Shown here: piece after piece, positions 1-64,000 of the stretch
Position numbering within the stretch: position 1 is the first letter of the stretch
Layout of the letters: each line of letters begins with the position of its first letter
From: Pedobacter yulinensis
GTDB taxonomy: Bacteria > Bacteroidota > Bacteroidia > Sphingobacteriales > Sphingobacteriaceae
Direction: 5' to 3'
NCBI RefSeq assembly: GCF_003029735.1
Contig: NZ_KZ686269.1
Coordinates: forward strand, 124,001 to 188,000
Length of the DNA: 64,000 bases
Program-made: the position numbers and the translations under genes
Notes under the pieces: generated by a model
What the model saw: only the letters and a program-made list of their open reading frames with translations
Told to the model about the DNA's origin: nothing
Database searches by the model: none

Positions 1-90
1 GAAGCCGAACACCAGGATTACCTGCAGAAAAATCCCTGGGGATATACCTGTCATTTTGAAAGGCCCGAGTGGCAGCTCGATCAGGTTTGA
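1..90 (+). CDS. msrA: Peptide-methionine (S)-S-oxide reductase, C-terminal end (partial)
   Basis: This is an open frame from the window edge to TGA at 88-90, covering the last 29 residues. The peptide contains EAEHQDYLQKNPWGYTCHF, which matches the usual C-terminus of MsrA (an AE-x-HQ-x-Y-L segment followed by NP-x-GYTCHF). MsrA reduces methionine-S-sulfoxide in oxidised proteins with thioredoxin as electron donor. The catalytic GCFWC region lies outside the window, so activity cannot be judged. MsrB is the alternative but lacks this tail. Confidence 0.8.
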   Translation, partial: EAEHQDYLQKNPWGYTCHFERPEWQLDQV

Positions 91-131
91 TCATAGCTGG
101 CCGTACCTTAGCTTTTCACCTGTATCTCTTT

Positions 132-164
132 CTTCCCGGGCAGAAAAAACACCTGCCCGGGAAG
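132..164 (+). terminator. Strong hairpin downstream of msrA
   Basis: CTTCCCGGGCAG (132-143) and CTGCCCGGGAAG (153-164) form a perfect 12-bp GC-rich stem around a 9-nt A-rich loop, 42 bp after the msrA stop. No T-run follows, so it is a transcript-end or RNA-stability hairpin rather than a textbook intrinsic terminator. The rest of 91-268 shows no convincing gene. Confidence 0.5.
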
Positions 165-268
165 GTGATGGATTGCCTGAATCCTGCATGCGAGCAAAGG
201 ACGGAAAATCTCTGTGCCGGTGGTTAACCCCAGCTGAATTTCATTCCAGCTACCTGACTAAAAATTTA

Positions 269-300
269 TTTGCGTAGTTAAATAGCTACACCTATTTTTG
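269..300 (+). promoter_or_regulatory. Bacteroidota-type promoter of the first arsR operon
   Basis: A -33 TTTG element (269-272) is followed after exactly 20 bp by TATTTTTG (293-300), which fits the TAnnTTTG -7 consensus of the primary Bacteroidota sigma factor. The expected start of transcription is about 10 bp before the arsR start codon, so the leader would be very short. Confidence 0.7.
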
Positions 301-315
301 TAGTCAAATGACTAC
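274..315 (+). promoter_or_regulatory. Twin operator palindromes of the first ArsR regulator
   Basis: GTAGTTAAATAGCTAC (274-289, with an interrupted centre) and GTAGTCAAATGACTAC (300-315, perfect arms) lie 26 bp apart, start to start. The first fills the spacer between the -33 and -7 elements. The second begins on the last base of the -7 element and abuts the start codon. Binding by the neighbouring ArsR protein would block RNA polymerase, so autorepression is the natural inference. Confidence 0.65.
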
Positions 316-642
316 ATGATGAACCTGAGGAGAGATGTATTTCAGGCCCTTGCTGATCCGACGAGGCGGGCCATTCTGGTGCTGGTCGCTTCCCAGTCAA
401 TGACGGCAGGTGCAATTGCTGCAAATTTTGACACGGCACGGCCGACTGTTTCCAAACACCTGCAGATCCTGACCGAATGTGCGCTGCTGCGGCAGGAGCA
501 GAGCGGCCGCGAAGTGCATTACCATTTCAATCCGCAAACCATGAAAGAAGTCGCCGATTTCATCGAGCCTTTTCGCCAGATGTGGGAAGGGCGTTTTGAC
601 AAGCTCGAAAGTATCATGAAACAGTACAAGCCTAAAACCTAA
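316..642 (+). CDS. ArsR family winged-helix transcriptional regulator
   Basis: This 108-residue protein has the typical ArsR/SmtB opening [19 protein letters not shown] and a winged helix at about residues 28-70, with the recognition helix around [11 protein letters not shown]. It has no obvious metal-binding cysteine pair, so it belongs to the non-metal branch usually linked to SRPBCC genes. Two ATGs are adjacent (316 and 319), and the second gives the more usual N-terminus. It leads an operon with the SRPBCC, DoxX-like and DUF4256 genes. Two palindromes overlap its promoter and suggest autorepression. The closest relative in the window is the regulator at 17422-17751. Confidence 0.9.
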
Positions 643-648
643 ACCTAT

Positions 649-1134
649 ATGGAACTACAAACCAAGATTGAGGCGCTCCCCGGGCGGCAGGACCTCAGCA
701 TTACACGCACTTTCGATATACCGGTCGGCCTGCTTTTTAAAGCCCATACCGAACCTGAACTGCTGTCGCAGTGGATGGGAACCAAAGTCCTCAAAATGGA
801 GACTACCGAGCACGGGAGTTACAGGTTTGAAACCGCAGACGCTGCCGGAAATGTACTGTTCAGCGCAAACGGGACCATCCACAAAGTGGTGCCGAACCAG
901 GAAATTGTGCGAACATTCGAAATGGAAAACGCCGGCTTCCCGGTTCAGCTGGAATTCCTCGAATTTTCGGCCCTTGACAATGAAACGAGTCAACTGACGA
1001 TGCAGATTGTGTACCGCTCAGAGGCGGTGCGTAGCCAGGTCCTGAAAATGCCTTTTGCCCATGGCCTCAACATGGCGCACAACCGCCTTCAAGCCTTGTC
1101 AGAAGAATGGAACAATAGGGATGAAAAAGCGTAA
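649..1134 (+). CDS. SRPBCC (AHSA1-type) domain protein
   Basis: This 161-residue protein covers one START/Bet v1-like AHSA1 domain. The ITRTFDIPVGLLFKAHTEPELLSQW segment near residues 18-42 is the usual first strand plus helix, and the long C-terminal helix spans about 130-155. The fold forms a hydrophobic ligand pocket; the ligand is unknown. It starts 6 bp after the arsR stop and overlaps the next gene, so the three genes are probably translated together. In this family arsR-SRPBCC pairing is common, and here it occurs twice in the window. Confidence 0.85.
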   Translation: MELQTKIEALPGRQDLSITRTFDIPVGLLFKAHTEPELLSQWMGTKVLKMETTEHGSYRFETADAAGNVLFSANGTIHKVVPNQEIVRTFEMENAGFPVQLEFLEFSALDNETSQLTMQIVYRSEAVRSQVLKMPFAHGLNMAHNRLQALSEEWNNRDEKA

Positions 1135-1543
1135 CCTGATCATCTACTGGATTGCCACGGGCTGGTTGGCCCTGGGCATGGTTTCGACGGGAATTGTGCA
1201 ATTACTGGGGGTGAAAGAGGAAGTGCAAGCCATTGCAGTACTCGGTTACCCGGCTTACCTGCTGACCCTGCTGGGTGTGCTGAAACTCATGGGTGTGGCC
1301 GTTATGCTGCTGCCGCGGCTGGCCCTGCTAAAGGAGTGGGCCTATGCTGGTTTTTTCTTTGCCATGTCTGGCGCAATTTATTCGCATCTTGCAGTCGGGC
1401 AGTCTGGAACCGACATGCTGCCGGCCCTGCTGCTGCTTGTGCTGACCGGCTTGTCCTGGTCAACCAGGCCAGCCAGCCGGAAAGCAGGATCGCAGTTCAG
1501 CGTGGCTGGCAGCTCAGCTATAGAACATAACCACAGATACTGA
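1121..1543 (+). CDS. DoxX-like small membrane protein
   Basis: The chosen start gives 140 residues beginning MKKRNLIIYWIATGW. Four hydrophobic segments are visible at about residues 6-28, 42-66, 71-92 and 97-114, as in DoxX_2 proteins. The GVLKLMGVAVMLLPR segment is typical of the family. A longer frame from 1055 would lie inside the SRPBCC gene and has an unlikely N-terminus. The start overlaps the SRPBCC stop by 14 bp, which indicates translational coupling. The function of this inner-membrane family is not settled; DoxX relatives have been tied to redox stress. Confidence 0.8.
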   Translation: MKKRNLIIYWIATGWLALGMVSTGIVQLLGVKEEVQAIAVLGYPAYLLTLLGVLKLMGVAVMLLPRLALLKEWAYAGFFFAMSGAIYSHLAVGQSGTDMLPALLLLVLTGLSWSTRPASRKAGSQFSVAGSSAIEHNHRY

Positions 1544-1554
1544 TTAAACCAGAT

Positions 1555-2118
1555 ATGAAGAGAAATGAAACACCACCGCCGGCAACTCAGCAAGAACTGT
1601 TAGCCGTTTTAAAGGCACGTTTTGTCAAACACATGAACCGGCATGCGGGCATCGACTGGTCTGCCGTGCAGGCACGGCTGGAGGCGCGTCCCGAAAAGCT
1701 GGACTCGCTGAGCAAAATGGAAGAGACCGGCGGCGAGCCCGATGTGATCGGCACCGACGCACAAACGGGTGAATATATTTTTTGCGACTGCTCAGCGGAG
1801 AGCCCGAAGGGCCGGCGCAGCATTTGTTATGACCGTGCTGCACTCGACGCCCGAAAAGAACATAAACCGCATGACAGCGCACAGGAAATGGCTGCCGCCA
1901 TGGACATTCGCCTGCTCACTGAAACCGAATACCGGCAACTTCAGGAACTCGGTAATTTCGATACAAAAACCTCCAGCTGGCTGGAAACACCGCCCGAGAT
2001 CAGGAAACTCGGCGGAGCGATCTTTGGCGACCGCCGGTACAATACGGTTTTTATGTACCACAACGGTGCAGAATCGTACTATGGTGCAAGGGGGTTTCGC
2101 GGTCTGCTGAAGGTCTGA
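1555..2118 (+). CDS. DUF4256 family protein
   Basis: This 187-residue soluble protein matches the DUF4256 pattern: an N-terminal helical part (AVLKARFVKHMNRHAGI), then a LDSLSKMEETGGEPDVIG segment, then DCSAESPKGRRSICYD. No enzymatic function is known for the family. It is the last gene of the ArsR-SRPBCC-DoxX operon, 11 bp after the DoxX-like gene. No clear terminator is visible between it and the convergent gene ending at 2173. Confidence 0.8.
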   Translation: MKRNETPPPATQQELLAVLKARFVKHMNRHAGIDWSAVQARLEARPEKLDSLSKMEETGGEPDVIGTDAQTGEYIFCDCSAESPKGRRSICYDRAALDARKEHKPHDSAQEMAAAMDIRLLTETEYRQLQELGNFDTKTSSWLETPPEIRKLGGAIFGDRRYNTVFMYHNGAESYYGARGFRGLLKV

Positions 2119-2172
2119 ACCGAGAGGTTCTGTGGTGCCTCCCGATGCAGGCAGGTACCCCGCGTCTGCCGG

Positions 2173-3003
2173 TTAGATCCGCAGTGCAAGGCCAAGGAAA
2201 TAGCGCTTTCCTGCATCTTTCTGAATGCCGTAGTTCATGCCGCCGTCTATCTTCACGTCTTTGAAAACCTCCAGCTGCAATGCTGCGTTCACAAAATTGG
2301 AAAAATGGTGTTGCCTGAAGTCATAGGTATAATAGGTCTCGGCCAGGCCTTCTAGTTTCTTGCTTAAGGGATGGCTCAGGGTAAGCGACTGCAGAAATTC
2401 CGTATGTGTGCCCTGGCCATCCAGATCTTCGAGGCGGTCTACCTCAAGTTGGGCGCCCAATTTCCAGTCGCCGCCGAATTTAAGCCTGGCCGGAATGATC
2501 AGGCCTCCTTCGTAGGGATGTTTCTCGCCGTATGTCGCTACCGGAAACCGCACATAGGGCAGAACAGCCAGCGCAAAATTACCCTTGCCGTTGCCCAGGA
2601 TGTTCTGTTTAATGCGCAGCGTCAGGTTACCGGTGCCGCTTTCGATTGTTTTTCCTCCCGATACCCGGTCGGTCGTCGTTTCACGTACAAAACTCTCAAA
2701 CCGAACCTGCAGGTCAGTATGGCTGCCCAGCCCGAGTTTTAGGGTCATGTCGTTAAGCAGCCAGGCCGACTTTGTAAGGTCATCTCCTGTTTGGCGCTGG
2801 TTGGCCACCAGGTCGGTTTCCAGCTGGAAGTGACCTGCATCCAGGCTAACCGGCGACTCAGTTACATCCGGCCGGTCGGTTTCCATTTCGCGCATGGCGC
2901 TTTGCTGTGCAGGACGAAGAACTGTATGTGACCGCTCGCTTTTCTGAGCGAAAGCACCAGTCAGGGCCAGGACAAAACAGAGGGTAAGGAGTGGTTTTTT
3001 CAT
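2173..3003 (-). CDS. Outer-membrane transporter-like protein (phenol MetA-pathway family)
   Basis: This 276-residue protein has a signal peptide (MKKPLLTLCFVLALTGAFAQ) and the family motif ETDRPDVTESP near residues 41-51. The remainder alternates short amphipathic strands (for example LETDLVANQ and LTLRIKQNIL), as expected of a beta-barrel. It resembles the proteins annotated as MetA-pathway of phenol degradation or simply transporter; the cargo is unknown. It is downstream of the nitrilase on the same strand with a 65-bp gap and may share its transcript. Confidence 0.7.
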   Translation of the reverse strand: MKKPLLTLCFVLALTGAFAQKSERSHTVLRPAQQSAMREMETDRPDVTESPVSLDAGHFQLETDLVANQRQTGDDLTKSAWLLNDMTLKLGLGSHTDLQVRFESFVRETTTDRVSGGKTIESGTGNLTLRIKQNILGNGKGNFALAVLPYVRFPVATYGEKHPYEGGLIIPARLKFGGDWKLGAQLEVDRLEDLDGQGTHTEFLQSLTLSHPLSKKLEGLAETYYTYDFRQHHFSNFVNAALQLEVFKDVKIDGGMNYGIQKDAGKRYFLGLALRI

Positions 3004-3068
3004 AAGCTTGTGTTGCTGACGATAACAAGCCCTGCTGCCGGTTTGTTTTTTCTCTTGCCGGGGATCGG

Positions 3069-4046
3069 TCAGTGGCGTTCAGGTTCCATCTTATCCCCGG
3101 ACTTGTCCAGCCAGGCCACTTTCTGTACAGACGCATGATCGGCGCCGACAATGCCGGCGTAGAGTTCTGGCCTCCGGGCTTCGAGGTAGCGGTATCCGCC
3201 GGCCAGGCGAAGTTTTTCCCGGTTCAGCAAAGCTGTGGCTACCTCGTTGTCCATGGAACGGCACTCAGTCAGGATGTCGCCGAAGGGATCAAGGATCATG
3301 GAGCAGCCATTCTTCAGCTGGTCGTCGTCCATGCCGACCGGATTGGAAAAAACAACGTAAACGGCATTATCGTAGGCCCTTGCGGGCAGCCACTTCATGA
3401 GCCAGGCCCGTCCCTTCAGTCCGTCGAATTCCGCGCGCAGGCTGGTGGGGTCGGTTTCGCGGTTTTTCCAAAGGACCGGATCTACGAAACCCGCTCCCGG
3501 ACGAGTGGAAGGGGTACACATGGTTACATGGGGCATAAAAATGACTTCGGCTCCCAGCAGCCGTGTTGCGCGAACGTTTTCTATAATGTTATTGTCGTAG
3601 CAAATCAGGATTCCGCATTTCCAGCCTTTAATGTCGAAAACGCAATAGGCATCGCCGGGCCTCAGATACGGGCTGATGAACGGATGCAATTTCCTGTATT
3701 TTGCCACAAGCCCGTTCCGGTCTACACAAATGTAAGCCTTGTACATATGCCCCGCCTCGTCTTTTTCAAAGAGACCCGCCAATACAACTATATTGTGTTT
3801 CGCTGCGATCTCTGTGAGCCGCCGGGTGCTCGGTCCACTAGGAACCAGCTCTGAAATGTCGAGCATTTCCTGCTTTGAACAGTGGCGGGCAAAGGTATAA
3901 CCGGTTACCGAACATTCATGAAAGGCGACGACATTTGCGCCCTGCGCGGCCGCCCGCGCGCTAAGCGCATCAATAACAGCCAGGTTGTACATTTTGTCTG
4001 CATTTTTATGCTCAAACTGGGCTGTTGCAATTTTAATTTTTTCCAT
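3069..4046 (-). CDS. Nitrilase-superfamily carbon-nitrogen hydrolase
   Basis: This 325-residue protein carries the complete catalytic triad of the family: Glu44 (FHECSVTGY), Lys119 (KYRKLHPF) and Cys149 (CGILICYDN). Such enzymes hydrolyse nitriles, amides or N-carbamoyl compounds in the cytoplasm. The insert MCTPSTRPGAGFVDPVLW near 175-192 probably shapes the substrate pocket and is not typical of N-carbamoylputrescine amidases. A TAGATTTG -7-like element lies at 4063-4070. The exact substrate cannot be assigned from sequence. Confidence 0.8.
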   Translation of the reverse strand: MEKIKIATAQFEHKNADKMYNLAVIDALSARAAAQGANVVAFHECSVTGYTFARHCSKQEMLDISELVPSGPSTRRLTEIAAKHNIVVLAGLFEKDEAGHMYKAYICVDRNGLVAKYRKLHPFISPYLRPGDAYCVFDIKGWKCGILICYDNNIIENVRATRLLGAEVIFMPHVTMCTPSTRPGAGFVDPVLWKNRETDPTSLRAEFDGLKGRAWLMKWLPARAYDNAVYVVFSNPVGMDDDQLKNGCSMILDPFGDILTECRSMDNEVATALLNREKLRLAGGYRYLEARRPELYAGIVGADHASVQKVAWLDKSGDKMEPERH

Positions 4047-4110
4047 GAGTCAGGGTTTGCAGCAAATCTATAACCAGGAAAAAAAAACCCGGTGTACAAA
4101 TGCGACATTC

Positions 4111-4917
4111 TTACCACCCCTTCAGGGAAAACAGATTGACGGCAAGTTTATGCTGGTTCAGCAGGTAACGGCCCGGGGTGGTACCTGTATGTCTTCTGAA
4201 TGCTTTTTGCAGGTGTGAGAGATCGGTATAACCGGCCTCATAGCTCATGTTTGTAAGGTGTACCGGGTTCTGCAGGCGGCTGAGGGCAATGAAATGGTGC
4301 AGTTTCACGACTTCTGCAAACGATTTGGGGCTTATGCCGATTTCCTTGTTAAAACTGCGCTCTATATGCCGGCTTGTATAACCCATATGCTTTGCCAGTT
4401 GCTGTACCGAAACATTCCCATGGCTGGAGCGAATTAACCGAATACTTTCAGGAACAATAATGCTTTGATTGTGCCGCCGTTTTTCCACGTAGGCATTTAA
4501 AAATTCTTCGAGCAGTCTGACACGTACGGGCTGGGTTTGGCAGCCGGCCAGGCGGTCTGCGAGGCGGTCTGCCGCTGTGCCGAAGATTGCTGCGGCAGGC
4601 AGGATTTGACCCGATATTTCCGTGGCGGGAAAGCCCAGCATGTGGTGAAGTCCCCAGGGCTGAAAGACAACGGCGACAAAAGAAAGGTCTTGTTTGAAGG
4701 TCAGGTCGATATACCTGCCCGGTTGTCCATAAACAAAAGAATCCGGTAAATGATCTGTGTGGCCTGCAAGCTGTGCCCCCGTGCGTTTTAGCAGAAAGAC
4801 CAGGCCGCAGCTGGCATCAGGGAACAACCGGAGCTTTTCAGTATCGTTTGTACCAAGATCCATGAACAGGTAATGCCTGACAAAGGGTTTCAACTGGGGG
4901 GACGAAGAAATCTGCAT
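4111..4917 (-). CDS. AraC family transcriptional regulator
   Basis: This 268-residue protein has an N-terminal ligand-type domain (residues 1-150, DUF6597-like, opening SPQLKPFVRHYLFMD) and a C-terminal AraC double helix-turn-helix at about 160-255, with SVQQLAKHMGYTSRHIERSF and the conserved SYEAGYTDLSHLQKAFRRHTGTTP. It sits upstream of the nitrilase on the same strand, with 64 bp between them, and may control it. The effector is unknown. Confidence 0.85.
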   Translation of the reverse strand: MQISSSPQLKPFVRHYLFMDLGTNDTEKLRLFPDASCGLVFLLKRTGAQLAGHTDHLPDSFVYGQPGRYIDLTFKQDLSFVAVVFQPWGLHHMLGFPATEISGQILPAAAIFGTAADRLADRLAGCQTQPVRVRLLEEFLNAYVEKRRHNQSIIVPESIRLIRSSHGNVSVQQLAKHMGYTSRHIERSFNKEIGISPKSFAEVVKLHHFIALSRLQNPVHLTNMSYEAGYTDLSHLQKAFRRHTGTTPGRYLLNQHKLAVNLFSLKGW

Positions 4918-5023
4918 GTGGTGGGCAATCTGGTTTTTAAAGATAGGATTTTTCGATCATTGCAACGGGCCTCTTACGCGGGAAGGAGCCCGGCATTTCG
5001 CCAGGCTCCTTGCGGTACCCTGA

Positions 5024-5440
5024 TTAGGATTGCATGGCCACCAGGATGGTGTTGGCAAGGCCGATGCCCACCAGGTGGTAAGCGCCACTGATCATTCCGT
5101 AGTGCAAAGGTCTCGGCATATTGGGATTGATGGCAATGTTCACCGTGTTGGCAAACAGAAAGCCGATGCCGACAATGCCTGTAAAGAGCAGGGCATCTGC
5201 ATAATCCGAAATGTTGAGGAGCTCCATCAGTATGGCGCTGGCCAGCGTGATCAGGAATGAACAGATGGCCGGTCCTAGGATAAAGATCGGGCTGTTCGGA
5301 AGGGTTTCCCCCGGCCTGCCCAGCGAGACCCGATACGATTTGTTGAATAAAACGGTAAACCAGAGCGCCCCGAGTACGAAGTAAGCAAAAAACGCAAGCC
5401 CGATGCCTGCCCAGTTCAGATGTGTCAATTGTGTCACCAT
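5024..5440 (-). CDS. DUF1761 membrane protein
   Basis: This 138-residue protein has four predicted membrane helices, at about residues 10-30, 52-72, 83-104 and 115-135. The opening NWAGIGLAFFAYFVLGALWFTVLF is characteristic of DUF1761. A TAGTTTTG -7-like motif lies at 5463-5470 on this strand, 22 bp before the start, but no clear -33 box was found. The YafY-type regulator is 79 bp upstream on the same strand, so the gene may be its target. Confidence 0.75.
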   Translation of the reverse strand: MVTQLTHLNWAGIGLAFFAYFVLGALWFTVLFNKSYRVSLGRPGETLPNSPIFILGPAICSFLITLASAILMELLNISDYADALLFTGIVGIGFLFANTVNIAINPNMPRPLHYGMISGAYHLVGIGLANTILVAMQS

Positions 5441-5462
5441 AGTTATGTTTTTATGTATGGCG

Positions 5463-5470
5463 CAAAACTA
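5463..5470 (-). promoter_or_regulatory. -7-like element before the DUF1761 gene
   Basis: Read on the minus strand the bases are TAGTTTTG, an exact TAnnTTTG match. They lie 22 bp upstream of the start codon in the gap after the YafY-type gene. No TTTG box is seen at the expected distance, so the call is tentative. Confidence 0.4.
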
Positions 5471-5519
5471 AAACCGGCATGTGACAGCCTTGTGTCAGGG
5501 GTGGTGGCGGGCCAAAAAA

Positions 5520-6212
5520 TTAGTGTCGACGGTCAAAGTATTCCTGCAGTGTCATTTGATGTGGTGTAAATTTTTCAGGGAGCAGCTCGAGCGTTTTGAT
5601 GCGGTCTGGCCTGAAATACCTGAACGACTGTCTTTTCCGGCACCAGGCTACGAGCAGCCAGTTCTCCTGGGTGCTCAGCAGTGCGAAGGGCTCGATGTCG
5701 CGACGGGAGCTTTCGCCGTTTTCATTGGTATAATCAATGCGGGTCAGGCAAAAATTGGTCAGTGCATACTGCAGGTCTGAAAGATTGCTGCTGCTTCGGC
5801 TGGCGTTGAGGTTGTTGTTGAACCGGGTACGGTCAGAGAGCAGGTTGGCCTTGTCTTTCAGGCCGTGTTTGAGGAGCGACTTGATCTTGTCGACGGCCGC
5901 TGTATAATCTCTGATAAAAGAGGTGTCCTTGTTTTTTAACACAAGCTGTTCAGCCAGCACAAGGGCATTGGCCTCGGCTTCGCTGAACATGACAGGTGGC
6001 AGCCGATAGTGTTCCATCAAGGCGTAACCCTTTCCTTCTTCTGTGAAGATAGGTACGCCGGCCTGTTCAAGTGACCTGATGTCCCGGTAAATGGTGCGAA
6101 CGCTTACGCCAAAGCGTCGCGCCAGTTCAGTTGCGGTGGTTAGCCGCTTTACCTGGAGCTGCGTCAATATAGCCGTAAGCCGGGACAGTCGGGTGGTTTC
6201 AGTATTTTCCAT
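5520..6212 (-). CDS. YafY-type HTH/WYL transcriptional regulator
   Basis: The start at 6212 gives 230 residues beginning MENTETTRLSRLTAIL. A winged HTH_11 domain spans about residues 5-60 (TATELARRFGVSVRTIYRDIRSLEQAGVP, shown only in part), followed by a WYL-type ligand domain at about 130-215. A frame 32 codons longer exists, but its proline- and arginine-rich N-terminus does not fit the family. Such proteins bind DNA through the HTH and sense nucleotides or other ligands through the WYL domain. The DUF1761 gene lies directly downstream. Confidence 0.85.
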   Translation of the reverse strand: MENTETTRLSRLTAILTQLQVKRLTTATELARRFGVSVRTIYRDIRSLEQAGVPIFTEEGKGYALMEHYRLPPVMFSEAEANALVLAEQLVLKNKDTSFIRDYTAAVDKIKSLLKHGLKDKANLLSDRTRFNNNLNASRSSSNLSDLQYALTNFCLTRIDYTNENGESSRRDIEPFALLSTQENWLLVAWCRKRQSFRYFRPDRIKTLELLPEKFTPHQMTLQEYFDRRH

Positions 6213-6360
6213 TGTTAGGGTGACCTTGCATTGCCGCCGGGGGGTCAGGCTGGGTGAGCAGTCTTGACTGCGCGGCTTGCCATACCTGGGGTTTTCGATC
6301 AGGAACAAAGATAGCGGAACAGTTGCAATTTGCGCATGTACGGAACAACCCGGCGGCTGC

Positions 6361-7836
6361 TTAGCCGGCGGCCTGGGAAGCGGCCGGCACGTTCTCTGCC
6401 TGCCGCCGCGGAAGGGTAAACCAAAAGGTACTTCCTTGATCCACCTCGCTGTCTACGCCAATGTCGCCGCCATGTTTCCTGATGATTTCTGCGCTGATAA
6501 ACAGGCCCAGGCCAGAGTAACTTCCGCTGCCGGTATCACCCTGGTAGTAACGGTTGAAGAGTAAAGGAATTTTTTCAGCCGCAATGCCTTTGCCCTGATC
6601 AGTAACGCTGACCGTGACCAGATCTGACGCCGGCTCAATGTCAATGCAGATCGTTTTTGACCGCGGTGCATATTTGGCTGCATTATTCAGCAAATTGATC
6701 AACACCCGTTCAATGCGTTCTGCATCAGCTGTAATTTCCAAGTTTTTAGGGCATTCAACGCCAATTCGTGCGAGCCGGCCTCGGCCAGGTGCAAAAAACA
6801 GTCTTCGGCAAGCCTGTACAGGTTGAAGGTGCTTTTCCTGAGCGTAAAATTGCTCGTTATAAGTCCTGCCGGCATTGAGGAGATCATCGACCAGCGCGAT
6901 AATCTTGTTGATGCTTTTATTGGCCTGTTGTATCAGCAGCCTGATGCGATCAGAAAGACCGTCCTTGTACCGGTCCAGCAGTTGCAGCAGGGCTTTCAGG
7001 CTGGTTATGGGCGTACGCAGCTCATGGCTTGCAATACTGATGAAATCGTCCTTGTGGCGTTCAATCAGTTTCTCTCTGGTGATATCATTCAATGTGCCCA
7101 GCAGCCTGATTGTTTTTCCGGAAGGGTCGGTTTCAGGTCTGCCCTGCATGCGGATCCATTTTACAGACCCGTCACTGGTTACCAGGCGCATCTGCTGGTC
7201 GACCGACTTCCCGAGCGCCAGCAACCGGATAGCTTGCTGGAATTTGGGCAGGTCGTCTGGCCAGATGTGTGCATAATAAGCTTCGATGGTCCAGTTTTCA
7301 CGCTGCTGTTCATAGCCGAAAATCTCATCATGGCCATCAGAGCGGTATACCGAATTTTGGACCAGGTCGTATTCCCATATCGCTGTCCTTGAATAACGAA
7401 GCGCCATATTCAGGCGCTTTTCGCTTTTTTCAAGTTCTGTGACGCCGGTCACATCGTCCAGCACAGTAAATCCATAGGTTTCGCCCTGGTCTTTGAAGAG
7501 GATCGTGGTCACGTTGACCCAGGCAAGGGAACCATCTTTCCGGTAAAGGCAGGCGCGAAGCTTGAAGAACGGGATTTCGCGCGACCAGAGTGCATCCTGT
7601 AATTCATGCCAATGACGTTTGAATTCAGGGCAGGCATATTCGAGAATTCTGGTTCCTTCAATTTCCCGGTGTTCATATCCCAGCATGTCTACCAGTGCAT
7701 CATTCACCTTCAGAATGATCAGGTCAGCGTTGATGATCTTGCTGGCCACGCTGGTCAGCTCAAAAATGGTGTTGAATTTGTCATCACATTCCAGGAACCG
7801 GCGTTCGAAGTCTTGCTGACTGTCTCCTTGTTGCAT
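6361..7836 (-). CDS. Soluble PAS-domain sensor histidine kinase with an internal compensated frameshift
   Basis: This 491-residue protein has two PAS/PAC units (about residues 15-140 and 141-260), a dimerisation domain with phospho-acceptor His271 in FISIASHELRTP, and a HATPase domain with N box NLLNNAAKY (381-389) and G boxes near DQGKGI and GLGLF. No membrane segment is present. Residues 331-362 (6751-6846) do not look like a kinase linker. Shifting the frame there yields STFNLYRLAEDCFLHLAE, which does. One extra base in the A-run at 6846-6849 and one missing base near 6749-6751 would explain this. No response regulator gene is adjacent. Confidence 0.85.
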   Translation of the reverse strand: MQQGDSQQDFERRFLECDDKFNTIFELTSVASKIINADLIILKVNDALVDMLGYEHREIEGTRILEYACPEFKRHWHELQDALWSREIPFFKLRACLYRKDGSLAWVNVTTILFKDQGETYGFTVLDDVTGVTELEKSEKRLNMALRYSRTAIWEYDLVQNSVYRSDGHDEIFGYEQQRENWTIEAYYAHIWPDDLPKFQQAIRLLALGKSVDQQMRLVTSDGSVKWIRMQGRPETDPSGKTIRLLGTLNDITREKLIERHKDDFISIASHELRTPITSLKALLQLLDRYKDGLSDRIRLLIQQANKSINKIIALVDDLLNAGRTYNEQFYAQEKHLQPVQACRRLFFAPGRGRLARIGVECPKNLEITADAERIERVLINLLNNAAKYAPRSKTICIDIEPASDLVTVSVTDQGKGIAAEKIPLLFNRYYQGDTGSGSYSGLGLFISAEIIRKHGGDIGVDSEVDQGSTFWFTLPRRQAENVPAASQAAG

Positions 7837-7945
7837 ACGGGCTGTTTTCGCTTACATCTGATACCTAAACAGGCTTAGGCAAAAAAGTGTTTGAAGGCAG
7901 GAGATACTCCTGCCGTTTCGAGCCCGAGCATGCGGGGTAGTCTGC

Positions 7946-10219
7946 TTAGGAGAGATCTGCAGCCAGGTCAGTCCGCAGCGCTTCTTTCAGGTAACGCGCT
8001 GTATGTGAACCCGCTTTCAGCAGGTCAGCAGGCGTACCCTCAAACATGATGCGTCCGCCTTTGTGGCCGCCTTCAGGTCCCATGTCAATGATCCAGTCAG
8101 CGTTCCTGATCACTTCAAGGTTATGTTCAATGACGATTACGGTATTTCCTTTATCAACCAGGCCGTTCATCAGGTCGATCAAGCGCCCTACGTCAGACAA
8201 ATGGAGGCCTGTTGTGGGTTCGTCCATTACATAAATGCTTCCTTTTTTGTGCAGCTCGCTGGCCAGTTTAATGCGCTGGCACTCGCCGCCCGATAGCGTA
8301 CTCAGCGGCTGCCCGAGTGTCAGGTATTCCAGCCCTACTTCGATCATCGTTTGCAGTTTTCTGAGCAGGTCCTTGCCTGTAAAAAAAGCCGCGGCTTCGC
8401 TAACGGTCATTTCCAGTACCTCTGAAACTGACTTGCCGTCGAGCCGGTAAGCCAGCACCTCTTCTTTATACCTTTTGCCCTGGCAAACCTCGCAACAGGT
8501 TTTGATCCCCTCCAGGAAAGCCAGGTCGGTATAAATGACCCCCGTTCCCTGGCAATTTTCGCAGGCCCCTTTCGAGTTGAAGGAAAAAAGCGCGGCGTCT
8601 ACACCATTGGCGGCGGCAAAAGCCTTGCGGATTAAATCCATGGCACCGGTGTAGGTTGCCGGATTAGAGCGGGAAGAAGTCCCCACGGGCGACTGGTCAA
8701 TAACGACCGCTTCAGGATGTGCCGCAAGAAACGCATGGTGAATCAGGGAGCTTTTTCCGGAACCTGCAACGCCTGTAACGACTGTCAGGATACCGCGGGG
8801 AATGTCCACGTCAACATTTTGCAGGTTGTTTGCATGCCCCTGCCTCACCGGCAGCAGGCCGGAAGGCCGGCGATAAGCGGTTTTCAGGGGCATCGGCTCC
8901 TGCATGTACTTCCCTGTCAGGGTCTCTGATTTTAACAACCCGGGCAGGTCGCCTTCATACATGATCGCTCCGCCACGCATGCCTGCCAGCGGACCCACAT
9001 CAACCACATGGTCTGCAATCCGGATCACATCCGGGTCATGTTCGACCACGATAACCGTATTGCCCTTGTCGCGAAGTTTCTGCAGCAGGCGGGTCAGCCT
9101 GTACACGTCGCGCGGGTGCAGGCCAACACTGGGCTCATCAAAAATATAGAGTACATCAATGAGGCTGCTAGACAGGTGTTTAACCATTTTTACGCGCTGC
9201 GATTCGCCGCCAGACAGGGTATCAGTTTCCCGGTTCAGGCTCAGGTAATCAAGCCCCATGTCTGCCAGGTGCTGAAGCCGTTCGGTCAGGGTGGTTACCA
9301 TGGGCTGGGCCACCGGATCATTGATCGTTTTCAGGAAGGCGATCAGTTCGCCAACTTCCATTGCAGACAACTCTGCAATAGTATAGCCTCTGATTCTGCA
9401 AGACAGTGCAACTTCATTTAAGCGCGCACCCTTACAAAGCGGACAAGGCTGCTCCTGCAGATAAGGCATGATCATTTTTTGTGTGCGGTCGGAAAGGGTT
9501 TTGAGATCGCGGCGAATGTAAGCACGCTCAAACTTTTCAATTACGCCCATAAATGTTGCGTTCATGCTGCCTTCGCCCATTCTGAGCTTGAACTTGCGCG
9601 GACCGGCATACAGCAATAAGTCCAGTTCCTCCTTCGAAAAGCTGCTTACTTTCTTGTCCGGATCAAAAAAACCGCTGTTGATGTACATGTCCTTTTCCCA
9701 CGACACCATGCCAGGCGCCTGTATGGCCCCTTCACGAAGCGACTTGGAAGGATCTATAAACTTCGACGCATCAAAACCAAGTTTCCTTCCCCGGCCACTG
9801 CATGCCATACACATGCCCTGCGGGTCGTTAAATGAAAATACGTTTGCAGCTCCGACCTGTGGTGTTCCCAGGCGCGAGAACAGCAAACGGAGCACCGGAG
9901 AAATATCGGTAATGGTTCCCATTGTTGAATGAGAACCACCGCCAAGCCGCTTCTGGTCAACAACCACTGCCATGCTCAGATTGCTGATGGCATCGGCCTG
10001 CGGCTGTGGAAACCTGGGCAGCAGGTTACGGATAAACATGCTGAAGTTTTCGTACAACTGCCGCTGTGCCTCAGTTGCAATCGTGTCGAAAACGATGGAG
10101 GACTTGCCGGAACCGGAAACACCGGTAAAAATTGTGATCTTTCTTTTTGGAATGCGCAGGTCTACATTTTTCAGGTTGTTTTCCCGCGCGCCGCGGATTT
10201 CGATGTATTCAGGGGTCAT
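7946..10219 (-). CDS. Short UvrA-like ABC ATPase (UvrA2 type)
   Basis: This 757-residue protein has two ABC halves in UvrA order. Walker A motifs (GVSGSGKSS at 33-41, GVAGSGKSS at 483-491), LSGGES/LSGGEC signatures (335 and 642) and both Walker B/DEP motifs are intact. A zinc module with C553xxC556 and C576xxC579 is kept. At roughly 190 residues shorter than housekeeping UvrA (about 940), it lacks most of the UvrB-binding region. UvrA2-type proteins are often accessory and linked to tolerance of DNA-binding drugs. It stands alone, with the PfpI gene's terminator upstream. Confidence 0.85.
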   Translation of the reverse strand: MTPEYIEIRGARENNLKNVDLRIPKRKITIFTGVSGSGKSSIVFDTIATEAQRQLYENFSMFIRNLLPRFPQPQADAISNLSMAVVVDQKRLGGGSHSTMGTITDISPVLRLLFSRLGTPQVGAANVFSFNDPQGMCMACSGRGRKLGFDASKFIDPSKSLREGAIQAPGMVSWEKDMYINSGFFDPDKKVSSFSKEELDLLLYAGPRKFKLRMGEGSMNATFMGVIEKFERAYIRRDLKTLSDRTQKMIMPYLQEQPCPLCKGARLNEVALSCRIRGYTIAELSAMEVGELIAFLKTINDPVAQPMVTTLTERLQHLADMGLDYLSLNRETDTLSGGESQRVKMVKHLSSSLIDVLYIFDEPSVGLHPRDVYRLTRLLQKLRDKGNTVIVVEHDPDVIRIADHVVDVGPLAGMRGGAIMYEGDLPGLLKSETLTGKYMQEPMPLKTAYRRPSGLLPVRQGHANNLQNVDVDIPRGILTVVTGVAGSGKSSLIHHAFLAAHPEAVVIDQSPVGTSSRSNPATYTGAMDLIRKAFAAANGVDAALFSFNSKGACENCQGTGVIYTDLAFLEGIKTCCEVCQGKRYKEEVLAYRLDGKSVSEVLEMTVSEAAAFFTGKDLLRKLQTMIEVGLEYLTLGQPLSTLSGGECQRIKLASELHKKGSIYVMDEPTTGLHLSDVGRLIDLMNGLVDKGNTVIVIEHNLEVIRNADWIIDMGPEGGHKGGRIMFEGTPADLLKAGSHTARYLKEALRTDLAADLS

Positions 10220-10252
10220 AAGGGGGATGTGTTTCGAGGCGTTTAAATTATA

Positions 10253-10275
10253 AAAAAAAGGCGCAAAAGCGCCTT
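10253..10275 (-). terminator. Intrinsic terminator of the PfpI-like gene
   Basis: On the minus strand a 7-bp stem AAGGCGC / GCGCCTT with a TTTT loop (10258-10275) is followed by a run of T (A-run 10253-10259 on the plus strand). It lies 41 bp past the stop of the PfpI-like gene and separates it from the UvrA-like gene. Confidence 0.85.
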
Positions 10276-10315
10276 GAAAGTTAAAAATAACAGCTCCTGT
10301 AGCTGTGTGCTTTGC

Positions 10316-11008
10316 TTAAGATGCTGGCTGCCCGAAAAATTTGATCATTGCCCGGGCAGTGGGACCCGCCGACAGGGGGTTCTGGCCGGTAATGAGCAGA
10401 CCGTCTGTTTCGACATGACTGGTAAAAGGCACCAATGCGCTTCTAAAGTCGGCGCCCAACTCTTTGAGCCGTGTTTCGAGTTCATAGGGAACATTGCTGG
10501 CGCGCATGGTTAACGTTTCTTCGGCATTGGTAAACGCAGCGACCCGTTTGCCTTGCAGCAGCCCGGGCCTGAGTTCGGCCGCCTTGATGAGCGCCGCCGG
10601 TCCATGACAAACTGCGGCCACCGGTTTGCCGTTCTCCAGGTAATCAACAATGAGCCTGCCGCTGGTCTCATTTGAAGCCAGGTCCCAGATGGGCCCATGG
10701 CCGCCCGGGTAGAAAACCCCGTCGAATTGCCCGGGTTCAAGCGTGCTCAGCCGGTAGGTATGGTCGAAGGCGCTTTTTGCAACCGGGTCGTCGTTGAAGC
10801 GCCGGTTTGATTCAGTAATGTTCTCGGTCACGGTACTTAGCGGATCGACCGGTGGTGTGCCGCCTGCCGGGCTTGCCAAGGTTACTTCGTAGCCTGCATC
10901 ACGAAACTCATAATACGGATCGGTAAATTCGCCAAGCCACACGCCGGTGGTGCTGTCGGTGTTCTCCATCCGCGAGTGGGATGTCAGGATCATTAAAATC
11001 TTTTTCAT
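10316..11008 (-). CDS. DJ-1/PfpI-family type 1 glutamine amidotransferase-like protein
   Basis: This 230-residue protein resembles the Hsp31/YajL-like branch of the DJ-1/PfpI superfamily. The nucleophilic elbow AAVCHGPAAL puts Cys134-His135 in place, and Glu27 (VWLGEFTDPYY) is the acidic partner. Relatives act as glyoxalase III, deglycase or chaperone, and sequence alone does not separate these roles. It has its own terminator and lies between the UvrA-like gene and a histidine kinase, on the same strand as both. Confidence 0.85.
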   Translation of the reverse strand: MKKILMILTSHSRMENTDSTTGVWLGEFTDPYYEFRDAGYEVTLASPAGGTPPVDPLSTVTENITESNRRFNDDPVAKSAFDHTYRLSTLEPGQFDGVFYPGGHGPIWDLASNETSGRLIVDYLENGKPVAAVCHGPAALIKAAELRPGLLQGKRVAAFTNAEETLTMRASNVPYELETRLKELGADFRSALVPFTSHVETDGLLITGQNPLSAGPTARAMIKFFGQPAS

Positions 11009-11119
11009 AGGTCATGCTTTATTGCTGTTCCGCTACAGACAGTTGTCTGTCTGCGTAAAACACCAGGCAGGACCGAAAGTTTGGCCGTTTAGCCGGGTTT
11101 GATGTTCCGGCTGTCGTAC

Positions 11120-13159
11120 CTAAAAGTCTGTAGAAACAGGCGGTTGCTGGACAGTATTCGCGGCCGGCGGTTGTGCTGCCAGATCTTCGGCTGCGCCGGA
11201 AGGAGCAAGCGGAAGGGAGAAATAAAAGGTCGAGCCAACGCCCGGACAGCTTTCTACCCATATTTTGCCCTGGTGCAGCAGGATGATCTCCTGACTCAGG
11301 TAAAGCCCGATGCCAAACCCCGATGCGTATTTACTGTCGGGATGCTCAATGCGGTAAAATCGGTCAAAGATCTGATCCAGGTGTGCCGGCTGTATGCCGA
11401 TGCCCTGATCGGTTACGCTGACAGTTACGGTGTGGCCGTCGGTGGTGCAGCCCACGCGAATGTATTTTTCCTTGCGTGAATATTTGATGGCGTTCGTGAA
11501 AAGGTTCATGAGCACCGCTTCGATTTTATCCTTGTCTACCATGACGGTGACGTCTTCGGTCGTGGTAATTTCAAGACTGGCGGCGGGGTGGATGAGCCGG
11601 ACTTCGGAAGCCACGTTTTCGATCACGGTGGCAATCGGCAGCCTGTCCAGGTTAAGATGCAGTTTGCCCGACTCGAGCCGTGACAGGTCGAGAAAGCCAT
11701 TGATCATTTTCGCCATTTTAATGACCTGCTTTTCTGCCTGCTGCAGGGCGTGAAAAGCCACTTCGTACCGGTCCCTGACGGCGTGCCGGTGCAGCAGCTG
11801 CACATGTGCCTGAAGCGAGGTGAGGGGGGTTTTCAGTTCATGACTGGCCATGGCTATGAAATCGTGGCGCAGGCGTTGCTCATGTTTTTGGTCGGTGATG
11901 TCGAGCACAGAGCCTACAAAACGCAGGGGCCGGTCATTGGGGTCAAATAAAACTTTGCCTTTTGCCCGGACCCACCTGATCCGGCCGTCTTCGGCACCAA
12001 CCGTGCGGTACTCAACATCGTAAACCCCGTCGCTGACCGACCGGTCGAACAGGCCGGAGATAACGGTTTCAATGCGTTCCCGGTCGTCGGGATGCAAACC
12101 GGTCAGAAAGTCCTTTTCATAAGTAACTTCTACATCATGGCTGATGCCAAACAACTCGCGGCAACGGGCGTCCCACTCCATGGTGCCCGCCGGCAGATCC
12201 ATATCGAAGGTGCCGAGTTGAGCAGCCTGTTTAGACAGGCGCACCTGTTCGTAAGCCCGTTCCAGTTCCTTACGGGCATTGACCTGCCCGGTCGTGTCAA
12301 TGGCCGAAACGATCACGCCCGAAACGGTCTGGTCCTGGCCAAAGATGGGATCAAAGAATACACTGGCAAAATGTTCCCGCTGCTGCCCGGCAGGGCCGAT
12401 CCGGTACGATAATTCCTGCTCGTGGTAACTTTCGCCCGTATCCAGCACTGCTTTTATGCCGTTGGCGTACTGTTCAGCGACTGCAGGAAGTACGTCGGCA
12501 AGTCGTTTGTCTGAGAAATGCCTCAGATCAGGCGACTCAGGAGCCCGGTTTTCCATACTCGCCCAAAGTCTGAGCATTTGCGGGTTGGCGGCATCGATGG
12601 TTAGTGCCGGTGCGGTCAGCAGCGCAATGGCAATGGGCGACTGGTCAATGAGGTTCCTGAATTTCAGCTCGCTGGCTGCAAGCCTGGCGGTTCTTTCTTC
12701 AACCATCCTGGCCAGGTCCAGTTGTGCGATCTGCGTTTCACGCTCCTTGAAAATCCGTTCGGTAATGTTGTTTGTTGTAGTGAGCAGAAATTTAGGCCCA
12801 TTTCCGTTCCGGCCAACAGGCATGATTTCAAGCTGCCACCAGCGTTCAACCATACCGGGGCCGTCTAAGGCGCCCATGTCGTAACGAAACGGCGGCATGA
12901 CGACCGTTTCATTGGTCATCTGCGCGGCAGTGAGGGCTTCGCCCAGCAGCACCGCCCCGTCGCCGCCCGCCCCTTCGGGATCAAAGACTTCCCAAACTGA
13001 TTTTCCGGAGATTTCGCGGCCCACCAGGTTGGTCGCGTGTTTATGCGCGTCGTTGCTGGTTACAATCGTAAAGACAGGGGCATCGGCTACCACAATGATG
13101 CGGGGTACCTGTGAGTTAAACAGTGCCTGGAAAAGCGGGTTGTTCAGTAAGTCAATCAT
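11120..13159 (-). CDS. Soluble multi-PAS sensor histidine kinase
   Basis: The start at 13159 gives 679 residues (MIDLLNNPLFQ). A start 27 bp upstream adds a hydrophobic stub and is less likely. Three PAS units are visible (about residues 15-135, 165-295 and 305-430). A coiled segment (KERETQIAQLDLARMVEERTAR, shown in part) joins the first two. His440 lies in FIAMASHELKTP, and the ATPase domain has NLFTNAIKYS, DQGIGI and GFGIGLY. No membrane helix is present. The proline- and alanine-rich tail of about 25 residues looks unstructured. No response regulator is adjacent. Confidence 0.88.
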   Translation of the reverse strand: MIDLLNNPLFQALFNSQVPRIIVVADAPVFTIVTSNDAHKHATNLVGREISGKSVWEVFDPEGAGGDGAVLLGEALTAAQMTNETVVMPPFRYDMGALDGPGMVERWWQLEIMPVGRNGNGPKFLLTTTNNITERIFKERETQIAQLDLARMVEERTARLAASELKFRNLIDQSPIAIALLTAPALTIDAANPQMLRLWASMENRAPESPDLRHFSDKRLADVLPAVAEQYANGIKAVLDTGESYHEQELSYRIGPAGQQREHFASVFFDPIFGQDQTVSGVIVSAIDTTGQVNARKELERAYEQVRLSKQAAQLGTFDMDLPAGTMEWDARCRELFGISHDVEVTYEKDFLTGLHPDDRERIETVISGLFDRSVSDGVYDVEYRTVGAEDGRIRWVRAKGKVLFDPNDRPLRFVGSVLDITDQKHEQRLRHDFIAMASHELKTPLTSLQAHVQLLHRHAVRDRYEVAFHALQQAEKQVIKMAKMINGFLDLSRLESGKLHLNLDRLPIATVIENVASEVRLIHPAASLEITTTEDVTVMVDKDKIEAVLMNLFTNAIKYSRKEKYIRVGCTTDGHTVTVSVTDQGIGIQPAHLDQIFDRFYRIEHPDSKYASGFGIGLYLSQEIILLHQGKIWVESCPGVGSTFYFSLPLAPSGAAEDLAAQPPAANTVQQPPVSTDF

Positions 13160-13329
13160 AGAAGAGCTAAATATAAACACTAACATGATATCGCTGCATG
13201 CCTGTGCAGATATTTGTTCAGCAGGTTTGCTGCAGGCCTGGCTGTATCGCAGGTCAGAACGGTTCAGAGGTCTTCAGAATCGGTTGGATGCCAGCGGAAC
13301 ATGTGTTATTTTTCCGGAAATGTTTCGCG

Positions 13330-13737
13330 ATGTACGAAAAAAAAATCCCGGAAAGCCATGAATGCGGCATCAATGCCACTCTGAAAGTGCTGGGGGGAAA
13401 GTGGAATGCACTGATTATTGAATACATCAATCTCGGGGTGCGGCGGCCCAGCGCCTTGAGCCGTGCCATGAGCCAGGCCAGCCGGCGTGTTATTAACATG
13501 GCACTGAAAGAGCTGGAAGCGTATGGCATAATCAGGAAAGTGGATTATTATGAAGTGCCGCTGCGGGTAGAATATTTTCTGACGCCGCTCGGCGAAAGTT
13601 TGCTGCCGCTGATCGCAGCCATGGAAGCCTGGGGGCATGCGCACCAGCAGGAGATTGTACCCGGATATATTATGCCCGCCAGTGTTATATGCGCCGATGA
13701 GGTCAAGTACGGGGGCGCAGAGAGCGGTGAGAAATAA
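13330..13737 (+). CDS. HxlR family transcriptional regulator
   Basis: The start at 13330 gives 135 residues (MYEKKIPESHECGINATL), placing the conserved Cys and the VLGGKWNALIIEYI segment at the N-terminus as in other HxlR proteins. A winged helix spans about 20-95 (PSALSRAMSQASRRVINMALKEL in part, then VEYFLTPLGESLLP). A frame open from 13198 has an implausible N-terminus. It is divergent from the histidine kinase and followed by a terminator. The target is unknown. Confidence 0.85.
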   Translation: MYEKKIPESHECGINATLKVLGGKWNALIIEYINLGVRRPSALSRAMSQASRRVINMALKELEAYGIIRKVDYYEVPLRVEYFLTPLGESLLPLIAAMEAWGHAHQQEIVPGYIMPASVICADEVKYGGAESGEK

Positions 13738-13761
13738 AAAAGGCCTCCTGGAGGCCTTTTT
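13736..13761 (+). terminator. Intrinsic terminator of the HxlR gene
   Basis: The stem AAAAAGGCCTC / GAGGCCTTTTT has a CTG loop and overlaps the HxlR stop codon. With A-runs on one side and T-runs on the other it could work in both directions. Confidence 0.85.
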
Positions 13762-13914
13762 AACTGCATATAATCAACTATCCATTGTACCAACAATCCC
13801 TTGTCGAACGGATAGAACGATCCACGAAGCATATCATCTCCTATAGACACGTGTAATGAAACAAAAGTTTAAGGGGGTGGGGATGATGGGGGCAAAAATA
13901 GACTTGAAGCTTAC

Positions 13915-13937
13915 AAAAAAATAGGTGAAAATCACCT
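13915..13937 (-). terminator. Probable terminator downstream of the SDR gene
   Basis: On the minus strand AGGTGA-TTT-TCACCT (13937-13923) is followed by A and then a run of seven T (13921-13915). It lies about 170 bp after the SDR stop at 14109. No gene is visible in the remainder of 13762-14108. Confidence 0.65.
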
Positions 13938-14004
13938 GAATATGCGTTGCAATATCTTCAATTGTCAGTCCGAAACGCCGCTGCATTGCCTGAGTAACGC
14001 AACA

Positions 14005-14040
14005 AGCCCGGACACACCTACAGAGAGGTGCCTCCGGGCT
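14005..14040. other. Long interrupted hairpin in the gap before the SDR gene end
   Basis: AGCCCGGA (14005-14012) pairs with TCCGGGCT (14033-14040), and CACCT (14015-14019) pairs with AGGTG (14026-14030) inside it, around an ACAGAG loop. There is no T-run on either strand. It may stabilise the end of the SDR transcript or be a dispersed repeat; only one copy is seen in this window. Confidence 0.4.
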
Positions 14041-14108
14041 GCACCGGCGATCAGAATGACGGTTTGTTGTGGGGTCTGACCTGGTTAACCAACACCTGAA
14101 TACAACCT

Positions 14109-14861
14109 TCAGAAGGGATAACGGCGCAGGCCGCCATCGACCACGGCGACCGTGCCGGTCATGTACCGGGCCCTGGGAGACACCAGGAATGCGGCCATGT
14201 TCGCCATGTCTTCCGGACTGCCGAAATCGCCCAGCGGAATTTCGCGTTCCGCAAAAAGCTGGCGCTCCCGCCCTGGGAAAAACGGCCGGATGTTGTCTGT
14301 ATCAATCAGTCCGGGCTGCAGGCAATTGACCCGGATGCCCGCTGGCCCCAGCTCACTGGCCAGTGCTTTCGACCAGGATACGACAGCCGCTTTCGCCACC
14401 GCCGAGGCATTGAGGTTTTTAAGTTCGTAGCCGCTGCACAAATTTAAAATAACGCCTTCCTTCCGTTCCATGAAGTGCGGCAGCAATGCTTCGGTCAGCT
14501 GCCGGACCCGGTAAAAATCCAGAACCATGGATTGCTGCCAATCTGCCTCGGGGGCCAGGGGATGCAGGGGATTGCTTTTTCCGGCATTGTTCACCAGGAT
14601 GTCGACCTGGCCGAGCTGCTCCTGCGCTGCTGCGGCGATTTGCTCAGAACCGGCCGCCGCCGCCAGGTCCTGGGTAAAGAGCAGCGGTTGTTTTCCGCCT
14701 GCCCGCGTGATTTCCTGTTTCAGGCTGTCCAGCAGTTCGCGGTTCCTTGCCGTTGCGAAGACCGTTACGCCTTCGGCTGCCAGTTGTTTTGCAATCGCGC
14801 GGCCAATACCCTGGCTGGCTCCGGTTACCACAGCTGTTTTTGCGTCTAAATAAAGATCCAT
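14109..14861 (-). CDS. SDR family oxidoreductase lacking the usual catalytic Tyr
   Basis: This 250-residue Rossmann protein has the NAD(P) motif TGASQGIG (13-20), NNAG (91-94) and a C-terminal TGTVAVVDGG as in classical SDRs. The catalytic Ser143 (NLCSGYE) and Lys157 (SAVAKAAV) are present, but the Tyr four residues before the Lys is Ser153. It may therefore belong to a group with altered chemistry. The HxlR gene at 14954 is divergent and probably controls it, with palindromes in the 92-bp gap. The substrate is unknown. Confidence 0.85.
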   Translation of the reverse strand: MDLYLDAKTAVVTGASQGIGRAIAKQLAAEGVTVFATARNRELLDSLKQEITRAGGKQPLLFTQDLAAAAGSEQIAAAAQEQLGQVDILVNNAGKSNPLHPLAPEADWQQSMVLDFYRVRQLTEALLPHFMERKEGVILNLCSGYELKNLNASAVAKAAVVSWSKALASELGPAGIRVNCLQPGLIDTDNIRPFFPGRERQLFAEREIPLGDFGSPEDMANMAAFLVSPRARYMTGTVAVVDGGLRRYPF

Positions 14862-14901
14862 ACGATGTTTGAAATGAGTTGTAAAACTAACCGGCGCCGG
14901 C

Positions 14902-14928
14902 TACTTTTGAGTTGCCGGCAACCGGTTG
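14902..14928 (+). promoter_or_regulatory. -7 element and overlapping palindromes between the SDR and HxlR genes
   Basis: TACTTTTG (14902-14909) matches the Bacteroidota -7 box for the HxlR gene. Directly downstream, GTTGCCGGCAAC (14911-14922) and CAACCGGTTG (14919-14928) are perfect palindromes sharing four bases. CCGGCGCCGG (14891-14900) is a third palindrome. This is a good candidate operator for the HxlR protein, covering both divergent promoters. Confidence 0.5.
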
Positions 14929-14953
14929 TGCGGTACACACATTCTTGTAAGCA

Positions 14954-15304
14954 ATGACCAGAAAACAAAATTCAACCTATTCAAGCAATGAAAAATACCT
15001 CGTGGCCTGCGACTTAACCTATGCGCTTCAGAAGATACATGGCAGGTGGAAATTGCAGATTCTGGACAAATTGAAAGATGGCCGCCTGCGTTACAATGAG
15101 TTGCGCCGGGAATTCAGCCACATCACGGAGCGGATGCTGACCCTTCAGCTGCGGTCCATGGAGCACGACGGCCTGATCAGCCGAACGGTATATGCCGAAG
15201 TGCCGGTGCGCGTAGAGTACGGACTGACCGAAATTGCGACCGAGTTGGGTCCGATCTTAAACCAGCTGAGTCTTTGGGGCAGGAAACAACGTCAGAAGGC
15301 CTGA
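14954..15304 (+). CDS. HxlR family transcriptional regulator
   Basis: This 116-residue protein has the HxlR winged helix (ALQKIHGRWKLQILDKLKDG, then RYNELRREFSHITERMLTLQL in part, then VEYGLTEIATELGPIL). The conserved Cys19 before the first helix (VACDLTYAL) matches the position used for sensing reactive species in some family members. It is divergent from the SDR gene. Its C-terminus almost meets the convergent KTSC gene. Confidence 0.88.
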   Translation: MTRKQNSTYSSNEKYLVACDLTYALQKIHGRWKLQILDKLKDGRLRYNELRREFSHITERMLTLQLRSMEHDGLISRTVYAEVPVRVEYGLTEIATELGPILNQLSLWGRKQRQKA

Positions 15305-15314
15305 AGACGCAGCG

Positions 15315-15512
15315 TTAACCCATTTTTTCATATTCATAAATACCGATGATGTGGTGCCGCAGGTAACGCCCCTTGACCACAGACGCCCGAAGTTCTTTGT
15401 ATACCTTTTCCGGGACGCCCTTGTAACGGTAACGCTGACCGGTCGTGTAACCGATTTCCAGGTCGCAGCTGGCCGGGTCATAATGCATGTGCTGAATAAC
15501 GGTAGAGGGCAT
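15315..15512 (-). CDS. KTSC domain small protein
   Basis: This 65-residue protein consists of a single KTSC domain: HMHYDPASCDLEIGYTTG, then RYRYKGVPEKVYKELRAS. The family is named after the KTSC motif of lysyl-tRNA synthetase relatives and has no firmly known function. The gene ends 11 bp from the HxlR stop on the other strand. It could be co-transcribed with the DoxX gene 47 bp upstream. Confidence 0.8.
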   Translation of the reverse strand: MPSTVIQHMHYDPASCDLEIGYTTGQRYRYKGVPEKVYKELRASVVKGRYLRHHIIGIYEYEKMG

Positions 15513-15559
15513 GGCTCAGGTTTCTGTTTCTTAAACAGCTTGAGCGGGCAAGGGTTTTG

Positions 15560-15979
15560 TTAATCATGCCGGGGGGCGTGGTTTTGCCGGCGGTCGATGC
15601 GGCTGCCAGTAAACAAAAAAAGCAAGCTGATGAAAAACAAGGCAAGCGCAGGTGTTTGTGCCTCGACCGGATCGCCGAGGTGAATGGTGAGCAGTGCTAC
15701 GGCGAAATTGATAAGCATGAGTAATGCTGCATAACGGATTTTCCAGCCGGTGATGTAAGCCAAGCCCGCAAAGGCCTGTGCGCAAACAGAAAGGATGGCC
15801 ATAAACAAAGGTGCAGGGAAACCCGCCTGTGCCAGAAAGTCCCTGAACAACCGCATGTGTGCCGCACTGAGCAGGTTATCGGCTACCCCGTAAATCAGGC
15901 GTGTTCCGGCAAACAGCCGGAGCAGGAAAAAGGCAGCGGAGCGCCGGTGGTCAAGCCAGCTGAAGAATTGCGGGGCCAT
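15560..15979 (-). CDS. DoxX family membrane protein
   Basis: This 139-residue protein has an N-terminal segment RSAAFFLLRLFAGTRLIYGVADNL typical of DoxX, and four hydrophobic helices at about residues 13-32, 54-74, 81-100 and 108-126. The charged C-terminus (RIDRRQNHAPRHD) is probably cytoplasmic. The role is unknown. It is the second DoxX-type protein in the window and, like the first, lies near an ArsR-SRPBCC operon. Confidence 0.75.
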   Translation of the reverse strand: MAPQFFSWLDHRRSAAFFLLRLFAGTRLIYGVADNLLSAAHMRLFRDFLAQAGFPAPLFMAILSVCAQAFAGLAYITGWKIRYAALLMLINFAVALLTIHLGDPVEAQTPALALFFISLLFLFTGSRIDRRQNHAPRHD

Positions 15980-16051
15980 ACTGGGGATGTTTCAACCAAG
16001 ATAGTGAAAATCTGGCGTTTACAAATGGCGCTGCCAATCGCCGGCCGCCGG

Positions 16052-16924
16052 TTATTTGGCCGTTAAAAAATCGTTGACCAGGCTCGCTGTTGCCCGTACA
16101 CGCTCGGGCTTGGCCGAACCCGAAGACACGTCGCCGATACAGGCTCCGTGCAGGCCCGGCTGAATGTTGAGCTGCGCCTTTGGCAGCAGACGGAACATCT
16201 CGACTGCATGTTCTGGTGTGACCACATCGCGGTCGCTTAACAGAAGCAAGGTAGGAGCAGAAATTCCGGCAATTTCTTCTGCGGGCCAGTCTTTAACGGC
16301 CAGCATGCGGTCACGGTCTTTGTTGTGCATGTTTTCCAAGGCAGCAGAATCGGGATTTACCGCCAGAAACGCTTTTTTGAGCGGCTCAGGCATCTGTGCC
16401 AGGGAAGCGCCGCGCAGCATACCAAATAAGCCGGGGATGAGGCCCTCGCGCCTGAAAAATACGGATGCCAGAACAAGTTTGTGAATGCGTTCGGGATGAT
16501 TGATGGCTGCCTGCATGGCCGTGTTGGCTCCGTTGCTGAAACCAAAGAGTGAAGCCTTTTTAATCTTCAGCTGGTCGAGCAGGCCAATCACGTCGGCTGC
16601 ATCCTGTGTAAAACTTTCAGGAGCGGGCCGGTCTGAAGTCCGGCCATGTCCCTGCAGTTCCACGGCAATGACCTGGTGTTGCTGTGCAAGTAAGGGCAGG
16701 ATGGCGCCAAAGGTTACCGGGATCATTGAACCGCCGCCGTGGACGAGCACCAGGGGTTTACCAGAGCCATGAACCTCATAATACATCCGGATGCCGTTTA
16801 CCGCCGCATACCCTTGACGTGAAGGTGTTTTGCGGTTTGCAGCCTGCGGAGGGGTTGTCCGGCTGCAGCTGCCGGCCACGATGACGAGTCCGGCAGCAAA
16901 TAAGAGACTGAAAATGTGTTTCAT
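16052..16924 (-). CDS. Alpha/beta hydrolase lipoprotein
   Basis: This 290-residue protein has a lipoprotein signal ending VAGSC (Cys20), so it is probably anchored in an envelope membrane. The fold is clear: oxyanion HGGG (62-65), nucleophile elbow GFSNGANT (Ser130), acid in LLLSDRDVVTPEH, and catalytic His in QPGLHGAC. It starts 3 bp after the SRPBCC stop and is the third gene of the ArsR operon. The substrate cannot be told from sequence; small esters or lactones are typical of such hydrolases. Confidence 0.85.
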   Translation of the reverse strand: MKHIFSLLFAAGLVIVAGSCSRTTPPQAANRKTPSRQGYAAVNGIRMYYEVHGSGKPLVLVHGGGSMIPVTFGAILPLLAQQHQVIAVELQGHGRTSDRPAPESFTQDAADVIGLLDQLKIKKASLFGFSNGANTAMQAAINHPERIHKLVLASVFFRREGLIPGLFGMLRGASLAQMPEPLKKAFLAVNPDSAALENMHNKDRDRMLAVKDWPAEEIAGISAPTLLLLSDRDVVTPEHAVEMFRLLPKAQLNIQPGLHGACIGDVSSGSAKPERVRATASLVNDFLTAK

Positions 16925-16926
16925 GC

Positions 16927-17418
16927 TTAGTTGCCTTGAATTGATTCCACCAGATTCCTGAGACGTCCCAGCATGTTGATCCAGCTCGGGTGCGCGCCAG
17001 TTTGTATGGCAAGTGCCTCAGAGACCGATTGATGAAGCCGCAGTCTCGTCCTTTCGCCAAGATCTTCGAACGTCACTGTCAGCACCGTTTCCTTAGGCCA
17101 GCCCGATTTCATGCCCATGGCCGAAGGGTCCACAAAACGGTCGGCCTCATCGGCAAAGGTCATGGTAATCACCAGTTTCTCGGGCGGTCGCAGTTCGGTA
17201 AACGAACCGCGGGTCCAGCAGGGGCCGAATTGCGGATTGTCTATTTTCATGTGGTAACGGCCGCCCTCCCGAACGTCCATGTGTTTGATCGTAATGCTGC
17301 AACCCTCGGGCGCATACCATTTTTCCAGGTGTTTGGGGTCTGTCCAGGCCGCAAATACGAGCGCCCTAGGCGCATCAAGTTCGTACTCGATGTGTACTTC
17401 TTTTTTGTGCTCTTCCAT
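16927..17418 (-). CDS. SRPBCC (AHSA1-type) domain protein
   Basis: This 163-residue single AHSA1 domain has the typical opening VHIEYELDAPRALVFAAWTDP followed by LEKWYAPEGC. The family's EGGRYHMKID and RGSFTELRPPEKLVIT strands follow. The gene lies between the arsR gene (3 bp upstream) and the hydrolase lipoprotein (2 bp downstream), so the three are one operon. It is the second such protein in the window but not a recent duplicate of the one at 649-1134. Confidence 0.88.
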   Translation of the reverse strand: MEEHKKEVHIEYELDAPRALVFAAWTDPKHLEKWYAPEGCSITIKHMDVREGGRYHMKIDNPQFGPCWTRGSFTELRPPEKLVITMTFADEADRFVDPSAMGMKSGWPKETVLTVTFEDLGERTRLRLHQSVSEALAIQTGAHPSWINMLGRLRNLVESIQGN

Positions 17419-17421
17419 ATG

Positions 17422-17751
17422 TCAGGGGTTTTTGTTTGAATTGGCCTGCAGGTCAACAAGGTAACTGCTGAGTGCATCCAGACGGCCTTGCCAATGTCTG
17501 CGGTATTGCGCCACCCATTCGTCTACTTCGTTCAGTTTTTCCAGCTGTGCTTCGCAAAAACGTTCCCGTCCCTGCTGCCTGATGCGAACCAGTTCGCACT
17601 CGACCAGGATCTGTATGTGCTTTGAAATAGCCTGCCGGCTCATGTCGAACCTGCCGGCAACAGCGTTCAGGTTCATGGGCTCCTGCGAAATCTGCTGGAT
17701 GATGGCCCTGCGGGTAGGGTCGGCAATCGCCTGGAAAACGTCTCTTCTCAT
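17422..17751 (-). CDS. ArsR family winged-helix transcriptional regulator
   Basis: The start at 17751 gives 109 residues opening [18 protein letters not shown]. The longer frame from 17787 would run through the -7 box and operators. The winged helix spans about 25-65, with RFDMSRQAISKHIQILVE. There is no metal-binding Cys motif. It heads the operon with the SRPBCC and hydrolase genes. Two palindromes of GCAACTGATCGGTTGC type overlap its promoter in the same layout as at 274-315, but with a different sequence, so the two regulators should not cross-talk. Confidence 0.9.
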   Translation of the reverse strand: MRRDVFQAIADPTRRAIIQQISQEPMNLNAVAGRFDMSRQAISKHIQILVECELVRIRQQGRERFCEAQLEKLNEVDEWVAQYRRHWQGRLDALSSYLVDLQANSNKNP

Positions 17752-17757
17752 AAATAT

Positions 17758-17804
17758 GTAACTGATCGGTTGCAAATATAAACGCAACTGATCGGTTGCG
17801 CAAA
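17758..17804 (-). promoter_or_regulatory. Promoter and twin operators of the second arsR operon
   Basis: On the minus strand a TTTG -33 box (17801-17804) is followed after 20 bp by TATATTTG (17780-17773). GCAACTGATCGGTTGC (17784-17799) fills the spacer. GTAACTGATCGGTTGC (17758-17773) starts on the last base of the -7 box and ends 6 bp before the start codon. The copies are 26 bp apart, exactly as at the first arsR operon. Confidence 0.7.
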
Positions 17805-18390
17805 CTGTTAATTATAAATTATTGATAATCAGCCAATAATTTTTTAGTTTGTAAATACGGGGTCAGAATTTAAGCGGTTGAGCGGGGCGGCCTGCTGAAT
17901 GTGGATTCAGGAAGCGGGAATACATAACGGCATTAGCCTTGGCGGCCCGGCTTAAACGAAGCTTAAGGAGCAAAGGATAAAGACCACTATGCAGAAGTCA
18001 CCGGCCATCCGTTCCCATGATGTTATTCACAGCGATAGCGAAGTGTCTTTTTGTTTCGAACAGATCTTTCCTTGACTACCGCTCCATCCTGATGGCACCC
18101 GGAGTTAAAGTCGTAAAGAACAAAGAGAGACACCAGGGGCCTATTCTCCGGACGCGCAGACCGGCACGGTGCAGACGCAGTAGCCGTCAACGGTCCAGCT
18201 TTCCAAAGTTGTATGGTGGCGGTTGACCGGTGCGAATACACAGCCACAGGCCTTTTTCTCTTTTCGGCGAGGACAATGAGCAGCCTTAGCGGCCATGCGC
18301 GGCTGGAACAGCCTTCAGTAGAATCGAGGGCCAGGAACAAGGACCACGGCACAGAACCTGAACCCGCATCAGGCAATCACACCGTATGTG
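17805..18390. other. 586-bp gap with no recognisable gene
   Basis: Frames exist on both strands, but their translations are rich in Arg, Ser and Pro, lack domain-like patterns, and have no conserved starts. I see no tRNA, insertion-sequence end or clear terminator. It could hold a decayed gene or an uncharacterised RNA, and the sequence does not decide. Confidence 0.4.
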
Positions 18391-19401
18391 TTACACCAAC
18401 GCCGAAGACTCCCGTTCAATCAGCTGCGAATGCAGCCCGGGCAGGGAAAGCAGGTCAACTTCCCGCTTGTGAAGTATCTGAAAAAGACACGATGCCGCCA
18501 CCCGGCCCATTTCAAAAGCCGGCTGAGTAATGGTACTGAGTGCAGGATGCAGCAGTGGAGCGGTGGGCAGGTTCGAAAAACTAACCAGTTTGAGCGCACC
18601 GGGCATATCTATTCCCAGCTCCCGGCATACATAATAACAGGGAACGACGAACTCCTCGATCGACGAGAGCACGCCATCGGGCTTTTCGCCGATGATTGCC
18701 TGGCGAATGCCGTCGCGGATCAGCTGCGGATCTGTGTTTGCAGCCAGCGCTACCGGCTGCAGCTGTTCAAGTCCGCTGTCGTTCAGTGCGTCGAGGTAAC
18801 CCCTGAGGCGCCTTTGTCCGGTGGCCAGCCGGTCAAGCCCTTGTAAGAAGATGATCTTCCGGCAACCTTTTTCGGCCAGGTGGCGGGTGGCCTGGTAGGC
18901 GCTTTCATAGTCATCTGTCGTGATGCTGAACGCGTCGGGAATTTCGATGCTGCGGTCAAAAAAAACCACAGGGATCTGCCTGATAAGCGACTGGAAATGC
19001 GCCAGGTTGCCCGCAGAGCGGGTTACCGATATCAGAATCCCGTCTACACGCCCGCTGATCAGGCTGTTGGTGAAAGCAATTTCGGCCGCGCTGTCTTCGT
19101 GTGTCTGGTAGATCAGGACATGGTGGTTGTGTGTCCGGGCTATTTCTTCGATTCCCTTTATGGCCAGGGAAAAAAAGTTGTTGGCCACATCAGGAATGAT
19201 CACGGCAATCGTACTTGTCCTGTGGCTGCGCAGGTTGCTTGCTGCTGGATTGCGTTCATAGTTGAGCGTCCGGGCCAGGTCAAGCACACGCTGCTTGGTT
19301 TCGGCGCTGATCTCATGGCTGTCGCTCAATGCCTTTGAAACGGTTGCAATCGAAATATTCAACTGCTCTGCAAGTGTTTTGACGGTGACATTTCTCTTCA
19401 T
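18391..19401 (-). CDS. LacI family regulator of the inositol locus
   Basis: The start at 19401 gives 336 residues (MKRNVTVKTLAEQLNISIATVSKAL in part), placing the HTH and hinge helix (NPAASNLRS) normally. A periplasmic-binding-type sugar domain follows (TSTIAVIIPDVANNFFSLAIKGIE, shown in part), with an EFVVPCYYVCRELGI region. A longer frame from 19617 is not plausible. It is divergent from the symporter-MIOX-SusCD operon and probably represses it until the inducer, perhaps inositol or a derivative, binds. A palindrome at 19451-19458 is a candidate site. Confidence 0.88.
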   Translation of the reverse strand: MKRNVTVKTLAEQLNISIATVSKALSDSHEISAETKQRVLDLARTLNYERNPAASNLRSHRTSTIAVIIPDVANNFFSLAIKGIEEIARTHNHHVLIYQTHEDSAAEIAFTNSLISGRVDGILISVTRSAGNLAHFQSLIRQIPVVFFDRSIEIPDAFSITTDDYESAYQATRHLAEKGCRKIIFLQGLDRLATGQRRLRGYLDALNDSGLEQLQPVALAANTDPQLIRDGIRQAIIGEKPDGVLSSIEEFVVPCYYVCRELGIDMPGALKLVSFSNLPTAPLLHPALSTITQPAFEMGRVAASCLFQILHKREVDLLSLPGLHSQLIERESSALV

Positions 19402-19450
19402 CAGAAGGCGCTTGTTAGGATATCTGAATTTAGACAAATGTTTTTTACTT

Positions 19451-19458
19451 AAACGTTT
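19451..19458. promoter_or_regulatory. Candidate LacI-type operator
   Basis: AAACGTTT is a perfect palindrome with the central CG step that LacI-family proteins favour, in the setting CTTAAACGTTTTCG. It lies in the 200-bp gap between the lacI gene and the symporter. A full 14-16-bp consensus is not clear, so this is a candidate only. Confidence 0.4.
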
Positions 19459-19601
19459 TCGTAAATAAATAATTCGATGCCGTGGGTGAATCGTCGTTTT
19501 TTTACAAGCTTTGATATAAGCCGCGACCACGGCAGCCAAACCGAATACAACCAAATTAAACCGCCAGCTCCGGCGTGTCTGGAGCCGGGCAAGCTGAGCA
19601 T

Positions 19602-21227
19602 ATGAATTTGTTGACAACCCGCGACTACGTTGTTTTTGCCTTGTATTTTTTGATCATTTCGGTTTACGGAATCCTGATATACCGGTCTAAAAAGGCAAAG
19701 GAAGCTGACACCAAAGCTTATTTCCTGGCAGAAGGTTCGCTGACCTGGTGGGCCATTGGCGCTTCGATCATTGCATCGAACATTTCGGCCGAGCACTTTA
19801 TCGGCATGTCGGGATCGGGTTTCGCCATGGGTCTGGCCATTGCCAGTTACGAGTGGATGGCCGCCGCTACCCTGATCCTGGTGGCTGTATTTTTTCTGCC
19901 GGTCTACCTGCGCAACAACATCTATACCATGCCGCAGTTTCTTTCCATGCGGTATAACGATACGGTAAGTACGCTCATGGCGGTCTTCTGGCTTCTTGTC
20001 TATGTTTTCGTGAACCTCACCTCGATCTTTTTCCTGGGTGCGCTCGCCATCGAGAGTCTGACCGGCCTGTCATTTAATCTCTGTGTAGCCGGGCTTGCCG
20101 TCTTTGCGGTATTCATCACACTGGGCGGAATGAAAGTGATCGGTTACACCGATGCTGTACAGGTACTCATCCTTATCCTGGGCGGCCTGGTAACCTGTTA
20201 TATGGCCCTCGACATTATCAGCACACATTTTAAACTGGATGGCGTCCTTTCAGCACTCTTTAAACTGCGCAGCAAGGCAGACGATCATTTTCACATGATC
20301 TTTTCGCCGGGCGATAAATTTTATGACGACCTGCCTGGTGTAGCGGTGCTCGCAGGTGGCCTTTGGATCAATAACCTTAACTATTGGGGCTGTAACCAGT
20401 ACATTATTCAGCGGGCGCTTGGTGCCGATCTGAAGACCGGTCGCAACGGACTCATTTTCGCTGCTTTCCTGAAGCTCCTCATTCCGGTCATCGTTGTTAT
20501 TCCAGGTATTTGTGCTTATGTGCTGTTTAAAGAAGGATATTTCCAGGAAGCGCTGGTCGGATCAGGGGGGCATGTAAAGCCTGACCGGGCCTACCCGGTA
20601 CTGATGAGCCTTCTCCCATCGGGATTGAAAGGGCTGGCCTTCGCTGCCCTTACGGCGGCGGTCGTTGCCTCGCTTGCCGGCAAGTGCAACAGCATATCGA
20701 CCATTTTTACGCTTGACATTTATAAAAAATACATCAACAAGGGCGCCTCAGAACGCAAAATGATCAATGTGGGCCGCTGGGCAACGATTGTGGCATCGCT
20801 TATTGCAGTCGTCATTGCACCTGCACTGCAGCGGTTCGACCAGGTGTATCAATTTATCCAGGAATATGTTGGCTTTATCTCACCGGGCGTTTTTGCGATT
20901 TTCCTGCTTGGATTGTTCTGGAAACGGACCACTTCTGCAGCCGCTCTTGTAGCGGCCCTAAGCACCATACCCTTGTCGGTGGCCATGAAATTTCTGCCCG
21001 GAATGAGCGGCGGATATTTTGGGCCCATGCCTTTTCTGCACCGCATGACCTGGGTTTTCGGCATCATCATGGTCACGATGGTAACAATGACCCTGGTGTC
21101 AAGGCCGCGCCAGGCGGGAGCCGAAATTGTCGTCGACACAAAAATGTTCCGGGTCGATACCGGCTTTATCGTATCATCTGTCATTATTCTCGGTATCCTG
21201 ACCGGTCTTTACATCGCTTTCTGGTAA
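19602..21227 (+). CDS. Sodium:solute symporter (SSS/SGLT type), probable myo-inositol transporter
   Basis: The start at 19602 ([20 protein letters not shown]) gives 541 residues, and an upstream in-frame ATG at 19575 is less likely. About 14 membrane segments are visible. [32 protein letters not shown] (shown in part) and the [21 protein letters not shown] segment are typical of vSGLT-like sugar/inositol carriers. It is followed 20 bp later by inositol oxygenase. The substrate myo-inositol is inferred from that neighbour; a glucuronide or sugar is possible. Confidence 0.85.
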
Positions 21228-21247
21228 ACCCAATAAAAAATAGCATC

Positions 21248-22117
21248 ATGAGCACATCAAACTTTGACAATCCGAATCCGCTTTCAAATCTTGAACAATG
21301 GGAAGACGATATTTTGAGGCGTTATCCTGAACCGGGGCCTGAGAAGAAAAAGGAAGAGTTCAGAAACTATGATAGTCCTGAGATCGATACGGTTCGTGAA
21401 TTTTACAGGCTTAACCACAAGTACCAGACCTATGATAACGTGCTGGCAAAAAAAGAACGTTTCCTGAAATTCGACCAGCAGCAAATGCCCTGGTGGTCTG
21501 CCATGGAATACCTGAATACGCTGGTAGATGATTCAGATCCCGACATTTCTCTTGACCAGCTGCAGCACCTGCTGCAGACCGCCGAGGCGATCCGCGCCGA
21601 CGGCCATCCCGACTGGTTTGTCCTGACCGGTTTTATCCATGACCTGGGCAAGGTCCTATGCCTCTTCGGCGAGCCGCAATGGAATGTGGTTGGCGACACG
21701 TTCCCGGTAGGCTGCAAGTTCTCTGACAAGATCGTTTTCCCGGAATTTTTTGCCGACAATCCCGATAGTCATGATCCGCGGTACAATACAAAGTACGGGG
21801 TTTATTCGCACCGCTGCGGACTTGACAAGGTACACATGTCGTGGGGGCATGACGAATACCTCTACCACATAACAAAAGATTACCTGCCCGAACCGGCGCT
21901 GTACATGATCCGGTACCATTCATTTTACTCGCAGCACCGGGAAAAAGCCTACTCACACCTGCTGAATGATCATGACGAAAAGCTGTTCGGGTGGGTGGAT
22001 AAATTCAATCCGTACGATCTGTATTCAAAGAGTCCGAAAGCGCCTGTCGTATCAGAACTGAAACCCTATTACGAAGATTTGATCAGCAAATATTTACCAG
22101 AAACAGTCTCCCTATAG
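21248..22117 (+). CDS. Myo-inositol oxygenase (MIOX)
   Basis: This 289-residue protein is close to animal and plant MIOX over its whole length. All six iron ligands are visible: His120 (DGHPDWF), His131-Asp132 (FIHDLGKVL), His201 ([10 protein letters not shown]), His224 (IRYHSFY) and Asp257 (FNPYDLY). [16 protein letters not shown] (141-156) is also conserved. This cytoplasmic mixed-valence di-iron enzyme uses O2 to cleave myo-inositol to D-glucuronate. Bacterial MIOX is uncommon but known in Bacteroidota. No uronate isomerase gene is in the window. Confidence 0.95.
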
Positions 22118-22163
22118 CCTGAAAAAGTAAACCATACAAGACTCAAACAAAATCGAATAAACT

Positions 22164-25130
22164 ATGAAAATTAACAGCTATCACAGTTGGGCGACCCAGC
22201 TGAAGTGCCTGCTATTGCTTTGTTTTATGGCCTTAGGGGGGCTGGCACGGGCGCAGAGCGCTGCGCAGCAAATAAGCGGAAAAGTTACCGATGAGGCGGG
22301 CGCTGCCCTGCCCGGCGTAACTGTTCTGATAAAGGGCAGCACAGCAGCCGTAGTTACCGACGATGCCGGCTCCTATCGCATCCGGGTAAACAGCGCGCAG
22401 GATGTGCTGCGTTTTGCCATGGTTGGCAAGGTAAGCCGGGAACTGAGCGTAGGGGGCCGCAGTGTGATCAACGTAACCCTCAAAGATGAGAGCAATACCC
22501 TTCAGGACCTGGTCGTAGTGGGGTATGGCACCTCAAACAGGAAAAACCTGACCGGCGCCATCACTTCAGTCAAACCCGATCAGTTCAATGCCGGGGTCAT
22601 CAGCACACCATCACAGCTGCTGCAGGGCAAGGTAGCCGGCCTGAACATTACAAAAAGCGGGAACCCCAACGAAAATGGCGCGATTATTCTGCGCGGACCC
22701 TCCAGTCTGCGTGCCGGTGCCCAGGAGCCGCTTTATGTTATAGACGGGGTGGCGGCAGCTTCCATTGACCTGGTTGCTCCAGATGATATCAAGGCAATCG
22801 ATGTGCTCAAAGACGCCTCTGCCACAGCGATTTATGGTGCGCGTGCCGCCAACGGCGTTATCCTCATTACCACCAAACGCGGCGACGGGGTGGCGCCGGG
22901 GCTTTCTTACAGCAGTTATGCGGGCACAGAAAGTGTCAGCAATACGATCGATATGCTTTCGGCAGAGCAACTGCGCAATTACCTGGGTGAGAATAAAAAA
23001 AGCCTCAACCCGACAGACGATGACGGTTCAGCTACCAACTGGCAGGACGTTGTGCAGCGCCGCGGTTTTTCAACCAACCACAACCTTTCATTGTATGGTG
23101 GCTCGTCGAAGACGTCATACGGCATCAGTGCCAACTTCCTGGAAAACAACGGCATCATGAAGGGGTCGGCGCTGGAGCGTTATACGCTCAAGGCGAATGT
23201 TGGCCAGAAAGCATTCAACGACCGCCTGAACCTGAACTTTTCGGTTTTTAACAGCAGGACCGTTCGCGATGACATTTCTCCTCTCGTTTATCCGAACATG
23301 CTGATCTACCTGCCTACGGTGGCACCCCGCCGTCAGGATGGTTCGTACACCGAGGATTTCAGTCGCACCAGGAACTACCTGAACCCGCTTTCGCTGATCG
23401 ATAACAACATCATCAACAACAAGATCAAGACCTTTTTAGGCAATTTCCAGGCCGAGCTGGACATCGTAAAGGGACTAAAATACACCCTTAGCCTGTCATA
23501 CCAGGATGAAAATACCAACGGTAACTTTTACAACAACCGGCAGTCGGGGATTAACCGCGGCCTTAACGGCGTAGCGGTTCGCAACGCCTACGCCAACACC
23601 AAAAAGCTGGCAGAGACCTACCTCAGTTATGACAAGGCCTTTGGGAAGCATGTTTTTAAGCTGCTTGGTGGCTATTCTTTCCAGGAAGACCGCAATGGCG
23701 ATGGTTTCCAGTCCTCGAACCAGGGCTTTGTAACCGACGAGCTGACCTATAACAACCTTGGCCTTGGCGATCCCCTGCCTGGCTCGGTGGTCAATTATGG
23801 TACGGTGCGTATTCAGACGCTTCGGCTCATTTCATTTTACGGCAGGATCAATTACGACCTGGACAACAAATACCTGTTTCAGGCATCGCTTCGCCGCGAT
23901 GGTTCATCTGCATTCGGCCTCAACAACCGCTGGGGATACTTTCCTTCCGCCTCGGCTGCCTGGCGCATCAGCGAAGAGAACTTTATGAAAAATGCTGCTT
24001 TCGTAGAAGACCTGAAAGTACGCGTTGGCTATGGTGTTACCGGAAATTCGCTGGGTTTCGATGCATTTACCCGCTTCTCGCTGTATGCACCGGTTGAGCG
24101 GTTTTATTATGACGGCCGGTACATCAACGCTGTAGGGCCGTTTCAGAACGAGAATCCTGACCTGAAGTGGGAGCGTACCGCTATGACCAATGTCGGTGTT
24201 GATTTTTCGCTATTCAAGGGGCGTGTGCAGGGTAGCTTTGATGTGTACAACAAAAAGACCTCAGACCTGATCTGGGACTACCGTGTGTCGACCACGCAAT
24301 ATTTTGTCGGCAACCTGACAGCAAACGTAGGTCAGATCGATAACAAAGGTTTTGAAGCCGTTGTCGATGTGTCGGTCTTCAACAACAAGAAATTCACCTG
24401 GAAAAGCTCGGTAAACTTCTCGCACAACAAAAATGTGGTGCGTTCGCTATCGAATGAAAAATTTTCATTGTCAGCTATCCCGACGGCTCAGCTTGGTGGC
24501 AAAGGCCAGACCAGCAATTATTCGCAGGTTATCCAGGAGGGACTGCCGATCGGATCGTTCAACACCTACCGCTATGCAGGCAAAGACAGCAAAGGCGTAA
24601 GCCAGTTTTACCTGCCAGACGGCAACCTGACCACAGAATACTCAAAAGCAGCGGTCGGTCTGACAGGCAATGCGCAGCCCGATCTGATCTACGGCTGGAA
24701 CAACAGCTTCACGCTGGGCCGCTTTGATCTGAACGTTTTCCTGCGCGGTGTTTATGGTAACCAGATTCTCAATGCCACGCTGGCCGGCCTGAACAGCCCC
24801 GGCGACGCCACAACAAACAACATTCCGCAGTTTACACTTAACGAGTCGGTCAACGACAATAACAGTTACATTATATCAGACCGCTTTATCGAAAATGGCT
24901 CCTATTTGCGCCTCGACAATGCGACCCTGGGCTACAGTTTCAACCTGGAAAAGCTGAAAGCCCTAAAAAGGCTGCGCGTGTATACCACGGCAAGCAACCT
25001 GTTTGTAATTACGAAGTACCGCGGCATTGATCCTGAGATCAACATGGGTGGGATACAGCCAGGCATAGACAATAACAATTTTTATCCTAAAACCCGGTCT
25101 TTCCTTTTCGGCCTTAACGTGACCTTTTAA
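22164..25130 (+). CDS. SusC/RagA-family TonB-dependent outer-membrane transporter
   Basis: This 988-residue protein has a signal peptide to about residue 31, a carboxypeptidase-regulatory-like domain (ISGKVTDEAGAALPGVTVLI, residues about 36-115), and the SusC signature VVVGYGTSNRKNLTGAI. A plug domain with KDASATAIYGARAANGVILI precedes a long beta-barrel that ends FLFGLNVTF. It imports ligands together with the SusD partner that starts 2 bp downstream. It is shorter than many SusC proteins for large glycans, which fits a small ligand. Its place behind MIOX suggests inositol or an inositol conjugate such as phytate. Confidence 0.92.
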   Translation: MKINSYHSWATQLKCLLLLCFMALGGLARAQSAAQQISGKVTDEAGAALPGVTVLIKGSTAAVVTDDAGSYRIRVNSAQDVLRFAMVGKVSRELSVGGRSVINVTLKDESNTLQDLVVVGYGTSNRKNLTGAITSVKPDQFNAGVISTPSQLLQGKVAGLNITKSGNPNENGAIILRGPSSLRAGAQEPLYVIDGVAAASIDLVAPDDIKAIDVLKDASATAIYGARAANGVILITTKRGDGVAPGLSYSSYAGTESVSNTIDMLSAEQLRNYLGENKKSLNPTDDDGSATNWQDVVQRRGFSTNHNLSLYGGSSKTSYGISANFLENNGIMKGSALERYTLKANVGQKAFNDRLNLNFSVFNSRTVRDDISPLVYPNMLIYLPTVAPRRQDGSYTEDFSRTRNYLNPLSLIDNNIINNKIKTFLGNFQAELDIVKGLKYTLSLSYQDENTNGNFYNNRQSGINRGLNGVAVRNAYANTKKLAETYLSYDKAFGKHVFKLLGGYSFQEDRNGDGFQSSNQGFVTDELTYNNLGLGDPLPGSVVNYGTVRIQTLRLISFYGRINYDLDNKYLFQASLRRDGSSAFGLNNRWGYFPSASAAWRISEENFMKNAAFVEDLKVRVGYGVTGNSLGFDAFTRFSLYAPVERFYYDGRYINAVGPFQNENPDLKWERTAMTNVGVDFSLFKGRVQGSFDVYNKKTSDLIWDYRVSTTQYFVGNLTANVGQIDNKGFEAVVDVSVFNNKKFTWKSSVNFSHNKNVVRSLSNEKFSLSAIPTAQLGGKGQTSNYSQVIQEGLPIGSFNTYRYAGKDSKGVSQFYLPDGNLTTEYSKAAVGLTGNAQPDLIYGWNNSFTLGRFDLNVFLRGVYGNQILNATLAGLNSPGDATTNNIPQFTLNESVNDNNSYIISDRFIENGSYLRLDNATLGYSFNLEKLKALKRLRVYTTASNLFVITKYRGIDPEINMGGIQPGIDNNNFYPKTRSFLFGLNVTF

Positions 25131-25132
25131 CC

Positions 25133-26746
25133 ATGAAAATTTTGACTGTTATGAAACCAAAATATATTCTGCTGGCTGCGTTGACTTTTTCCCTTGCGGC
25201 CTGCACCAAACTTGATGTCGATGTCGAATCTGAACTGACGCCATCGAATTTTCCGACAAATGAAGAGTCGTTTATTGCCGCTACCGGACCCGTTTACACC
25301 CGTCTGCGTTCAACATTTGCAATCGATTACTGGCGCATGCAGGAACTCTCTACAGACGAGGCCATCATACCTGCCCGTGACGGCAACTACGACGATGGCG
25401 GGCAATACCGCTTTATGCATTACCATACCTGGACCGCCGACCATCCCTATGTCAAATCAATCTGGGAATGGGGCTTTGGCGGGATCAATTCCTCGAACCG
25501 CATTCTCAGTCTTTTCCAGGCGGCACCAAACAGTCCGGCCAGGACGACCTCTTTGGCAGAAATGCGTACCATGCGGGCTTTGTTCTACTTTTTCATGATG
25601 GACCTGTATGGCAATGTACCGATTATCAAAGATGCGGTGATTGCCGAGCCGCCACCAACGGCTGCGCGCAAAGATGTGTTTGCGTTCATTGAATCAGAAC
25701 TGAAGGCCGCGCTGCCCGACCTGAGCGCAGCAGCGGGCCAAAAGACCTATGGCAGGCCTACAAAGTGGCTGGCCTATGCACTGCTGGAAAAGTTATACCT
25801 GAATGCCGAAGTGTACACCGGTCAGCCGCGGTATACCGAAGCTGTAGCCATGGCCGATGCCATTCTGAACGATGCTGCCACAGTTTATACGCTCGAGGCC
25901 GATTACATGAGCATTTTTGCGCCTACCAATGGCCCGCTGACCAAGGAGACCATTTTTGCCATTCCTTATGATGCCAACGTGGCAACCGGTAACCAGTTTT
26001 CGAGGTTCGGCCTGCATACCGGCCTGCAGAAAAAATACAACCTGCCTTTCCGGCCGAGTATTGCCATGAGCACCATCAAGGATTTTTACCTGAAATTTAA
26101 CCTGACCGGCGATGTGCGCAACAAAACGATGCTGGCAGGTAAACAGTATGAAAACGACGGCAGCCCCATCCTCATCGCGACAACCAAAAAAGGCATGGAC
26201 AACAGTTATACCGGCGCTGACGGAGCGGCAAAAGTGAACTACCACCTTGAATTTACGCCCGAAATGCCGCTGGTAAAGGAAAACACGATGGATGTAGGTA
26301 ACGATGAGATCGGCAAGGCGCGCGGCGTGCGGTCCATCAAATTTTACCCCGATCCGGCCACCAATCCCGATACAAGAAACCAGGGCAATGACTTTCCGGT
26401 CATCCGGCTTGCAGATGTGCTGCTGATGAAAGCCGAGGCGATCTTACGCGGTGCAGCGGCCACAACTGTGAAAGGCGAGCTGCAAACGCCGGCGGTACTG
26501 GTAAACAAGATCCGCTCAAGGGCCGGTGCGCCAACCGTCGGCGCTATTACGCTCGATGAACTGCTCGACGAGCGCGGACGTGAGTTTGCCTGGGAGGGCT
26601 GGCGGCGCAACGACCTGATCCGGTTCGGTAAATACGAGGACAACTGGGGTTACAAAACAAATAAAGAGACTTTCAGGCGGCTGTTCCCGGTTCCGAACAG
26701 TGAACGTTCCCTGAACCCCAAGCTTGTTCAAAATCCAGGTTATTAA
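25133..26746 (+). CDS. SusD/RagB-family nutrient-binding outer-membrane lipoprotein
   Basis: This 537-residue protein has a lipobox FSLAACT (Cys24), or Cys18 if translation begins at the second Met (25151). The helical TPR-like body is typical (MRTMRALFYFFMMDLYGNVPII, shown in part). The conserved C-terminal motif LLDERGREFAWEGWRRNDLI (partial) followed by the FPVPNSERSLNPKLVQNPGY ending is diagnostic. It caps the SusC channel and captures substrate. It is the last gene of the inositol operon, with a terminator 5 bp downstream. Confidence 0.92.
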   Translation: MKILTVMKPKYILLAALTFSLAACTKLDVDVESELTPSNFPTNEESFIAATGPVYTRLRSTFAIDYWRMQELSTDEAIIPARDGNYDDGGQYRFMHYHTWTADHPYVKSIWEWGFGGINSSNRILSLFQAAPNSPARTTSLAEMRTMRALFYFFMMDLYGNVPIIKDAVIAEPPPTAARKDVFAFIESELKAALPDLSAAAGQKTYGRPTKWLAYALLEKLYLNAEVYTGQPRYTEAVAMADAILNDAATVYTLEADYMSIFAPTNGPLTKETIFAIPYDANVATGNQFSRFGLHTGLQKKYNLPFRPSIAMSTIKDFYLKFNLTGDVRNKTMLAGKQYENDGSPILIATTKKGMDNSYTGADGAAKVNYHLEFTPEMPLVKENTMDVGNDEIGKARGVRSIKFYPDPATNPDTRNQGNDFPVIRLADVLLMKAEAILRGAAATTVKGELQTPAVLVNKIRSRAGAPTVGAITLDELLDERGREFAWEGWRRNDLIRFGKYEDNWGYKTNKETFRRLFPVPNSERSLNPKLVQNPGY

Positions 26747-26750
26747 CAGG

Positions 26751-26778
26751 AACCGGCTCTGAAAAGGGCCGGTTTTTT
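26751..26778 (+). terminator. Intrinsic terminator of the inositol-SusCD operon
   Basis: AACCGGC (26751-26757) pairs with GCCGGTT (26768-26774) and runs into a stretch of six T (26773-26778). It lies directly after the SusD stop and reaches the stop of the convergent membrane-protein gene. Confidence 0.85.
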
Positions 26779-27167
26779 CACATGGTTTCCAGCTCTTCGC
26801 GGTTGCGTGGTCTCCAGAACAAATAATAGTACGCCAGGCAAAACAAACCGGTTAGAAATGGTATGAGTGCCAGGTGCTTGTAAGTGATCCATCCGCAGAC
26901 CGGCAGGTGGTCCACGCCCGCAAACTCGCTGATCATCCAGTAAGAATTGGCAGAGATCCAGAACAAAATAGCCAGGTTGTGGCAAAGTTCAGACATCAGC
27001 GCACGCGTGCGGTAGGCGATCACAATCGCAATGATGAGCGTTGGGAAGATCATCACAATGCCGAGCGGTTTCCAGATCAGGCACCAGCCAATGTCTTTAA
27101 GCAGCCAGAAAACGATGTGCAGGTTTTCCATCCTGCGGTATTTCAGTGGAATGGTATAGTTTGCCAT
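26778..27167 (-). CDS. Small membrane protein of unknown function
   Basis: The start at 27167 gives 129 residues (MANYTIPLKYRRMENLHIVFW). Hydrophobic helices lie at about residues 19-38, 40-57, 64-82 and 98-116. The MENLHIVFWLLKD segment is found in a small Bacteroidota membrane family without a known role, as far as I can recognise. It is convergent with the SusD gene and shares the terminator region. A start six codons upstream is possible. Confidence 0.6.
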   Translation of the reverse strand: MANYTIPLKYRRMENLHIVFWLLKDIGWCLIWKPLGIVMIFPTLIIAIVIAYRTRALMSELCHNLAILFWISANSYWMISEFAGVDHLPVCGWITYKHLALIPFLTGLFCLAYYYLFWRPRNREELETM

Positions 27168-27427
27168 GCTGCTAAAATAAAACAAAACCGCATCCGGGCT
27201 GTGGCGGGCTGCCCGTTTTTTTTAGCGCAGGTACAGTGTCCCGGTCAATGTTCTTCCCGCTGTACGCTGTAGCCCTCCTTCGTCGGGGCTGCCGCTGCCA
27301 TCGGGGCTAAACGGCACATTGACTGCTGCTTTGTACCGTCCGAACCTGCGCCGGCTGTTATGGAACTTTTAAAAAATTGACTGGATTTTACACCTTCGCT
27401 ATTTGAGATTATAACGATTTTTGAGCC

Positions 27428-27934
27428 ATGGTTTACCTGGACATGCTTCATGAGGGTCAGGCCGCCGCGGTGCAGGCCATGGCAAACAACGCGGCCATAG
27501 CCCGGTATCTCAAAGACGTTTTTCCGCATCCTTACCAGCTTTCCGATGCATATTTTTTTCTTGGCACAGTCGTTCCCCTGCATCCGGGACAGATTTTCGG
27601 TATTTACACAGATGAAGGGCTTGCCGGAATTGGCAGTACCCTGCTGCAGTCTGATGTTTATCGCCACAGTGCTGAGATCGGTTACTGGCTGGCCCAGCCG
27701 TTCTGGGGACGGGGTATTGGAACGGAAGCCGTTCGGCTGCTTACAGCCCACGCTTTTTCTATTGCAGGCATCACGCGTGTGTTTGCCGGGGTCTTTGCAA
27801 ACAATCCCGCATCCATGCGGGTGCTCGAAAAAAACGGGTACCGGTGTGAAGCCGTTCACAAAGCGGCCATCGTTAAGTGGGACGTTGTTATGGACGAGCA
27901 CCTGTATACCCTTCTCAAACCTGAACATCCATGA
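27428..27934 (+). CDS. GNAT family N-acetyltransferase (RimJ/RimL-like)
   Basis: This 168-residue protein has the acetyl-CoA-binding motif A region AEIGYWLAQPFWGRGIGTEAV (in part) with the QxxGxG/A pattern as RGIGTEA, followed by VFANNPASMRVLEKNGYR, the classic RimJ-type C-terminal segment. It transfers an acetyl group from acetyl-CoA to an amine; the substrate is unknown. Its stop overlaps the next gene by 4 bp, giving an operon with the two downstream genes. Confidence 0.85.
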   Translation: MVYLDMLHEGQAAAVQAMANNAAIARYLKDVFPHPYQLSDAYFFLGTVVPLHPGQIFGIYTDEGLAGIGSTLLQSDVYRHSAEIGYWLAQPFWGRGIGTEAVRLLTAHAFSIAGITRVFAGVFANNPASMRVLEKNGYRCEAVHKAAIVKWDVVMDEHLYTLLKPEHP

Positions 27935-28860
27935 AAGATAAACGCACGCTCGCCAGTCAGCTGGCACGCCGCCTGGACCTGCCAGACCCGGCAACGTTGG
28001 TCGCCGCAGGCGGCTCTGCCCTGAATACCCTGCTGCTGGCGGTTTTCCGAAAGCGTCTGGAAAAGCTCAGTGCGTCAGAACTGCTGCGCCTGTACCGCTC
28101 CAACCGCCACGTTCAGCCCGCTGCTACACCGGTGCTTCGGCTCCGGGAACAGGAATGTGCGGCATTGAGGCATTGCGAGACAGCGGGTTTCGACCTCGTC
28201 GAGCTCTCGCCGGCCGCGCAGCTTGGTTCCTGCTCGGTACTCGGCACCGTGAACCAGGACAAGATATTATCTGCCTTGCGGAATTGTGAAGTGATGGCCG
28301 ATGCCACGAACGCCCTTGCCCTGTACGATGCAGCTCGGACGCAGCAGAATGACGCTCACACGCGAAACTATGCCAGCGTGAGCCGGTTGTTGCGCACGCC
28401 GCCCGACCTGGTACCTGGTCATAGCCCTCACTTTTCAGTTGCCTGCCTGGTGTCGGCGGCGAAAGATCCCGGTAATTTTGTCTTTGAAACCGACGCGGTT
28501 ATCAGGCATGTCCGGGCCATCCGGATTATACTTACCGCCGTATTTGGCTTTACCCGGTTCCGGTGCGGCATCATACCGTTGCAGGGAGAGATGGGGCATC
28601 AGATTGCAGGAGTCTGTCTGCGTGCCCTGTCCAGGGATCTTCCCGATGTGCCGGCCGAACTGCGGGAGCCAGATCTGCAACAGCAGTACTACCGGCACAT
28701 CCGCTTCAAAGCAGATGTTTGGGCAGGTGGTTGCTGGAAGGAAGTTGCTGACGGCGGCCTTGTGGACTGGGCCGCGAAACTACTCGGCAACAGCAAGCAG
28801 CGTATGTTTACCAGCGGCCTCGGCTTGGAATACCTTTACCACCTGGGCAGCCATGGCTAG
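27931..28860 (+). CDS. Unassigned protein with class II aminoacyl-tRNA-synthetase-like patterns
   Basis: I do not recognise this 309-residue family with certainty. Conserved-looking blocks are LGSCSVLGTVNQDKILSALR (98-117), CEVMADATNALAL (119-131), HFSVACLVSAAKD (167-179) and GGLVDWAAKLL followed by TSGLGLEYLYHL (294-305). The last resembles motif 3 of class II synthetases (G-x-G-x-E-R), but the motif Arg is Tyr301, so ordinary ATP binding may be lost. It overlaps the GNAT gene by 4 bp and the AraC-like gene by 8 bp. A paralogue of a synthetase used for something other than tRNA charging is an inference only. Confidence 0.6.
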   Translation: MKDKRTLASQLARRLDLPDPATLVAAGGSALNTLLLAVFRKRLEKLSASELLRLYRSNRHVQPAATPVLRLREQECAALRHCETAGFDLVELSPAAQLGSCSVLGTVNQDKILSALRNCEVMADATNALALYDAARTQQNDAHTRNYASVSRLLRTPPDLVPGHSPHFSVACLVSAAKDPGNFVFETDAVIRHVRAIRIILTAVFGFTRFRCGIIPLQGEMGHQIAGVCLRALSRDLPDVPAELREPDLQQQYYRHIRFKADVWAGGCWKEVADGGLVDWAAKLLGNSKQRMFTSGLGLEYLYHLGSHG

Positions 28861-29656
28861 TGCGAAGGTCGTTTTCGAGAAACAAACGGGGCCATTTATC
28901 CGGCTCGTTGCGCCAGCGCCGGCCGTATCGGCCCTGGTCGATTATTATATTCTGATTGAGGTGCCCCCCGGGTGTACGAACGGCTTTCAGATTGTTGCCC
29001 TGCCGGGCCTGCACATGTTGTTGTCTGTACCGCTAACGGCGTTTCGAAAATCCGTGTTCGATCATTTGCGGGAAAGCCAGGACTGGATTGACCAGGCCAT
29101 GTTGCTTGGTAGCCTGCAGACGGCTGTCACATGTACCTATCCGCCCGGCGCCCGTGAGTTTGCGGTTAAATTTAAACCAGGCGTTTTGCCTTTGGTGTGC
29201 GGATTGAAAGCGGCGCATTTGTCGTCCTGTAACCTGCCGGCCAAAGATTACCTGCCCGAAGATTTGCTGCTGACGCTGGGGCAGGCGGGCAATATGGACT
29301 TAAACGCCAGGCGAATGGATGCCTGGCTCGAAAAAAATGCCCGTTCTGTTGCCCAAAACAGGAAATTGGTCGTCGTTGCAAGTGCCCTGGCCGCTGCAAG
29401 GGCAGCGCCGGGCCGGAAACTTCCGGAACTGGCCGCAAGCATCGCCATGTCAGCCGCTACGCTAAACCGGTATTGCCGTGAAATTCTTGATCTGAGTGCA
29501 TCCCGCTGTTTCAGCCTGCTGCGTTTCAGAGATGCGTTAGAGCTGTACCGCGATGCCGGCAGCAGGTTACCCTTCGAGGAGCTGGGGTATGCAGACTTTT
29601 CACATTTTGCAAAGGAAGCCAGGAAACTGACCCGAACTCCCCCTAAGGCGCTGTGA
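28853..29656 (+). CDS. AraC-like transcriptional regulator
   Basis: The start at 28853 overlaps the previous stop by 8 bp and gives 267 residues (MASAKVVFEKQTGPFIRLVAP in part). The frame is open much further upstream, but that part is a shadow of the preceding gene. The C-terminal third (about 165-260) has an AraC-type double HTH, with LPELAASIAMSAATLNRYCRE and LGYADFSHFAKEARKLTRTPP. The N-terminal part is a divergent sensor domain. It probably regulates its own operon. Confidence 0.75.
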   Translation: MASAKVVFEKQTGPFIRLVAPAPAVSALVDYYILIEVPPGCTNGFQIVALPGLHMLLSVPLTAFRKSVFDHLRESQDWIDQAMLLGSLQTAVTCTYPPGAREFAVKFKPGVLPLVCGLKAAHLSSCNLPAKDYLPEDLLLTLGQAGNMDLNARRMDAWLEKNARSVAQNRKLVVVASALAAARAAPGRKLPELAASIAMSAATLNRYCREILDLSASRCFSLLRFRDALELYRDAGSRLPFEELGYADFSHFAKEARKLTRTPPKAL

Positions 29657-29663
29657 CCCGCTG

Positions 29664-30125
29664 TTATAGTTGTTCAAGTGCGGCCTGGTAGGCCAGAAGC
29701 TCATCGGCCTTGGCAATAGATCCGTGCAGGTGAATTTGTTTCCACTCATCATTGCGGCGTTTATACATGCGGGTAATGTTCGCACTGGCAGTTATCGATT
29801 CGCGGCCCAGGCAGACCTCGATCTTTTCCGTGCCAACGGCGTAAAACAAGTCGTCGTTCATGAGTAAGGAGTAGTCGCAGAACTGAGCGCGAATGCTGGC
29901 CTTCCGGCTGAATATCCACTCATAAACGGTGCGGATGTTTTCCCAGCCGAAAGCAACCCGGCCTGCCGGACTTATGGCAATGGCTTCGTTTACCTGCATC
30001 CAGTTTTCGGCTACCGCCTCAATATTGCGGTTGTTGAAGCCGGCATAAAACTCTGAAATCACACGGAGCGGGGGAGGAAGAACTGCCGCCGGCTCCTGAC
30101 CACTTATTAGATATCCACTAGCCAT
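29664..30125 (-). CDS. SnoaL/NTF2-like protein
   Basis: This 153-residue protein resembles the SnoaL/DUF4440 side of the NTF2 fold: an N-terminal helix with FYAGFNNRNIEAVAENW, then AISPAGRVAFGWENIRTVYEW, and a C-terminal strand WKQIHLHGSIAKADELL. Such proteins form small conical pockets and act as isomerases, cyclases or ligand binders. No catalytic residue is certain here. It ends 7 bp from the convergent AraC-like gene. Confidence 0.65.
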   Translation of the reverse strand: MASGYLISGQEPAAVLPPPLRVISEFYAGFNNRNIEAVAENWMQVNEAIAISPAGRVAFGWENIRTVYEWIFSRKASIRAQFCDYSLLMNDDLFYAVGTEKIEVCLGRESITASANITRMYKRRNDEWKQIHLHGSIAKADELLAYQAALEQL

Positions 30126-30186
30126 TCATATGTTTTGGGTACAAACCTCTGATTTTAGAAGGGATTTACGGTTGCAAAAAGCCGAC

Positions 30187-30210
30187 AAATTGCAAGTGTC
30201 TATGCAATTT
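30187..30210. repeat. Inverted repeat upstream of the SnoaL-like gene
   Basis: AAATTGCA (30187-30194) and TGCAATTT (30203-30210) are perfect inverted arms 8 bp apart. TTGCAA also occurs just upstream, and related GACAATTTG follows at about 30221-30229. It lies between the stop of the 30235-30600 gene and the start of the SnoaL-like gene, so it may be an operator or a transcript-end hairpin. Confidence 0.4.
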
Positions 30211-30234
30211 TTACAATGTCGACAATTTGGTGAA

Positions 30235-30600
30235 TCAGGCCGGTATGCCCAATTGCTTGTCGCTCAGGTGAAAAGTAATACTGGATGCGACCGGTTCAGG
30301 CAGCTGAGACGGATCAATACAGCTCAACTGGTGCTGACCTACATTGAACTTCTCGATGAAAGTACCCCGGTTGTCGTCAAATTTAAGGTAACCCTGTTCA
30401 AAAAAGCGCTCCTGAACCAGTCCGGAGCTGTCTATGGAGCGAACAGCGAGGGGCTGAACCTGTAAAGTGTTCAAGTCAATCAATAACCATTGGTAAACCG
30501 ACTCATGCGGAGCTGCAGCCGGTAGGCCGGTTTTCCTGATTTCAACAATACAGATCGTATTTCCTTTTAGTGAATAAAGATAGTTGAATGCGGGTTTCAT
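30235..30600 (-). CDS. Hypothetical protein
   Basis: This 121-residue protein has no recognised domain. It has an alternating strand pattern (TICIVEIRKTG, YQWLLIDLNTLQVQPLAV, GYLKFDDNRGTFIEKF) suggesting a small beta-rich soluble fold, and no signal peptide. Amino-acid composition is normal for the organism, which supports a real gene. The 287 bp upstream (30601-30887) show no gene or clear promoter. Confidence 0.5.
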   Translation of the reverse strand: MKPAFNYLYSLKGNTICIVEIRKTGLPAAAPHESVYQWLLIDLNTLQVQPLAVRSIDSSGLVQERFFEQGYLKFDDNRGTFIEKFNVGQHQLSCIDPSQLPEPVASSITFHLSDKQLGIPA

Positions 30601-30887
30601 GTCTTGCCGAGATTGCGTTTTAAAACTGGCAAGATCCGGGAGGTTTACCAGCTACAAATTATCAACATTTCTGTCGCGAAAATTGTTTTGTCCACTATAA
30701 ATAAATTGTTCTGGACTGTGTGCCAGTTTATTGCATTGAAAAGTTGAAAGCTCCAGGTAGTGTGGAAACAGCGAGGAACCTGGACGCTTCGCCGGCGGCG
30801 GCATGTCACATTTACACCCAGCTCATGTCGGTTCCACACCCCTGAATACCCAGCTGGCCGAACTAAATTGTCTGAAATTATTTACTC

Positions 30888-31316
30888 ATGGAAAAATATA
30901 TTTTGGAACAGGATATACCCGTTGTGTACGTTGCTGCCCGCGAGGTCCCTGAAGGGATCGGCGCGGCTATTCTTGAAATGGAAGCTTGTTTAAAAGCCGA
31001 TGCCGGCAACCGCATTTTTTATGGGGTTTCGGGTTGCCGCAATGGCGAAATGTTTTACTGGGCTGCCGCAAATGAAGCCAGACCCGGCGAAGCTGAGCAG
31101 CTGGGCTGCCGCCGTTTCACCATTCCGGCTGGTAGATACCTCGCCAAAACGGTCCGTAATTTCAGGGAAGACATCCAGCAGATCAAGCGAACCTTTGAAG
31201 AGCTTCTCGACCAGCCGGGGCTTCAGACCGGCGGCCTTTGCGTCGAAATCTACATCAACGATGACGATGTTCGCTGCCTGGTGCAGATAGATGACGCTGT
31301 GGGTCGTCAGTCCTGA
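30888..31316 (+). CDS. GyrI/AraC effector-binding-like small protein
   Basis: This 142-residue protein looks like the GyrI-like ligand domain found at the C-terminus of some AraC/MerR regulators but without DNA-binding part. Its pattern is RIFYGVSGCRNGEMFYWAAAN, then LGCRRFTIPAGRYLAKTV and CVEIYINDDDVRCLVQI. Such stand-alone domains can bind small hydrophobic compounds. It lies 133 bp before the ECF sigma gene on the same strand and may be part of its circuit. Confidence 0.6.
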   Translation: MEKYILEQDIPVVYVAAREVPEGIGAAILEMEACLKADAGNRIFYGVSGCRNGEMFYWAAANEARPGEAEQLGCRRFTIPAGRYLAKTVRNFREDIQQIKRTFEELLDQPGLQTGGLCVEIYINDDDVRCLVQIDDAVGRQS

Positions 31317-31449
31317 ATAGCTGGCTCGGGGTGGCGCTAATGGCGGGTGAGGTCTTTTAGGAAACTGATCATTAAAATTCTATTTTTACACCGGCCGGCA
31401 AGGCATGGTTGCTGCTGTGTGCCGTTCATCAATACCTTTACATCCCGAT

Positions 31450-32298
31450 ATGTCCGAGAAATCCTTTACAGACTACCACAAAAAGCTGGTTCCTTACGCT
31501 TATAATATCCTGGGTTCAACAGATGATGCGCGCGATGCCGTGCAGGATGTGCTTATTAAACATCTTCAGGCACCAGACGGGCATGCCCTCAATGAGTTTG
31601 GCTACCTGGTGCGGAGTGTCGTGAATCACTCAATCAATCTTAAGAAAAGGAATGCCAAACTGGTCAGGGGAGAGGTCTGGCTTCCGGAGCCGGTCAGCAC
31701 GGAATTCGCTGACCGTTACCTTCACCGCAAAGAAATGATCAGTTACTCGCTTATGGTCTTGCTGGAGAACCTCAATCCGAAAGAGCGGGCAGTGTTTATT
31801 TTGAAAGAGGCATTCGATTATTCGCATGAAGAGATTGGCGGCGTGCTGGATATTGCGCCCGAAAACTCCCGGAAACTGCTTAGCCGGGCAAAACTGAAAC
31901 TGCAGGACCGCCACCATCCAGTCGCTGCTCATGGGAAGGCCACTGGTCTGGCCGGGTATATTCAGGCCATGCAGGCCGGGGACGTGAATGCGCTGGAGCA
32001 AATGTTAGCGACCGACGTTGTGCTCTATGCAGACGGCGGAGGGCGCGTAAATATTGTAAGCAGCCTGACCCGCGGATTGCAGCCTGTGTCTGACCTGATC
32101 CTGTATCTTTACAAAACTTATCAGGCCAGTCTGGAAATCAGTCCGATTGTGGTCAACAATCAGCCAGCGATACTTTTTTCGAATAACGGAACGGTTATCA
32201 ATTGCCAGGTGTTCGATCTTGACCCGGCCAGCGGGAAGATCAGGCAGATATTCTCAGTTGTAGATCCCATGAAGCTGAAAGGCCTGGAACAAGGCTAA
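31450..32298 (+). CDS. ECF41-type RNA polymerase sigma factor with SnoaL-like tail
   Basis: The start at 31450 gives 282 residues (MSEKSFTDYHKKLVPYAYNIL in part). Region sigma-2 spans about 5-70 (ILGSTDDARDAVQDVLIKHL) and sigma-4 about 105-155 (LNPKERAVFILKEAFDYSHE). Linker motif WLPEP (near residue 78) and the tail motif DGGGR (near residue 197) mark the ECF41 group, whose SnoaL-like extension takes the place of an anti-sigma factor in control. ECF41 genes usually neighbour a carboxymuconolactone decarboxylase, oxidoreductase or epimerase gene. Here the next gene is a DHFR-like reductase. Confidence 0.88.
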   Translation: MSEKSFTDYHKKLVPYAYNILGSTDDARDAVQDVLIKHLQAPDGHALNEFGYLVRSVVNHSINLKKRNAKLVRGEVWLPEPVSTEFADRYLHRKEMISYSLMVLLENLNPKERAVFILKEAFDYSHEEIGGVLDIAPENSRKLLSRAKLKLQDRHHPVAAHGKATGLAGYIQAMQAGDVNALEQMLATDVVLYADGGGRVNIVSSLTRGLQPVSDLILYLYKTYQASLEISPIVVNNQPAILFSNNGTVINCQVFDLDPASGKIRQIFSVVDPMKLKGLEQG

Positions 32299-32420
32299 AC
32301 CCAGGGGGCAGCGTGATGCGGGAATAATCTGCAGTTGGCCGGGGGGCTGCAGTGGCTTAGTTATCAACAGCTGACTTTCGCACGCATGATTTTGATAGTT
32401 TTATGGCTGTTTATATCACT

Positions 32421-32975
32421 ATGGAAAGAAAAGTAATGCTGTACATCGCGATGAGCCTGGATGGCTACATTGCAAAAAAGGACGACAATATCGACTTTCT
32501 GGGCATGGTCGAGCGACCTGGCGAGGATTATGGTTATGCCGCTTTTAAGGCCGGCATTGACACCGTGATCTGGGGCCGGCGAACTTTCGAAAAAGTTCGC
32601 AGTTTTGGGGCTGAAGAAATGATGCATCCGGATAAAAAACTGTATGTGATCTCGGCCTCCCGGACAGGTACAGAAGGTCATGCTGAATACCATCCCGATC
32701 CGGTAAGCCTGGTCATGGACCTGCAGGCCGCAGAAGGGAAAGACATCTATTGCGACGGTGGTGCCGAAGTGGTGTTTGCCCTGCTCAATGCGCGATTAGT
32801 TGACCGGATCATTGTTTCAGTCATCCCGCATTTGCTGGGTTCGGGGATCCGGTTATTTAAAGATGGCCTGCCCGAACAGGCACTGCGGCTCAGACAAAGC
32901 ATTGCTTTTCCCTCCGGACTCACGCAGTTGTGGTTCGACGTGCTGCGTGATTCTCCTGCCGCCACCGAAAATTGA
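32421..32975 (+). CDS. Dihydrofolate-reductase-family (RibD C-terminal-like) protein
   Basis: The start at 32421 gives 184 residues (MERKVMLYIAMSLDGYIAKKD in part); an in-frame ATG at 32403 is possible. The family pattern is clear: MSLDGYIA near the N-terminus, WGRRTFEKV, DIYCDGGAEVVFALL (the NADPH-contacting GG) and LVDRIIVSVIPHLLGSGIRLF. These are NADPH-dependent reductases of uncertain substrate in bacteria. It is downstream of the ECF41 gene, 122 bp away, and may be its target. Confidence 0.85.
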   Translation: MERKVMLYIAMSLDGYIAKKDDNIDFLGMVERPGEDYGYAAFKAGIDTVIWGRRTFEKVRSFGAEEMMHPDKKLYVISASRTGTEGHAEYHPDPVSLVMDLQAAEGKDIYCDGGAEVVFALLNARLVDRIIVSVIPHLLGSGIRLFKDGLPEQALRLRQSIAFPSGLTQLWFDVLRDSPAATEN

Positions 32976-33053
32976 GACGCAGCAACATAAAACTGAGACC
33001 GGACCGCAAGTAAAACCGCGAAGATTGTGTTTTATTTGAGGTAACAACCAGAT

Positions 33054-35798
33054 ATGAAACACTTTCAGAAATGCTGTGCAGGGATTATTCTGTCTCTTGC
33101 CTTTTGTTTGCCAGCCTCTGCCCAGTTGCCAGCTAACCTCGCCAATCCGGTATTGCCGCGTGTGGCTGATGCGGGCGTCATCCGGTATAATGGTGAATAC
33201 TACATTGGCGGCGTTTTTACCAACGGCGGCTTTTACCGCTCCCCAGATCTTGTTAACTGGCAGGGGCCAGTCCATGTCTTATCTATGAAAAACCAATGGA
33301 CGCGCGGCGCATCGGCCGGCGACAGCCAGATCCATGCGAGCGACATCACCTACCTGAACGGGACATTTCACCATTACTGGTCTGTCAATTACTGGGGTCA
33401 GGACCATCGTGCCGTGCATATTGGCCATGCCACTTCTGCAGCAATACTCGGGCCTTACCGGGAGCCGGTCAGCGATCAATGGTTCGAAAACCGGATCGAC
33501 CCCCAGTTGTTCGCGGACGATGACGGCAAGCTGTATTTCTATACGGTGAAATTCACCGATGGAAACACAATCTGGGGGCGGCCGATGAAAGATCCATGGA
33601 CTTTCTCCGGCGAGCCTGTGTACCAGTTTGCCTCGCTGCGGGGCACTTGGGAAACCCGTGATAACCGGGTTGCAGAAGGGCCATGGGTCATGAAATACCG
33701 GAACAGGTATTATATGATGTATAATGCCAATCACACGGGGCCTGAATGGGGTAATTATGCGCTGGGCGTGGCAGAAGCCGCTTCTCCGCTTGGTTTCGGT
33801 CATGGAAATAAATATGCACACCCCGTTGTGCAGTCAAACCAGGCCGATCTTGAAGACCGGTATGCCGACCTGCTGCGCAGCACGGGTAAAAATTTCAGTT
33901 TCAGTAACTCGGCAGCTGCGGGCTGGGAGCAGGCGGGTTTTGACGACAGCAACTGGAGCAGGGGGGAGTCCGGTTTTGGCAGCAGTAAGCTTGAAGGGTC
34001 TACCACCCGTAACGTGCGCAGCGCCTGGGCTTCCGGGCCGCTGTTCCTGCGAAAAATTTTCAGAGCGGGAAAGAACCGGGGTAACCTGTCCATGCGCATT
34101 CATCACGACGGCCCTGCAAAAGTATGGCTGAACGGGCAGGTCGTTTACGAACACCAGGGACGGAATTATACCCACCTGCTGCTTAATGAGAAAATACTTA
34201 TTAAGGATGATGGCAACGTATTGGCGATCGCTGCGCGTCCGGGCGCACGCTCGGCGTTCATCGATGTTTCGCTGTTTGATCTCGGCGCCGATGTCCCTGA
34301 CGATATCCTGTTCACACCCGGGCAGCCAAATATTGTGCGCGGGCCCAACGGCCTGGAATGGTGGCTTGTATACATGGCTAATAAAAACATGGAGCCACGT
34401 GGACAGTATATTAATCGGGTGCACTTCTTTGGGAACAAACTGGTTGTTGATGGTCCGACCGCTTCGCGCTCGGCCGGCTTCCATCCGGCACCCGCGGCAG
34501 CGGCTTTCAGTGAATTGTTCGAGCGGGAACAGCCGGGCAAATGGCGGTATGTAAGCGGTGACTTTGATGTCGAAAAGGGCGAGGCCAGGCATTCGGGCAA
34601 AGCGCCATTGCAGGCCTTTCCCGCGGCAAAGCCGTCAGTACATTACCTGTTCGAGGCGAATGTCAGGCCGGCCGGTAAAAAGCCGGCAGGCATCTTCGGC
34701 TGGTACCAGGACCAGAACAATTTCCTGCAGATCGGACTCGATCCCACTAAAAAAAGCTGGACCTGGCTGCGAAAACAGGGCAATGTAGTTAAGACCGGGC
34801 AATACCCGCTGGCTCCTGACTTTAATTTTAACGTGTACCACAAACTCGGCGTACAAAAAAATGCAGATGCCATTGTCATTGAGATTGACGGGCGGCCTGC
34901 ACCCGGCGGGCGGCTTACCGGCATTGCCGGATCTGGTTTGCCCGGAGTGTACAGCATGGAGCCCGCAACGGCGTTCGATGGCATTGTTTACACGATCGGG
35001 TGGGATGAATTCGGCTCCGATATCAGGGGCTGGGAGCCGCAGGGCCAAACTACAGCCTGGAAAAGAACCAGCCATGGGCTTGTTGCCGGGGGCGCAGCGG
35101 GTAACCGTGCCGTGTTCAAAGGAGATGCTGCAAAGGCTTATGAGTTCAGTGTTCAGATCAGTGCAGCGCAGCTGCGGGGCGCTGCCGGGATTTATGCGGC
35201 TTACGCGGGGCCGGCAGACTGGTTAAAAGCCGAGGTCGACTTTAAAGGCGGTACGCTGACCATTGGCCAAACTACCAGCGGCCGCATGCAGGAGACTATA
35301 CGGGTCCCCTTAGAGCGGGAACTACCACTTTACATCGACATGCGGAACACCGATATGATGGAAGAACATTTTACACCCGATCACCGCGTCCTGACCGACC
35401 GCATCTCGTTCAGGCATGAGAGAGAAGGGAAACCGGCCAATATGGAACTGTGGTGCCGGGACGGCGGCAGGTGGAGCAAGGTGGCGACGGTACTTAAACC
35501 GCACCCGGATCGTCCTGGGATCTGGCAGCTGCACTTTGCAGCGGTCGAAGCTGATGGTTTCAGGCTGGTGACCCTGGAGGAGCCCGGTCGCGCCTTCGCT
35601 GCGGAAAAAATTCTCGTCCGCCAGATTTCCAAGCAGTCATTCAATCTCCGGGCAGTGCGTGCGGGCGCTGACCTGCTTGTTTTCGCAGACAACGAGCTTG
35701 TGCATCAGGCGAAAGTCAGCCTGAAAGAATCGCGTGTTGGGCTGACCTCAACGGCAGCCGGTGTCAGCTTTAACGGTCTGACTTTCTTTGAAAGGTAA
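33054..35798 (+). CDS. Large secreted glycoside hydrolase family 43 protein with an inserted beta-sandwich
   Basis: This 914-residue protein has a signal peptide (1-23). The GH43 propeller shows its three acidic residues: Asp39 (RVADAGVIRYNGEYY), Asp149 (NRIDPQLFADDDG) and Glu208 (RVAEGPWVMKY). After blade four (about residue 264) a domain of about 148 residues intervenes (265-412). It contains WEQAGFDDSNWSRGESGFG and HHDGPAKVWLNGQVVYEHQG, a galactose-binding-like pattern, and the last blade resumes at ILFTPGQPNIVRG. Residues from about 485 form two or more concanavalin- or sandwich-type domains. GH43 enzymes act on arabinans and xylans. There is no SusCD pair beside it. Confidence 0.85.
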   Translation: MKHFQKCCAGIILSLAFCLPASAQLPANLANPVLPRVADAGVIRYNGEYYIGGVFTNGGFYRSPDLVNWQGPVHVLSMKNQWTRGASAGDSQIHASDITYLNGTFHHYWSVNYWGQDHRAVHIGHATSAAILGPYREPVSDQWFENRIDPQLFADDDGKLYFYTVKFTDGNTIWGRPMKDPWTFSGEPVYQFASLRGTWETRDNRVAEGPWVMKYRNRYYMMYNANHTGPEWGNYALGVAEAASPLGFGHGNKYAHPVVQSNQADLEDRYADLLRSTGKNFSFSNSAAAGWEQAGFDDSNWSRGESGFGSSKLEGSTTRNVRSAWASGPLFLRKIFRAGKNRGNLSMRIHHDGPAKVWLNGQVVYEHQGRNYTHLLLNEKILIKDDGNVLAIAARPGARSAFIDVSLFDLGADVPDDILFTPGQPNIVRGPNGLEWWLVYMANKNMEPRGQYINRVHFFGNKLVVDGPTASRSAGFHPAPAAAAFSELFEREQPGKWRYVSGDFDVEKGEARHSGKAPLQAFPAAKPSVHYLFEANVRPAGKKPAGIFGWYQDQNNFLQIGLDPTKKSWTWLRKQGNVVKTGQYPLAPDFNFNVYHKLGVQKNADAIVIEIDGRPAPGGRLTGIAGSGLPGVYSMEPATAFDGIVYTIGWDEFGSDIRGWEPQGQTTAWKRTSHGLVAGGAAGNRAVFKGDAAKAYEFSVQISAAQLRGAAGIYAAYAGPADWLKAEVDFKGGTLTIGQTTSGRMQETIRVPLERELPLYIDMRNTDMMEEHFTPDHRVLTDRISFRHEREGKPANMELWCRDGGRWSKVATVLKPHPDRPGIWQLHFAAVEADGFRLVTLEEPGRAFAAEKILVRQISKQSFNLRAVRAGADLLVFADNELVHQAKVSLKESRVGLTSTAAGVSFNGLTFFER

Positions 35799-35808
35799 TT
35801 GGTAAAGT

Positions 35809-37020
35809 TCAGCGCGGGGTACCCGAAGCCTGCGGAATAATGAGGCTGAAGGTTGTACCTATTGCGTCAGAGTGCAGTTCGAGGCGGCCGCCATGGGCTT
35901 TTGCAATTTCCGATGAAATGAACAACCCCAGTCCGAGGCCCTGGCTTCCCTTTTTAACATCGCCTCTGAAAAACGGGGTAAAAAGGCTTTGTCGTGTAAT
36001 TTCCGGAATGGGCTGACCTTCATTATAGACCCGTAGAATAAAGGATCCGCTGTCTGCTGAGGCTGTGGCGTGCACGGCGCAGTCCGCTTTGCCGTGCGAT
36101 AAAGCGTTGCCGAGCAGATTGGAGAAAACCTGCGCAATTCGCCTGGCATCAAAAATGACCGGCACCCTGATGTTAAACTCAGTTTCTATGGTGCGCTGCG
36201 GCCAGACCAGCGCCAGTTCAGATACCACCTGGTTCAGCACTTCAGCCGGTCTTTGGTGCAGTTCTTTTTGAAGTGTAATGCCGCCGCCCAGTCTGCCGCT
36301 GGCAAAGTCCATGATATTTTCGACCAGGCCGTCCATCCGGTGTGTAGCATTCAGAATGATTCCGGTAATGCGGCTGGTCTTTTCGTCTGTGCCGAACCGT
36401 TTCAGTAACTGGGCACTGTTTGAAATGGCACCGATGGGATTACGCAGGTCGTGTCCAAGAATGGCAATGAATTGTTCGCGCAGTTCAGCGGTTTCCTTCT
36501 CTTCGCGTAAATGCATTTCTGCCTGTTCCAGGTTGTCCAGAGCCTGCAGGTGAAAGGCGATAAGCTCGGCATAAAGCCGGAACATGCCTACGGTTTCTGG
36601 TGTATTCAGCCGGTTTGGCCGGGGGTCTATGGCACATAAGGTGCCGAAAAAGTCGCCGGTCTTTAGAAAGATCGGCATCGAAATATAACTTTCAAAACCA
36701 TACATGGCCGGTGTATGGTGGGTGTTCCAGTCTGGTGCTGCCGCTACATGGTCAATGACCACGGGCTGCTGGTGTTGCCTGATTTCGTTGCAGATGGTGG
36801 TCTCAAGTTTCAGCTCATCGCCAGGAGTCAGGCCAAACTGAATTTCATCGCGTACGGCACAGGCGATCCATTTCTCTTCAGTTACACGCGCCACGGCTGC
36901 GAACCCCATGCCTGTAGACCGGCAGATGACCTCGAGAATGGTGGGTACTGCGGAGATTTTCTGAACACTCAGTACGTCCCGGAGAAAGGGGTCGTGGGTG
37001 TCAAATGGTTGCTGCATCAA
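35809..37020 (-). CDS. Soluble GAF-domain sensor histidine kinase
   Basis: This 403-residue protein (or 402 from the second of two adjacent Met codons) has a GAF domain at about residues 20-160 with CNEIRQHQQPVVIDHVAAAPDW and FFGTLCAIDPRPN, then a short helix and the phospho-acceptor in FIAILGHDLRNPIGA. A HATPase domain follows with NLLGNALSHG and GLGLGLFISSEIAKAHGG. No membrane segment is present and no response regulator is adjacent. The GAF type (DYSMPI-like ESYISMPIF) may sense small molecules. Confidence 0.88.
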   Translation of the reverse strand: MMQQPFDTHDPFLRDVLSVQKISAVPTILEVICRSTGMGFAAVARVTEEKWIACAVRDEIQFGLTPGDELKLETTICNEIRQHQQPVVIDHVAAAPDWNTHHTPAMYGFESYISMPIFLKTGDFFGTLCAIDPRPNRLNTPETVGMFRLYAELIAFHLQALDNLEQAEMHLREEKETAELREQFIAILGHDLRNPIGAISNSAQLLKRFGTDEKTSRITGIILNATHRMDGLVENIMDFASGRLGGGITLQKELHQRPAEVLNQVVSELALVWPQRTIETEFNIRVPVIFDARRIAQVFSNLLGNALSHGKADCAVHATASADSGSFILRVYNEGQPIPEITRQSLFTPFFRGDVKKGSQGLGLGLFISSEIAKAHGGRLELHSDAIGTTFSLIIPQASGTPR

Positions 37021-37096
37021 TATGAATGGTAAAAACTAGTTTAATATACAATTATTTCTCTGTGTGCATGCGCGGTATGCCCATGTGCGAAAAATG

Positions 37097-38641
37097 TTAC
37101 CTGCGCTTCACGTCAGGTTGTCCGGTCGCCACCCGGCAATCCGGATCATCCAGCACATTGACTTCAATAACCGCCCCGGCATTGCGCAGCAGTGTGCGGC
37201 AATCCGCGCTGAGGTGTTGCAGATACAGGGTTTTTCCAGCCTGTTTATACCGTTCTGTAAGTTTGTGCAGGGCATCAATGCCCGACATATCTGCAATCCG
37301 GCTGCCCCCGAAATCGACAACGACATGTTCGGGGTCATTACCGGGGTCGAACCTGGATAAAAACAGGCTGGTTGATGCGAAGAAAAGCGGCCCGTGAATC
37401 TGATAATAGAGTGTTCCGTCGGCGCTGATGAATTTTTCAGCGCGGATCCGTTTGGCGCTCTCCCAGGCAAAAACCAGGGCTGAGATAACAACGCCTGCCA
37501 GTACGGCCAGTGCCAGGTTGTGCAGGTAGACGGTAATAGCGGCAACCAGGATGCCAACGAAAATATCGTGCCGGGGCATCTTGTTGACAATTCGCAGGCT
37601 GGCCCATTCAAATGTGCCGATGGCAACCATCATCATCACACCGGTCAGCGCAGCAAGCGGCAGGCGACCGATAACAGGGGCACCGAAAAAGATGATGAAC
37701 AGGATGGTCATGGCTGCAATAATACCCGATAACCTGGCTCTGGCGCCTGCAGAAAGATTGACCAGCGTCTGGGCAATCATCGGGCAGCCACCCATACCGG
37801 TAAAAAAACCGTTCAACAGGTTCGCGCCGCCTTGCGCAAGGCACTCGCGGTTGCCATCGCCGCGTGTACCGGTTAGCTCATCGACCAGGTTCAGTGTCAG
37901 TAATCCTTCGGTCAGGCCAACTGCCGCCATGATCAATGCGTACGGAAACACGATGCCCAGGGTTTCGAAATTGAGCGGAACTGAGGGGATGTGGAAGGGC
38001 GGGAAGCCGCCGCTCACGGCCGCGATGTCGCTCACGGTGCGCGTATCGATCTGGAAACCCAGCACAACCAGGAACACAACCAGGATCGCAACCAGCGAGG
38101 AAGGAACGGCTTTGGTTACTCGCGGCAGGATTACTGTAACGGCAATAGTGAGTGCCACAAGCGCAATCATGATCCAGAGCGCCGGCCCGTTTAGCCAGCG
38201 GCCACTTTCGGTTCTGAACTGGTTCAGCTGTGCCATGAAAATAATGATGGCCAGCCCGTTTACGAAACCATACATGACCGGCTGCGGCACAAGACGTACG
38301 AATTTGCCAAGTTTGAACAGGCCTGCGAGTACCTGCAGCACGCCGGCCAGGGCCACTGCTGCGAAGACATATTCGATGCCGTGCGACTTCATGAGGGCGA
38401 TCAGCACAACGACCGTAGCCCCGGCGCCGCCAGATATCAGTCCCGGCCGGCCTCCGAAAATAGCTGTAACGAGCCCCATAATAAAGGCAGCATACAGCCC
38501 TGTAAGGGGCGGAAGACCGGCCAGGATGGCAAACGAAAGCGATTCCGGCATCATGGTCATGGCAACGGTCAGGCCTGCGAAGATCTCGTTCCGGTAATTG
38601 ATTTTCTGGCTGAAATCGAACAGCTTTAAGGTTTGTTTCAT
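37097..38641 (-). CDS. SulP-family anion transporter with STAS domain
   Basis: This 514-residue protein has about 11-13 membrane segments in the SulP pattern: AGLTVAMTMMPESLSFAILA near the N-terminus, then ASPFAKPY-equivalent regions, and GLTEGLLTLNLVDELTGTRG. A STAS domain follows at about 410-505 (DVVVDFGGSRIADMSGIDAL, shown approximately). SulP carriers move sulfate, bicarbonate or dicarboxylates, and the substrate is not set by sequence here. It is a single gene, 76 bp upstream of the histidine kinase start on the same strand. An opposite-strand frame of 348 codons inside it is a shadow. Confidence 0.9.
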   Translation of the reverse strand: MKQTLKLFDFSQKINYRNEIFAGLTVAMTMMPESLSFAILAGLPPLTGLYAAFIMGLVTAIFGGRPGLISGGAGATVVVLIALMKSHGIEYVFAAVALAGVLQVLAGLFKLGKFVRLVPQPVMYGFVNGLAIIIFMAQLNQFRTESGRWLNGPALWIMIALVALTIAVTVILPRVTKAVPSSLVAILVVFLVVLGFQIDTRTVSDIAAVSGGFPPFHIPSVPLNFETLGIVFPYALIMAAVGLTEGLLTLNLVDELTGTRGDGNRECLAQGGANLLNGFFTGMGGCPMIAQTLVNLSAGARARLSGIIAAMTILFIIFFGAPVIGRLPLAALTGVMMMVAIGTFEWASLRIVNKMPRHDIFVGILVAAITVYLHNLALAVLAGVVISALVFAWESAKRIRAEKFISADGTLYYQIHGPLFFASTSLFLSRFDPGNDPEHVVVDFGGSRIADMSGIDALHKLTERYKQAGKTLYLQHLSADCRTLLRNAGAVIEVNVLDDPDCRVATGQPDVKRR

Positions 38642-38767
38642 AACATGACAAAGGGTGCAGGCTACAGTTTCCAGCCCGCACAGGACGCGGATATGCTAAA
38701 ACCGGGAGCTACCCAAAGATGGTGGGACTGTAATCGTTGCGAAGGTAAGAAAAACCGCAGTCAGAGT

Positions 38768-39232
38768 TTAACGTTTGCAGATCATGTCAATGCGGTCGTA
38801 ACCCGGCGCATAACCGTCTTTCACCGTACCCGTAACCACGAAGCCGGCACGTTCAAAAAACTGGTAAGAAAAAAGGGTCGTATCCAGGTGAACGGTAGCT
38901 TCAGGGCAGGCCTGGAAAATTGCGTCCAGGCGGTGGTGCAGCAGGGCTGAGCCAACTCCTTGCCGGTGTTGGCTGCGCAGCACCATGCCCCAGGTAAGCC
39001 AGGCCTCGTTTCGCTGCCTGTCAAGCGCATATCCGCCGCAGGCTACAAGCTTCCCGTTTCTCTTGCCCACAAAATATACGGTGGCGGGCTGCTGCTGCGG
39101 AAACTGTGTTTGCTGGTCAAGACATTGTTCAAAATCAGCACGCTCCTGCGGGGCAAAGTAATCAGGGACATTGCTGTCAAAAGCGACCAGGCAAGCTGCC
39201 CGGTCAGTTGTTAGATAGGGTCTGATGATCAT
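38768..39232 (-). CDS. GNAT family N-acetyltransferase
   Basis: This 154-residue protein has a GNAT domain from residue 1 (IIRPYLTTDRAACLVAFDSN), with motif A as LRSQHRQGVGSALLHHRL, the acetyl-CoA loop Q-x-x-G-x-G/A read as HRQGVGSA, and the C-terminal SYQFFERAGFVVTG. The substrate is unknown. It lies alone, divergent from the GMC dehydrogenase operon, with 135 bp between start codons. Confidence 0.85.
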   Translation of the reverse strand: MIIRPYLTTDRAACLVAFDSNVPDYFAPQERADFEQCLDQQTQFPQQQPATVYFVGKRNGKLVACGGYALDRQRNEAWLTWGMVLRSQHRQGVGSALLHHRLDAIFQACPEATVHLDTTLFSYQFFERAGFVVTGTVKDGYAPGYDRIDMICKR

Positions 39233-39367
39233 CAGTCAAAGATAAGGTTTTGGTGCTCATCATCTTATTGTCAATAGCGGGTATGCACTTGAAATATACA
39301 CCGGATAACCTTAACTTAGTACTTTTCCAGCCTGGCCAGACCGGTTTACCCACAGGCAGTTTTAATC

Positions 39368-39913
39368 ATGAAAAGACGAACGGCAATACAACAAATTTTA
39401 ATCCTGGCCGGCGGCGTTGTGTTGATGCCTTCCTGCCTTAAATCTTCCGGAAAAGCCAGTATCAAACTGGAACACCTGGATGTGAGCCTGGAACAGGAGA
39501 ACCTGCTGGCAGACATCGCCGAGACGATTCTGCCAAAAACCGATACGCCCGGAGCCAAAGACCTGAAGCTGCACCTGTACGTGCTTAAAATGGTCGATGA
39601 CTGCCATCCTGAAAAAGACAGAAAAGCCTTTGTGCAGGGACTGGATTCCTTTCAGGATTATTGTACCGAGAAGATGGGTGCAGCATTCGCCAGGTTAAGT
39701 GCCGCCGACCGCGAACGGGCGCTCTCGTCCATTTCCAGTGAACATACTGGCTTGCCTGTCCACGTAAAAGATTTTTTCAAAATCATGAAGGCCCGGTGTA
39801 TTGACGGTTACCTTAATTCAGAATATGTAATGAGCAAACTGGTCGTATGGGAACTGATCCCAGGCCGGTACAATGGTTATTTTCCTGTAAAAACAAGGAC
39901 AACGAATGGCTAA
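39368..39913 (+). CDS. Gluconate 2-dehydrogenase subunit 3-like protein
   Basis: This 181-residue protein has a twin-arginine-type start (MKRRTAIQQILILAGG) and a probable lipoprotein Cys in LMPSCLKSS. The body matches the gluconate 2-dehydrogenase subunit 3 family (ETILPKTDTPGAKD, FVQGLDSFQDY, and the C-terminal WELIPGRYNGYFP). In this system the small subunit carries the GMC flavoprotein through the Tat pathway to the periplasm. It overlaps the GMC gene by 8 bp. Confidence 0.88.
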   Translation: MKRRTAIQQILILAGGVVLMPSCLKSSGKASIKLEHLDVSLEQENLLADIAETILPKTDTPGAKDLKLHLYVLKMVDDCHPEKDRKAFVQGLDSFQDYCTEKMGAAFARLSAADRERALSSISSEHTGLPVHVKDFFKIMKARCIDGYLNSEYVMSKLVVWELIPGRYNGYFPVKTRTTNG

Positions 39914-41621
39914 TTTTAATATAGATGGGAAGTCGCAGCAGACATTTGATGCGATCGTGATTGGTTCAGGTATCAGCGGCGGTTGGGCAGCGAAAGAATT
40001 TACCGGGAAGGGGCTGCGTACGCTGGTACTGGAAAGGGGCCGTGATGTCAAACACCTGAAGGATTACCCGACGACCAATATGTATCCTTACGAATTTCCG
40101 CACCGGGGTGCGCTGACAGAAGAGATCAAGGCTGAAAACCCGGTAGCCAGTCGCTGTTATGCCTTCAGAGAAGATGCGATGCACTTTTTTGTAAAGGACA
40201 AGGAACACCCCTATGTGCAGGAAAAGCCATTTGACTGGATCCGTGGTTACCAGGTTGGCGGTAAATCGCTGCTGTGGGCCAGGCAGACGCAGCGCTGGAG
40301 CGACTTCGATTTCGAGGGACCTGCGCGCGACGATTTCGCGGTCGACTGGCCGATCAGATACAAAGACCTGGAGCACTGGTACAGTTACGTGGAGCGCTTT
40401 GCGGGAATTGCAGGTAACCGGGACGGCCTTGCAGAACTTCCTGATGGCGAATTTCTTCCCGGCTTTCCCCTTAATGCCGTTGAAGACCATTTCCGGAAGG
40501 TCATTCACTCTAAATATACATCGCGTAAGGTGATCAGTGCCCGCTGTGCGCACCTGTCGCAGCCGCAGGCGGTTCACCTGGAGCAGGGACGCGGAAAATG
40601 CCAAAATCGCGTGCTTTGCCAGCGAGGCTGCCCTTTTGGCGGCTATTTTAGCAGCAATGCCGCTACGCTGCCCTGGGCGGAAAAAACGGGGAAACTGACA
40701 CTCAGGCCAGATGCCATCGTTGAATCCATTATTTACGATGAGCAGCAGGCAAGGGCTACTGGTGTTCGGGTAATCGATGCCAAAACGAAAAAAGTGACCG
40801 AATACTTTGCCCGCGTAATTTTTGTCAATGCAGCGGCGCTCAATACCAACCTTATTCTGCTGAACTCCACTTCATCGCGTTTTCCGCAGGGCCTGGGGAA
40901 CGATAGCGGCGTATTGGGTAAATACGTAGCATTTCACAATTACAGCGCGCGAATTTATGCCGAGTTTGACGGACTGAACCAGTTCAAAACCGATGGGCGC
41001 AATCCGGCAGGCGGGGGCTACATGCCGCGATTCCGGAACTTGCTGAGACAGGAAACGGATTTCAAGCGCGGTTACGCGGCCGGTTTCTCTGCCTACCGTG
41101 GGTTTGAGCCGGATATGTCGGGCATTGGCACGTCACTGAAGAAGAATATAACAGAAAACAACCTGGGTCCCTGGCGGGTTAATTCGCACATGATGGGCGA
41201 AACGATCCCGAAAGAAAGCAATTATGTGCGCCTGAGCCGGGATAAAAAAGATGCCTGGGGCATACCACAGCTACAGATATCGGTCAGCTATGACGATAAC
41301 GATGCGAAAATGAAGGCCGATTACCTGGAACAGCTGGAAGAGATGTTTACAGTTGCGGGCTTTAAGAATATTCGTAGGGACGACGCTTCGCAGGCTCCGG
41401 GGCTCGACATTCATGAAATGGGCGGCGCCAGAATGGGGCACGATCCACAAACTTCAGTACTCAACAAATGGAATCAGGTGCATGCCTGCAAAAACGTGTT
41501 TGTAACAGACGGCGCCTGCATGACCTCAACATCGACACAAAACCCATCATTAACCTATATGGCTTTGACGGCCAGAGCTGTAGATTATGCCGTTGCAGAG
41601 ATGAAGCGCAGCAATATATGA
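39906..41621 (+). CDS. GMC-family FAD-dependent oxidoreductase
   Basis: This 571-residue protein has the FAD-binding VIGSGISGGWAAKEF (18-32), and LVLERGRDVKH follows. The QVGGKSLLWARQTQRWSDFD region, CQRGCPFGGYFS (cysteine pair) and the C-terminal HEMGGARMGHDP plus QNPSLTYMALTARAVDYA are typical of Bacteroidota GMC dehydrogenases. It lacks its own signal and is expected to be exported with the subunit 3 partner just upstream. It oxidises a sugar or alcohol, passing electrons to the respiratory chain. Its stop overlaps murF-alr (ATGA). Confidence 0.9.
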   Translation: MANFNIDGKSQQTFDAIVIGSGISGGWAAKEFTGKGLRTLVLERGRDVKHLKDYPTTNMYPYEFPHRGALTEEIKAENPVASRCYAFREDAMHFFVKDKEHPYVQEKPFDWIRGYQVGGKSLLWARQTQRWSDFDFEGPARDDFAVDWPIRYKDLEHWYSYVERFAGIAGNRDGLAELPDGEFLPGFPLNAVEDHFRKVIHSKYTSRKVISARCAHLSQPQAVHLEQGRGKCQNRVLCQRGCPFGGYFSSNAATLPWAEKTGKLTLRPDAIVESIIYDEQQARATGVRVIDAKTKKVTEYFARVIFVNAAALNTNLILLNSTSSRFPQGLGNDSGVLGKYVAFHNYSARIYAEFDGLNQFKTDGRNPAGGGYMPRFRNLLRQETDFKRGYAAGFSAYRGFEPDMSGIGTSLKKNITENNLGPWRVNSHMMGETIPKESNYVRLSRDKKDAWGIPQLQISVSYDDNDAKMKADYLEQLEEMFTVAGFKNIRRDDASQAPGLDIHEMGGARMGHDPQTSVLNKWNQVHACKNVFVTDGACMTSTSTQNPSLTYMALTARAVDYAVAEMKRSNI

Positions 41622-44074
41622 GCAAGGTGATCTATGCGGCCAGGCAAATTGCCGAGGTGATCGATGCCCGCGGAGACCTGTCCGATCCTGAGGCGAGAAT
41701 TCAATACCTGGCAACAGACAGCCGGAGTCTTGCCGATCCGGCATTGTCGCTTTTTTTTGCACTCGATGCCCTGCGGGATGGGCATACCTTTGCGGCCGAT
41801 GCCTACCAACGCGGCGTGCGCAACTTTGTGCTGCGCGATCCTGTTCCGGCTGCGGCTTTTACCGGAGCGAACCTGCTATACGTGACAGACGTGCGGCAGG
41901 CCCTGCAAAAGTTAGCCGCATTTCACCGTAGAAGTTTCAACCTGGAAACGATCGCCATTACCGGTAGCAACGGAAAGACGGTGGTCAAAGAATGGCTTTA
42001 CCAGCTCCTGGTTGAAGATTTTAATATTGTCAGGAGTCCGAAAAGTTACAACTCGCAGATCGGTGTTCCGCTTTCGGTTTGGCAGATCACGCCTGAAAAC
42101 GATCTCGGCATTTTTGAGGCCGGTGTTTCCAAAGTTCAGGAAATGGATGCGCTGGCTGCAGTGATCCGGCCAACAATTGGTGTTCTGACCAATATAGGCG
42201 AGGCCCATGCAGAAGGTTTTGCAGATAAAAGCGAAAAACTTCTTGAGAAACTGAAGCTTTTTAAGGGTGTTTCTTATCTGGTGGCTTCGCCTGATTACCT
42301 GCAGGGCACTGATCCGGCCACAATGGGTATCGAAAAGCTGTTCACCTGGAGCTATAGTGCACCGGCCGACCTGCGCATCATGTTTTCAGAACCGATCGAA
42401 GGTCGAACTTACTTGCGCGCCTTATTTGAAGGGACAGAGATCGAGTGCCTGCTGCCTTTCGTAGACAGTGCCTCGGTCGAGAATGGCATCATTTGCTGGG
42501 CCACCCTGCTTGCCATGGGGTACACGCCGGTGGTTTGCGATGCAAGGCTTGAAAAGTTAAGCCCGATCGGGATGCGCCTGGAACTGAAGAACGGAATAAA
42601 CCAGTGCTCGGTGATCGACGATTCTTACAGTGCCGATATTTCTTCGCTGGCCATCGCGCTCGACTTTATGAACCTTCAGAACCAGCATCCGCGGCGGACA
42701 CTGATTCTTTCAGATATCCCCCAGTCGGGAAAAGATCATGCAGAATTGTACGTGGAAGTTGCGGCGCTGCTGCAGAATAAAAATGTGAACAACCTGATCG
42801 GCATCGGTGAGCAGATATCCGAATTCGAATCGTTGTTCCCTATGGAAAAGCAATTTTTCAAAGACACAGAAGCCTTTCTGGAAGCTCTTCCCGGGCTCCA
42901 CTTTAGCGAAGAAACGATCCTGGTAAAAGGCGCCAGGCGGTTTGGTTTTGAGCGCATCAGCAAGGCACTGACCCAGAAAGTGCATGATACCGTACTTGAG
43001 ATCAACCTGAACGCGCTGACATCAAACCTGCAGTTTTACCGGTCAAAACTGGATAGTGGTGTAAAGATCATGGCCATGGTCAAAGCTTTTTCTTACGGCA
43101 GCGGTACATTTGAGATTGCGAACCTGCTGCAGTACAATAAAGCAGATTACCTGGCTGTTGCCTATACAGACGAAGGTGTGGCGCTGCGCAGAGGCGGCAT
43201 CAAAATGCCGATTATGGTCATGAGTCCAGAGTATGCCGCCTTCGATTCCATTGTACAAAACCAGCTGGAGCCTGAAATTTACAGCCTGGAGATCCTGAAC
43301 AGTTTTTTGCTTTTTTTAGGAAACCGCTTTAAAAATTATCCGGTACACCTCAAACTGGACACCGGTATGCACCGGCTCGGTTTCGACCTGCTGGATGTAC
43401 CGGTACTGAAAGACATCCTGGCCAAGACAGACGCCATCCGGGTAACGAGTGTTTTTTCGCACCTCGTTGCTTCTGACGCGCCCGAGCACGACGATTTCAC
43501 TGCCCGGCAGATCGAAAGCTTCAACCGCGTTTCGCTCGATGTGGTGTCTGTACTGAATTATATCCCGCTGCGGCATATTTGCAATACCTCGGGCATTGTT
43601 CGCTGGCCCGATGCCCATTTTGATATGGTACGTGTGGGCATTGGTTTGTATGGATTTGATGCGGCATTGCCTCCGGGTGCGCTGCAGACGGTGGCTGCTT
43701 TGAAAACCACCGTTACCCAGGTCAAAACGCTGCAGGCGGGAGAGTCGGTGGGTTATTCGCGGGCGGGCATGCTGCCTGATGGCGGACAGATTGCTACCGT
43801 CAAGATCGGCTATGCCGACGGGTATAGCCGCGCATTTGGGAATGGCGTCGGTAAGATGCTTGTGGCCGGGAAGCTTGTCCCGGTAGTCGGATCGGTTTGT
43901 ATGGACATGTGTATGCTCGATGTGACCGGTTTGAAAGTCAGACCGGGCGACGTAGCGATTGTTTTTGACGATAAGCACACCATATCAGAGCTTGCACGGG
44001 CGATCGGCACCATTCCGTACGAGATTCTGACCAATATATCACAAAGAGTGAAACGCGTTTACTTTTATGAGTAA
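41618..44074 (+). CDS. Bifunctional MurF (UDP-MurNAc-tripeptide:D-Ala-D-Ala ligase) / alanine racemase
   Basis: The start at 41618 overlaps the GMC stop and gives 818 residues. The first half (1-455) is MurF, with P-loop ITGSNGKT (114-121). The second half is an alanine racemase with PLP-binding Lys489 (MVKAFSYGSG) and catalytic Tyr713 (VGYSRAG). The fusion supplies D-Ala and joins D-Ala-D-Ala to the peptidoglycan precursor in the cytoplasm. The MurF-Alr fusion is known in Bacteroidota. A longer frame from 41468 is a shadow of the GMC gene. Its co-transcription with the GMC operon is unusual for a wall gene. Confidence 0.93.
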   Translation: MSKVIYAARQIAEVIDARGDLSDPEARIQYLATDSRSLADPALSLFFALDALRDGHTFAADAYQRGVRNFVLRDPVPAAAFTGANLLYVTDVRQALQKLAAFHRRSFNLETIAITGSNGKTVVKEWLYQLLVEDFNIVRSPKSYNSQIGVPLSVWQITPENDLGIFEAGVSKVQEMDALAAVIRPTIGVLTNIGEAHAEGFADKSEKLLEKLKLFKGVSYLVASPDYLQGTDPATMGIEKLFTWSYSAPADLRIMFSEPIEGRTYLRALFEGTEIECLLPFVDSASVENGIICWATLLAMGYTPVVCDARLEKLSPIGMRLELKNGINQCSVIDDSYSADISSLAIALDFMNLQNQHPRRTLILSDIPQSGKDHAELYVEVAALLQNKNVNNLIGIGEQISEFESLFPMEKQFFKDTEAFLEALPGLHFSEETILVKGARRFGFERISKALTQKVHDTVLEINLNALTSNLQFYRSKLDSGVKIMAMVKAFSYGSGTFEIANLLQYNKADYLAVAYTDEGVALRRGGIKMPIMVMSPEYAAFDSIVQNQLEPEIYSLEILNSFLLFLGNRFKNYPVHLKLDTGMHRLGFDLLDVPVLKDILAKTDAIRVTSVFSHLVASDAPEHDDFTARQIESFNRVSLDVVSVLNYIPLRHICNTSGIVRWPDAHFDMVRVGIGLYGFDAALPPGALQTVAALKTTVTQVKTLQAGESVGYSRAGMLPDGGQIATVKIGYADGYSRAFGNGVGKMLVAGKLVPVVGSVCMDMCMLDVTGLKVRPGDVAIVFDDKHTISELARAIGTIPYEILTNISQRVKRVYFYE

Positions 44075-44079
44075 ATTTG
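44072..44079 (+). promoter_or_regulatory. -7-like element 4 bp before the DUF502 start
   Basis: TAAATTTG is an exact TAnnTTTG match. It overlaps the end of murF-alr and is followed by CAGC and then ATG at 44084. The same 15-base string TAAATTTGCAGCATG precedes recR. Transcription would begin at or just before the start codon. No TTTG -33 box is seen at the usual spacing. Confidence 0.45.
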
Positions 44080-44083
44080 CAGC

Positions 44084-44674
44084 ATGAACAGAATTGGCCG
44101 GGCCTTGCTGAATTACCTGATCAAAGGGCTTTTGATTGTGGTGCCTATTGCGTTAAGCATATTTATCGTGGTCTGGGCTGTGACAACAGTAGATAGCTGG
44201 GTGAACGTAAACAGTGTGCTGGGTGTTGATCCGCGCACCGGCGAAAGCCGCAACATACCCGGTCTCGGCTTGCTGACTGTGCTGCTGATCATTCTGATTG
44301 CGGGCATCTTTGTCACGAATTTCGTGACGGAACCCATGTACAGTTGGTTTCACCGCATTCTGAACCGTCTGCCACTGATCAATTTCATTTACGGTTCGAT
44401 AAAGGACCTTACTGAGGCTTTTGTTGGTGATGAAAAGAAATTTAACCACCCGGTGCTTGTTGAAGTAGAAGGGGGGATGAAAAAGATCGGTTTCCTTACC
44501 CAACCCGATTTGCACAAGCTTGGTCTCAGTGACGAGGTGGCGGTATATTTTCCGCTTTCATATTCCTTTGCCGGGCAGCTCTGCATTGTTCCCAAAAGCC
44601 GTGTTACCGATCTCAACATCACGGCGGCAGATGCCATGAAGCTGGTGGTCAGCGGCGGCGTAAGCGGCCTTTAA
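44084..44674 (+). CDS. DUF502 membrane protein
   Basis: This 196-residue protein has two membrane helices at about residues 10-33 and 60-82, then a soluble C-terminal domain (NRLPLINFIYGSIKDLTEAF, then VLVEVEGGMKKIGFLT and the FPLSYSFAGQLCIVPKSRV segment) characteristic of DUF502. The role is unknown. It begins 9 bp after murF-alr and may be read from its own promoter element or with the operon. It is convergent with the C1q-like gene. Confidence 0.85.
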   Translation: MNRIGRALLNYLIKGLLIVVPIALSIFIVVWAVTTVDSWVNVNSVLGVDPRTGESRNIPGLGLLTVLLIILIAGIFVTNFVTEPMYSWFHRILNRLPLINFIYGSIKDLTEAFVGDEKKFNHPVLVEVEGGMKKIGFLTQPDLHKLGLSDEVAVYFPLSYSFAGQLCIVPKSRVTDLNITAADAMKLVVSGGVSGL

Positions 44675-44687
44675 CAGCGCGCATCGC

Positions 44688-45299
44688 TTACTGAATACGC
44701 TGAAAGGAAAGAAACTGAACCTGCATTTGTGTGGTGCTTCCTGCGCCGTAGGTGCTGCCCCAGGTTGCGATGGTTGTACCCGCATTCAGCCTGACTACCG
44801 CTTTTCCGGTCAGACTAATCGATGTGCCGGCCCAGGTTTCGCCCAGAATAGGCCCGTAAAGTCCGCTTACAAAGTTGGATACCAATTCCTTATCGTTTCC
44901 GGTTTTAAGATGGATGCCGATCACACCCGAGTGCTGGTTAAAAAAGGTTCCGGGACTGATCGTAAAAGCACCTTCTATAACATAAAGTCCGCTGACCGGC
45001 ACAGTATAAACATCATTGGTGAATCCTGCAGCCGCATGACTTAGCGCCGATTTACCGAGGCTGAGCTGTACCGGGCTGTTGCTGAAAATAATGTCAGACA
45101 TGGCGCCTTTGAGGCTCAAAGCAAGAGTCACGGCAGGTTCAGTGTCAGCAGGCACGCTGGATGCGGTTGCGATGTTGATGTATTTGGTATTCAGTGCGGC
45201 ATCGTGGTGTTTTTTCGATGACTGCGCCAATGCAGTCACTGCCGGCGTCGTGAGGCTAAAGCCCATCAGGGCTACTTTAAAAAAGAATTGTCTGTTCAT
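44688..45299 (-). CDS. Secreted C1q/TNF-like jelly-roll protein
   Basis: The start at 45299 gives 203 residues with a signal peptide (MNRQFFFKVALMGFSLTTPA, cut near TALAQ). The C-terminal 130 residues fit a C1q-type beta-sandwich: NDVYTVPVSGLYVIEGAFTI, then GIHLKTGNDKELVSNFVSG and LTGKAVVRLNAGTTIATWG. Bacterial C1q-like proteins form trimers and may bind sugars or surfaces. The longer frame from 45530 has a poor N-terminus. No neighbour gives a role. Confidence 0.7.
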   Translation of the reverse strand: MNRQFFFKVALMGFSLTTPAVTALAQSSKKHHDAALNTKYINIATASSVPADTEPAVTLALSLKGAMSDIIFSNSPVQLSLGKSALSHAAAGFTNDVYTVPVSGLYVIEGAFTISPGTFFNQHSGVIGIHLKTGNDKELVSNFVSGLYGPILGETWAGTSISLTGKAVVRLNAGTTIATWGSTYGAGSTTQMQVQFLSFQRIQ

Positions 45300-45703
45300 G
45301 TTCACTTTACTTTTGCATTCTACCTGGTGGTGGCTGAAAGAACGGCATCGTACAGGGCCTGAGTATCTTTGGCAGGGCGACCGACCGTTTTGCGGCATCC
45401 ACCGGACGGATAAGGAAAGGCAACATCCGGGCCGGAGAGTATTTAAATGGTGTCGGGCTACAGGAGGTGCCGGGTCGCGACCGGTCAGGAATACCTGAGC
45501 AAGCCATTTAGTGACCGAAAAAAGAAACAACTTCTATAAGTTGTGTGGTTAAACTGCTGATTAATAAGAGATTGCTGAGTAAATTTTTTCCCAGCGCCGG
45601 AAGGAGGTGTGAACAATTTTTCCCGCAGCGGGGAAAAATAAACAGCAGATATTTCTTTTTAGTTAAAAGATTTGAGTAAATTGGGCGGTGGTGGGATAAA
45701 AAA
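45300..45703. other. 404-bp gap without a recognised gene
   Basis: Upstream of the C1q-like start I see no convincing coding frame. The stretch 45540-45700 is AT-rich and could hold its promoter, but no clear TTTG / TAnnTTTG pair was found. Confidence 0.4.
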
Positions 45704-45742
45704 TTAAAACCTTCTAGGTTTCTGAAACCTAGAAGGTTTTAA
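45704..45742 (-). terminator. Perfect 18-bp terminator hairpin after the LOG-family gene
   Basis: Arms 45704-45721 and 45725-45742 are perfect inverted repeats (AAAACCTTCTAGGTTT and its complement) around a 3-nt loop. Each side ends in an A/T-rich run, so it can act in both directions. It lies 7 bp beyond the stop of the gene at 45749-46456. Confidence 0.8.
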
Positions 45743-45748
45743 CCAAAA

Positions 45749-46456
45749 TTAGAAATTCGGCTTCAGCACATACTTCTCGTAAAACTTGAAGATGTGCTCA
45801 GTAGCCTCTTCAGCTGTATCAACCAGCCTGAAGAGGTTCAGGTCTTCAGCGTGAATGTTGTGCTCCGTTTCGAGCATCGAAGTTTTCAGCCAGTCAATCA
45901 GTCCCTGCCAGTAACTTTTGCCAACGAGCACAATCGGGAAGCGTGCAATTTTACCCGTCTGGATGAGGGTGAGTGCTTCGAACAGTTCATCCATCGTTCC
46001 AAACCCGCCGGGAAGCACAATGAAGCCCTGTGAGTACTTCATAAACATCACCTTACGGATAAAGAAGTAGTCAAACTCGAGTAACTTGTTGTGGTCAATG
46101 TATTTATTGTGAAACTGCTCAAAGGGCAGTTCAATATTTAAACCAACCGACTTACCGCCGTTGTTGAAAGCCCCTTTGTTACCTGCTTCCATAATACCGG
46201 GCCCGCCGCCTGTAATTACCCCATATCCGCGCTCAGTAAGCAGGTGACCGCAGCGTTCGGCCAGGCCATAATAAGGATTGCTTTCGGCAGTTCGTGCCGA
46301 GCCGAAGATCGTTACACAAGGGCCAATCTTAGCCAGTTTTTCAAAACCATCAACAAATTCGGCCATGATCTTAAAGATCTGCCAACTGTCGGTCACCTTG
46401 ATTTCCTGCCAGTTTTTATTTTCGAAAGCGCTTCTGATCTTATCTTCACTCGTCAT
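45749..46456 (-). CDS. LOG-family Rossmann-fold protein (TIGR00730)
   Basis: This 235-residue protein has the family's TGGGPGIMEAGNKGA (82-96) and PGGFGTMDE (149-157), which form the nucleotide pocket and supply the catalytic Arg/Glu of LOG enzymes. LOG proteins release free base from a nucleoside 5'-monophosphate. The N-terminal 40 residues (SEDKIRSAFENKNWQE) match the longer Bacteroidota version. It begins 10 bp after the symporter gene and is probably in its operon. Confidence 0.88.
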   Translation of the reverse strand: MTSEDKIRSAFENKNWQEIKVTDSWQIFKIMAEFVDGFEKLAKIGPCVTIFGSARTAESNPYYGLAERCGHLLTERGYGVITGGGPGIMEAGNKGAFNNGGKSVGLNIELPFEQFHNKYIDHNKLLEFDYFFIRKVMFMKYSQGFIVLPGGFGTMDELFEALTLIQTGKIARFPIVLVGKSYWQGLIDWLKTSMLETEHNIHAEDLNLFRLVDTAEEATEHIFKFYEKYVLKPNF

Positions 46457-46466
46457 ATCAGTCTAT

Positions 46467-47945
46467 TTAAAATTTCGTTTGATTTGTTGTCGGTTTGCTC
46501 GTTAGCAGCAACAGCAGGTACGTGATCAAACCATTGAGAACAATGAGTTCAAATCCAATCACATAACCTGTTAATTTCTCAGAACTTGCGGCAATCAGGA
46601 AACACAGCACCGGCGATATCAGGCAGATCCAGGGCACAAGGCGGTCGGTTACACCACGGCGGCTGATCATGCCGAAGGCAAACAAGCCTAGCAACGGACC
46701 GTATGTATAGCCGGCGGCGGTAAAGATCGCCGTAACAACAGAGTCATCGTTCAGAATTTTGAACACCAGAATTACCGCTACCATCAGGGCTGAAAAACCG
46801 ATGTGTACCCAATGCCGGATGGTTACCAGTTTAGGGTCGTTCTGGTTCGCCTTTTTGTCAAAATGGAGAAAATCCACACAAAAAGAGGTGGTCAGGGCTG
46901 TCAGCGCTGAGTCGGTCGTTGCAAAGGTTGCCGCCGTAAGGCCAAGCATAAAAATGATTCCGGGTATAATGTTCAGGTGATTCAACGCAATTTCGGGGTA
47001 CAGGTGGTCTGCCGTCTGTAAGGCAGCCACGTCGATGTTGTTCTGGGCCGCGTAAATGTAGAGCAGTGCGCCAACACCCAGGAAAAAGATGTTCATCACG
47101 ACAAAAACGGCGGTAAAACTGAGCATGTTTTTCTTCGCCTCGCCAATTGTACCCATGCTCAGGTTTTTTTGCATCAGGTCCTGGTCCAGGCCGGTCATTG
47201 CGATGGTTACGAAAATGCCGCCAAAGAACTGTTTAAGAAAGTGCGATTTGCTGCCCAGAAAATCTTCCCAGAAAAATATCTTCGAGTAACTGCTGGTTTT
47301 AACCGCCTCAAGGGTGCCTGCAATATCAAGATTAAGCGAATCTGATATAAAATACAGCGAGAGTACAACAGAAAGCAGCAAAAACACGGTCTGAAGCGTA
47401 TCGGTGATGATAATGGTTTTAAGGCCTCCTTTGCGCGTATACAGCCAGATAAGCACCAGGCAGATCACAATTGTTAACCAAAACGGAACGTTCCAGGCGT
47501 CGAATATAAATTTCTGTAAGACAATGGCAACCAGATAAAGCCTGAATGCCGAACCAATCGTTCTCGATACCAGGAAAATCATAGCGCCCGACTTATAACT
47601 CCAGTATCCCAGGCGTTTCTCGAGATAAGTATAAATGGAAATCAGCCCAATGCGGTAGTAAAGGGGCAGGAGCACCGTTGCAATAATAATAAAGCCTACC
47701 GCGTTACCCAGGATAAACTGAAAATAGCCAAAGCTCGTTTTGCCCACGGCACCAGGTACCGAAATAAAGGTAACACCCGAAAGGGCAGTGCCGATCATAC
47801 CGAACGCCACAAGGTACCATTTGGAGTTGCGGTTGGCCACAAAGAAGGTCGAGTTGTCTGAAGATTTTCGCGAGGTAAAGTAGGAGATGACGATCAGAAT
47901 GAGAAAATACCCAATTAAAAATGTGAGGAGTATGGTTGGGGTCAT
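46467..47945 (-). CDS. Sodium:solute symporter (SSS family)
   Basis: The start at 47945 gives 492 residues (MTPTILLTFLIGYFLILIVI). About 13-14 membrane segments are present, with GMIGTALSGVTFISVPGAVG and FGGIFVTIAMTGLDQDLMQKNLSM (in part) as in Bacteroidota SSS proteins of unknown cargo. It differs strongly from the inositol-type symporter at 19602. It is upstream of the LOG-family gene and divergent from recR. Confidence 0.85.
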   Translation of the reverse strand: MTPTILLTFLIGYFLILIVISYFTSRKSSDNSTFFVANRNSKWYLVAFGMIGTALSGVTFISVPGAVGKTSFGYFQFILGNAVGFIIIATVLLPLYYRIGLISIYTYLEKRLGYWSYKSGAMIFLVSRTIGSAFRLYLVAIVLQKFIFDAWNVPFWLTIVICLVLIWLYTRKGGLKTIIITDTLQTVFLLLSVVLSLYFISDSLNLDIAGTLEAVKTSSYSKIFFWEDFLGSKSHFLKQFFGGIFVTIAMTGLDQDLMQKNLSMGTIGEAKKNMLSFTAVFVVMNIFFLGVGALLYIYAAQNNIDVAALQTADHLYPEIALNHLNIIPGIIFMLGLTAATFATTDSALTALTTSFCVDFLHFDKKANQNDPKLVTIRHWVHIGFSALMVAVILVFKILNDDSVVTAIFTAAGYTYGPLLGLFAFGMISRRGVTDRLVPWICLISPVLCFLIAASSEKLTGYVIGFELIVLNGLITYLLLLLTSKPTTNQTKF

Positions 47946-48004
47946 ATTTGTGGTTTTAGCCGCTAAATGTAGCAATAAAATGAATTTTTAATGGAAGATA
48001 AACA

Positions 48005-48012
48005 TAAATTTG
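48005..48012 (+). promoter_or_regulatory. -7-like element 4 bp before recR
   Basis: TAAATTTG (48005-48012) is followed by CAGC and ATG (48017), the same string as before the DUF502 gene. It suggests a leaderless or nearly leaderless recR transcript. A -33 box is not clear. Confidence 0.45.
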
Positions 48013-48016
48013 CAGC

Positions 48017-48634
48017 ATGAATTTTTCCTCTAAATTGCTCGAAAACGCAGTAGCGGAATTTGCAAAACTGCCCGGCGTTGGTCAGAAAACGGCGCTCCGG
48101 CTGGTACTGCACCTGTTGAACCGAGAGGAGCAGGAAGTGGAAGATTTCGGCCAGGCCATTATTACCCTCAAGAAAGAGATCAGGCATTGCCGCAATTGCC
48201 ATAACATTTCTGATACAGAGACTTGCGAAATATGCGCATCGCCCAAACGGGACACCAGCCTGATCTGCGTGGTTGAAGACGCCCGCGATGTAATGGCAAT
48301 TGAAAATACAGCTCAGTACTTTGGCCGTTATCACGTGCTTGGCGGGCTTATTTCGCCGATGGACGGGATTGGTCCGGCCGACCTGTATATCGAGAGTCTT
48401 ATAAACCGGGTGCGGGAACAGGAGATCAAGGAAGTGATCCTGGCCCTCAGTCCGAACATGGAAGGTGATACAACCATTTTTTACCTGTATAAAAAACTGA
48501 AAGACTTCAACATTCCGATTACCACCATAGCGCGCGGCGTTGCGTTTGGCGGCGAGTTGGAGTATGCCGATGAAATTACGCTCGGCCGGTCTATCGTAAC
48601 CCGAGTCCCGTACGAAAACGCAATGATGCGTTAA
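48017..48634 (+). CDS. recR: Recombination mediator protein RecR
   Basis: This 205-residue protein has the normal RecR length and order: an N-terminal helix-hairpin-helix ([16 protein letters not shown]), the four-Cys zinc finger ([16 protein letters not shown]) and a Toprim domain ([16 protein letters not shown], then [12 protein letters not shown]). It ends with the Walker-B-like tail [16 protein letters not shown]. With RecO and RecF it loads RecA onto SSB-coated DNA at gaps. A -7 box lies 5 bp before the start. Confidence 0.95.
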
Positions 48635-48650
48635 TAAATAAATAATTTCA

Positions 48651-49433
48651 ATGAGACTGTTTAAAAACTTGTTTATAAGCTTGTTGTGCGTTTTCGTTTT
48701 TAAGGTTCAGGCCAGTGCACAGGCACAGGTTAAAATCCATTCTCACAACGATTACACACACCAGCGCCCGCTTTATGAGGCCCTGGAACTAGGTGTTTAT
48801 TCCATTGAAGCAGATGTCTTTCTTCAATTCGATTCGCTGGTAGTTGCGCACAGCCGTAAAGAACTGCCAGCGGCAAAAGGCCTGAATGAACAGTATCTGG
48901 CCCCGCTGAAAAAATACCTGAAGGGCGACAGTCTGCCGCCGGTACTCAAGCCGGGTCAGCTGATGATTGATTTCAAGGATTCATGGCAAAGTACCTACCC
49001 TGTACTGCTGAAAACCCTGCAACCCTACTTAGCTCTTCTCAGGCGTAAACCTGATGGCCCCGGGGTGCTGCTTACCATTAGCGGAAACCGCCCAGCCGAC
49101 AGCACATTTCACCTTTATCCTGACTTCATCTATTTCGACGGGCTGCCGTTCCGCAAGTACCGCTCGCGCGATCTGCGCAAGGTGGTTATGATCAGCGACA
49201 ACTTCAAAACCTGGTCGTCGTGGAACGGTCAGGGTGAACTGCCGGAAGCAGATAAGGTGGCGTTGAAGAAAGTCATTGCCGATGCCCACCTGAAAGGTAA
49301 ACCCATTCGTTTCTGGAATACACCTGATGGCGAAGATGCCTGGCGCGAACTGGCCGCCCTCGGTGTCGATATCGTGAATACCGATAAGCCGGAGGCCTGT
49401 AAAACCTTCCTGCGTGCGCAGGCTAAACCTTAA
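48651..49433 (+). CDS. Secreted PI-PLC/GDPD-like phosphodiesterase protein
   Basis: This 260-residue protein has a signal peptide (to about residue 25). The active-site-like motif KIHSHNDYTHQRPLYEAL (His30/His32) and SIEADVFL (Glu53, Asp55) follow, as in the AIM6/GDPD-like TIM-barrel family. The C-terminal FWNTPDGEDAWRELAALGVDIVNTD is the usual closing segment. These proteins may cleave phosphodiesters in the periplasm. It starts 17 bp after recR and 22 bp before the SDR gene. Confidence 0.8.
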   Translation: MRLFKNLFISLLCVFVFKVQASAQAQVKIHSHNDYTHQRPLYEALELGVYSIEADVFLQFDSLVVAHSRKELPAAKGLNEQYLAPLKKYLKGDSLPPVLKPGQLMIDFKDSWQSTYPVLLKTLQPYLALLRRKPDGPGVLLTISGNRPADSTFHLYPDFIYFDGLPFRKYRSRDLRKVVMISDNFKTWSSWNGQGELPEADKVALKKVIADAHLKGKPIRFWNTPDGEDAWRELAALGVDIVNTDKPEACKTFLRAQAKP

Positions 49434-49454
49434 AATACCAGTTTAGCTGTCTTT

Positions 49455-50282
49455 ATGAAAGATCTTAAAAATAAACACGTTATTGTTACCGGTGCATCGT
49501 CGGGAATCGGGCGTTCGCTGGCTACGGCTCTTGCCGCCCGGGGCGCTGACCTGGTCCTTGCCGCCCGTAAAGCAGAAGCCTTGAACGAGCTGGCCGGTTC
49601 GCTGCAACAGCGTTATGGCGTCAGGGCCATTGCGGTCCCCACAGATGTTGCACTGGAAGCCGACTGCCGGGCGCTTATCGAGCAGGCACTTGCTGCCTTT
49701 GGCAACATCGACATCCTCATTAACAATGCAGGGCTTTCTATGCGTGCACTTTTTGCTGATACTGAGCTTTCAGTATTAAAGAACCTGATGGATGTCAATT
49801 TTTGGGGAACGGTTTACTGCACAAAATATGCTTTGCCTGCACTACTTAAAAACGGGGGGTCTATCGTTGCCGTGTCGTCTATCGCCGGCTTCCGGGGGCT
49901 GCCCGGCCGTACGGGCTACTCTGCATCGAAGTTTGCCATGAATGGCTTTATCGAGTCATTGCGCACCGAGTTGCTGCCAACCGGTGTGCATGTGCTGCTG
50001 GCCTGTCCGGGTTTTACCGCATCGAACATCCGGGTAGCGGCACTGGCAAAAGACGGCTCATCGCACGGCGAAACGAGTATGGAAGAGGGTAAAATGATGA
50101 GCGCTGACGAGGTCGCCGAACGCATTCTTGCGGGCATTGTGGAACGCCGTCGCACCCTGATTATGACGGGGCAGGGAAAAATGGCGGTATGGCTGAACAA
50201 GTTATGGCCCAGCCTGGCCGATACCATGGTCTTCAAGCATTTCACGAAAGAGAAAAATCCACTGATCAGGATTAGCCGGTAA
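49455..50282 (+). CDS. Classical SDR family oxidoreductase
   Basis: This 275-residue protein has TGASSGIG (12-19), NNAG (90-93), Ser142, Tyr155 and Lys159 (GYSASKFAM), so the catalytic set is complete, unlike the SDR at 14109. A C-terminal extension (about 235-275, VWLNKLWPSLADTMVFKHF) is amphipathic and may touch the membrane. It could act on lipids or sterol-like alcohols. It ends 57 bp before the trp leader peptide and precedes the trp promoter. Confidence 0.85.
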   Translation: MKDLKNKHVIVTGASSGIGRSLATALAARGADLVLAARKAEALNELAGSLQQRYGVRAIAVPTDVALEADCRALIEQALAAFGNIDILINNAGLSMRALFADTELSVLKNLMDVNFWGTVYCTKYALPALLKNGGSIVAVSSIAGFRGLPGRTGYSASKFAMNGFIESLRTELLPTGVHVLLACPGFTASNIRVAALAKDGSSHGETSMEEGKMMSADEVAERILAGIVERRRTLIMTGQGKMAVWLNKLWPSLADTMVFKHFTKEKNPLIRISR

Positions 50283-50298
50283 AAACGGATGAATTTTT

Positions 50299-50329
50299 TT
50301 TGCAAATCATAAAAAAATACCAATATTTG
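50299..50329 (+). promoter_or_regulatory. Promoter of the trpD-F-B-A operon
   Basis: TTTG (50299-50302) is followed after 19 bp by AATATTTG (50322-50329), one mismatch from TAnnTTTG. The predicted transcription start lies only a few bases before the leader-peptide ATG at 50340. Confidence 0.6.
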
Positions 50330-50339
50330 CCTTCGTACA

Positions 50340-50393
50340 ATGACAATTGGAAATTTGAATATCAGCTGGTGGTGGCATAACGATAATCGTTAG
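50340..50393 (+). CDS. trpL: trp operon leader peptide
   Basis: This 17-codon frame encodes MTIGNLNISWWWHNDNR and stops at TAG 50391-50393. Three consecutive Trp codons (50367-50375) are the hallmark of a ribosome-mediated Trp attenuator. It begins about 10 bp after the -7 box and ends 51 bp before the terminator hairpin. The frame is too short for automatic calling, and I found it by reading the leader. Confidence 0.85.
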   Translation: MTIGNLNISWWWHNDNR

Positions 50394-50471
50394 GCCAATC
50401 CGTCCGTATATATTGAAATTATTAAACATATTCAAGAAAAACAGGGTTGCCGAACAAGCAGCCCTTTTTTT
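50346..50471 (+). promoter_or_regulatory. Transcription attenuator of the trp operon
   Basis: The terminator is GGGTTGC (50444-50450) pairing with GCAGCCC (50458-50464), with one G-T pair, followed by seven T. The antiterminator is GGCCAATCC (50393-50401) pairing with GGGTTGCC (50444-50451), with one bulged C. A third pairing, ATTGG (50346-50350) with CCAAT (50395-50399), would sequester the antiterminator arm. The Trp codons fall between these arms. Ribosome stalling at low Trp would free the antiterminator and allow trpD-F-B-A transcription. Confidence 0.75.
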
Positions 50472-50536
50472 ATGCGTATTGGCACTGAACAGGACTGAGC
50501 GCGGCAGCCAAAATATAACTAGCGCAATACAGACCA

Positions 50537-51532
50537 ATGAAAAAAATACTGAACCACCTTTTTGAAAACAAAACCTTTACCCGGGAAGAAGCGCGGGAAA
50601 TCCTGATCTCCATTGCGCGGGGTGCATATAACAATTATCAGGTTGCCTCTTTCATGACCGCTTATTGCATGCGTAACATGACAGTCGCCGAGCTACAGGG
50701 CTTTCGCGATGCCATGCTCGAGCTCTGTATTAAGGCCGATCTGCCGGCATCGCAGCTGATCGATCTCTGCGGAACCGGTGGTGACGGCAAAGATACATTC
50801 AACATTTCTACGCTGGCCAGTTTCGTAGTTGCAGGTACCGGTAACCAGGTAGCCAAACATGGCAACTATGGAGTGTCATCAGGCTGTGGTTCATCAAATG
50901 TCATGGAATACCTGGGGTATGCCTTTACAGCAGATCAGGACCGGTTGCGCAGGCAGCTTGAACAGGCCGGCATCTGTTTTCTCCACGCTCCGCTGTTCAA
51001 CCCGGCCATGAAGACCGTTGCGCCGATCAGGAAAGAGCTGGGCGTAAAGACTTTCTTTAATATGCTCGGACCCATGGTTAATCCTGCGCAGCCGAAATAC
51101 CAGATGGTGGGTGTATTCAGCCTGGAACTGGCACGCTTGTACGCTTACCTGTACCAGGAAACCGACCGGAAATATACCATCCTGCATGCGTTGGAGGGGT
51201 ACGATGAAATTTCGCTTACCTGCGATGTCAAGACTTTCACCGATAAAGGCGAGTACCGGCTAAGCCTGAGCGAGATGGGCTTTGAGGCGCTGGACCCGGC
51301 GGGCATAAAAGGGGGGGATACGGTCGCTTCGTCGGCCGCTATTTTTATGGATGTACTGAATAACGAGGCAACTGACGCCCAGACCAATGTTGTATTGTGC
51401 AATGCGGCGCTGGCGCTGCGTACCATTCATGGAATGGAAACCAGTTTTGCCGATTGTTATTATGAAGCTGAAGAATCGCTGCAAAGCGGCAGGGCGCTGA
51501 ACGCATTTAACAAACTCCTGGCCGTTAATTAG
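50537..51532 (+). CDS. trpD: Anthranilate phosphoribosyltransferase
   Basis: This 331-residue protein has the conserved PRPP-binding CGTGGDGKDTFNIST (78-92) and KHGN (107-110), plus GSSNVMEYLG. It joins anthranilate to PRPP in the second step of tryptophan synthesis. It is the first structural gene after the attenuator. trpE and trpG are not in the window and trpC does not follow, so these must be elsewhere or supplied differently. trpF begins 1 bp after its stop. Confidence 0.95.
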   Translation: MKKILNHLFENKTFTREEAREILISIARGAYNNYQVASFMTAYCMRNMTVAELQGFRDAMLELCIKADLPASQLIDLCGTGGDGKDTFNISTLASFVVAGTGNQVAKHGNYGVSSGCGSSNVMEYLGYAFTADQDRLRRQLEQAGICFLHAPLFNPAMKTVAPIRKELGVKTFFNMLGPMVNPAQPKYQMVGVFSLELARLYAYLYQETDRKYTILHALEGYDEISLTCDVKTFTDKGEYRLSLSEMGFEALDPAGIKGGDTVASSAAIFMDVLNNEATDAQTNVVLCNAALALRTIHGMETSFADCYYEAEESLQSGRALNAFNKLLAVN

Positions 51533-51533
51533 C

Positions 51534-52184
51534 ATGAAAATTAAGATCTGCGGCATGCGCGAAGCCGGAAACATCAGCGAACTTGCCGAACTGGCACCCG
51601 ATTACATGGGTTTTATATTCTACGAGGCATCGCCGCGGTTTGCGGGGGCCATGCAGCCGCAAATCCTGGCTAGTCTTCCGGCAGCAATAGCCAGGACCGG
51701 CGTATTTGTCAATACACCTCCGGCACGGGTTGCCGACGCGGTAACGCATTACGGACTCGATGCCGTGCAACTGCATGGCAGTGAGAGCCCGGCCGATTGT
51801 GCTGCCATCGCCGCCTGCTTTACCGGGCGGCCCCGGCCCGAACTGATCAAAGCCTTTGGGGTAGACCCTGGCTTCGACTTCAGTCAGACCGCTGCATACG
51901 AGAATGTTGCAGATTATTTTCTCTTTGACACCCGCAGTCCGGCCCACGGCGGCTCTGGTAAAACCTTCGACTGGAACCTGCTTGCCGGTTATAAGGGGAG
52001 CAAAGCCTTCTTTTTAAGCGGAGGAATCGGCCCTGAACACCTTGCTAATTTGCTGAGGTTAGACGACAGCCGGCTCTACGCTGTTGACCTGAACAGCCGC
52101 TTTGAGCTGGCGCCTGCATTAAAAGACATTGCCGAACTGGCAACTACGATAAACACGCTGCGCGGAAATGCAGCACAACCATAA
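51534..52184 (+). CDS. trpF: Phosphoribosylanthranilate isomerase
   Basis: This 216-residue TIM-barrel protein has general-base Cys6 (KIKICGMRE), general-acid Asp132 (FLFDTRSP) and the GGSGKTFDW phosphate loop (139-147). The QLHGSESP strand is also typical. It opens the ring of phosphoribosylanthranilate by Amadori rearrangement. Its product goes to TrpC, whose gene is absent from this operon. trpB begins 5 bp downstream. Confidence 0.95.
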
Positions 52185-52188
52185 GAAC

Positions 52189-53370
52189 ATGAACTATTTT
52201 GTAGATGAACAAGGATATTACGGCGATTTTGGCGGTGCATACATCCCCGAAATGTTGTACCCGAATGTGGAAGAGCTGAGAGCCAATTACCTGAAAATTA
52301 TTGCTGACCCTGGTTTCAGGGCTGAGTTTGACCAGTTGCTGAAGGATTATGTTGGCAGGCCATCGCCGCTTTACCGGGCCGGAAGGCTCAGCGAGCGCTA
52401 CGGAGCCAATATTTTCCTCAAACGTGAAGATCTCAACCATACAGGCGCACACAAGATCAACAATACCATCGGTCAGATCCTCATGGCCGAGCGCCTTGGA
52501 AAAAAACGGATCATTGCCGAGACCGGCGCCGGACAGCATGGCGTGGCCACTGCTACGGTCTGCGCCCTTCGCGGACTTGAGTGTGTAGTGTATATGGGCG
52601 AGATTGACATTCAGCGCCAGGCGCCTAACGTGGCCAGGATGAAAATGCTGGGGGCTAAGGTCGTACCTGCCACCTCTGGCAGCAAAACACTCAAAGACGC
52701 CACCAACGAAGCCATGCGCGACTGGATCAATAACCCTGTCGACACGCACTATATCATCGGCTCGGTAGTAGGGCCGCACCCTTACCCGGATATGGTGGCA
52801 CGTTTTCAGTCGGTGATCTCTGCTGAAACAAAAAAACAGCTGCTGGAGCAAACCGGATCAGCACTTCCTGACTTTGTACTGGCCTGCGTGGGCGGCGGCA
52901 GCAATGCGATCGGCATGTTTTATCATTTCCTGGACGATACAGCTGTAAAGCTCGTAGCCGTTGAGGCGGCAGGCAAAGGCGTGCGATCGGGGTATTCTGC
53001 CGCCACAACATTGCTTGGACAGGAAGGCGTGCTGCACGGCAGCCGCAGTATTCTGATGCAAACTGAAGACGGACAGGTTGTGGAACCACATTCGGTATCG
53101 GCCGGACTTGACTACCCCGGCATAGGACCTCAGCATGCGCACCTCTTTAAGACCGGACGAGGGGAATATGTTTCCATTACGGATGAAGAATCCCTCCAGG
53201 CCGGTCTGTTGCTCACACAGATGGAAGGCATTATCCCGGCCATTGAAAGTGCACACGCGCTTGCCTACCTGGAAAAGATGGATTTGAAAACAGGTCAGAG
53301 CGTAGTGGTCTGTCTTTCAGGACGGGGAGACAAAGACATGGAAACTTATATGAAATATTTCGGGCTTTAA
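52189..53370 (+). CDS. trpB: Tryptophan synthase beta chain
   Basis: The start at 52189 gives 393 residues ([20 protein letters not shown]), which is the normal TrpB N-terminus. An in-frame ATG at 52168 lies inside trpF. PLP-binding Lys89 ([11 protein letters not shown]), the AETGAGQHG loop and the phosphate-binding GGGSNAIG are present. It condenses indole with serine to Trp. It forms an alpha2-beta2 complex with TrpA, encoded 27 bp downstream. Confidence 0.96.
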
Positions 53371-53397
53371 CCCTTAAACGGTTCGATTAACAAAGAT

Positions 53398-54162
53398 ATG
53401 AACAGACTGGAAGCGCTCTTTTCAAAAAAGAAGCAAAATATATTATCGATCTACTATACGGCAGGGTACCCCGCGTTAAACGATACGCTGCGCATTGCCG
53501 AAGAACTGGAGGCAGCCGGAGCAGACCTGCTGGAAATTGGGTTTCCGTATTCAGATCCCGTTGCCGACGGGCCTGTTATTCAGGGCAGCAGTAAAATTGC
53601 GCTCGACAATGGCATGAACCTGAAACTCTTGTTTGAACAGCTTAAAGACCTGCGCAGCCGCGTTAACATCCCGGTGCTGCTCATGGGATATGTAAACCCC
53701 ATGCTTCAGTTTGGGGTTGAAAATTTTTGCAGGGCATGCAAGGAAGTGGGCGTAGACGGCTGCATTGTTCCCGATCTGCCTATGGCCGAGTACGAGCGGC
53801 ACTATAAAACGCTGTTCGGTTCATACGACCTCTGCAACATCTTTCTGATTACACCGCAGACATCAGAAGAACGGATACGGAAGATAGATAGCCTGAGCCG
53901 CGGTTTTATTTACCTTTTGTCTTCTTCAGCTACAACCGGCAAAAACCTCGACGTCTCGGAAGATACAGAAGCTTACTTCTCACGCATACAAAGCATGAAT
54001 CTGAAAAATCCCCTGATGATCGGGTTCGGAATCCATGATCGCCACACGTTTAAAAAAACCGCTGCCTATGCAAGTGGTGCCATTATAGGCAGTGCCTTTG
54101 TAAAAAACATAGGCGAAGGTAAACCTGTGTCTGATTTTATCGCCTCAATAACAGGCACTTAG
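53398..54162 (+). CDS. trpA: Tryptophan synthase alpha chain
   Basis: This 254-residue TIM-barrel protein has catalytic Glu46 and Asp57 in LLEIGFPYSDPVADGP. GYVNPMLQFGVENF and GIHDRHTFKKTAAYASGAIIGSAFV (in part) are conserved. It splits indole-3-glycerol phosphate to indole and passes indole through a tunnel to TrpB. It is the last gene of the trp operon, with a terminator just downstream. Confidence 0.95.
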   Translation: MNRLEALFSKKKQNILSIYYTAGYPALNDTLRIAEELEAAGADLLEIGFPYSDPVADGPVIQGSSKIALDNGMNLKLLFEQLKDLRSRVNIPVLLMGYVNPMLQFGVENFCRACKEVGVDGCIVPDLPMAEYERHYKTLFGSYDLCNIFLITPQTSEERIRKIDSLSRGFIYLLSSSATTGKNLDVSEDTEAYFSRIQSMNLKNPLMIGFGIHDRHTFKKTAAYASGAIIGSAFVKNIGEGKPVSDFIASITGT

Positions 54163-54182
54163 TTTGTTGCTTAAATCTAATG

Positions 54183-54217
54183 ACAAACGGATGATGCGCG
54201 CGCGGGCATCCGTTTGT
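54183..54217 (+). terminator. Terminator of the trp operon
   Basis: ACAAACGGATG (54183-54193) and CATCCGTTTGT (54207-54217) form an 11-bp perfect stem around a GC-rich loop, followed by TACTTTTGC. It separates trpA from the tetR gene. Confidence 0.75.
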
Positions 54218-54226
54218 TACTTTTGC

Positions 54227-54239
54227 TTAACAGTGTTAA
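54227..54239 (+). promoter_or_regulatory. TetR operator copy 1
   Basis: TTAACAGTGTTAA is a perfect palindrome 25 bp before the tetR start codon. Related copies occur before and inside the start of the pump operon (54881-54893, 54978-54990, 54996-55008). Autorepression by the TetR protein is inferred. Confidence 0.65.
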
Positions 54240-54264
54240 ATGATTTACGATTGTAGTCACAACA

Positions 54265-54861
54265 ATGGGCAGTAAAGAACGCATTTCCCGATTAAAAGAA
54301 GAGACCAGGTGCAATATCCTGGATGCTTCTCTGCAGATTGCGCAGAAGGAGGGGTGGCAGGCGTTAAGCATGCGCAAGATCGCCGACGAAATCGAATACA
54401 CCGCACCGATCATTTACGAATACTTCCCTAATAAGGAAGGGATCCTCGCTGAGCTGACGAGGAAGGGCTATCTCATTCTTGCTAAAGATGTTCGCGAAGC
54501 AAAAGCTAAGCACGACAAGCCCGAGCAGCAGCTAGAAGCCATGTGGGTAGCTTACTGGAACTTTGCTTTTGCCAACCGTGAATTCTACCAGCTCATGTTT
54601 GGCGTAGAAATGATCTGCTGTAACGGCAAGAATGGCATGGAAGAAGCCGACCTGGTCCAGAAATCCATGTGCGTAGTCATCAGGCAGCTGTATAAAGAAC
54701 CGGTCTCCGAGAAAGAGGTTTCCAGGAAATATTATACGTTCTGGTCAATCATTCACGGACTTATTTCGATCAACCTGGTTAACCGGGGGATGAACGAAGA
54801 AATCAACCAATCAATTCTGAAAGATGCGATTGTAGGAATTATCAGGTCCATTAACGGATGA
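54265..54861 (+). CDS. TetR/AcrR family transcriptional repressor
   Basis: This 198-residue protein has a TetR DNA-binding domain at about residues 12-58 (NILDASLQIAQKEGWQALSM, then IADEIEYTAPIIYEYFPNKE). A C-terminal ligand domain follows, with MWVAYWNFAFANREFYQLMFG, as in the TetR_C_13-like group. It is directly upstream of the RND pump operon on the same strand. Its likely operator TTAACAnTGTTAA flanks it on both sides. A hydrophobic drug or metabolite would be the usual inducer. Confidence 0.88.
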   Translation: MGSKERISRLKEETRCNILDASLQIAQKEGWQALSMRKIADEIEYTAPIIYEYFPNKEGILAELTRKGYLILAKDVREAKAKHDKPEQQLEAMWVAYWNFAFANREFYQLMFGVEMICCNGKNGMEEADLVQKSMCVVIRQLYKEPVSEKEVSRKYYTFWSIIHGLISINLVNRGMNEEINQSILKDAIVGIIRSING

Positions 54862-54880
54862 CCTTTTTTTTAACATCTAT

Positions 54881-54893
54881 TTAACACTGTTAG
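54881..54893 (+). promoter_or_regulatory. TetR operator copy 2, before the pump operon
   Basis: TTAACACTGTTAG is one base from the palindrome at 54227. It lies 57 bp before the annotated start of the membrane-fusion gene in a T-rich stretch that should contain the promoter. A clear -33 / -7 pair could not be fixed. Confidence 0.6.
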
Positions 54894-54949
54894 GTTATTT
54901 AATACCCGTTTAGTTTATACATTAATAAATAATAAAACCCGAAATCCCC

Positions 54950-56128
54950 ATGAAAACCAAATTGCTGTACATGTCATTTAACGCTGTTAAACTGTTTAAC
55001 AATGTTATTAAGGTCATGTTTCTTTCCCTGATCCCCGCGCTGATTTTGTCATGCACTCAAAAGGCCGCGCCGCCAGCTGCTGCACCAGCACCCGTTTTGC
55101 CGGTGTCTACGCTGTCGGCAAGCACAGAGACCACGTTCAGTGAATATCCTGCCGCCGTGCAGGGTGCCGTCGATGTAGACATTCGCCCCCAGGTTGGCGG
55201 TTACCTTGAAAAGGTCCTGGTGAACGAAGGCGCGTATGTCAAAGCCGGGCAGCCTTTGTTCCAGATCAATGAACGCCCGTTCAGGGAAGCGCTTAACAAC
55301 GCTGTCGCAGCCCTGCATGCGGCCGAGGCGGCTGTTGCAAATGCCCAGCTGGAGATCGACAAGATCAGTCCCCTCGTTGCCAACAAGGTCGTATCAGACA
55401 TCCAGTTACGTACTGCCCGGTCCGCGCACCGCATGGCTGTTGCCAATGCAGAACAGGCCCGGGCCGGTGTGGCCACCGCACGAATTAACCTTGGTTATGC
55501 CCGCATTAAAGCGCCTGTAAGCGGTTATGTAGGCCGCATTCCAAAGAAGCAGGGAAGCTTGGTTTCTCCTACAGATCCAGAGGCCCTCACACGCTTGTCA
55601 GATATCCACGAAGTGCATGTATACTTCTCGCTTGGCGAAACAGATTTTAATGCATTTAACGCAAAATATCCCGGACGCACGTTTGCTGAGAAACTGAAGA
55701 ATGTGCCCCCGGTTGCGCTGAAACTTGCCGATGAAAGTGAATACCCGGTTAAAGGTAAAATTGATATGGTAGACGGCCAGTTCGACAAAAACACCGGTTC
55801 AATTACCCTTAGGGCAAGTTTTGCCAATGAGGCCGGTACGCTGCGGTCAGGAAATACAGGCAAGATCCGGCTGGGGGTAAACCACCGCGAAGCTTTGCTG
55901 ATTCCCCAGTCTGCTACAGTAGAGATGCAGGACAAAATGTTTGTCTATGCGCTGAACAAACAAAACAAGGTGACCAAACAACCCATTACGGTGGGCGGTA
56001 TTTCAGGTAACCAATACCTGGTTAAATCGGGTCTCCGCCCCGGCGACCGGATTGTGCTTAAGGGCTTCGAGGTATTGAAAGACGGCGACGCCGTAGTGCC
56101 TGAGAAGCTGACTACCTCCCTTAAATAA
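54950..56128 (+). CDS. RND efflux periplasmic adaptor (membrane fusion) protein
   Basis: This 392-residue protein (370 if it begins at 55016) has a lipoprotein signal ending ILSC, a barrel-sandwich opening (VDVDIRPQVGGYLEKVLVNEGAYVKAGQPLF in part), an alpha-hairpin (about 115-185) and a C-terminal membrane-proximal domain. TetR-type operators at 54978-55008 fall within the first codons of the longer form, which suggests the start at 55016 (MFLSLIPALILSC) could be the real one. It links the RND pump to the outer-membrane channel. Confidence 0.9.
   Translation: MKTKLLYMSFNAVKLFNNVIKVMFLSLIPALILSCTQKAAPPAAAPAPVLPVSTLSASTETTFSEYPAAVQGAVDVDIRPQVGGYLEKVLVNEGAYVKAGQPLFQINERPFREALNNAVAALHAAEAAVANAQLEIDKISPLVANKVVSDIQLRTARSAHRMAVANAEQARAGVATARINLGYARIKAPVSGYVGRIPKKQGSLVSPTDPEALTRLSDIHEVHVYFSLGETDFNAFNAKYPGRTFAEKLKNVPPVALKLADESEYPVKGKIDMVDGQFDKNTGSITLRASFANEAGTLRSGNTGKIRLGVNHREALLIPQSATVEMQDKMFVYALNKQNKVTKQPITVGGISGNQYLVKSGLRPGDRIVLKGFEVLKDGDAVVPEKLTTSLK
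54978..55008 (+). promoter_or_regulatory. TetR operator copies 3 and 4 in the pump operon start
   Basis: TTAACGCTGTTAA (54978-54990) and TTAACAATGTTAT (54996-55008) are two further copies spaced 18 bp start to start. They lie inside the longer reading frame of the adaptor gene but just upstream of the alternative ATG at 55016. Two adjacent sites would give cooperative repression. Confidence 0.55.
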
Positions 56129-56150
56129 CTCATCCTCAAAAACCAATAAC

Positions 56151-59100
56151 ATGTTTAGAAAATTTATAGAAAGGCCTGTCCTGGCCACGGTGATCTCGAT
56201 CATCCTGGTTATACTCGGCGGACTTGGCCTGAGCCGCCTGCCTTTAGAGCAGTTCCCTGATATTGCACCCCCCGCCATCCAGGTCACCGCCCGTTATCCG
56301 GGCGCCAATGCCGAGACCGTTCTTCGTGCCGTGGCTCCTTCACTCGAAGAGTCCATTAACGGTGTGGAAAACATGAGTTACATGAGTTCAACTGCGAGCA
56401 ACGATGGCTCGCTGGTGATCAGTGTTTATTTCAAACTGGGTACCAATCCTGACCAGGCTTCTGTCAACGTGCAGAACCGCGTGGCCCAGGCTACGGCCCA
56501 GCTTCCGGCAGAGGTGGTCCAGGCCGGTATCACCACCGCCAAACAGCAAAACAGCATTGTAATGGTTATTGACCTGTTTGCCGATGAAGGGGGTGAGTAT
56601 GACCAGACCTTTCTGGCCAATTACGCGCAGATCAACATCATTCCGGAAATCAAACGTATTCCCGGCGTTGGGCAGTCGAACATTTTTGGCGGCATCAAGG
56701 ACTACTCGATGCGTGTCTGGCTAGACCCGGCTAAGATGGCTGCTTACAACCTGACGCCGAAAGAGGTTTTTGCAACCATTCAGGACAAAAACCAGGAAGC
56801 TGCTCCGGGCAAATTTGGCGAAAGCAGCACCCAGGCGTTCGAGTATGTGATCAAATACAAAGGGAAACTGAACAAACCATCCGAATATGAAAACATGGTC
56901 ATACGCTCGAACAGCGATGGCTCGGTGCTTCGCCTGAAAGACGTGGCCAGGGTTGAGTTTGGCGCCTACAGCTACAGCAACTATGCCCGCGTAGACGGAC
57001 AGACCGGTACAAACATCATGGTTATGCAGCTGTCAGGTTCAAATGCCAATGAGATCCAGGTGGCCATCGGTAAACTGATGGAAAAGGCAGAAAAAAGTTT
57101 CCCGAAAGGAGTAAAATACCATATTCTTTACAATACCAAAGAGCCGCTCGATCTGTCTATTGACCAGGTAAAACATACCCTGATCGAGGCATTTATCCTG
57201 GTATTTATTGTCGTATTCATTTTCCTTCAGGACTTCCGCTCTACATTGATCCCCGCCATCGCCGTCCCTGTAGCGATTATTGGTACGTTTTTCTTTATGC
57301 AGCTGTTCGGATTTTCGATCAACCTGTTAACCCTGTTCGCCCTGGTACTGGCCATCGGTATTGTGGTCGATGATGCCATCGTTGTGGTCGAGGCCGTGCA
57401 CGCGAAAATGGAACATGAGCATTTGCCGCCAAGGGAGGCAACGCTGTCGGCCATGAGCGAAATTACCGGCGCCATCGTATCCATTACACTGGTCATGTCT
57501 GCCGTGTTCCTGCCTGTGGGCTTTATGGAAGGTTCTACCGGCATGTTTTACAGGCAGTTTGCCTTTACGCTGGCTATCGCCATTGTGATCTCTGCGGTGA
57601 ATGCGCTGACCCTGAGCCCGGCGTTGACAGCCCTGTTCCTGAAAGACAAGCCGCATGGAACGGGCAAGCAAACACCGAAAAACTTCAAGGAACGGTTTTT
57701 TGCGGGATTCAATGCCGGCTTTGAAAAGCTCACATTCAAATACCTCAGCAGCCTGCGCTTTCTGTTCCGTTACCGTTGGTACAGTCTTGCCGGCCTGGCT
57801 GTGGTCATTATTGCCACGGTTGTCATGATGCGCCGTACGCCATCAGGCTTTATTCCTTCCGAAGATCAGGGCTTCTTTGCCATTGCCGTCAACATGCCGC
57901 CGGGCGCCTCGCTTGACCGCACCACTGCGGCCATTAAAGAGGCTGAACAAAGGCTCATGCCCATGGAAGCAAAACGCCACCTCTCGGTGCTTTCGGGGCT
58001 CAACATCCTTACGCAGGCGTCCAGTCCGTCTTCAGGCGTGATCTTTTACCTGCTCAAACCGATGGATGAGCGCGGTAAAATACAGGACATAAATGCCATC
58101 ATGGCCGATGCCCAGCAAAGGCTCAGCGGCATTAAAGGCGCTACATTCTTTGCCTTTACTTTCCCCACCGTTCCCGGTTTCAGTAATGTTGACGGTCTTG
58201 ATTTTGTACTGCAGGACCGCACGGGCGGACAGCTGGATAAGTTCAGTACCATTGGCAATAATTTTATCGGCGAGCTCATGAAACGCCCTGAAATAGCTGT
58301 CGCCTTTACTTCTTTCCGTGCAGACTACCCGCAACTGGAAATGGAAGTCGACGACGTGAAGGCCGAACAGTTGGGTGTGAGCACGCAGGACATTCTGCAA
58401 ACCATGCAAACTTATTTTGGCAGTGCGCAGGCATCGGACTTTAATCGCTTTGGTAAATACTACCGGGTTATGGTACAGGCTGATATGGCCGACCGTCAGG
58501 ATCCCTCGGCCATGGACGGTGTTTTCGTCAGGAACCGTCAGGGCGACAGGGTTCCGATCAGCACGCTGGTCAAGCTAAACCGCGTGTTCGGCCCGGAAAC
58601 GGTGTCCAGGTACAACCTGTTCAACTCGATTGGTGTAAATGCCATCCCGAAGCCGGGCTTCAGCTCGGGCGATGCGATCAGGGCCGTTGAAGAGGTGGCG
58701 GCGAAACACCTTCCGAACGGTTATACTTTCGAATTTTCGGGCCTGACCAAAGAGGAGATCACATCAGGCGGCCAGTCGGTGGTTATATTTGGCCTCTGTC
58801 TGCTGTTCGTCTACTTCTTGCTGGCGGCGCAGTACGAAAGTTATATTCTGCCCTTGTCTGTGCTGCTTTCGGTTCCAACCGGCGTGTTCGGTGTGTTCGC
58901 AGCCATCGGCCTGGCAGGAATTTCAAATAACATCTATGTCCAGGTAGCGCTGGTCATGCTGATTGGTTTGCTGGCAAAAAATGCCATCCTCATCGTAGAA
59001 TTTGCCGTGCAAAGACGAAAAGCCGGCAAGACCCTGCTTGCCTCGGCTATCGAGGCGGCGCAGCTGCGCCTGCGGCCTATCATCATGACCTCACTCGCCT

Positions 59101-59333
59101 TTATCGTTGGCATGATCCCGATGATGAGTGCCACAGGTCCTTCGGCACAGGGTAACCACTCCATCAGTATCGGAGCGGCCGGCGGAATGATCTCGGGCGT
59201 CGTGCTCGGTCTGTTTATCATACCGGTACTCTTCATTGTTTTTCAGTTCCTGCATGAAAAAGTAAGCAGCAAACCGCAGGCTCGTGTAGCTCCAAAACAA
59301 CCTCAAGAAAAATTAGTATATGAAACCGTATAA
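56151..59333 (+). CDS. RND efflux pump inner-membrane permease (HAE1/AcrB type)
   Basis: This 1060-residue protein has the opening MFRKFIERPVLATVISIILV and 12 membrane segments. The proton-relay Asp pair is in ALVLAIGIVVDDAIVVVEAV (residues about 399-418). Two periplasmic porter domains are present, with FIPSEDQGFFAIAVNMPPGAS and VPGVGQSNIFGG-like segments. It extrudes hydrophobic compounds using the proton gradient. It lies between the adaptor (22 bp gap) and the outer-membrane channel (14-bp overlap). Confidence 0.94.
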   Translation: MFRKFIERPVLATVISIILVILGGLGLSRLPLEQFPDIAPPAIQVTARYPGANAETVLRAVAPSLEESINGVENMSYMSSTASNDGSLVISVYFKLGTNPDQASVNVQNRVAQATAQLPAEVVQAGITTAKQQNSIVMVIDLFADEGGEYDQTFLANYAQINIIPEIKRIPGVGQSNIFGGIKDYSMRVWLDPAKMAAYNLTPKEVFATIQDKNQEAAPGKFGESSTQAFEYVIKYKGKLNKPSEYENMVIRSNSDGSVLRLKDVARVEFGAYSYSNYARVDGQTGTNIMVMQLSGSNANEIQVAIGKLMEKAEKSFPKGVKYHILYNTKEPLDLSIDQVKHTLIEAFILVFIVVFIFLQDFRSTLIPAIAVPVAIIGTFFFMQLFGFSINLLTLFALVLAIGIVVDDAIVVVEAVHAKMEHEHLPPREATLSAMSEITGAIVSITLVMSAVFLPVGFMEGSTGMFYRQFAFTLAIAIVISAVNALTLSPALTALFLKDKPHGTGKQTPKNFKERFFAGFNAGFEKLTFKYLSSLRFLFRYRWYSLAGLAVVIIATVVMMRRTPSGFIPSEDQGFFAIAVNMPPGASLDRTTAAIKEAEQRLMPMEAKRHLSVLSGLNILTQASSPSSGVIFYLLKPMDERGKIQDINAIMADAQQRLSGIKGATFFAFTFPTVPGFSNVDGLDFVLQDRTGGQLDKFSTIGNNFIGELMKRPEIAVAFTSFRADYPQLEMEVDDVKAEQLGVSTQDILQTMQTYFGSAQASDFNRFGKYYRVMVQADMADRQDPSAMDGVFVRNRQGDRVPISTLVKLNRVFGPETVSRYNLFNSIGVNAIPKPGFSSGDAIRAVEEVAAKHLPNGYTFEFSGLTKEEITSGGQSVVIFGLCLLFVYFLLAAQYESYILPLSVLLSVPTGVFGVFAAIGLAGISNNIYVQVALVMLIGLLAKNAILIVEFAVQRRKAGKTLLASAIEAAQLRLRPIIMTSLAFIVGMIPMMSATGPSAQGNHSISIGAAGGMISGVVLGLFIIPVLFIVFQFLHEKVSSKPQARVAPKQPQEKLVYETV

Positions 59334-60783
59334 CCCTTATATAAATGCCATTGCCCGCCACCGCTGGAAACTTCCGGCGGTTAGCTGGGCAGCTATTACC
59401 CTGATCCTGTTGCTGGCCGGTGGCTGCAAGGTCTCTAAAGACATAGCCCTGCCTGTACAGGCACTGCCGGCAACTTACAGGACCGCATCGGCCCCTGCGG
59501 CCGATTCCAGCATCGCTTTAATCCCCGTGCAGGATTTCTTTACAGCCAGCGACATTCGCAGGCTGATCGATACTGCGCTGCAGCGCAACAACGACCTGCA
59601 GCTTGCCCTTGAGAACATCGAAGCTGCAGAGGCGCTTTACAGCCAGGCGAGACTTGGTAACGTGCCGCAGGTAAACCTCAATGTAACCGCCAGCACGACC
59701 CGGCCGTCTGATAACAGCCTGAATGGCCTGAGTGCAGGTCAGTTTCTCAAAACCACGCACATTGAAGATTTTAATGCCAATCTTGGTCTTGCCTGGGAAG
59801 CGGATATCTGGGGCAAGATCAGAAGCCAGAAACTGGCTGCCCGGGCGGCTTACCTGCAAACCCGGGAAGCCCGGAACGCCATCACCACCCGCGTTGTTGC
59901 GGGGGTAGCTGAAGGTTATTACGGTCTGCTCATGACCGACGCACAACTTGAAATTGCCCGTAAAAATGTAAAGCTGAACGACAGCACGCTGCGTATCATC
60001 AGGCTGCAATTCAATTCCGGACAGGTTACCTCGCTTGCCGTGCAGCAGGCTGAGGCCCAGCAGCTGGCAGCAGCGACGCTCGTGCCAAGACTTGAACAGG
60101 TCCGGACGCTGCAGGAAAATGCGCTGAGTATTTTGACCGGACAGGTACCCGGACCGGTTGAGCGCTCGGGCACCCTGCAAGCAGCGGGCGTTGCCGATGA
60201 ATTTGGAACTGGCCTGCCCGCAGCCTTACTGGAAAACCGGCCAGATATTCGCACTGCGGCACTGGCCCTGGATGAGGCGAATGCCCGGGTTGGTATTTCG
60301 AAAGCCAGCATGTACCCAACGCTGACCATCAGCGCCAGCGGAGGTGTCAATTCTTTCAAAGCCAGCAATTGGTTTAACGTGCCGGCCGCACTGTTCGGTG
60401 TTGTGTCTGGGGGCGTTACCCAGCCTGTTTTTCAGCGAAGGCAGCTTAAAACAGCCTATGAATTGTCCAAAATTGAACGGGAAAAAACCGTTATCCGTTT
60501 TCGTCAGGCCGTACTTCTGGCGGTGGGCGAGGTCTCTGACGAGTTGGTCAGGGTCAATAAACTGAAAACAGAATACGAACTGGCTGAGCAGCGTGCCCTC
60601 AAGCTGCAGCTTGCGGTGCGTAATGCCGGACTGCTCTTTAAAAATGGCATGGCCAATTACCTGGAGGTGATCACCGCGCAGTCTGCCCTGCTGCAGAGTG
60701 AACTGGACCTGGCCAGCATTAAAACGGCCAGGCTTACTGCAGGTGTAAGACTCTATCGCGCCCTGGGAGGCGGATGGAAATAG
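59320..60783 (+). CDS. RND efflux outer-membrane channel lipoprotein (OprM/NodT type)
   Basis: This 487-residue protein has a lipobox LLLAGGC (Cys37 approximately). Two repeats of the TolC-like coiled hairpin are present: LQLALENIEAAEALYSQARLGNVPQVNL (in part) and its repeat in the second half (ANARVGISKASMYPTLTISASGG, in part). The final helix holds LEVITAQSALLQSELDLASIKTARL (in part). It overlaps the RND permease gene by 14 bp, so the three pump parts are translated together. The operon ends in the terminator at 60804-60833. Confidence 0.93.
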   Translation: MKPYNPYINAIARHRWKLPAVSWAAITLILLLAGGCKVSKDIALPVQALPATYRTASAPAADSSIALIPVQDFFTASDIRRLIDTALQRNNDLQLALENIEAAEALYSQARLGNVPQVNLNVTASTTRPSDNSLNGLSAGQFLKTTHIEDFNANLGLAWEADIWGKIRSQKLAARAAYLQTREARNAITTRVVAGVAEGYYGLLMTDAQLEIARKNVKLNDSTLRIIRLQFNSGQVTSLAVQQAEAQQLAAATLVPRLEQVRTLQENALSILTGQVPGPVERSGTLQAAGVADEFGTGLPAALLENRPDIRTAALALDEANARVGISKASMYPTLTISASGGVNSFKASNWFNVPAALFGVVSGGVTQPVFQRRQLKTAYELSKIEREKTVIRFRQAVLLAVGEVSDELVRVNKLKTEYELAEQRALKLQLAVRNAGLLFKNGMANYLEVITAQSALLQSELDLASIKTARLTAGVRLYRALGGGWK

Positions 60784-60792
60784 TGATTAATT

Positions 60793-62019
60793 TCAGATTT
60801 CGGGCTCCCGTGGCGAAAGCGCGGGAGCTTTTTGGTTTCCGCTCATTGGCGTACCCCGTTTCCTGATGCTTCGCAGGAAAAAGAAGCCCGCACAACCCGA
60901 GATAACGGAGGTAAAAAGAATGGCAAGCTTGGCCTCGCCGATCAGCTCGGCGCTGTCTAACGAAAGCATGCTGATAAAGATCGACATGGTAAAGCCAATA
61001 CCGGCAAGCATACCAAGGCCGATTACATGTTTCCAGTTGGCGCCGGCCGGTAACCGGGCAAATTTCAATTTTACGGCCAGCCAGGAAAAAGCGGCAACCC
61101 CAAGCGTTTTTCCGATAAACAGCCCCCCGGCAATGCCCAGTCCAAGTGGTGAGAGCAAGCCGCTGAGTAAAGCCGGCTCAAAGCGAATATTGGTGTTGGC
61201 CAATGCAAATATGGGCATGATGAAGTAGTTGACCGGGGCATTCAGCAGGTGCTCGAGTTTCTCCAAAGGCGATTCCTGGCTGCCGGAATTTGTTGGAAGC
61301 ATAAAGGCCAGAAGTACGCCCGCAACTGTTGCATGGATGCCTGAGTGGTGAATAAAGTACCACAGGAACAGCCCCGGTATCAGGTAACAATAAAGGGCGC
61401 CGATCTTAAGCCTGTTAAATATGAACAGCAGTGCGAGTATCCCTGCGGCATAAACAAGATAGATCCAGTGTAACGCTTCACTGTAAAATACCGCGATGAC
61501 CAGGATCGCTCCGAGGTCGTCTGCAATGGCCAATGCTGCCAGAAAGATTTTGAGCGAGGCAGGCACCCGGTTTCCCAGCATGGATATCAGGGCCAGTGCA
61601 AAGGCTATATCAGTGGCCATCGGGATTCCCCAGCCGCCCGCCGTAGCTGTCCCCTGGTTAAACGCCGCATAGATCAATGCGGGCACCAGCATACCACCAA
61701 GCGCGGCGACCACCGGCAGCGAAGCCTTTTTAAATGTAGATAATTCGCCCTCGAGTAGTTCGCGCTTGATTTCCAGGCCTACCAGCAGGAAGAAAATAGC
61801 CATCAGCCCGTCATTGATCCAGGCCGAGACCGTTTCCTCGTAAACGCCGCCACCAAAACTAAGACCGGCTTTGGTTACCAGCAGCGATGAAAAACCGTCT
61901 GCCCAGGCCGAATTGCCGATAAAAAGCGACACAGCAACCGCGAGCATGAGCAGCAGTCCGCCGATCTGGCCTGAACGTAAAAAGTCTTTAAATGCCTGTA
62001 GATTGATCAATTTCGCCAT
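60793..62019 (-). CDS. nhaA: Na+/H+ antiporter NhaA
   Basis: The start at 62019 gives 408 residues (MAKLINLQAFKDFLRSGQIGG in part). A frame 30 codons longer has a poor N-terminus. The hallmark acidic residues are present: GIPMATDIAFALALISMLG (pH/Na+ site) and FLAALAIADDLGAILVIAVFY (Asp-Asp ion site, in part), with 12 membrane segments. It exchanges internal Na+ for external H+. The terminator of the convergent pump operon lies inside its last codons. Confidence 0.95.
   Translation of the reverse strand: MAKLINLQAFKDFLRSGQIGGLLLMLAVAVSLFIGNSAWADGFSSLLVTKAGLSFGGGVYEETVSAWINDGLMAIFFLLVGLEIKRELLEGELSTFKKASLPVVAALGGMLVPALIYAAFNQGTATAGGWGIPMATDIAFALALISMLGNRVPASLKIFLAALAIADDLGAILVIAVFYSEALHWIYLVYAAGILALLFIFNRLKIGALYCYLIPGLFLWYFIHHSGIHATVAGVLLAFMLPTNSGSQESPLEKLEHLLNAPVNYFIMPIFALANTNIRFEPALLSGLLSPLGLGIAGGLFIGKTLGVAAFSWLAVKLKFARLPAGANWKHVIGLGMLAGIGFTMSIFISMLSLDSAELIGEAKLAILFTSVISGCAGFFFLRSIRKRGTPMSGNQKAPALSPREPEI
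60804..60833 (+). terminator. Pump-operon terminator inside the end of nhaA
   Basis: GCTCCCG (60804-60810) pairs with CGGGAGC (60822-60828), followed by five T. It lies 20 bp past the channel gene stop but within the last 14 codons of nhaA on the other strand. Confidence 0.8.
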
Positions 62020-62115
62020 GGCTGCAAAATAGGAAATCCGGCTGGAAAAGCCCGCCTTTTCCGACTGGAATCGGCCTTTACCAGAGTCGGACTGAGCGCT
62101 ATGGCGCATAGAGAT

Positions 62116-62736
62116 CTAAAGGTAGGGCTCTAAATCGCCTTTTCCTTCCCTGATCACATCGAAGTCCCCTGTCGTGCAGTCGATCACGGTCGACGCTTCG
62201 TTTCCGCCAAAGCCACCATCTATCACCAGATCGACCAGGTCTGCATATTTTTCGTGAATCAGTTCAGGATCGGTTGAGTACTCGATCACCTCGTCATCGT
62301 CTTTGATGGATGTAGACAGGATGGGGTTGCCAAGCGCCCGCACAATTTCCCGGGCAATGTCGTTGTCCGGAACCCTGATACCGACCGTCTTTTTGTTAGA
62401 ACTGAGCAGTTTTGGTACATTGTTGTTCGCGTTGAAGATGAATGTGAATGGCCCCGGCAAGGCTTTTTTCAGGACCCTGTAGGTCGCATTGTCAATGGGT
62501 TTGATATAATCGGCAATGTGGCTCAGGTCATAACAGATAAAAGAAAAATTGGCTTTCTCCGGCTTGACGCCGCGAATGCGGCAGATCTTCTCGATGGCAC
62601 GCTGGTTGCGGATATCGCAGCCAAGCCCGTAAACTGTATCTGTCGGATAAATGATCAGTCCGCCTTTTCGCAGGATTTCTACAGCCTGGTCAATACTTTT
62701 TGCATTTGGGTTTTCGGGGTAGATCTTTATGAGCAT
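62116..62736 (-). CDS. Sua5/YciO/YrdC-family L-threonylcarbamoyladenylate synthase
   Basis: This 206-residue protein has the YrdC domain from residue 13 (IDQAVEILRKGGLIIYPTDT, then YGLGCDI), KPEKANFSFICYDLSHIADY and LPGPFTFIFNAN. The family makes threonylcarbamoyl-AMP for the t6A modification of tRNA position 37. This YciO-like short version has KPEKANFSF instead of the more usual KPRP-x-x-xP, so YciO rather than TsaC function is possible. A TATCTTTA near-match to the -7 box lies just upstream. Confidence 0.8.
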   Translation of the reverse strand: MLIKIYPENPNAKSIDQAVEILRKGGLIIYPTDTVYGLGCDIRNQRAIEKICRIRGVKPEKANFSFICYDLSHIADYIKPIDNATYRVLKKALPGPFTFIFNANNNVPKLLSSNKKTVGIRVPDNDIAREIVRALGNPILSTSIKDDDEVIEYSTDPELIHEKYADLVDLVIDGGFGGNEASTVIDCTTGDFDVIREGKGDLEPYL

Positions 62737-62815
62737 AATGTAAAGATACCAAAAAATCGTGCCAGCGGGCTCCCTGGCTTTGCAGATACGGGCTTAAATG
62801 GCTAAATTTTGCGGT

Positions 62816-64000
62816 ATGAGAAAAGCGTTTATAGCAGTTGCAGCGTTCCTGGTCACAGCTACCGTCATGATCAGCCTGGCATGGCCGCCCTTTATCTGGG
62901 CGTTTATTTTTGTGGGACCAATTGTGCTGCTCGGTATCTACGATCTGTACCAGCCAAAACACAGCATTGTGCGCAACTTTCCCATTGTGGGGCGCATGCG
63001 CTATTTTATGGAAGACCTCCGGCCAAAGGTCTACCAGTATTTTGTGGAAAGTGATGTTAACGGCACGCCTTACAACCGCCTGAGCCGTTCGCTCATTTAC
63101 CAGCGGGCAAAAAAAGAAAATGATACTGTGCCTTTTGGTACGCAGCTAAATGTATACGACAATGGTTATGAATGGCTCAGCCACAGCATTGCGGCGGTGA
63201 GCCACCATGAACTGAATGCAGACCCGCGCGTTTTGGTAGGCGGCCCTGAATGCAGCAAGCCCTATTCAGCGAGCATATTCAATATTTCGGCAATGAGTTT
63301 CGGTTCACTCAGCCAGAACGCTATTCTTGCACTGAACGGCGGTGCACGCATGGGTAACTTTGCTCACAATACTGGCGAAGGCGGTATCAGCGATTATCAC
63401 ATGAAACCCGGAGGCGACCTGATCTGGCAGATCGGTACGGGATACTTTGGTTGCCGGCATGCCGACGGAACCTTCAATTTCGAGGCCTTTGCCGAGCGGG
63501 CACAGCGGGATCAGGTCAGGATGATTGAGATCAAACTCTCGCAGGGAGCCAAACCAGGTCATGGAGGCATGCTGCCTGCCAGCAAGGTAACACCTGAGGT
63601 AGCCAGGATACGCCTGGTTCCTGAAGGAAGAGACGTGCTCTCACCACCCGGGCATTCGGCTTTTCGCACACCGCTCGAGCTGCTGGCCTTTATCAAACAG
63701 CTGCGGCAACTGAGTGGTGGCAAGCCGGTTGGATTCAAGTTATGTATTGGCCGTAAAAGTGAATTTTTTGCCATTTGTAAGGCCATGGTTCAGACCGGTA
63801 TTTATGCCGATTTCATTACCGTTGATGGGGGAGAGGGCGGTACCGGGGCCGCGCCACTCGAGTTTTCCAACTCGGTCGGTATGCCCCTGCGCGATGCCGT
63901 AGCCTTCGTTTATGATGTACTGTCCGGGTTCGGACTTAAGAAACACATCCGGCTCATCGCCTCCGGCAAAGTTTCGTCGGGTTTTGACCTGATCAAAAAC
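62816..64000 (+). CDS. FMN-binding glutamate-synthase-family protein (partial, 3' end missing)
   Basis: The frame from ATG 62816 stays open to the window edge (395 codons). It begins with a membrane anchor (MRKAFIAVAAFLVTATVMIS, then two hydrophobic stretches). A glutamate-synthase-like FMN barrel follows, with ISAMSFGSLSQNAILALNGG, HNTGEGGISDYH, QGAKPGHGGMLP, DFITVDGGEGGTGAAPLEF and RLIASGKVSSG. Proteins of this type (YerD-like) stand alone without the amidotransferase domain. It is divergent from the Sua5-family gene. The function beyond flavin-dependent redox is not known. Confidence 0.9.
   Translation, partial: MRKAFIAVAAFLVTATVMISLAWPPFIWAFIFVGPIVLLGIYDLYQPKHSIVRNFPIVGRMRYFMEDLRPKVYQYFVESDVNGTPYNRLSRSLIYQRAKKENDTVPFGTQLNVYDNGYEWLSHSIAAVSHHELNADPRVLVGGPECSKPYSASIFNISAMSFGSLSQNAILALNGGARMGNFAHNTGEGGISDYHMKPGGDLIWQIGTGYFGCRHADGTFNFEAFAERAQRDQVRMIEIKLSQGAKPGHGGMLPASKVTPEVARIRLVPEGRDVLSPPGHSAFRTPLELLAFIKQLRQLSGGKPVGFKLCIGRKSEFFAICKAMVQTGIYADFITVDGGEGGTGAAPLEFSNSVGMPLRDAVAFVYDVLSGFGLKKHIRLIASGKVSSGFDLIKN

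Follow-up and report, generated by a model that had tools for sequence, protein, structure and literature searches.

The trpD Locus and Its Leader

The window, by which we mean the whole stretch of 64,000 nucleotides analysed here (G000:C2:124001-188000), belongs to a genome of 4.31 Mb in 11 contigs and carries trpD, trpF, trpB and trpA in this order on one strand (Table 1). The nearest relatives of this trpD among the best 80 of 586 trpD loci are from Pedobacter, with 79% identity, which points to a host of the Sphingobacteriaceae type. The trpE, trpG and trpC genes are grouped on another contig of the same genome, C1. The listed trpB frame shares 17 nt with the 3' end of trpF (52168-52190); seven codons in there is another in-frame ATG (MNYFVDEQG), and the true start may be 52189. 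The gene 5' of the leader, at 49455-50282, encodes an SDR oxidoreductase. Directly 3' of trpA on the same strand (54265-59333) lie a gene for a TetR-type regulator, named from sub-threshold NCBIfam matches, and genes that, from their translations, we take to encode a membrane-fusion protein and an RND pump. A Flavo-1 RNA (RF01705) is found on the minus strand at 27249-27312 with 46.6 bits, above the gathering score; in Flavobacterium psychrophilum, Flavo-1 is reported in sense and antisense of transcripts (PMC9723704).

A preliminary description of this stretch placed before trpD a 17-residue leader peptide with three successive Trp residues, a terminator with a T7 tail, a matching antiterminator, an arm able to block the antiterminator and a promoter just 5' of the leader ATG, and each of these elements is recovered. 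The leader frame encodes MTIGNLNISWWWHNDNR, and a hairpin running into seven T residues ends the region. The segment directly 3' of the leader stop codon is predicted to pair with the 5' arm of the terminator, and the Trp-codon region is predicted to pair with that same segment. Across both strands of the 64 kb, no other ORF of 9-40 codons that starts with ATG contains Trp-Trp-Trp (WWW), and none at all appears when the window is shuffled by mononucleotides (10 shuffles). The leader ATG lies 10 nt 3' of a promoter box of the Bacteroidota type, AATATTTG. The sigma-A box of F. psychrophilum spans positions -12 to -5 (PMC9723704); if the box in the window does likewise, transcription would start near 50334, 6 nt 5' of the leader ATG. 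A short second ORF starts at 50472, directly 3' of the T-run.

Table 1. Genes and putative regulatory elements at the trpD locus, in window coordinates
Feature	Position	Strand	Basis
Promoter, -33-like TTG	50300-50302	+	Inferred; 19 nt 5' of the -7 box
Sigma-A -7 box, AATATTTG (consensus TAnnTTTG)	50322-50329	+	Sequence; consensus and position as given in PMC9723704
Predicted transcription start (5' UTR of about 6 nt)	50334	+	Inferred from a box position of -12 to -5 as given in PMC9723704
Leader peptide ORF, MTIGNLNISWWWHNDNR*, 17 codons (ATG 50340, TAG 50391-50393)	50340-50393	+	Sequence
Three Trp codons (putative sensor)	50367-50375	+	Sequence
Arm 1, Trp-codon region, predicted partner of arm 2 in ribosome-free RNA	50365-50376	+	Minimum-free-energy structure
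Arm 2, predicted 5' arm of the antiterminator, directly 3' of the stop codon	50394-50401	+	+3 to +10 from the first base of the stop codon
Arm 3, 5' arm of the terminator, common to the antiterminator	50443-50450	+	Compensatory changes with arm 4 over 35 leaders
Arm 4, 3' arm of the terminator	50458-50465	+	Hairpin of -11.8 kcal/mol
T7 tail of the intrinsic terminator (hairpin 50443-50465)	50465-50471	+	Sequence
trpD, anthranilate phosphoribosyltransferase	50537-51532	+	TIGR01245
trpF, phosphoribosylanthranilate isomerase	51534-52184	+	Best NCBIfam matches are this enzyme, below cut-offs
trpB, tryptophan synthase beta	52168-53370	+	TIGR00263
trpA, tryptophan synthase alpha	53398-54162	+	TIGR00262

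Operon Splitting and the Position of the Leader

The trpD relatives are the best 80 of 586 loci from public genome records, and leaders were sought up to 900 nt upstream of trpD with the pattern ATG...TGGTGG..., which selects for at least two adjacent Trp codons (WW). Within the fetched stretches, 70 of these 80 loci are split clusters headed by trpD (62 D-F-B-A, 7 D-F-B and 1 D-F) and 10 have the order trpE-G-D-C-F-B-A. A leader precedes trpD in 69 of the 70 split loci, the exception being L066, and in none of the 10 unsplit ones. All 10 unsplit loci have a WWW leader before trpE, with T-tailed inverted repeats visible by eye on its 3' side (unscored). The leader thus accompanies the leading gene of the trp cluster that is present, trpD in 69 of the 70 split loci and trpE in the unsplit ones, and trpD comes first here because the trp genes are split. 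The earlier wording that trpD is controlled rather than trpE is thus half right: the leader does lie before trpD, but trpE-trpG-trpC has a Trp-codon leader and a terminator of its own.

Conservation of the Leader before trpD

Conservation of the leader and its Trp codons in relatives, on which the preliminary description had made its reading depend, is borne out by the 69 split loci from the best 80 of 586, which together with the window give 70 leaders; selected for at least WW, these have WWW in 68 cases and WW in 2. TTTG is found 5-18 nt 5' of the leader ATG in 69 of the 70 leaders (not in L024). A stricter box pattern leaves 3 of the 70 leaders without a recognised box; in the others, the first ATG downstream of the box shares its frame with TGG and no stop intervenes (67 of 67), the spacings being 21, 24, 27 and 33 nt. 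The leaders in this comparison had been chosen for an open frame, and few out-of-frame cases can be hidden, because only 1 of the 70 split loci among the best 80 of 586 gave no leader. Such conservation of the frame suggests that the leader ORF is translated. No purifying selection on the peptide beyond the Trp codons is detected, with 282 synonymous and 1176 non-synonymous substitutions and a negative outcome for the distribution over codon positions (531/852/750), as expected if only the identity of the Trp codons matters.

A terminator hairpin with a T-run follows all 70 leader ORFs, and the distance from the leader ATG to trpD ranges from 116 to 525 nt. In an alignment of 35 of the 70 leaders, chosen for spread, one pair of the terminator is G-C in 24 sequences, C-G in 8 and A-U in 3. 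The hairpin between arms 1 and 2 has a covariation score of 0.214 against a mean of 0.113 for shuffles, which related sequences can beat without any structure; none of 500 shuffles reaches it, 67.5% of its cells pair (61.0% when slid by one column), and two of five measures are not above the shuffles. For the arm 2-arm 3 helix, 78% of the cells are paired, compared with at most 57.8% in slid versions. Its covariation is weak: three pairs are changed on both sides, against a shuffled mean of 2.3 (reached in 197 of 500), and one slid version has four.

Predicted Stall-Dependent Pairing

The preliminary description had proposed folding of 50335-50475 as a check, and this segment folds at -39.3 kcal/mol (z = -3.90), a value that none of 200 shuffles equals. 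In this fold, the Trp-codon region pairs with the sequence 3' of the stop codon and the terminator forms. The effect of a ribosome on the pairing was modelled by folding the nascent RNA to 3 nt past arm 3, with the RNA masked from its 5' end to 11 nt beyond the first base of the A-site codon. Predicted upstream capture of arm 3 in the window is 0.05 in free RNA, rising to 0.28 for a ribosome at the stop codon and to 0.87 for one on a Trp codon, and none of 20 spacer shuffles matches this switch. Over the 70 leaders, which are related to each other and hence are not 70 independent observations, mean capture is 0.80 at Trp, 0.32 at stop and 0.25 in free RNA, compared with 0.49, 0.44 and 0.55, respectively, when the spacer is shuffled. 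Capture at Trp exceeds 0.5 in every one of the 70 leaders; a switch of at least 0.25 is predicted in 50 of them, while a round of shuffles yields 2.85 on average and 6 at most. These results point to an antiterminator that shares the 5' arm of the terminator, is freed by a stall at the Trp codons and is blocked at the stop codon in silico.

Arm 3 is still captured above 0.5 in 16 of the 70 leaders at the stop codon and in 13 in free RNA. The stop value varies with the assumed edge of the ribosome: between 8 and 16 nt its mean falls from 0.49 to 0.23 with the stalled value unaffected, and with an edge of 8 or 10 nt, 28 of the 70 leaders exceed 0.5 at stop. Energies after exchange of arms among leaders show no clear preference for the own arm, and foreign arms pair better in the GGATTGC group.

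A Second Leader before trpE

On contig C1 of the same genome, an ORF encoding MISNSHTWQWPGNPKKRCALCV, with the motif W-Q-W, precedes trpE-trpG-trpC (L003:1311-1445). It is followed by a hairpin of -20.2 kcal/mol whose T-run ends 15 nt 5' of trpE, and modelled capture is 0.19 in free RNA, 0.68 at Trp and 0.23 at stop. In a sample of 61 genomes of the family, trpE is found in 50 and trpD in 49 at the thresholds used, and 49 have both. The two genes lie on the same contig more than 1 Mb apart in 8 of these 49 genomes and on different contigs, which does not by itself prove distance, in 41. All 50 genomes with trpE have a Trp-codon leader and a terminator before it; 29 of these leaders were scored by the model, 20 come from the leader finder, and one (L088), missed by the automatic filter, had its terminator read by eye. 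Three trpE leaders start with GTG (L099, G007 and G019), L097 in genome G027 has a single Trp codon, and trpE itself is broken by two stops in G007. Before trpD, a leader that has two or more Trp codons and is followed by a terminator is present in 45 of the 49 genomes (44 of 48 and the window), so both leaders occur in 45 of the 49 genomes with both genes. With at least two Trp codons required, the finder is positive on the coding strand in 20 of 20 trpE and 44 of 48 trpD cases and on the opposite strand in 0 of 20 and 0 of 48; among 597 other 900-nt stretches it is positive in 9, some of which may overlap real trpE leaders.

In the model, the trpE switch is weaker than the trpD one, reaching at least 0.25 in 10 of 29 leaders against a shuffle mean of 1.2 and a maximum of 3. 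The predicted arm 2 lies wholly 3' of the stop codon in 67 of 70 trpD leaders, whereas in 26 of 29 trpE leaders (for example L086 and L095) it extends no further than the stop codon. The two attenuators thus seem to differ in construction.

The trpD leader is absent from four of the 49 genomes, namely G008 and three genomes of the genus g3 (G002, G027 and G044, loci L173, L174 and L175). G002 and G044 keep the promoter box and a hairpin with AGGTTGC arms and a T-run before trpD, so the hairpin can outlast the leader. The trpE leaders of the three g3 genomes contain just one Trp codon or two that are not adjacent. In g3 the trpD leader looks to have been lost step by step.

The box-to-ATG gaps of 5-18 nt at trpD would correspond to 5' UTRs of about 1-14 nt and those of 4-12 nt in the 29 scored trpE leaders to 0-8 nt, as judged from the promoter position. 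Leaderless mRNAs amount to 5.5% in F. psychrophilum (PMC9723704), and 5' UTRs shorter than 10 nt are put at about 3.7% in Bacteroides thetaiotaomicron (PMC7366714).

Known RNA Families and Regulators

RF01692 (Bacteroid-trp) matches the window over its full length at 50320-50451 with 34.2 bits, below the gathering cut-off of 49, and the match lies before the first gene of a Bacteroidota trp operon, where members of this family are located. A scan of the 61 family genomes at E <= 0.05, with stricter filters that miss even the genome of the window, gives 16 RF01692 matches, one of them over the cut-off. All 16 lie just 5' of trpD, in G015 by way of two contig ends that share sequence (L115 and L116). 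In 295 genomes of the class (E <= 0.001, strict filters), 14 matches are found: 9 before trpE, 4 before trpB-trpE and 1, from Sphingobacteriaceae, before trpD. Of 201 family genomes, among them sources of some of the 35 aligned trpD leaders, a covariance model built from those leaders (R1) recovers 178 at E <= 1e-6; at E <= 0.01 the number is 197, where the weak matches include genomes with no trpD found and match positions were checked in part. RF01692 thus under-detects these leaders (1 of 61, against 178 of 201 for R1), and therefore many trp leaders are probably unannotated.

RF00513 (Trp_leader) has no match in the window at the gathering score and none in 50200-50560 at E <= 10. No Rfam family exceeds its threshold at the trpD leader, the single gathering match of the window being the Flavo-1 RNA. 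The trpE-side leaders have no Rfam match at gathering in the 16 loci scanned, and that of L003 has none at E <= 0.5; among the 16, the only sub-threshold match to a Trp leader is RF00513 in L195 (33.1 bits against 41). TrpR (PF01371) and TRAP (PF02081) domains give no match in the genome at E <= 0.001, in a search that detects PF01371 in Escherichia coli and Bacillus subtilis and PF02081 in B. subtilis. A second, weak RF01692 match at G000:C2:190477-190573 (23.6 bits, E 6.3) was rejected, its stretch containing a terminator-like hairpin but no TGG. A search of the genome for other leaders with a box, an ATG and TGGTGG gives 4 matches, one of them the trpD leader, compared with 7 in the reversed control.

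A Plausible Mechanism of Attenuation

Sequence, conservation and modelling together establish a leader ORF with Trp codons, a terminator and alternative pairings at trpD, as well as the corresponding leader before trpE, and the trpD attenuator is probably functional. It is very probable that a ribosome-mediated attenuator sets expression of trpD-trpF-trpB-trpA according to charged tRNA-Trp and, with that of trpE-trpG-trpC, jointly controls a split trp pathway. Transcription would start about 6 nt 5' of the leader ATG, and a ribosome could load at once. When tryptophan is plentiful, the ribosome would reach the stop codon and cover arm 2, allowing arms 3 and 4 to pair and transcription to terminate at the T-run. 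When charged tRNA-Trp is scarce, the ribosome would stall on the Trp codons and cover arm 1, so that arm 2 may capture arm 3 while arm 4 is still to be transcribed, and RNA polymerase would enter trpD. If the leader is not translated, arms 1 and 2 are predicted to pair and the terminator to form. In Bacteroidota, where Shine-Dalgarno sequences are little used, such a mechanism would imply that transcription and translation are coupled on mRNAs with a leader ORF that begins within a few nucleotides of the 5' end.

A constitutive terminator, or one that serves the upstream gene, could stand next to an ORF with Trp codons by chance, trpD being expressed by readthrough or from another promoter with no sensing of tryptophan. 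The terminator-like hairpin that G002 and G044 keep before trpD without a Trp leader fits this explanation. It is nevertheless very unlikely, because the first ATG downstream of the promoter box opens the frame of WW or WWW in all 67 leaders with a recognised box, the leader goes with the first trp gene in split and unsplit loci alike (69 of 70 and 10 of 10 among the best 80 of 586), and the stall-dependent pairing exceeds that of shuffles. Alternatively, leader translation might chiefly protect the transcript or affect Rho-dependent termination or trpD translation, with the Trp codons as a means of tuning; reinitiation and Rho-linked functions have been considered for leader ORFs elsewhere (PMC4833913), and the short ORF right after the T-run fits this proposal. 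This proposal is hard to reconcile with a strong intrinsic terminator in all 70 leaders whose 5' arm is the very arm that is competed for, and the leader ATG lies too far from trpD (116 nt or more) to resemble the short spacings of reinitiation; we regard it as improbable to much the same degree.

The highly structured RNA and its site before Trp genes would also suit another tryptophan-responsive switch, namely a T-box, a leader bound by a TRAP-type protein or a riboswitch for free tryptophan. The Rfam search, in which the sub-threshold RF01692 is the best match at the leader, and the lack of a detectable TRAP domain in the genome argue against it, and any of these switches would give the conserved Trp codons of an open frame no role, which makes this reading extremely unlikely. 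Classical attenuation is therefore the most likely mechanism as judged from sequence and modelling. There is also a reasonable likelihood, somewhat better than even, that across the family the trpE and trpD-trpF-trpB-trpA clusters are coordinated by two Trp attenuators that differ in sequence and layout, both on near-leaderless mRNAs without Shine-Dalgarno sequences, TrpR or TRAP, that the trpE-side leaders form an uncatalogued RNA family, and that the genus g3 shows, as an experiment of nature, how one of these attenuators is lost.

Comparison with Known Attenuators

The preliminary description thought a clean case in Bacteroidota worth recording; the locus is not the first of its phylum, as Trp leaders of Bacteroidota are already catalogued as RF01692, the family with the sub-threshold match here. 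RF01692 was listed in 2010 as "Bacteroidete tryptophan peptide leader RNA" by Weinberg et al. (PMC2864571, Table 1), and a Bacteroid-Trp RNA is noted 5' of the trp operon of F. psychrophilum (PMC6414381). The leader of the window shares with RF01692 the phylum, a Trp-codon leader with a hairpin and a site before the first trp gene; it differs in the terminator arms and the spacer and in its position before trpD, whereas the class-wide matches are mostly before trpE (9 of 14) or trpB-trpE (4 of 14). By its sequence it is a diverged relative of the known Bacteroidota leader. F. psychrophilum, also of the Bacteroidota, has the same promoter type, and leader-peptide attenuation is proposed for its amino-acid operons (PMC9723704); unlike in the host of the window, no second attenuator on a split regulon is described in the available text of PMC9723704 and PMC6414381. 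In the open-licence literature, which gives weak evidence of absence, no description of two attenuators on a split trp regulon was found. The locus thus has an attenuator of a known kind in a two-attenuator arrangement that is apparently undescribed.

The trpL attenuator of the E. coli type consists of Trp codons and of protector, antiterminator and terminator arms. The leader of the window would work in the same way as trpL of Proteobacteria (RF00513), but it has an inferred 5' UTR of 6 nt and no RF00513 match, and it would control trpD-trpF-trpB-trpA, with trpE under a separate attenuator. In Sinorhizobium meliloti, as reported in PMC7298713, the attenuator leader mRNA (trpL, rnTrpL) has its 5' end at the AUG, separate mRNAs carry trpE(G) and trpDC, and the trpE(G) attenuator also acts in trans through an sRNA on the trpDC mRNA. 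A leader that starts at or near the AUG and divided trp genes are thus common to both organisms. They differ in that one attenuator reaches trpDC in trans in S. meliloti, as far as that report describes it, whereas the host of the window has one attenuator for each half, which suggests that a split pathway may stay coordinated by one sensor per piece, each reading the same charged tRNA.
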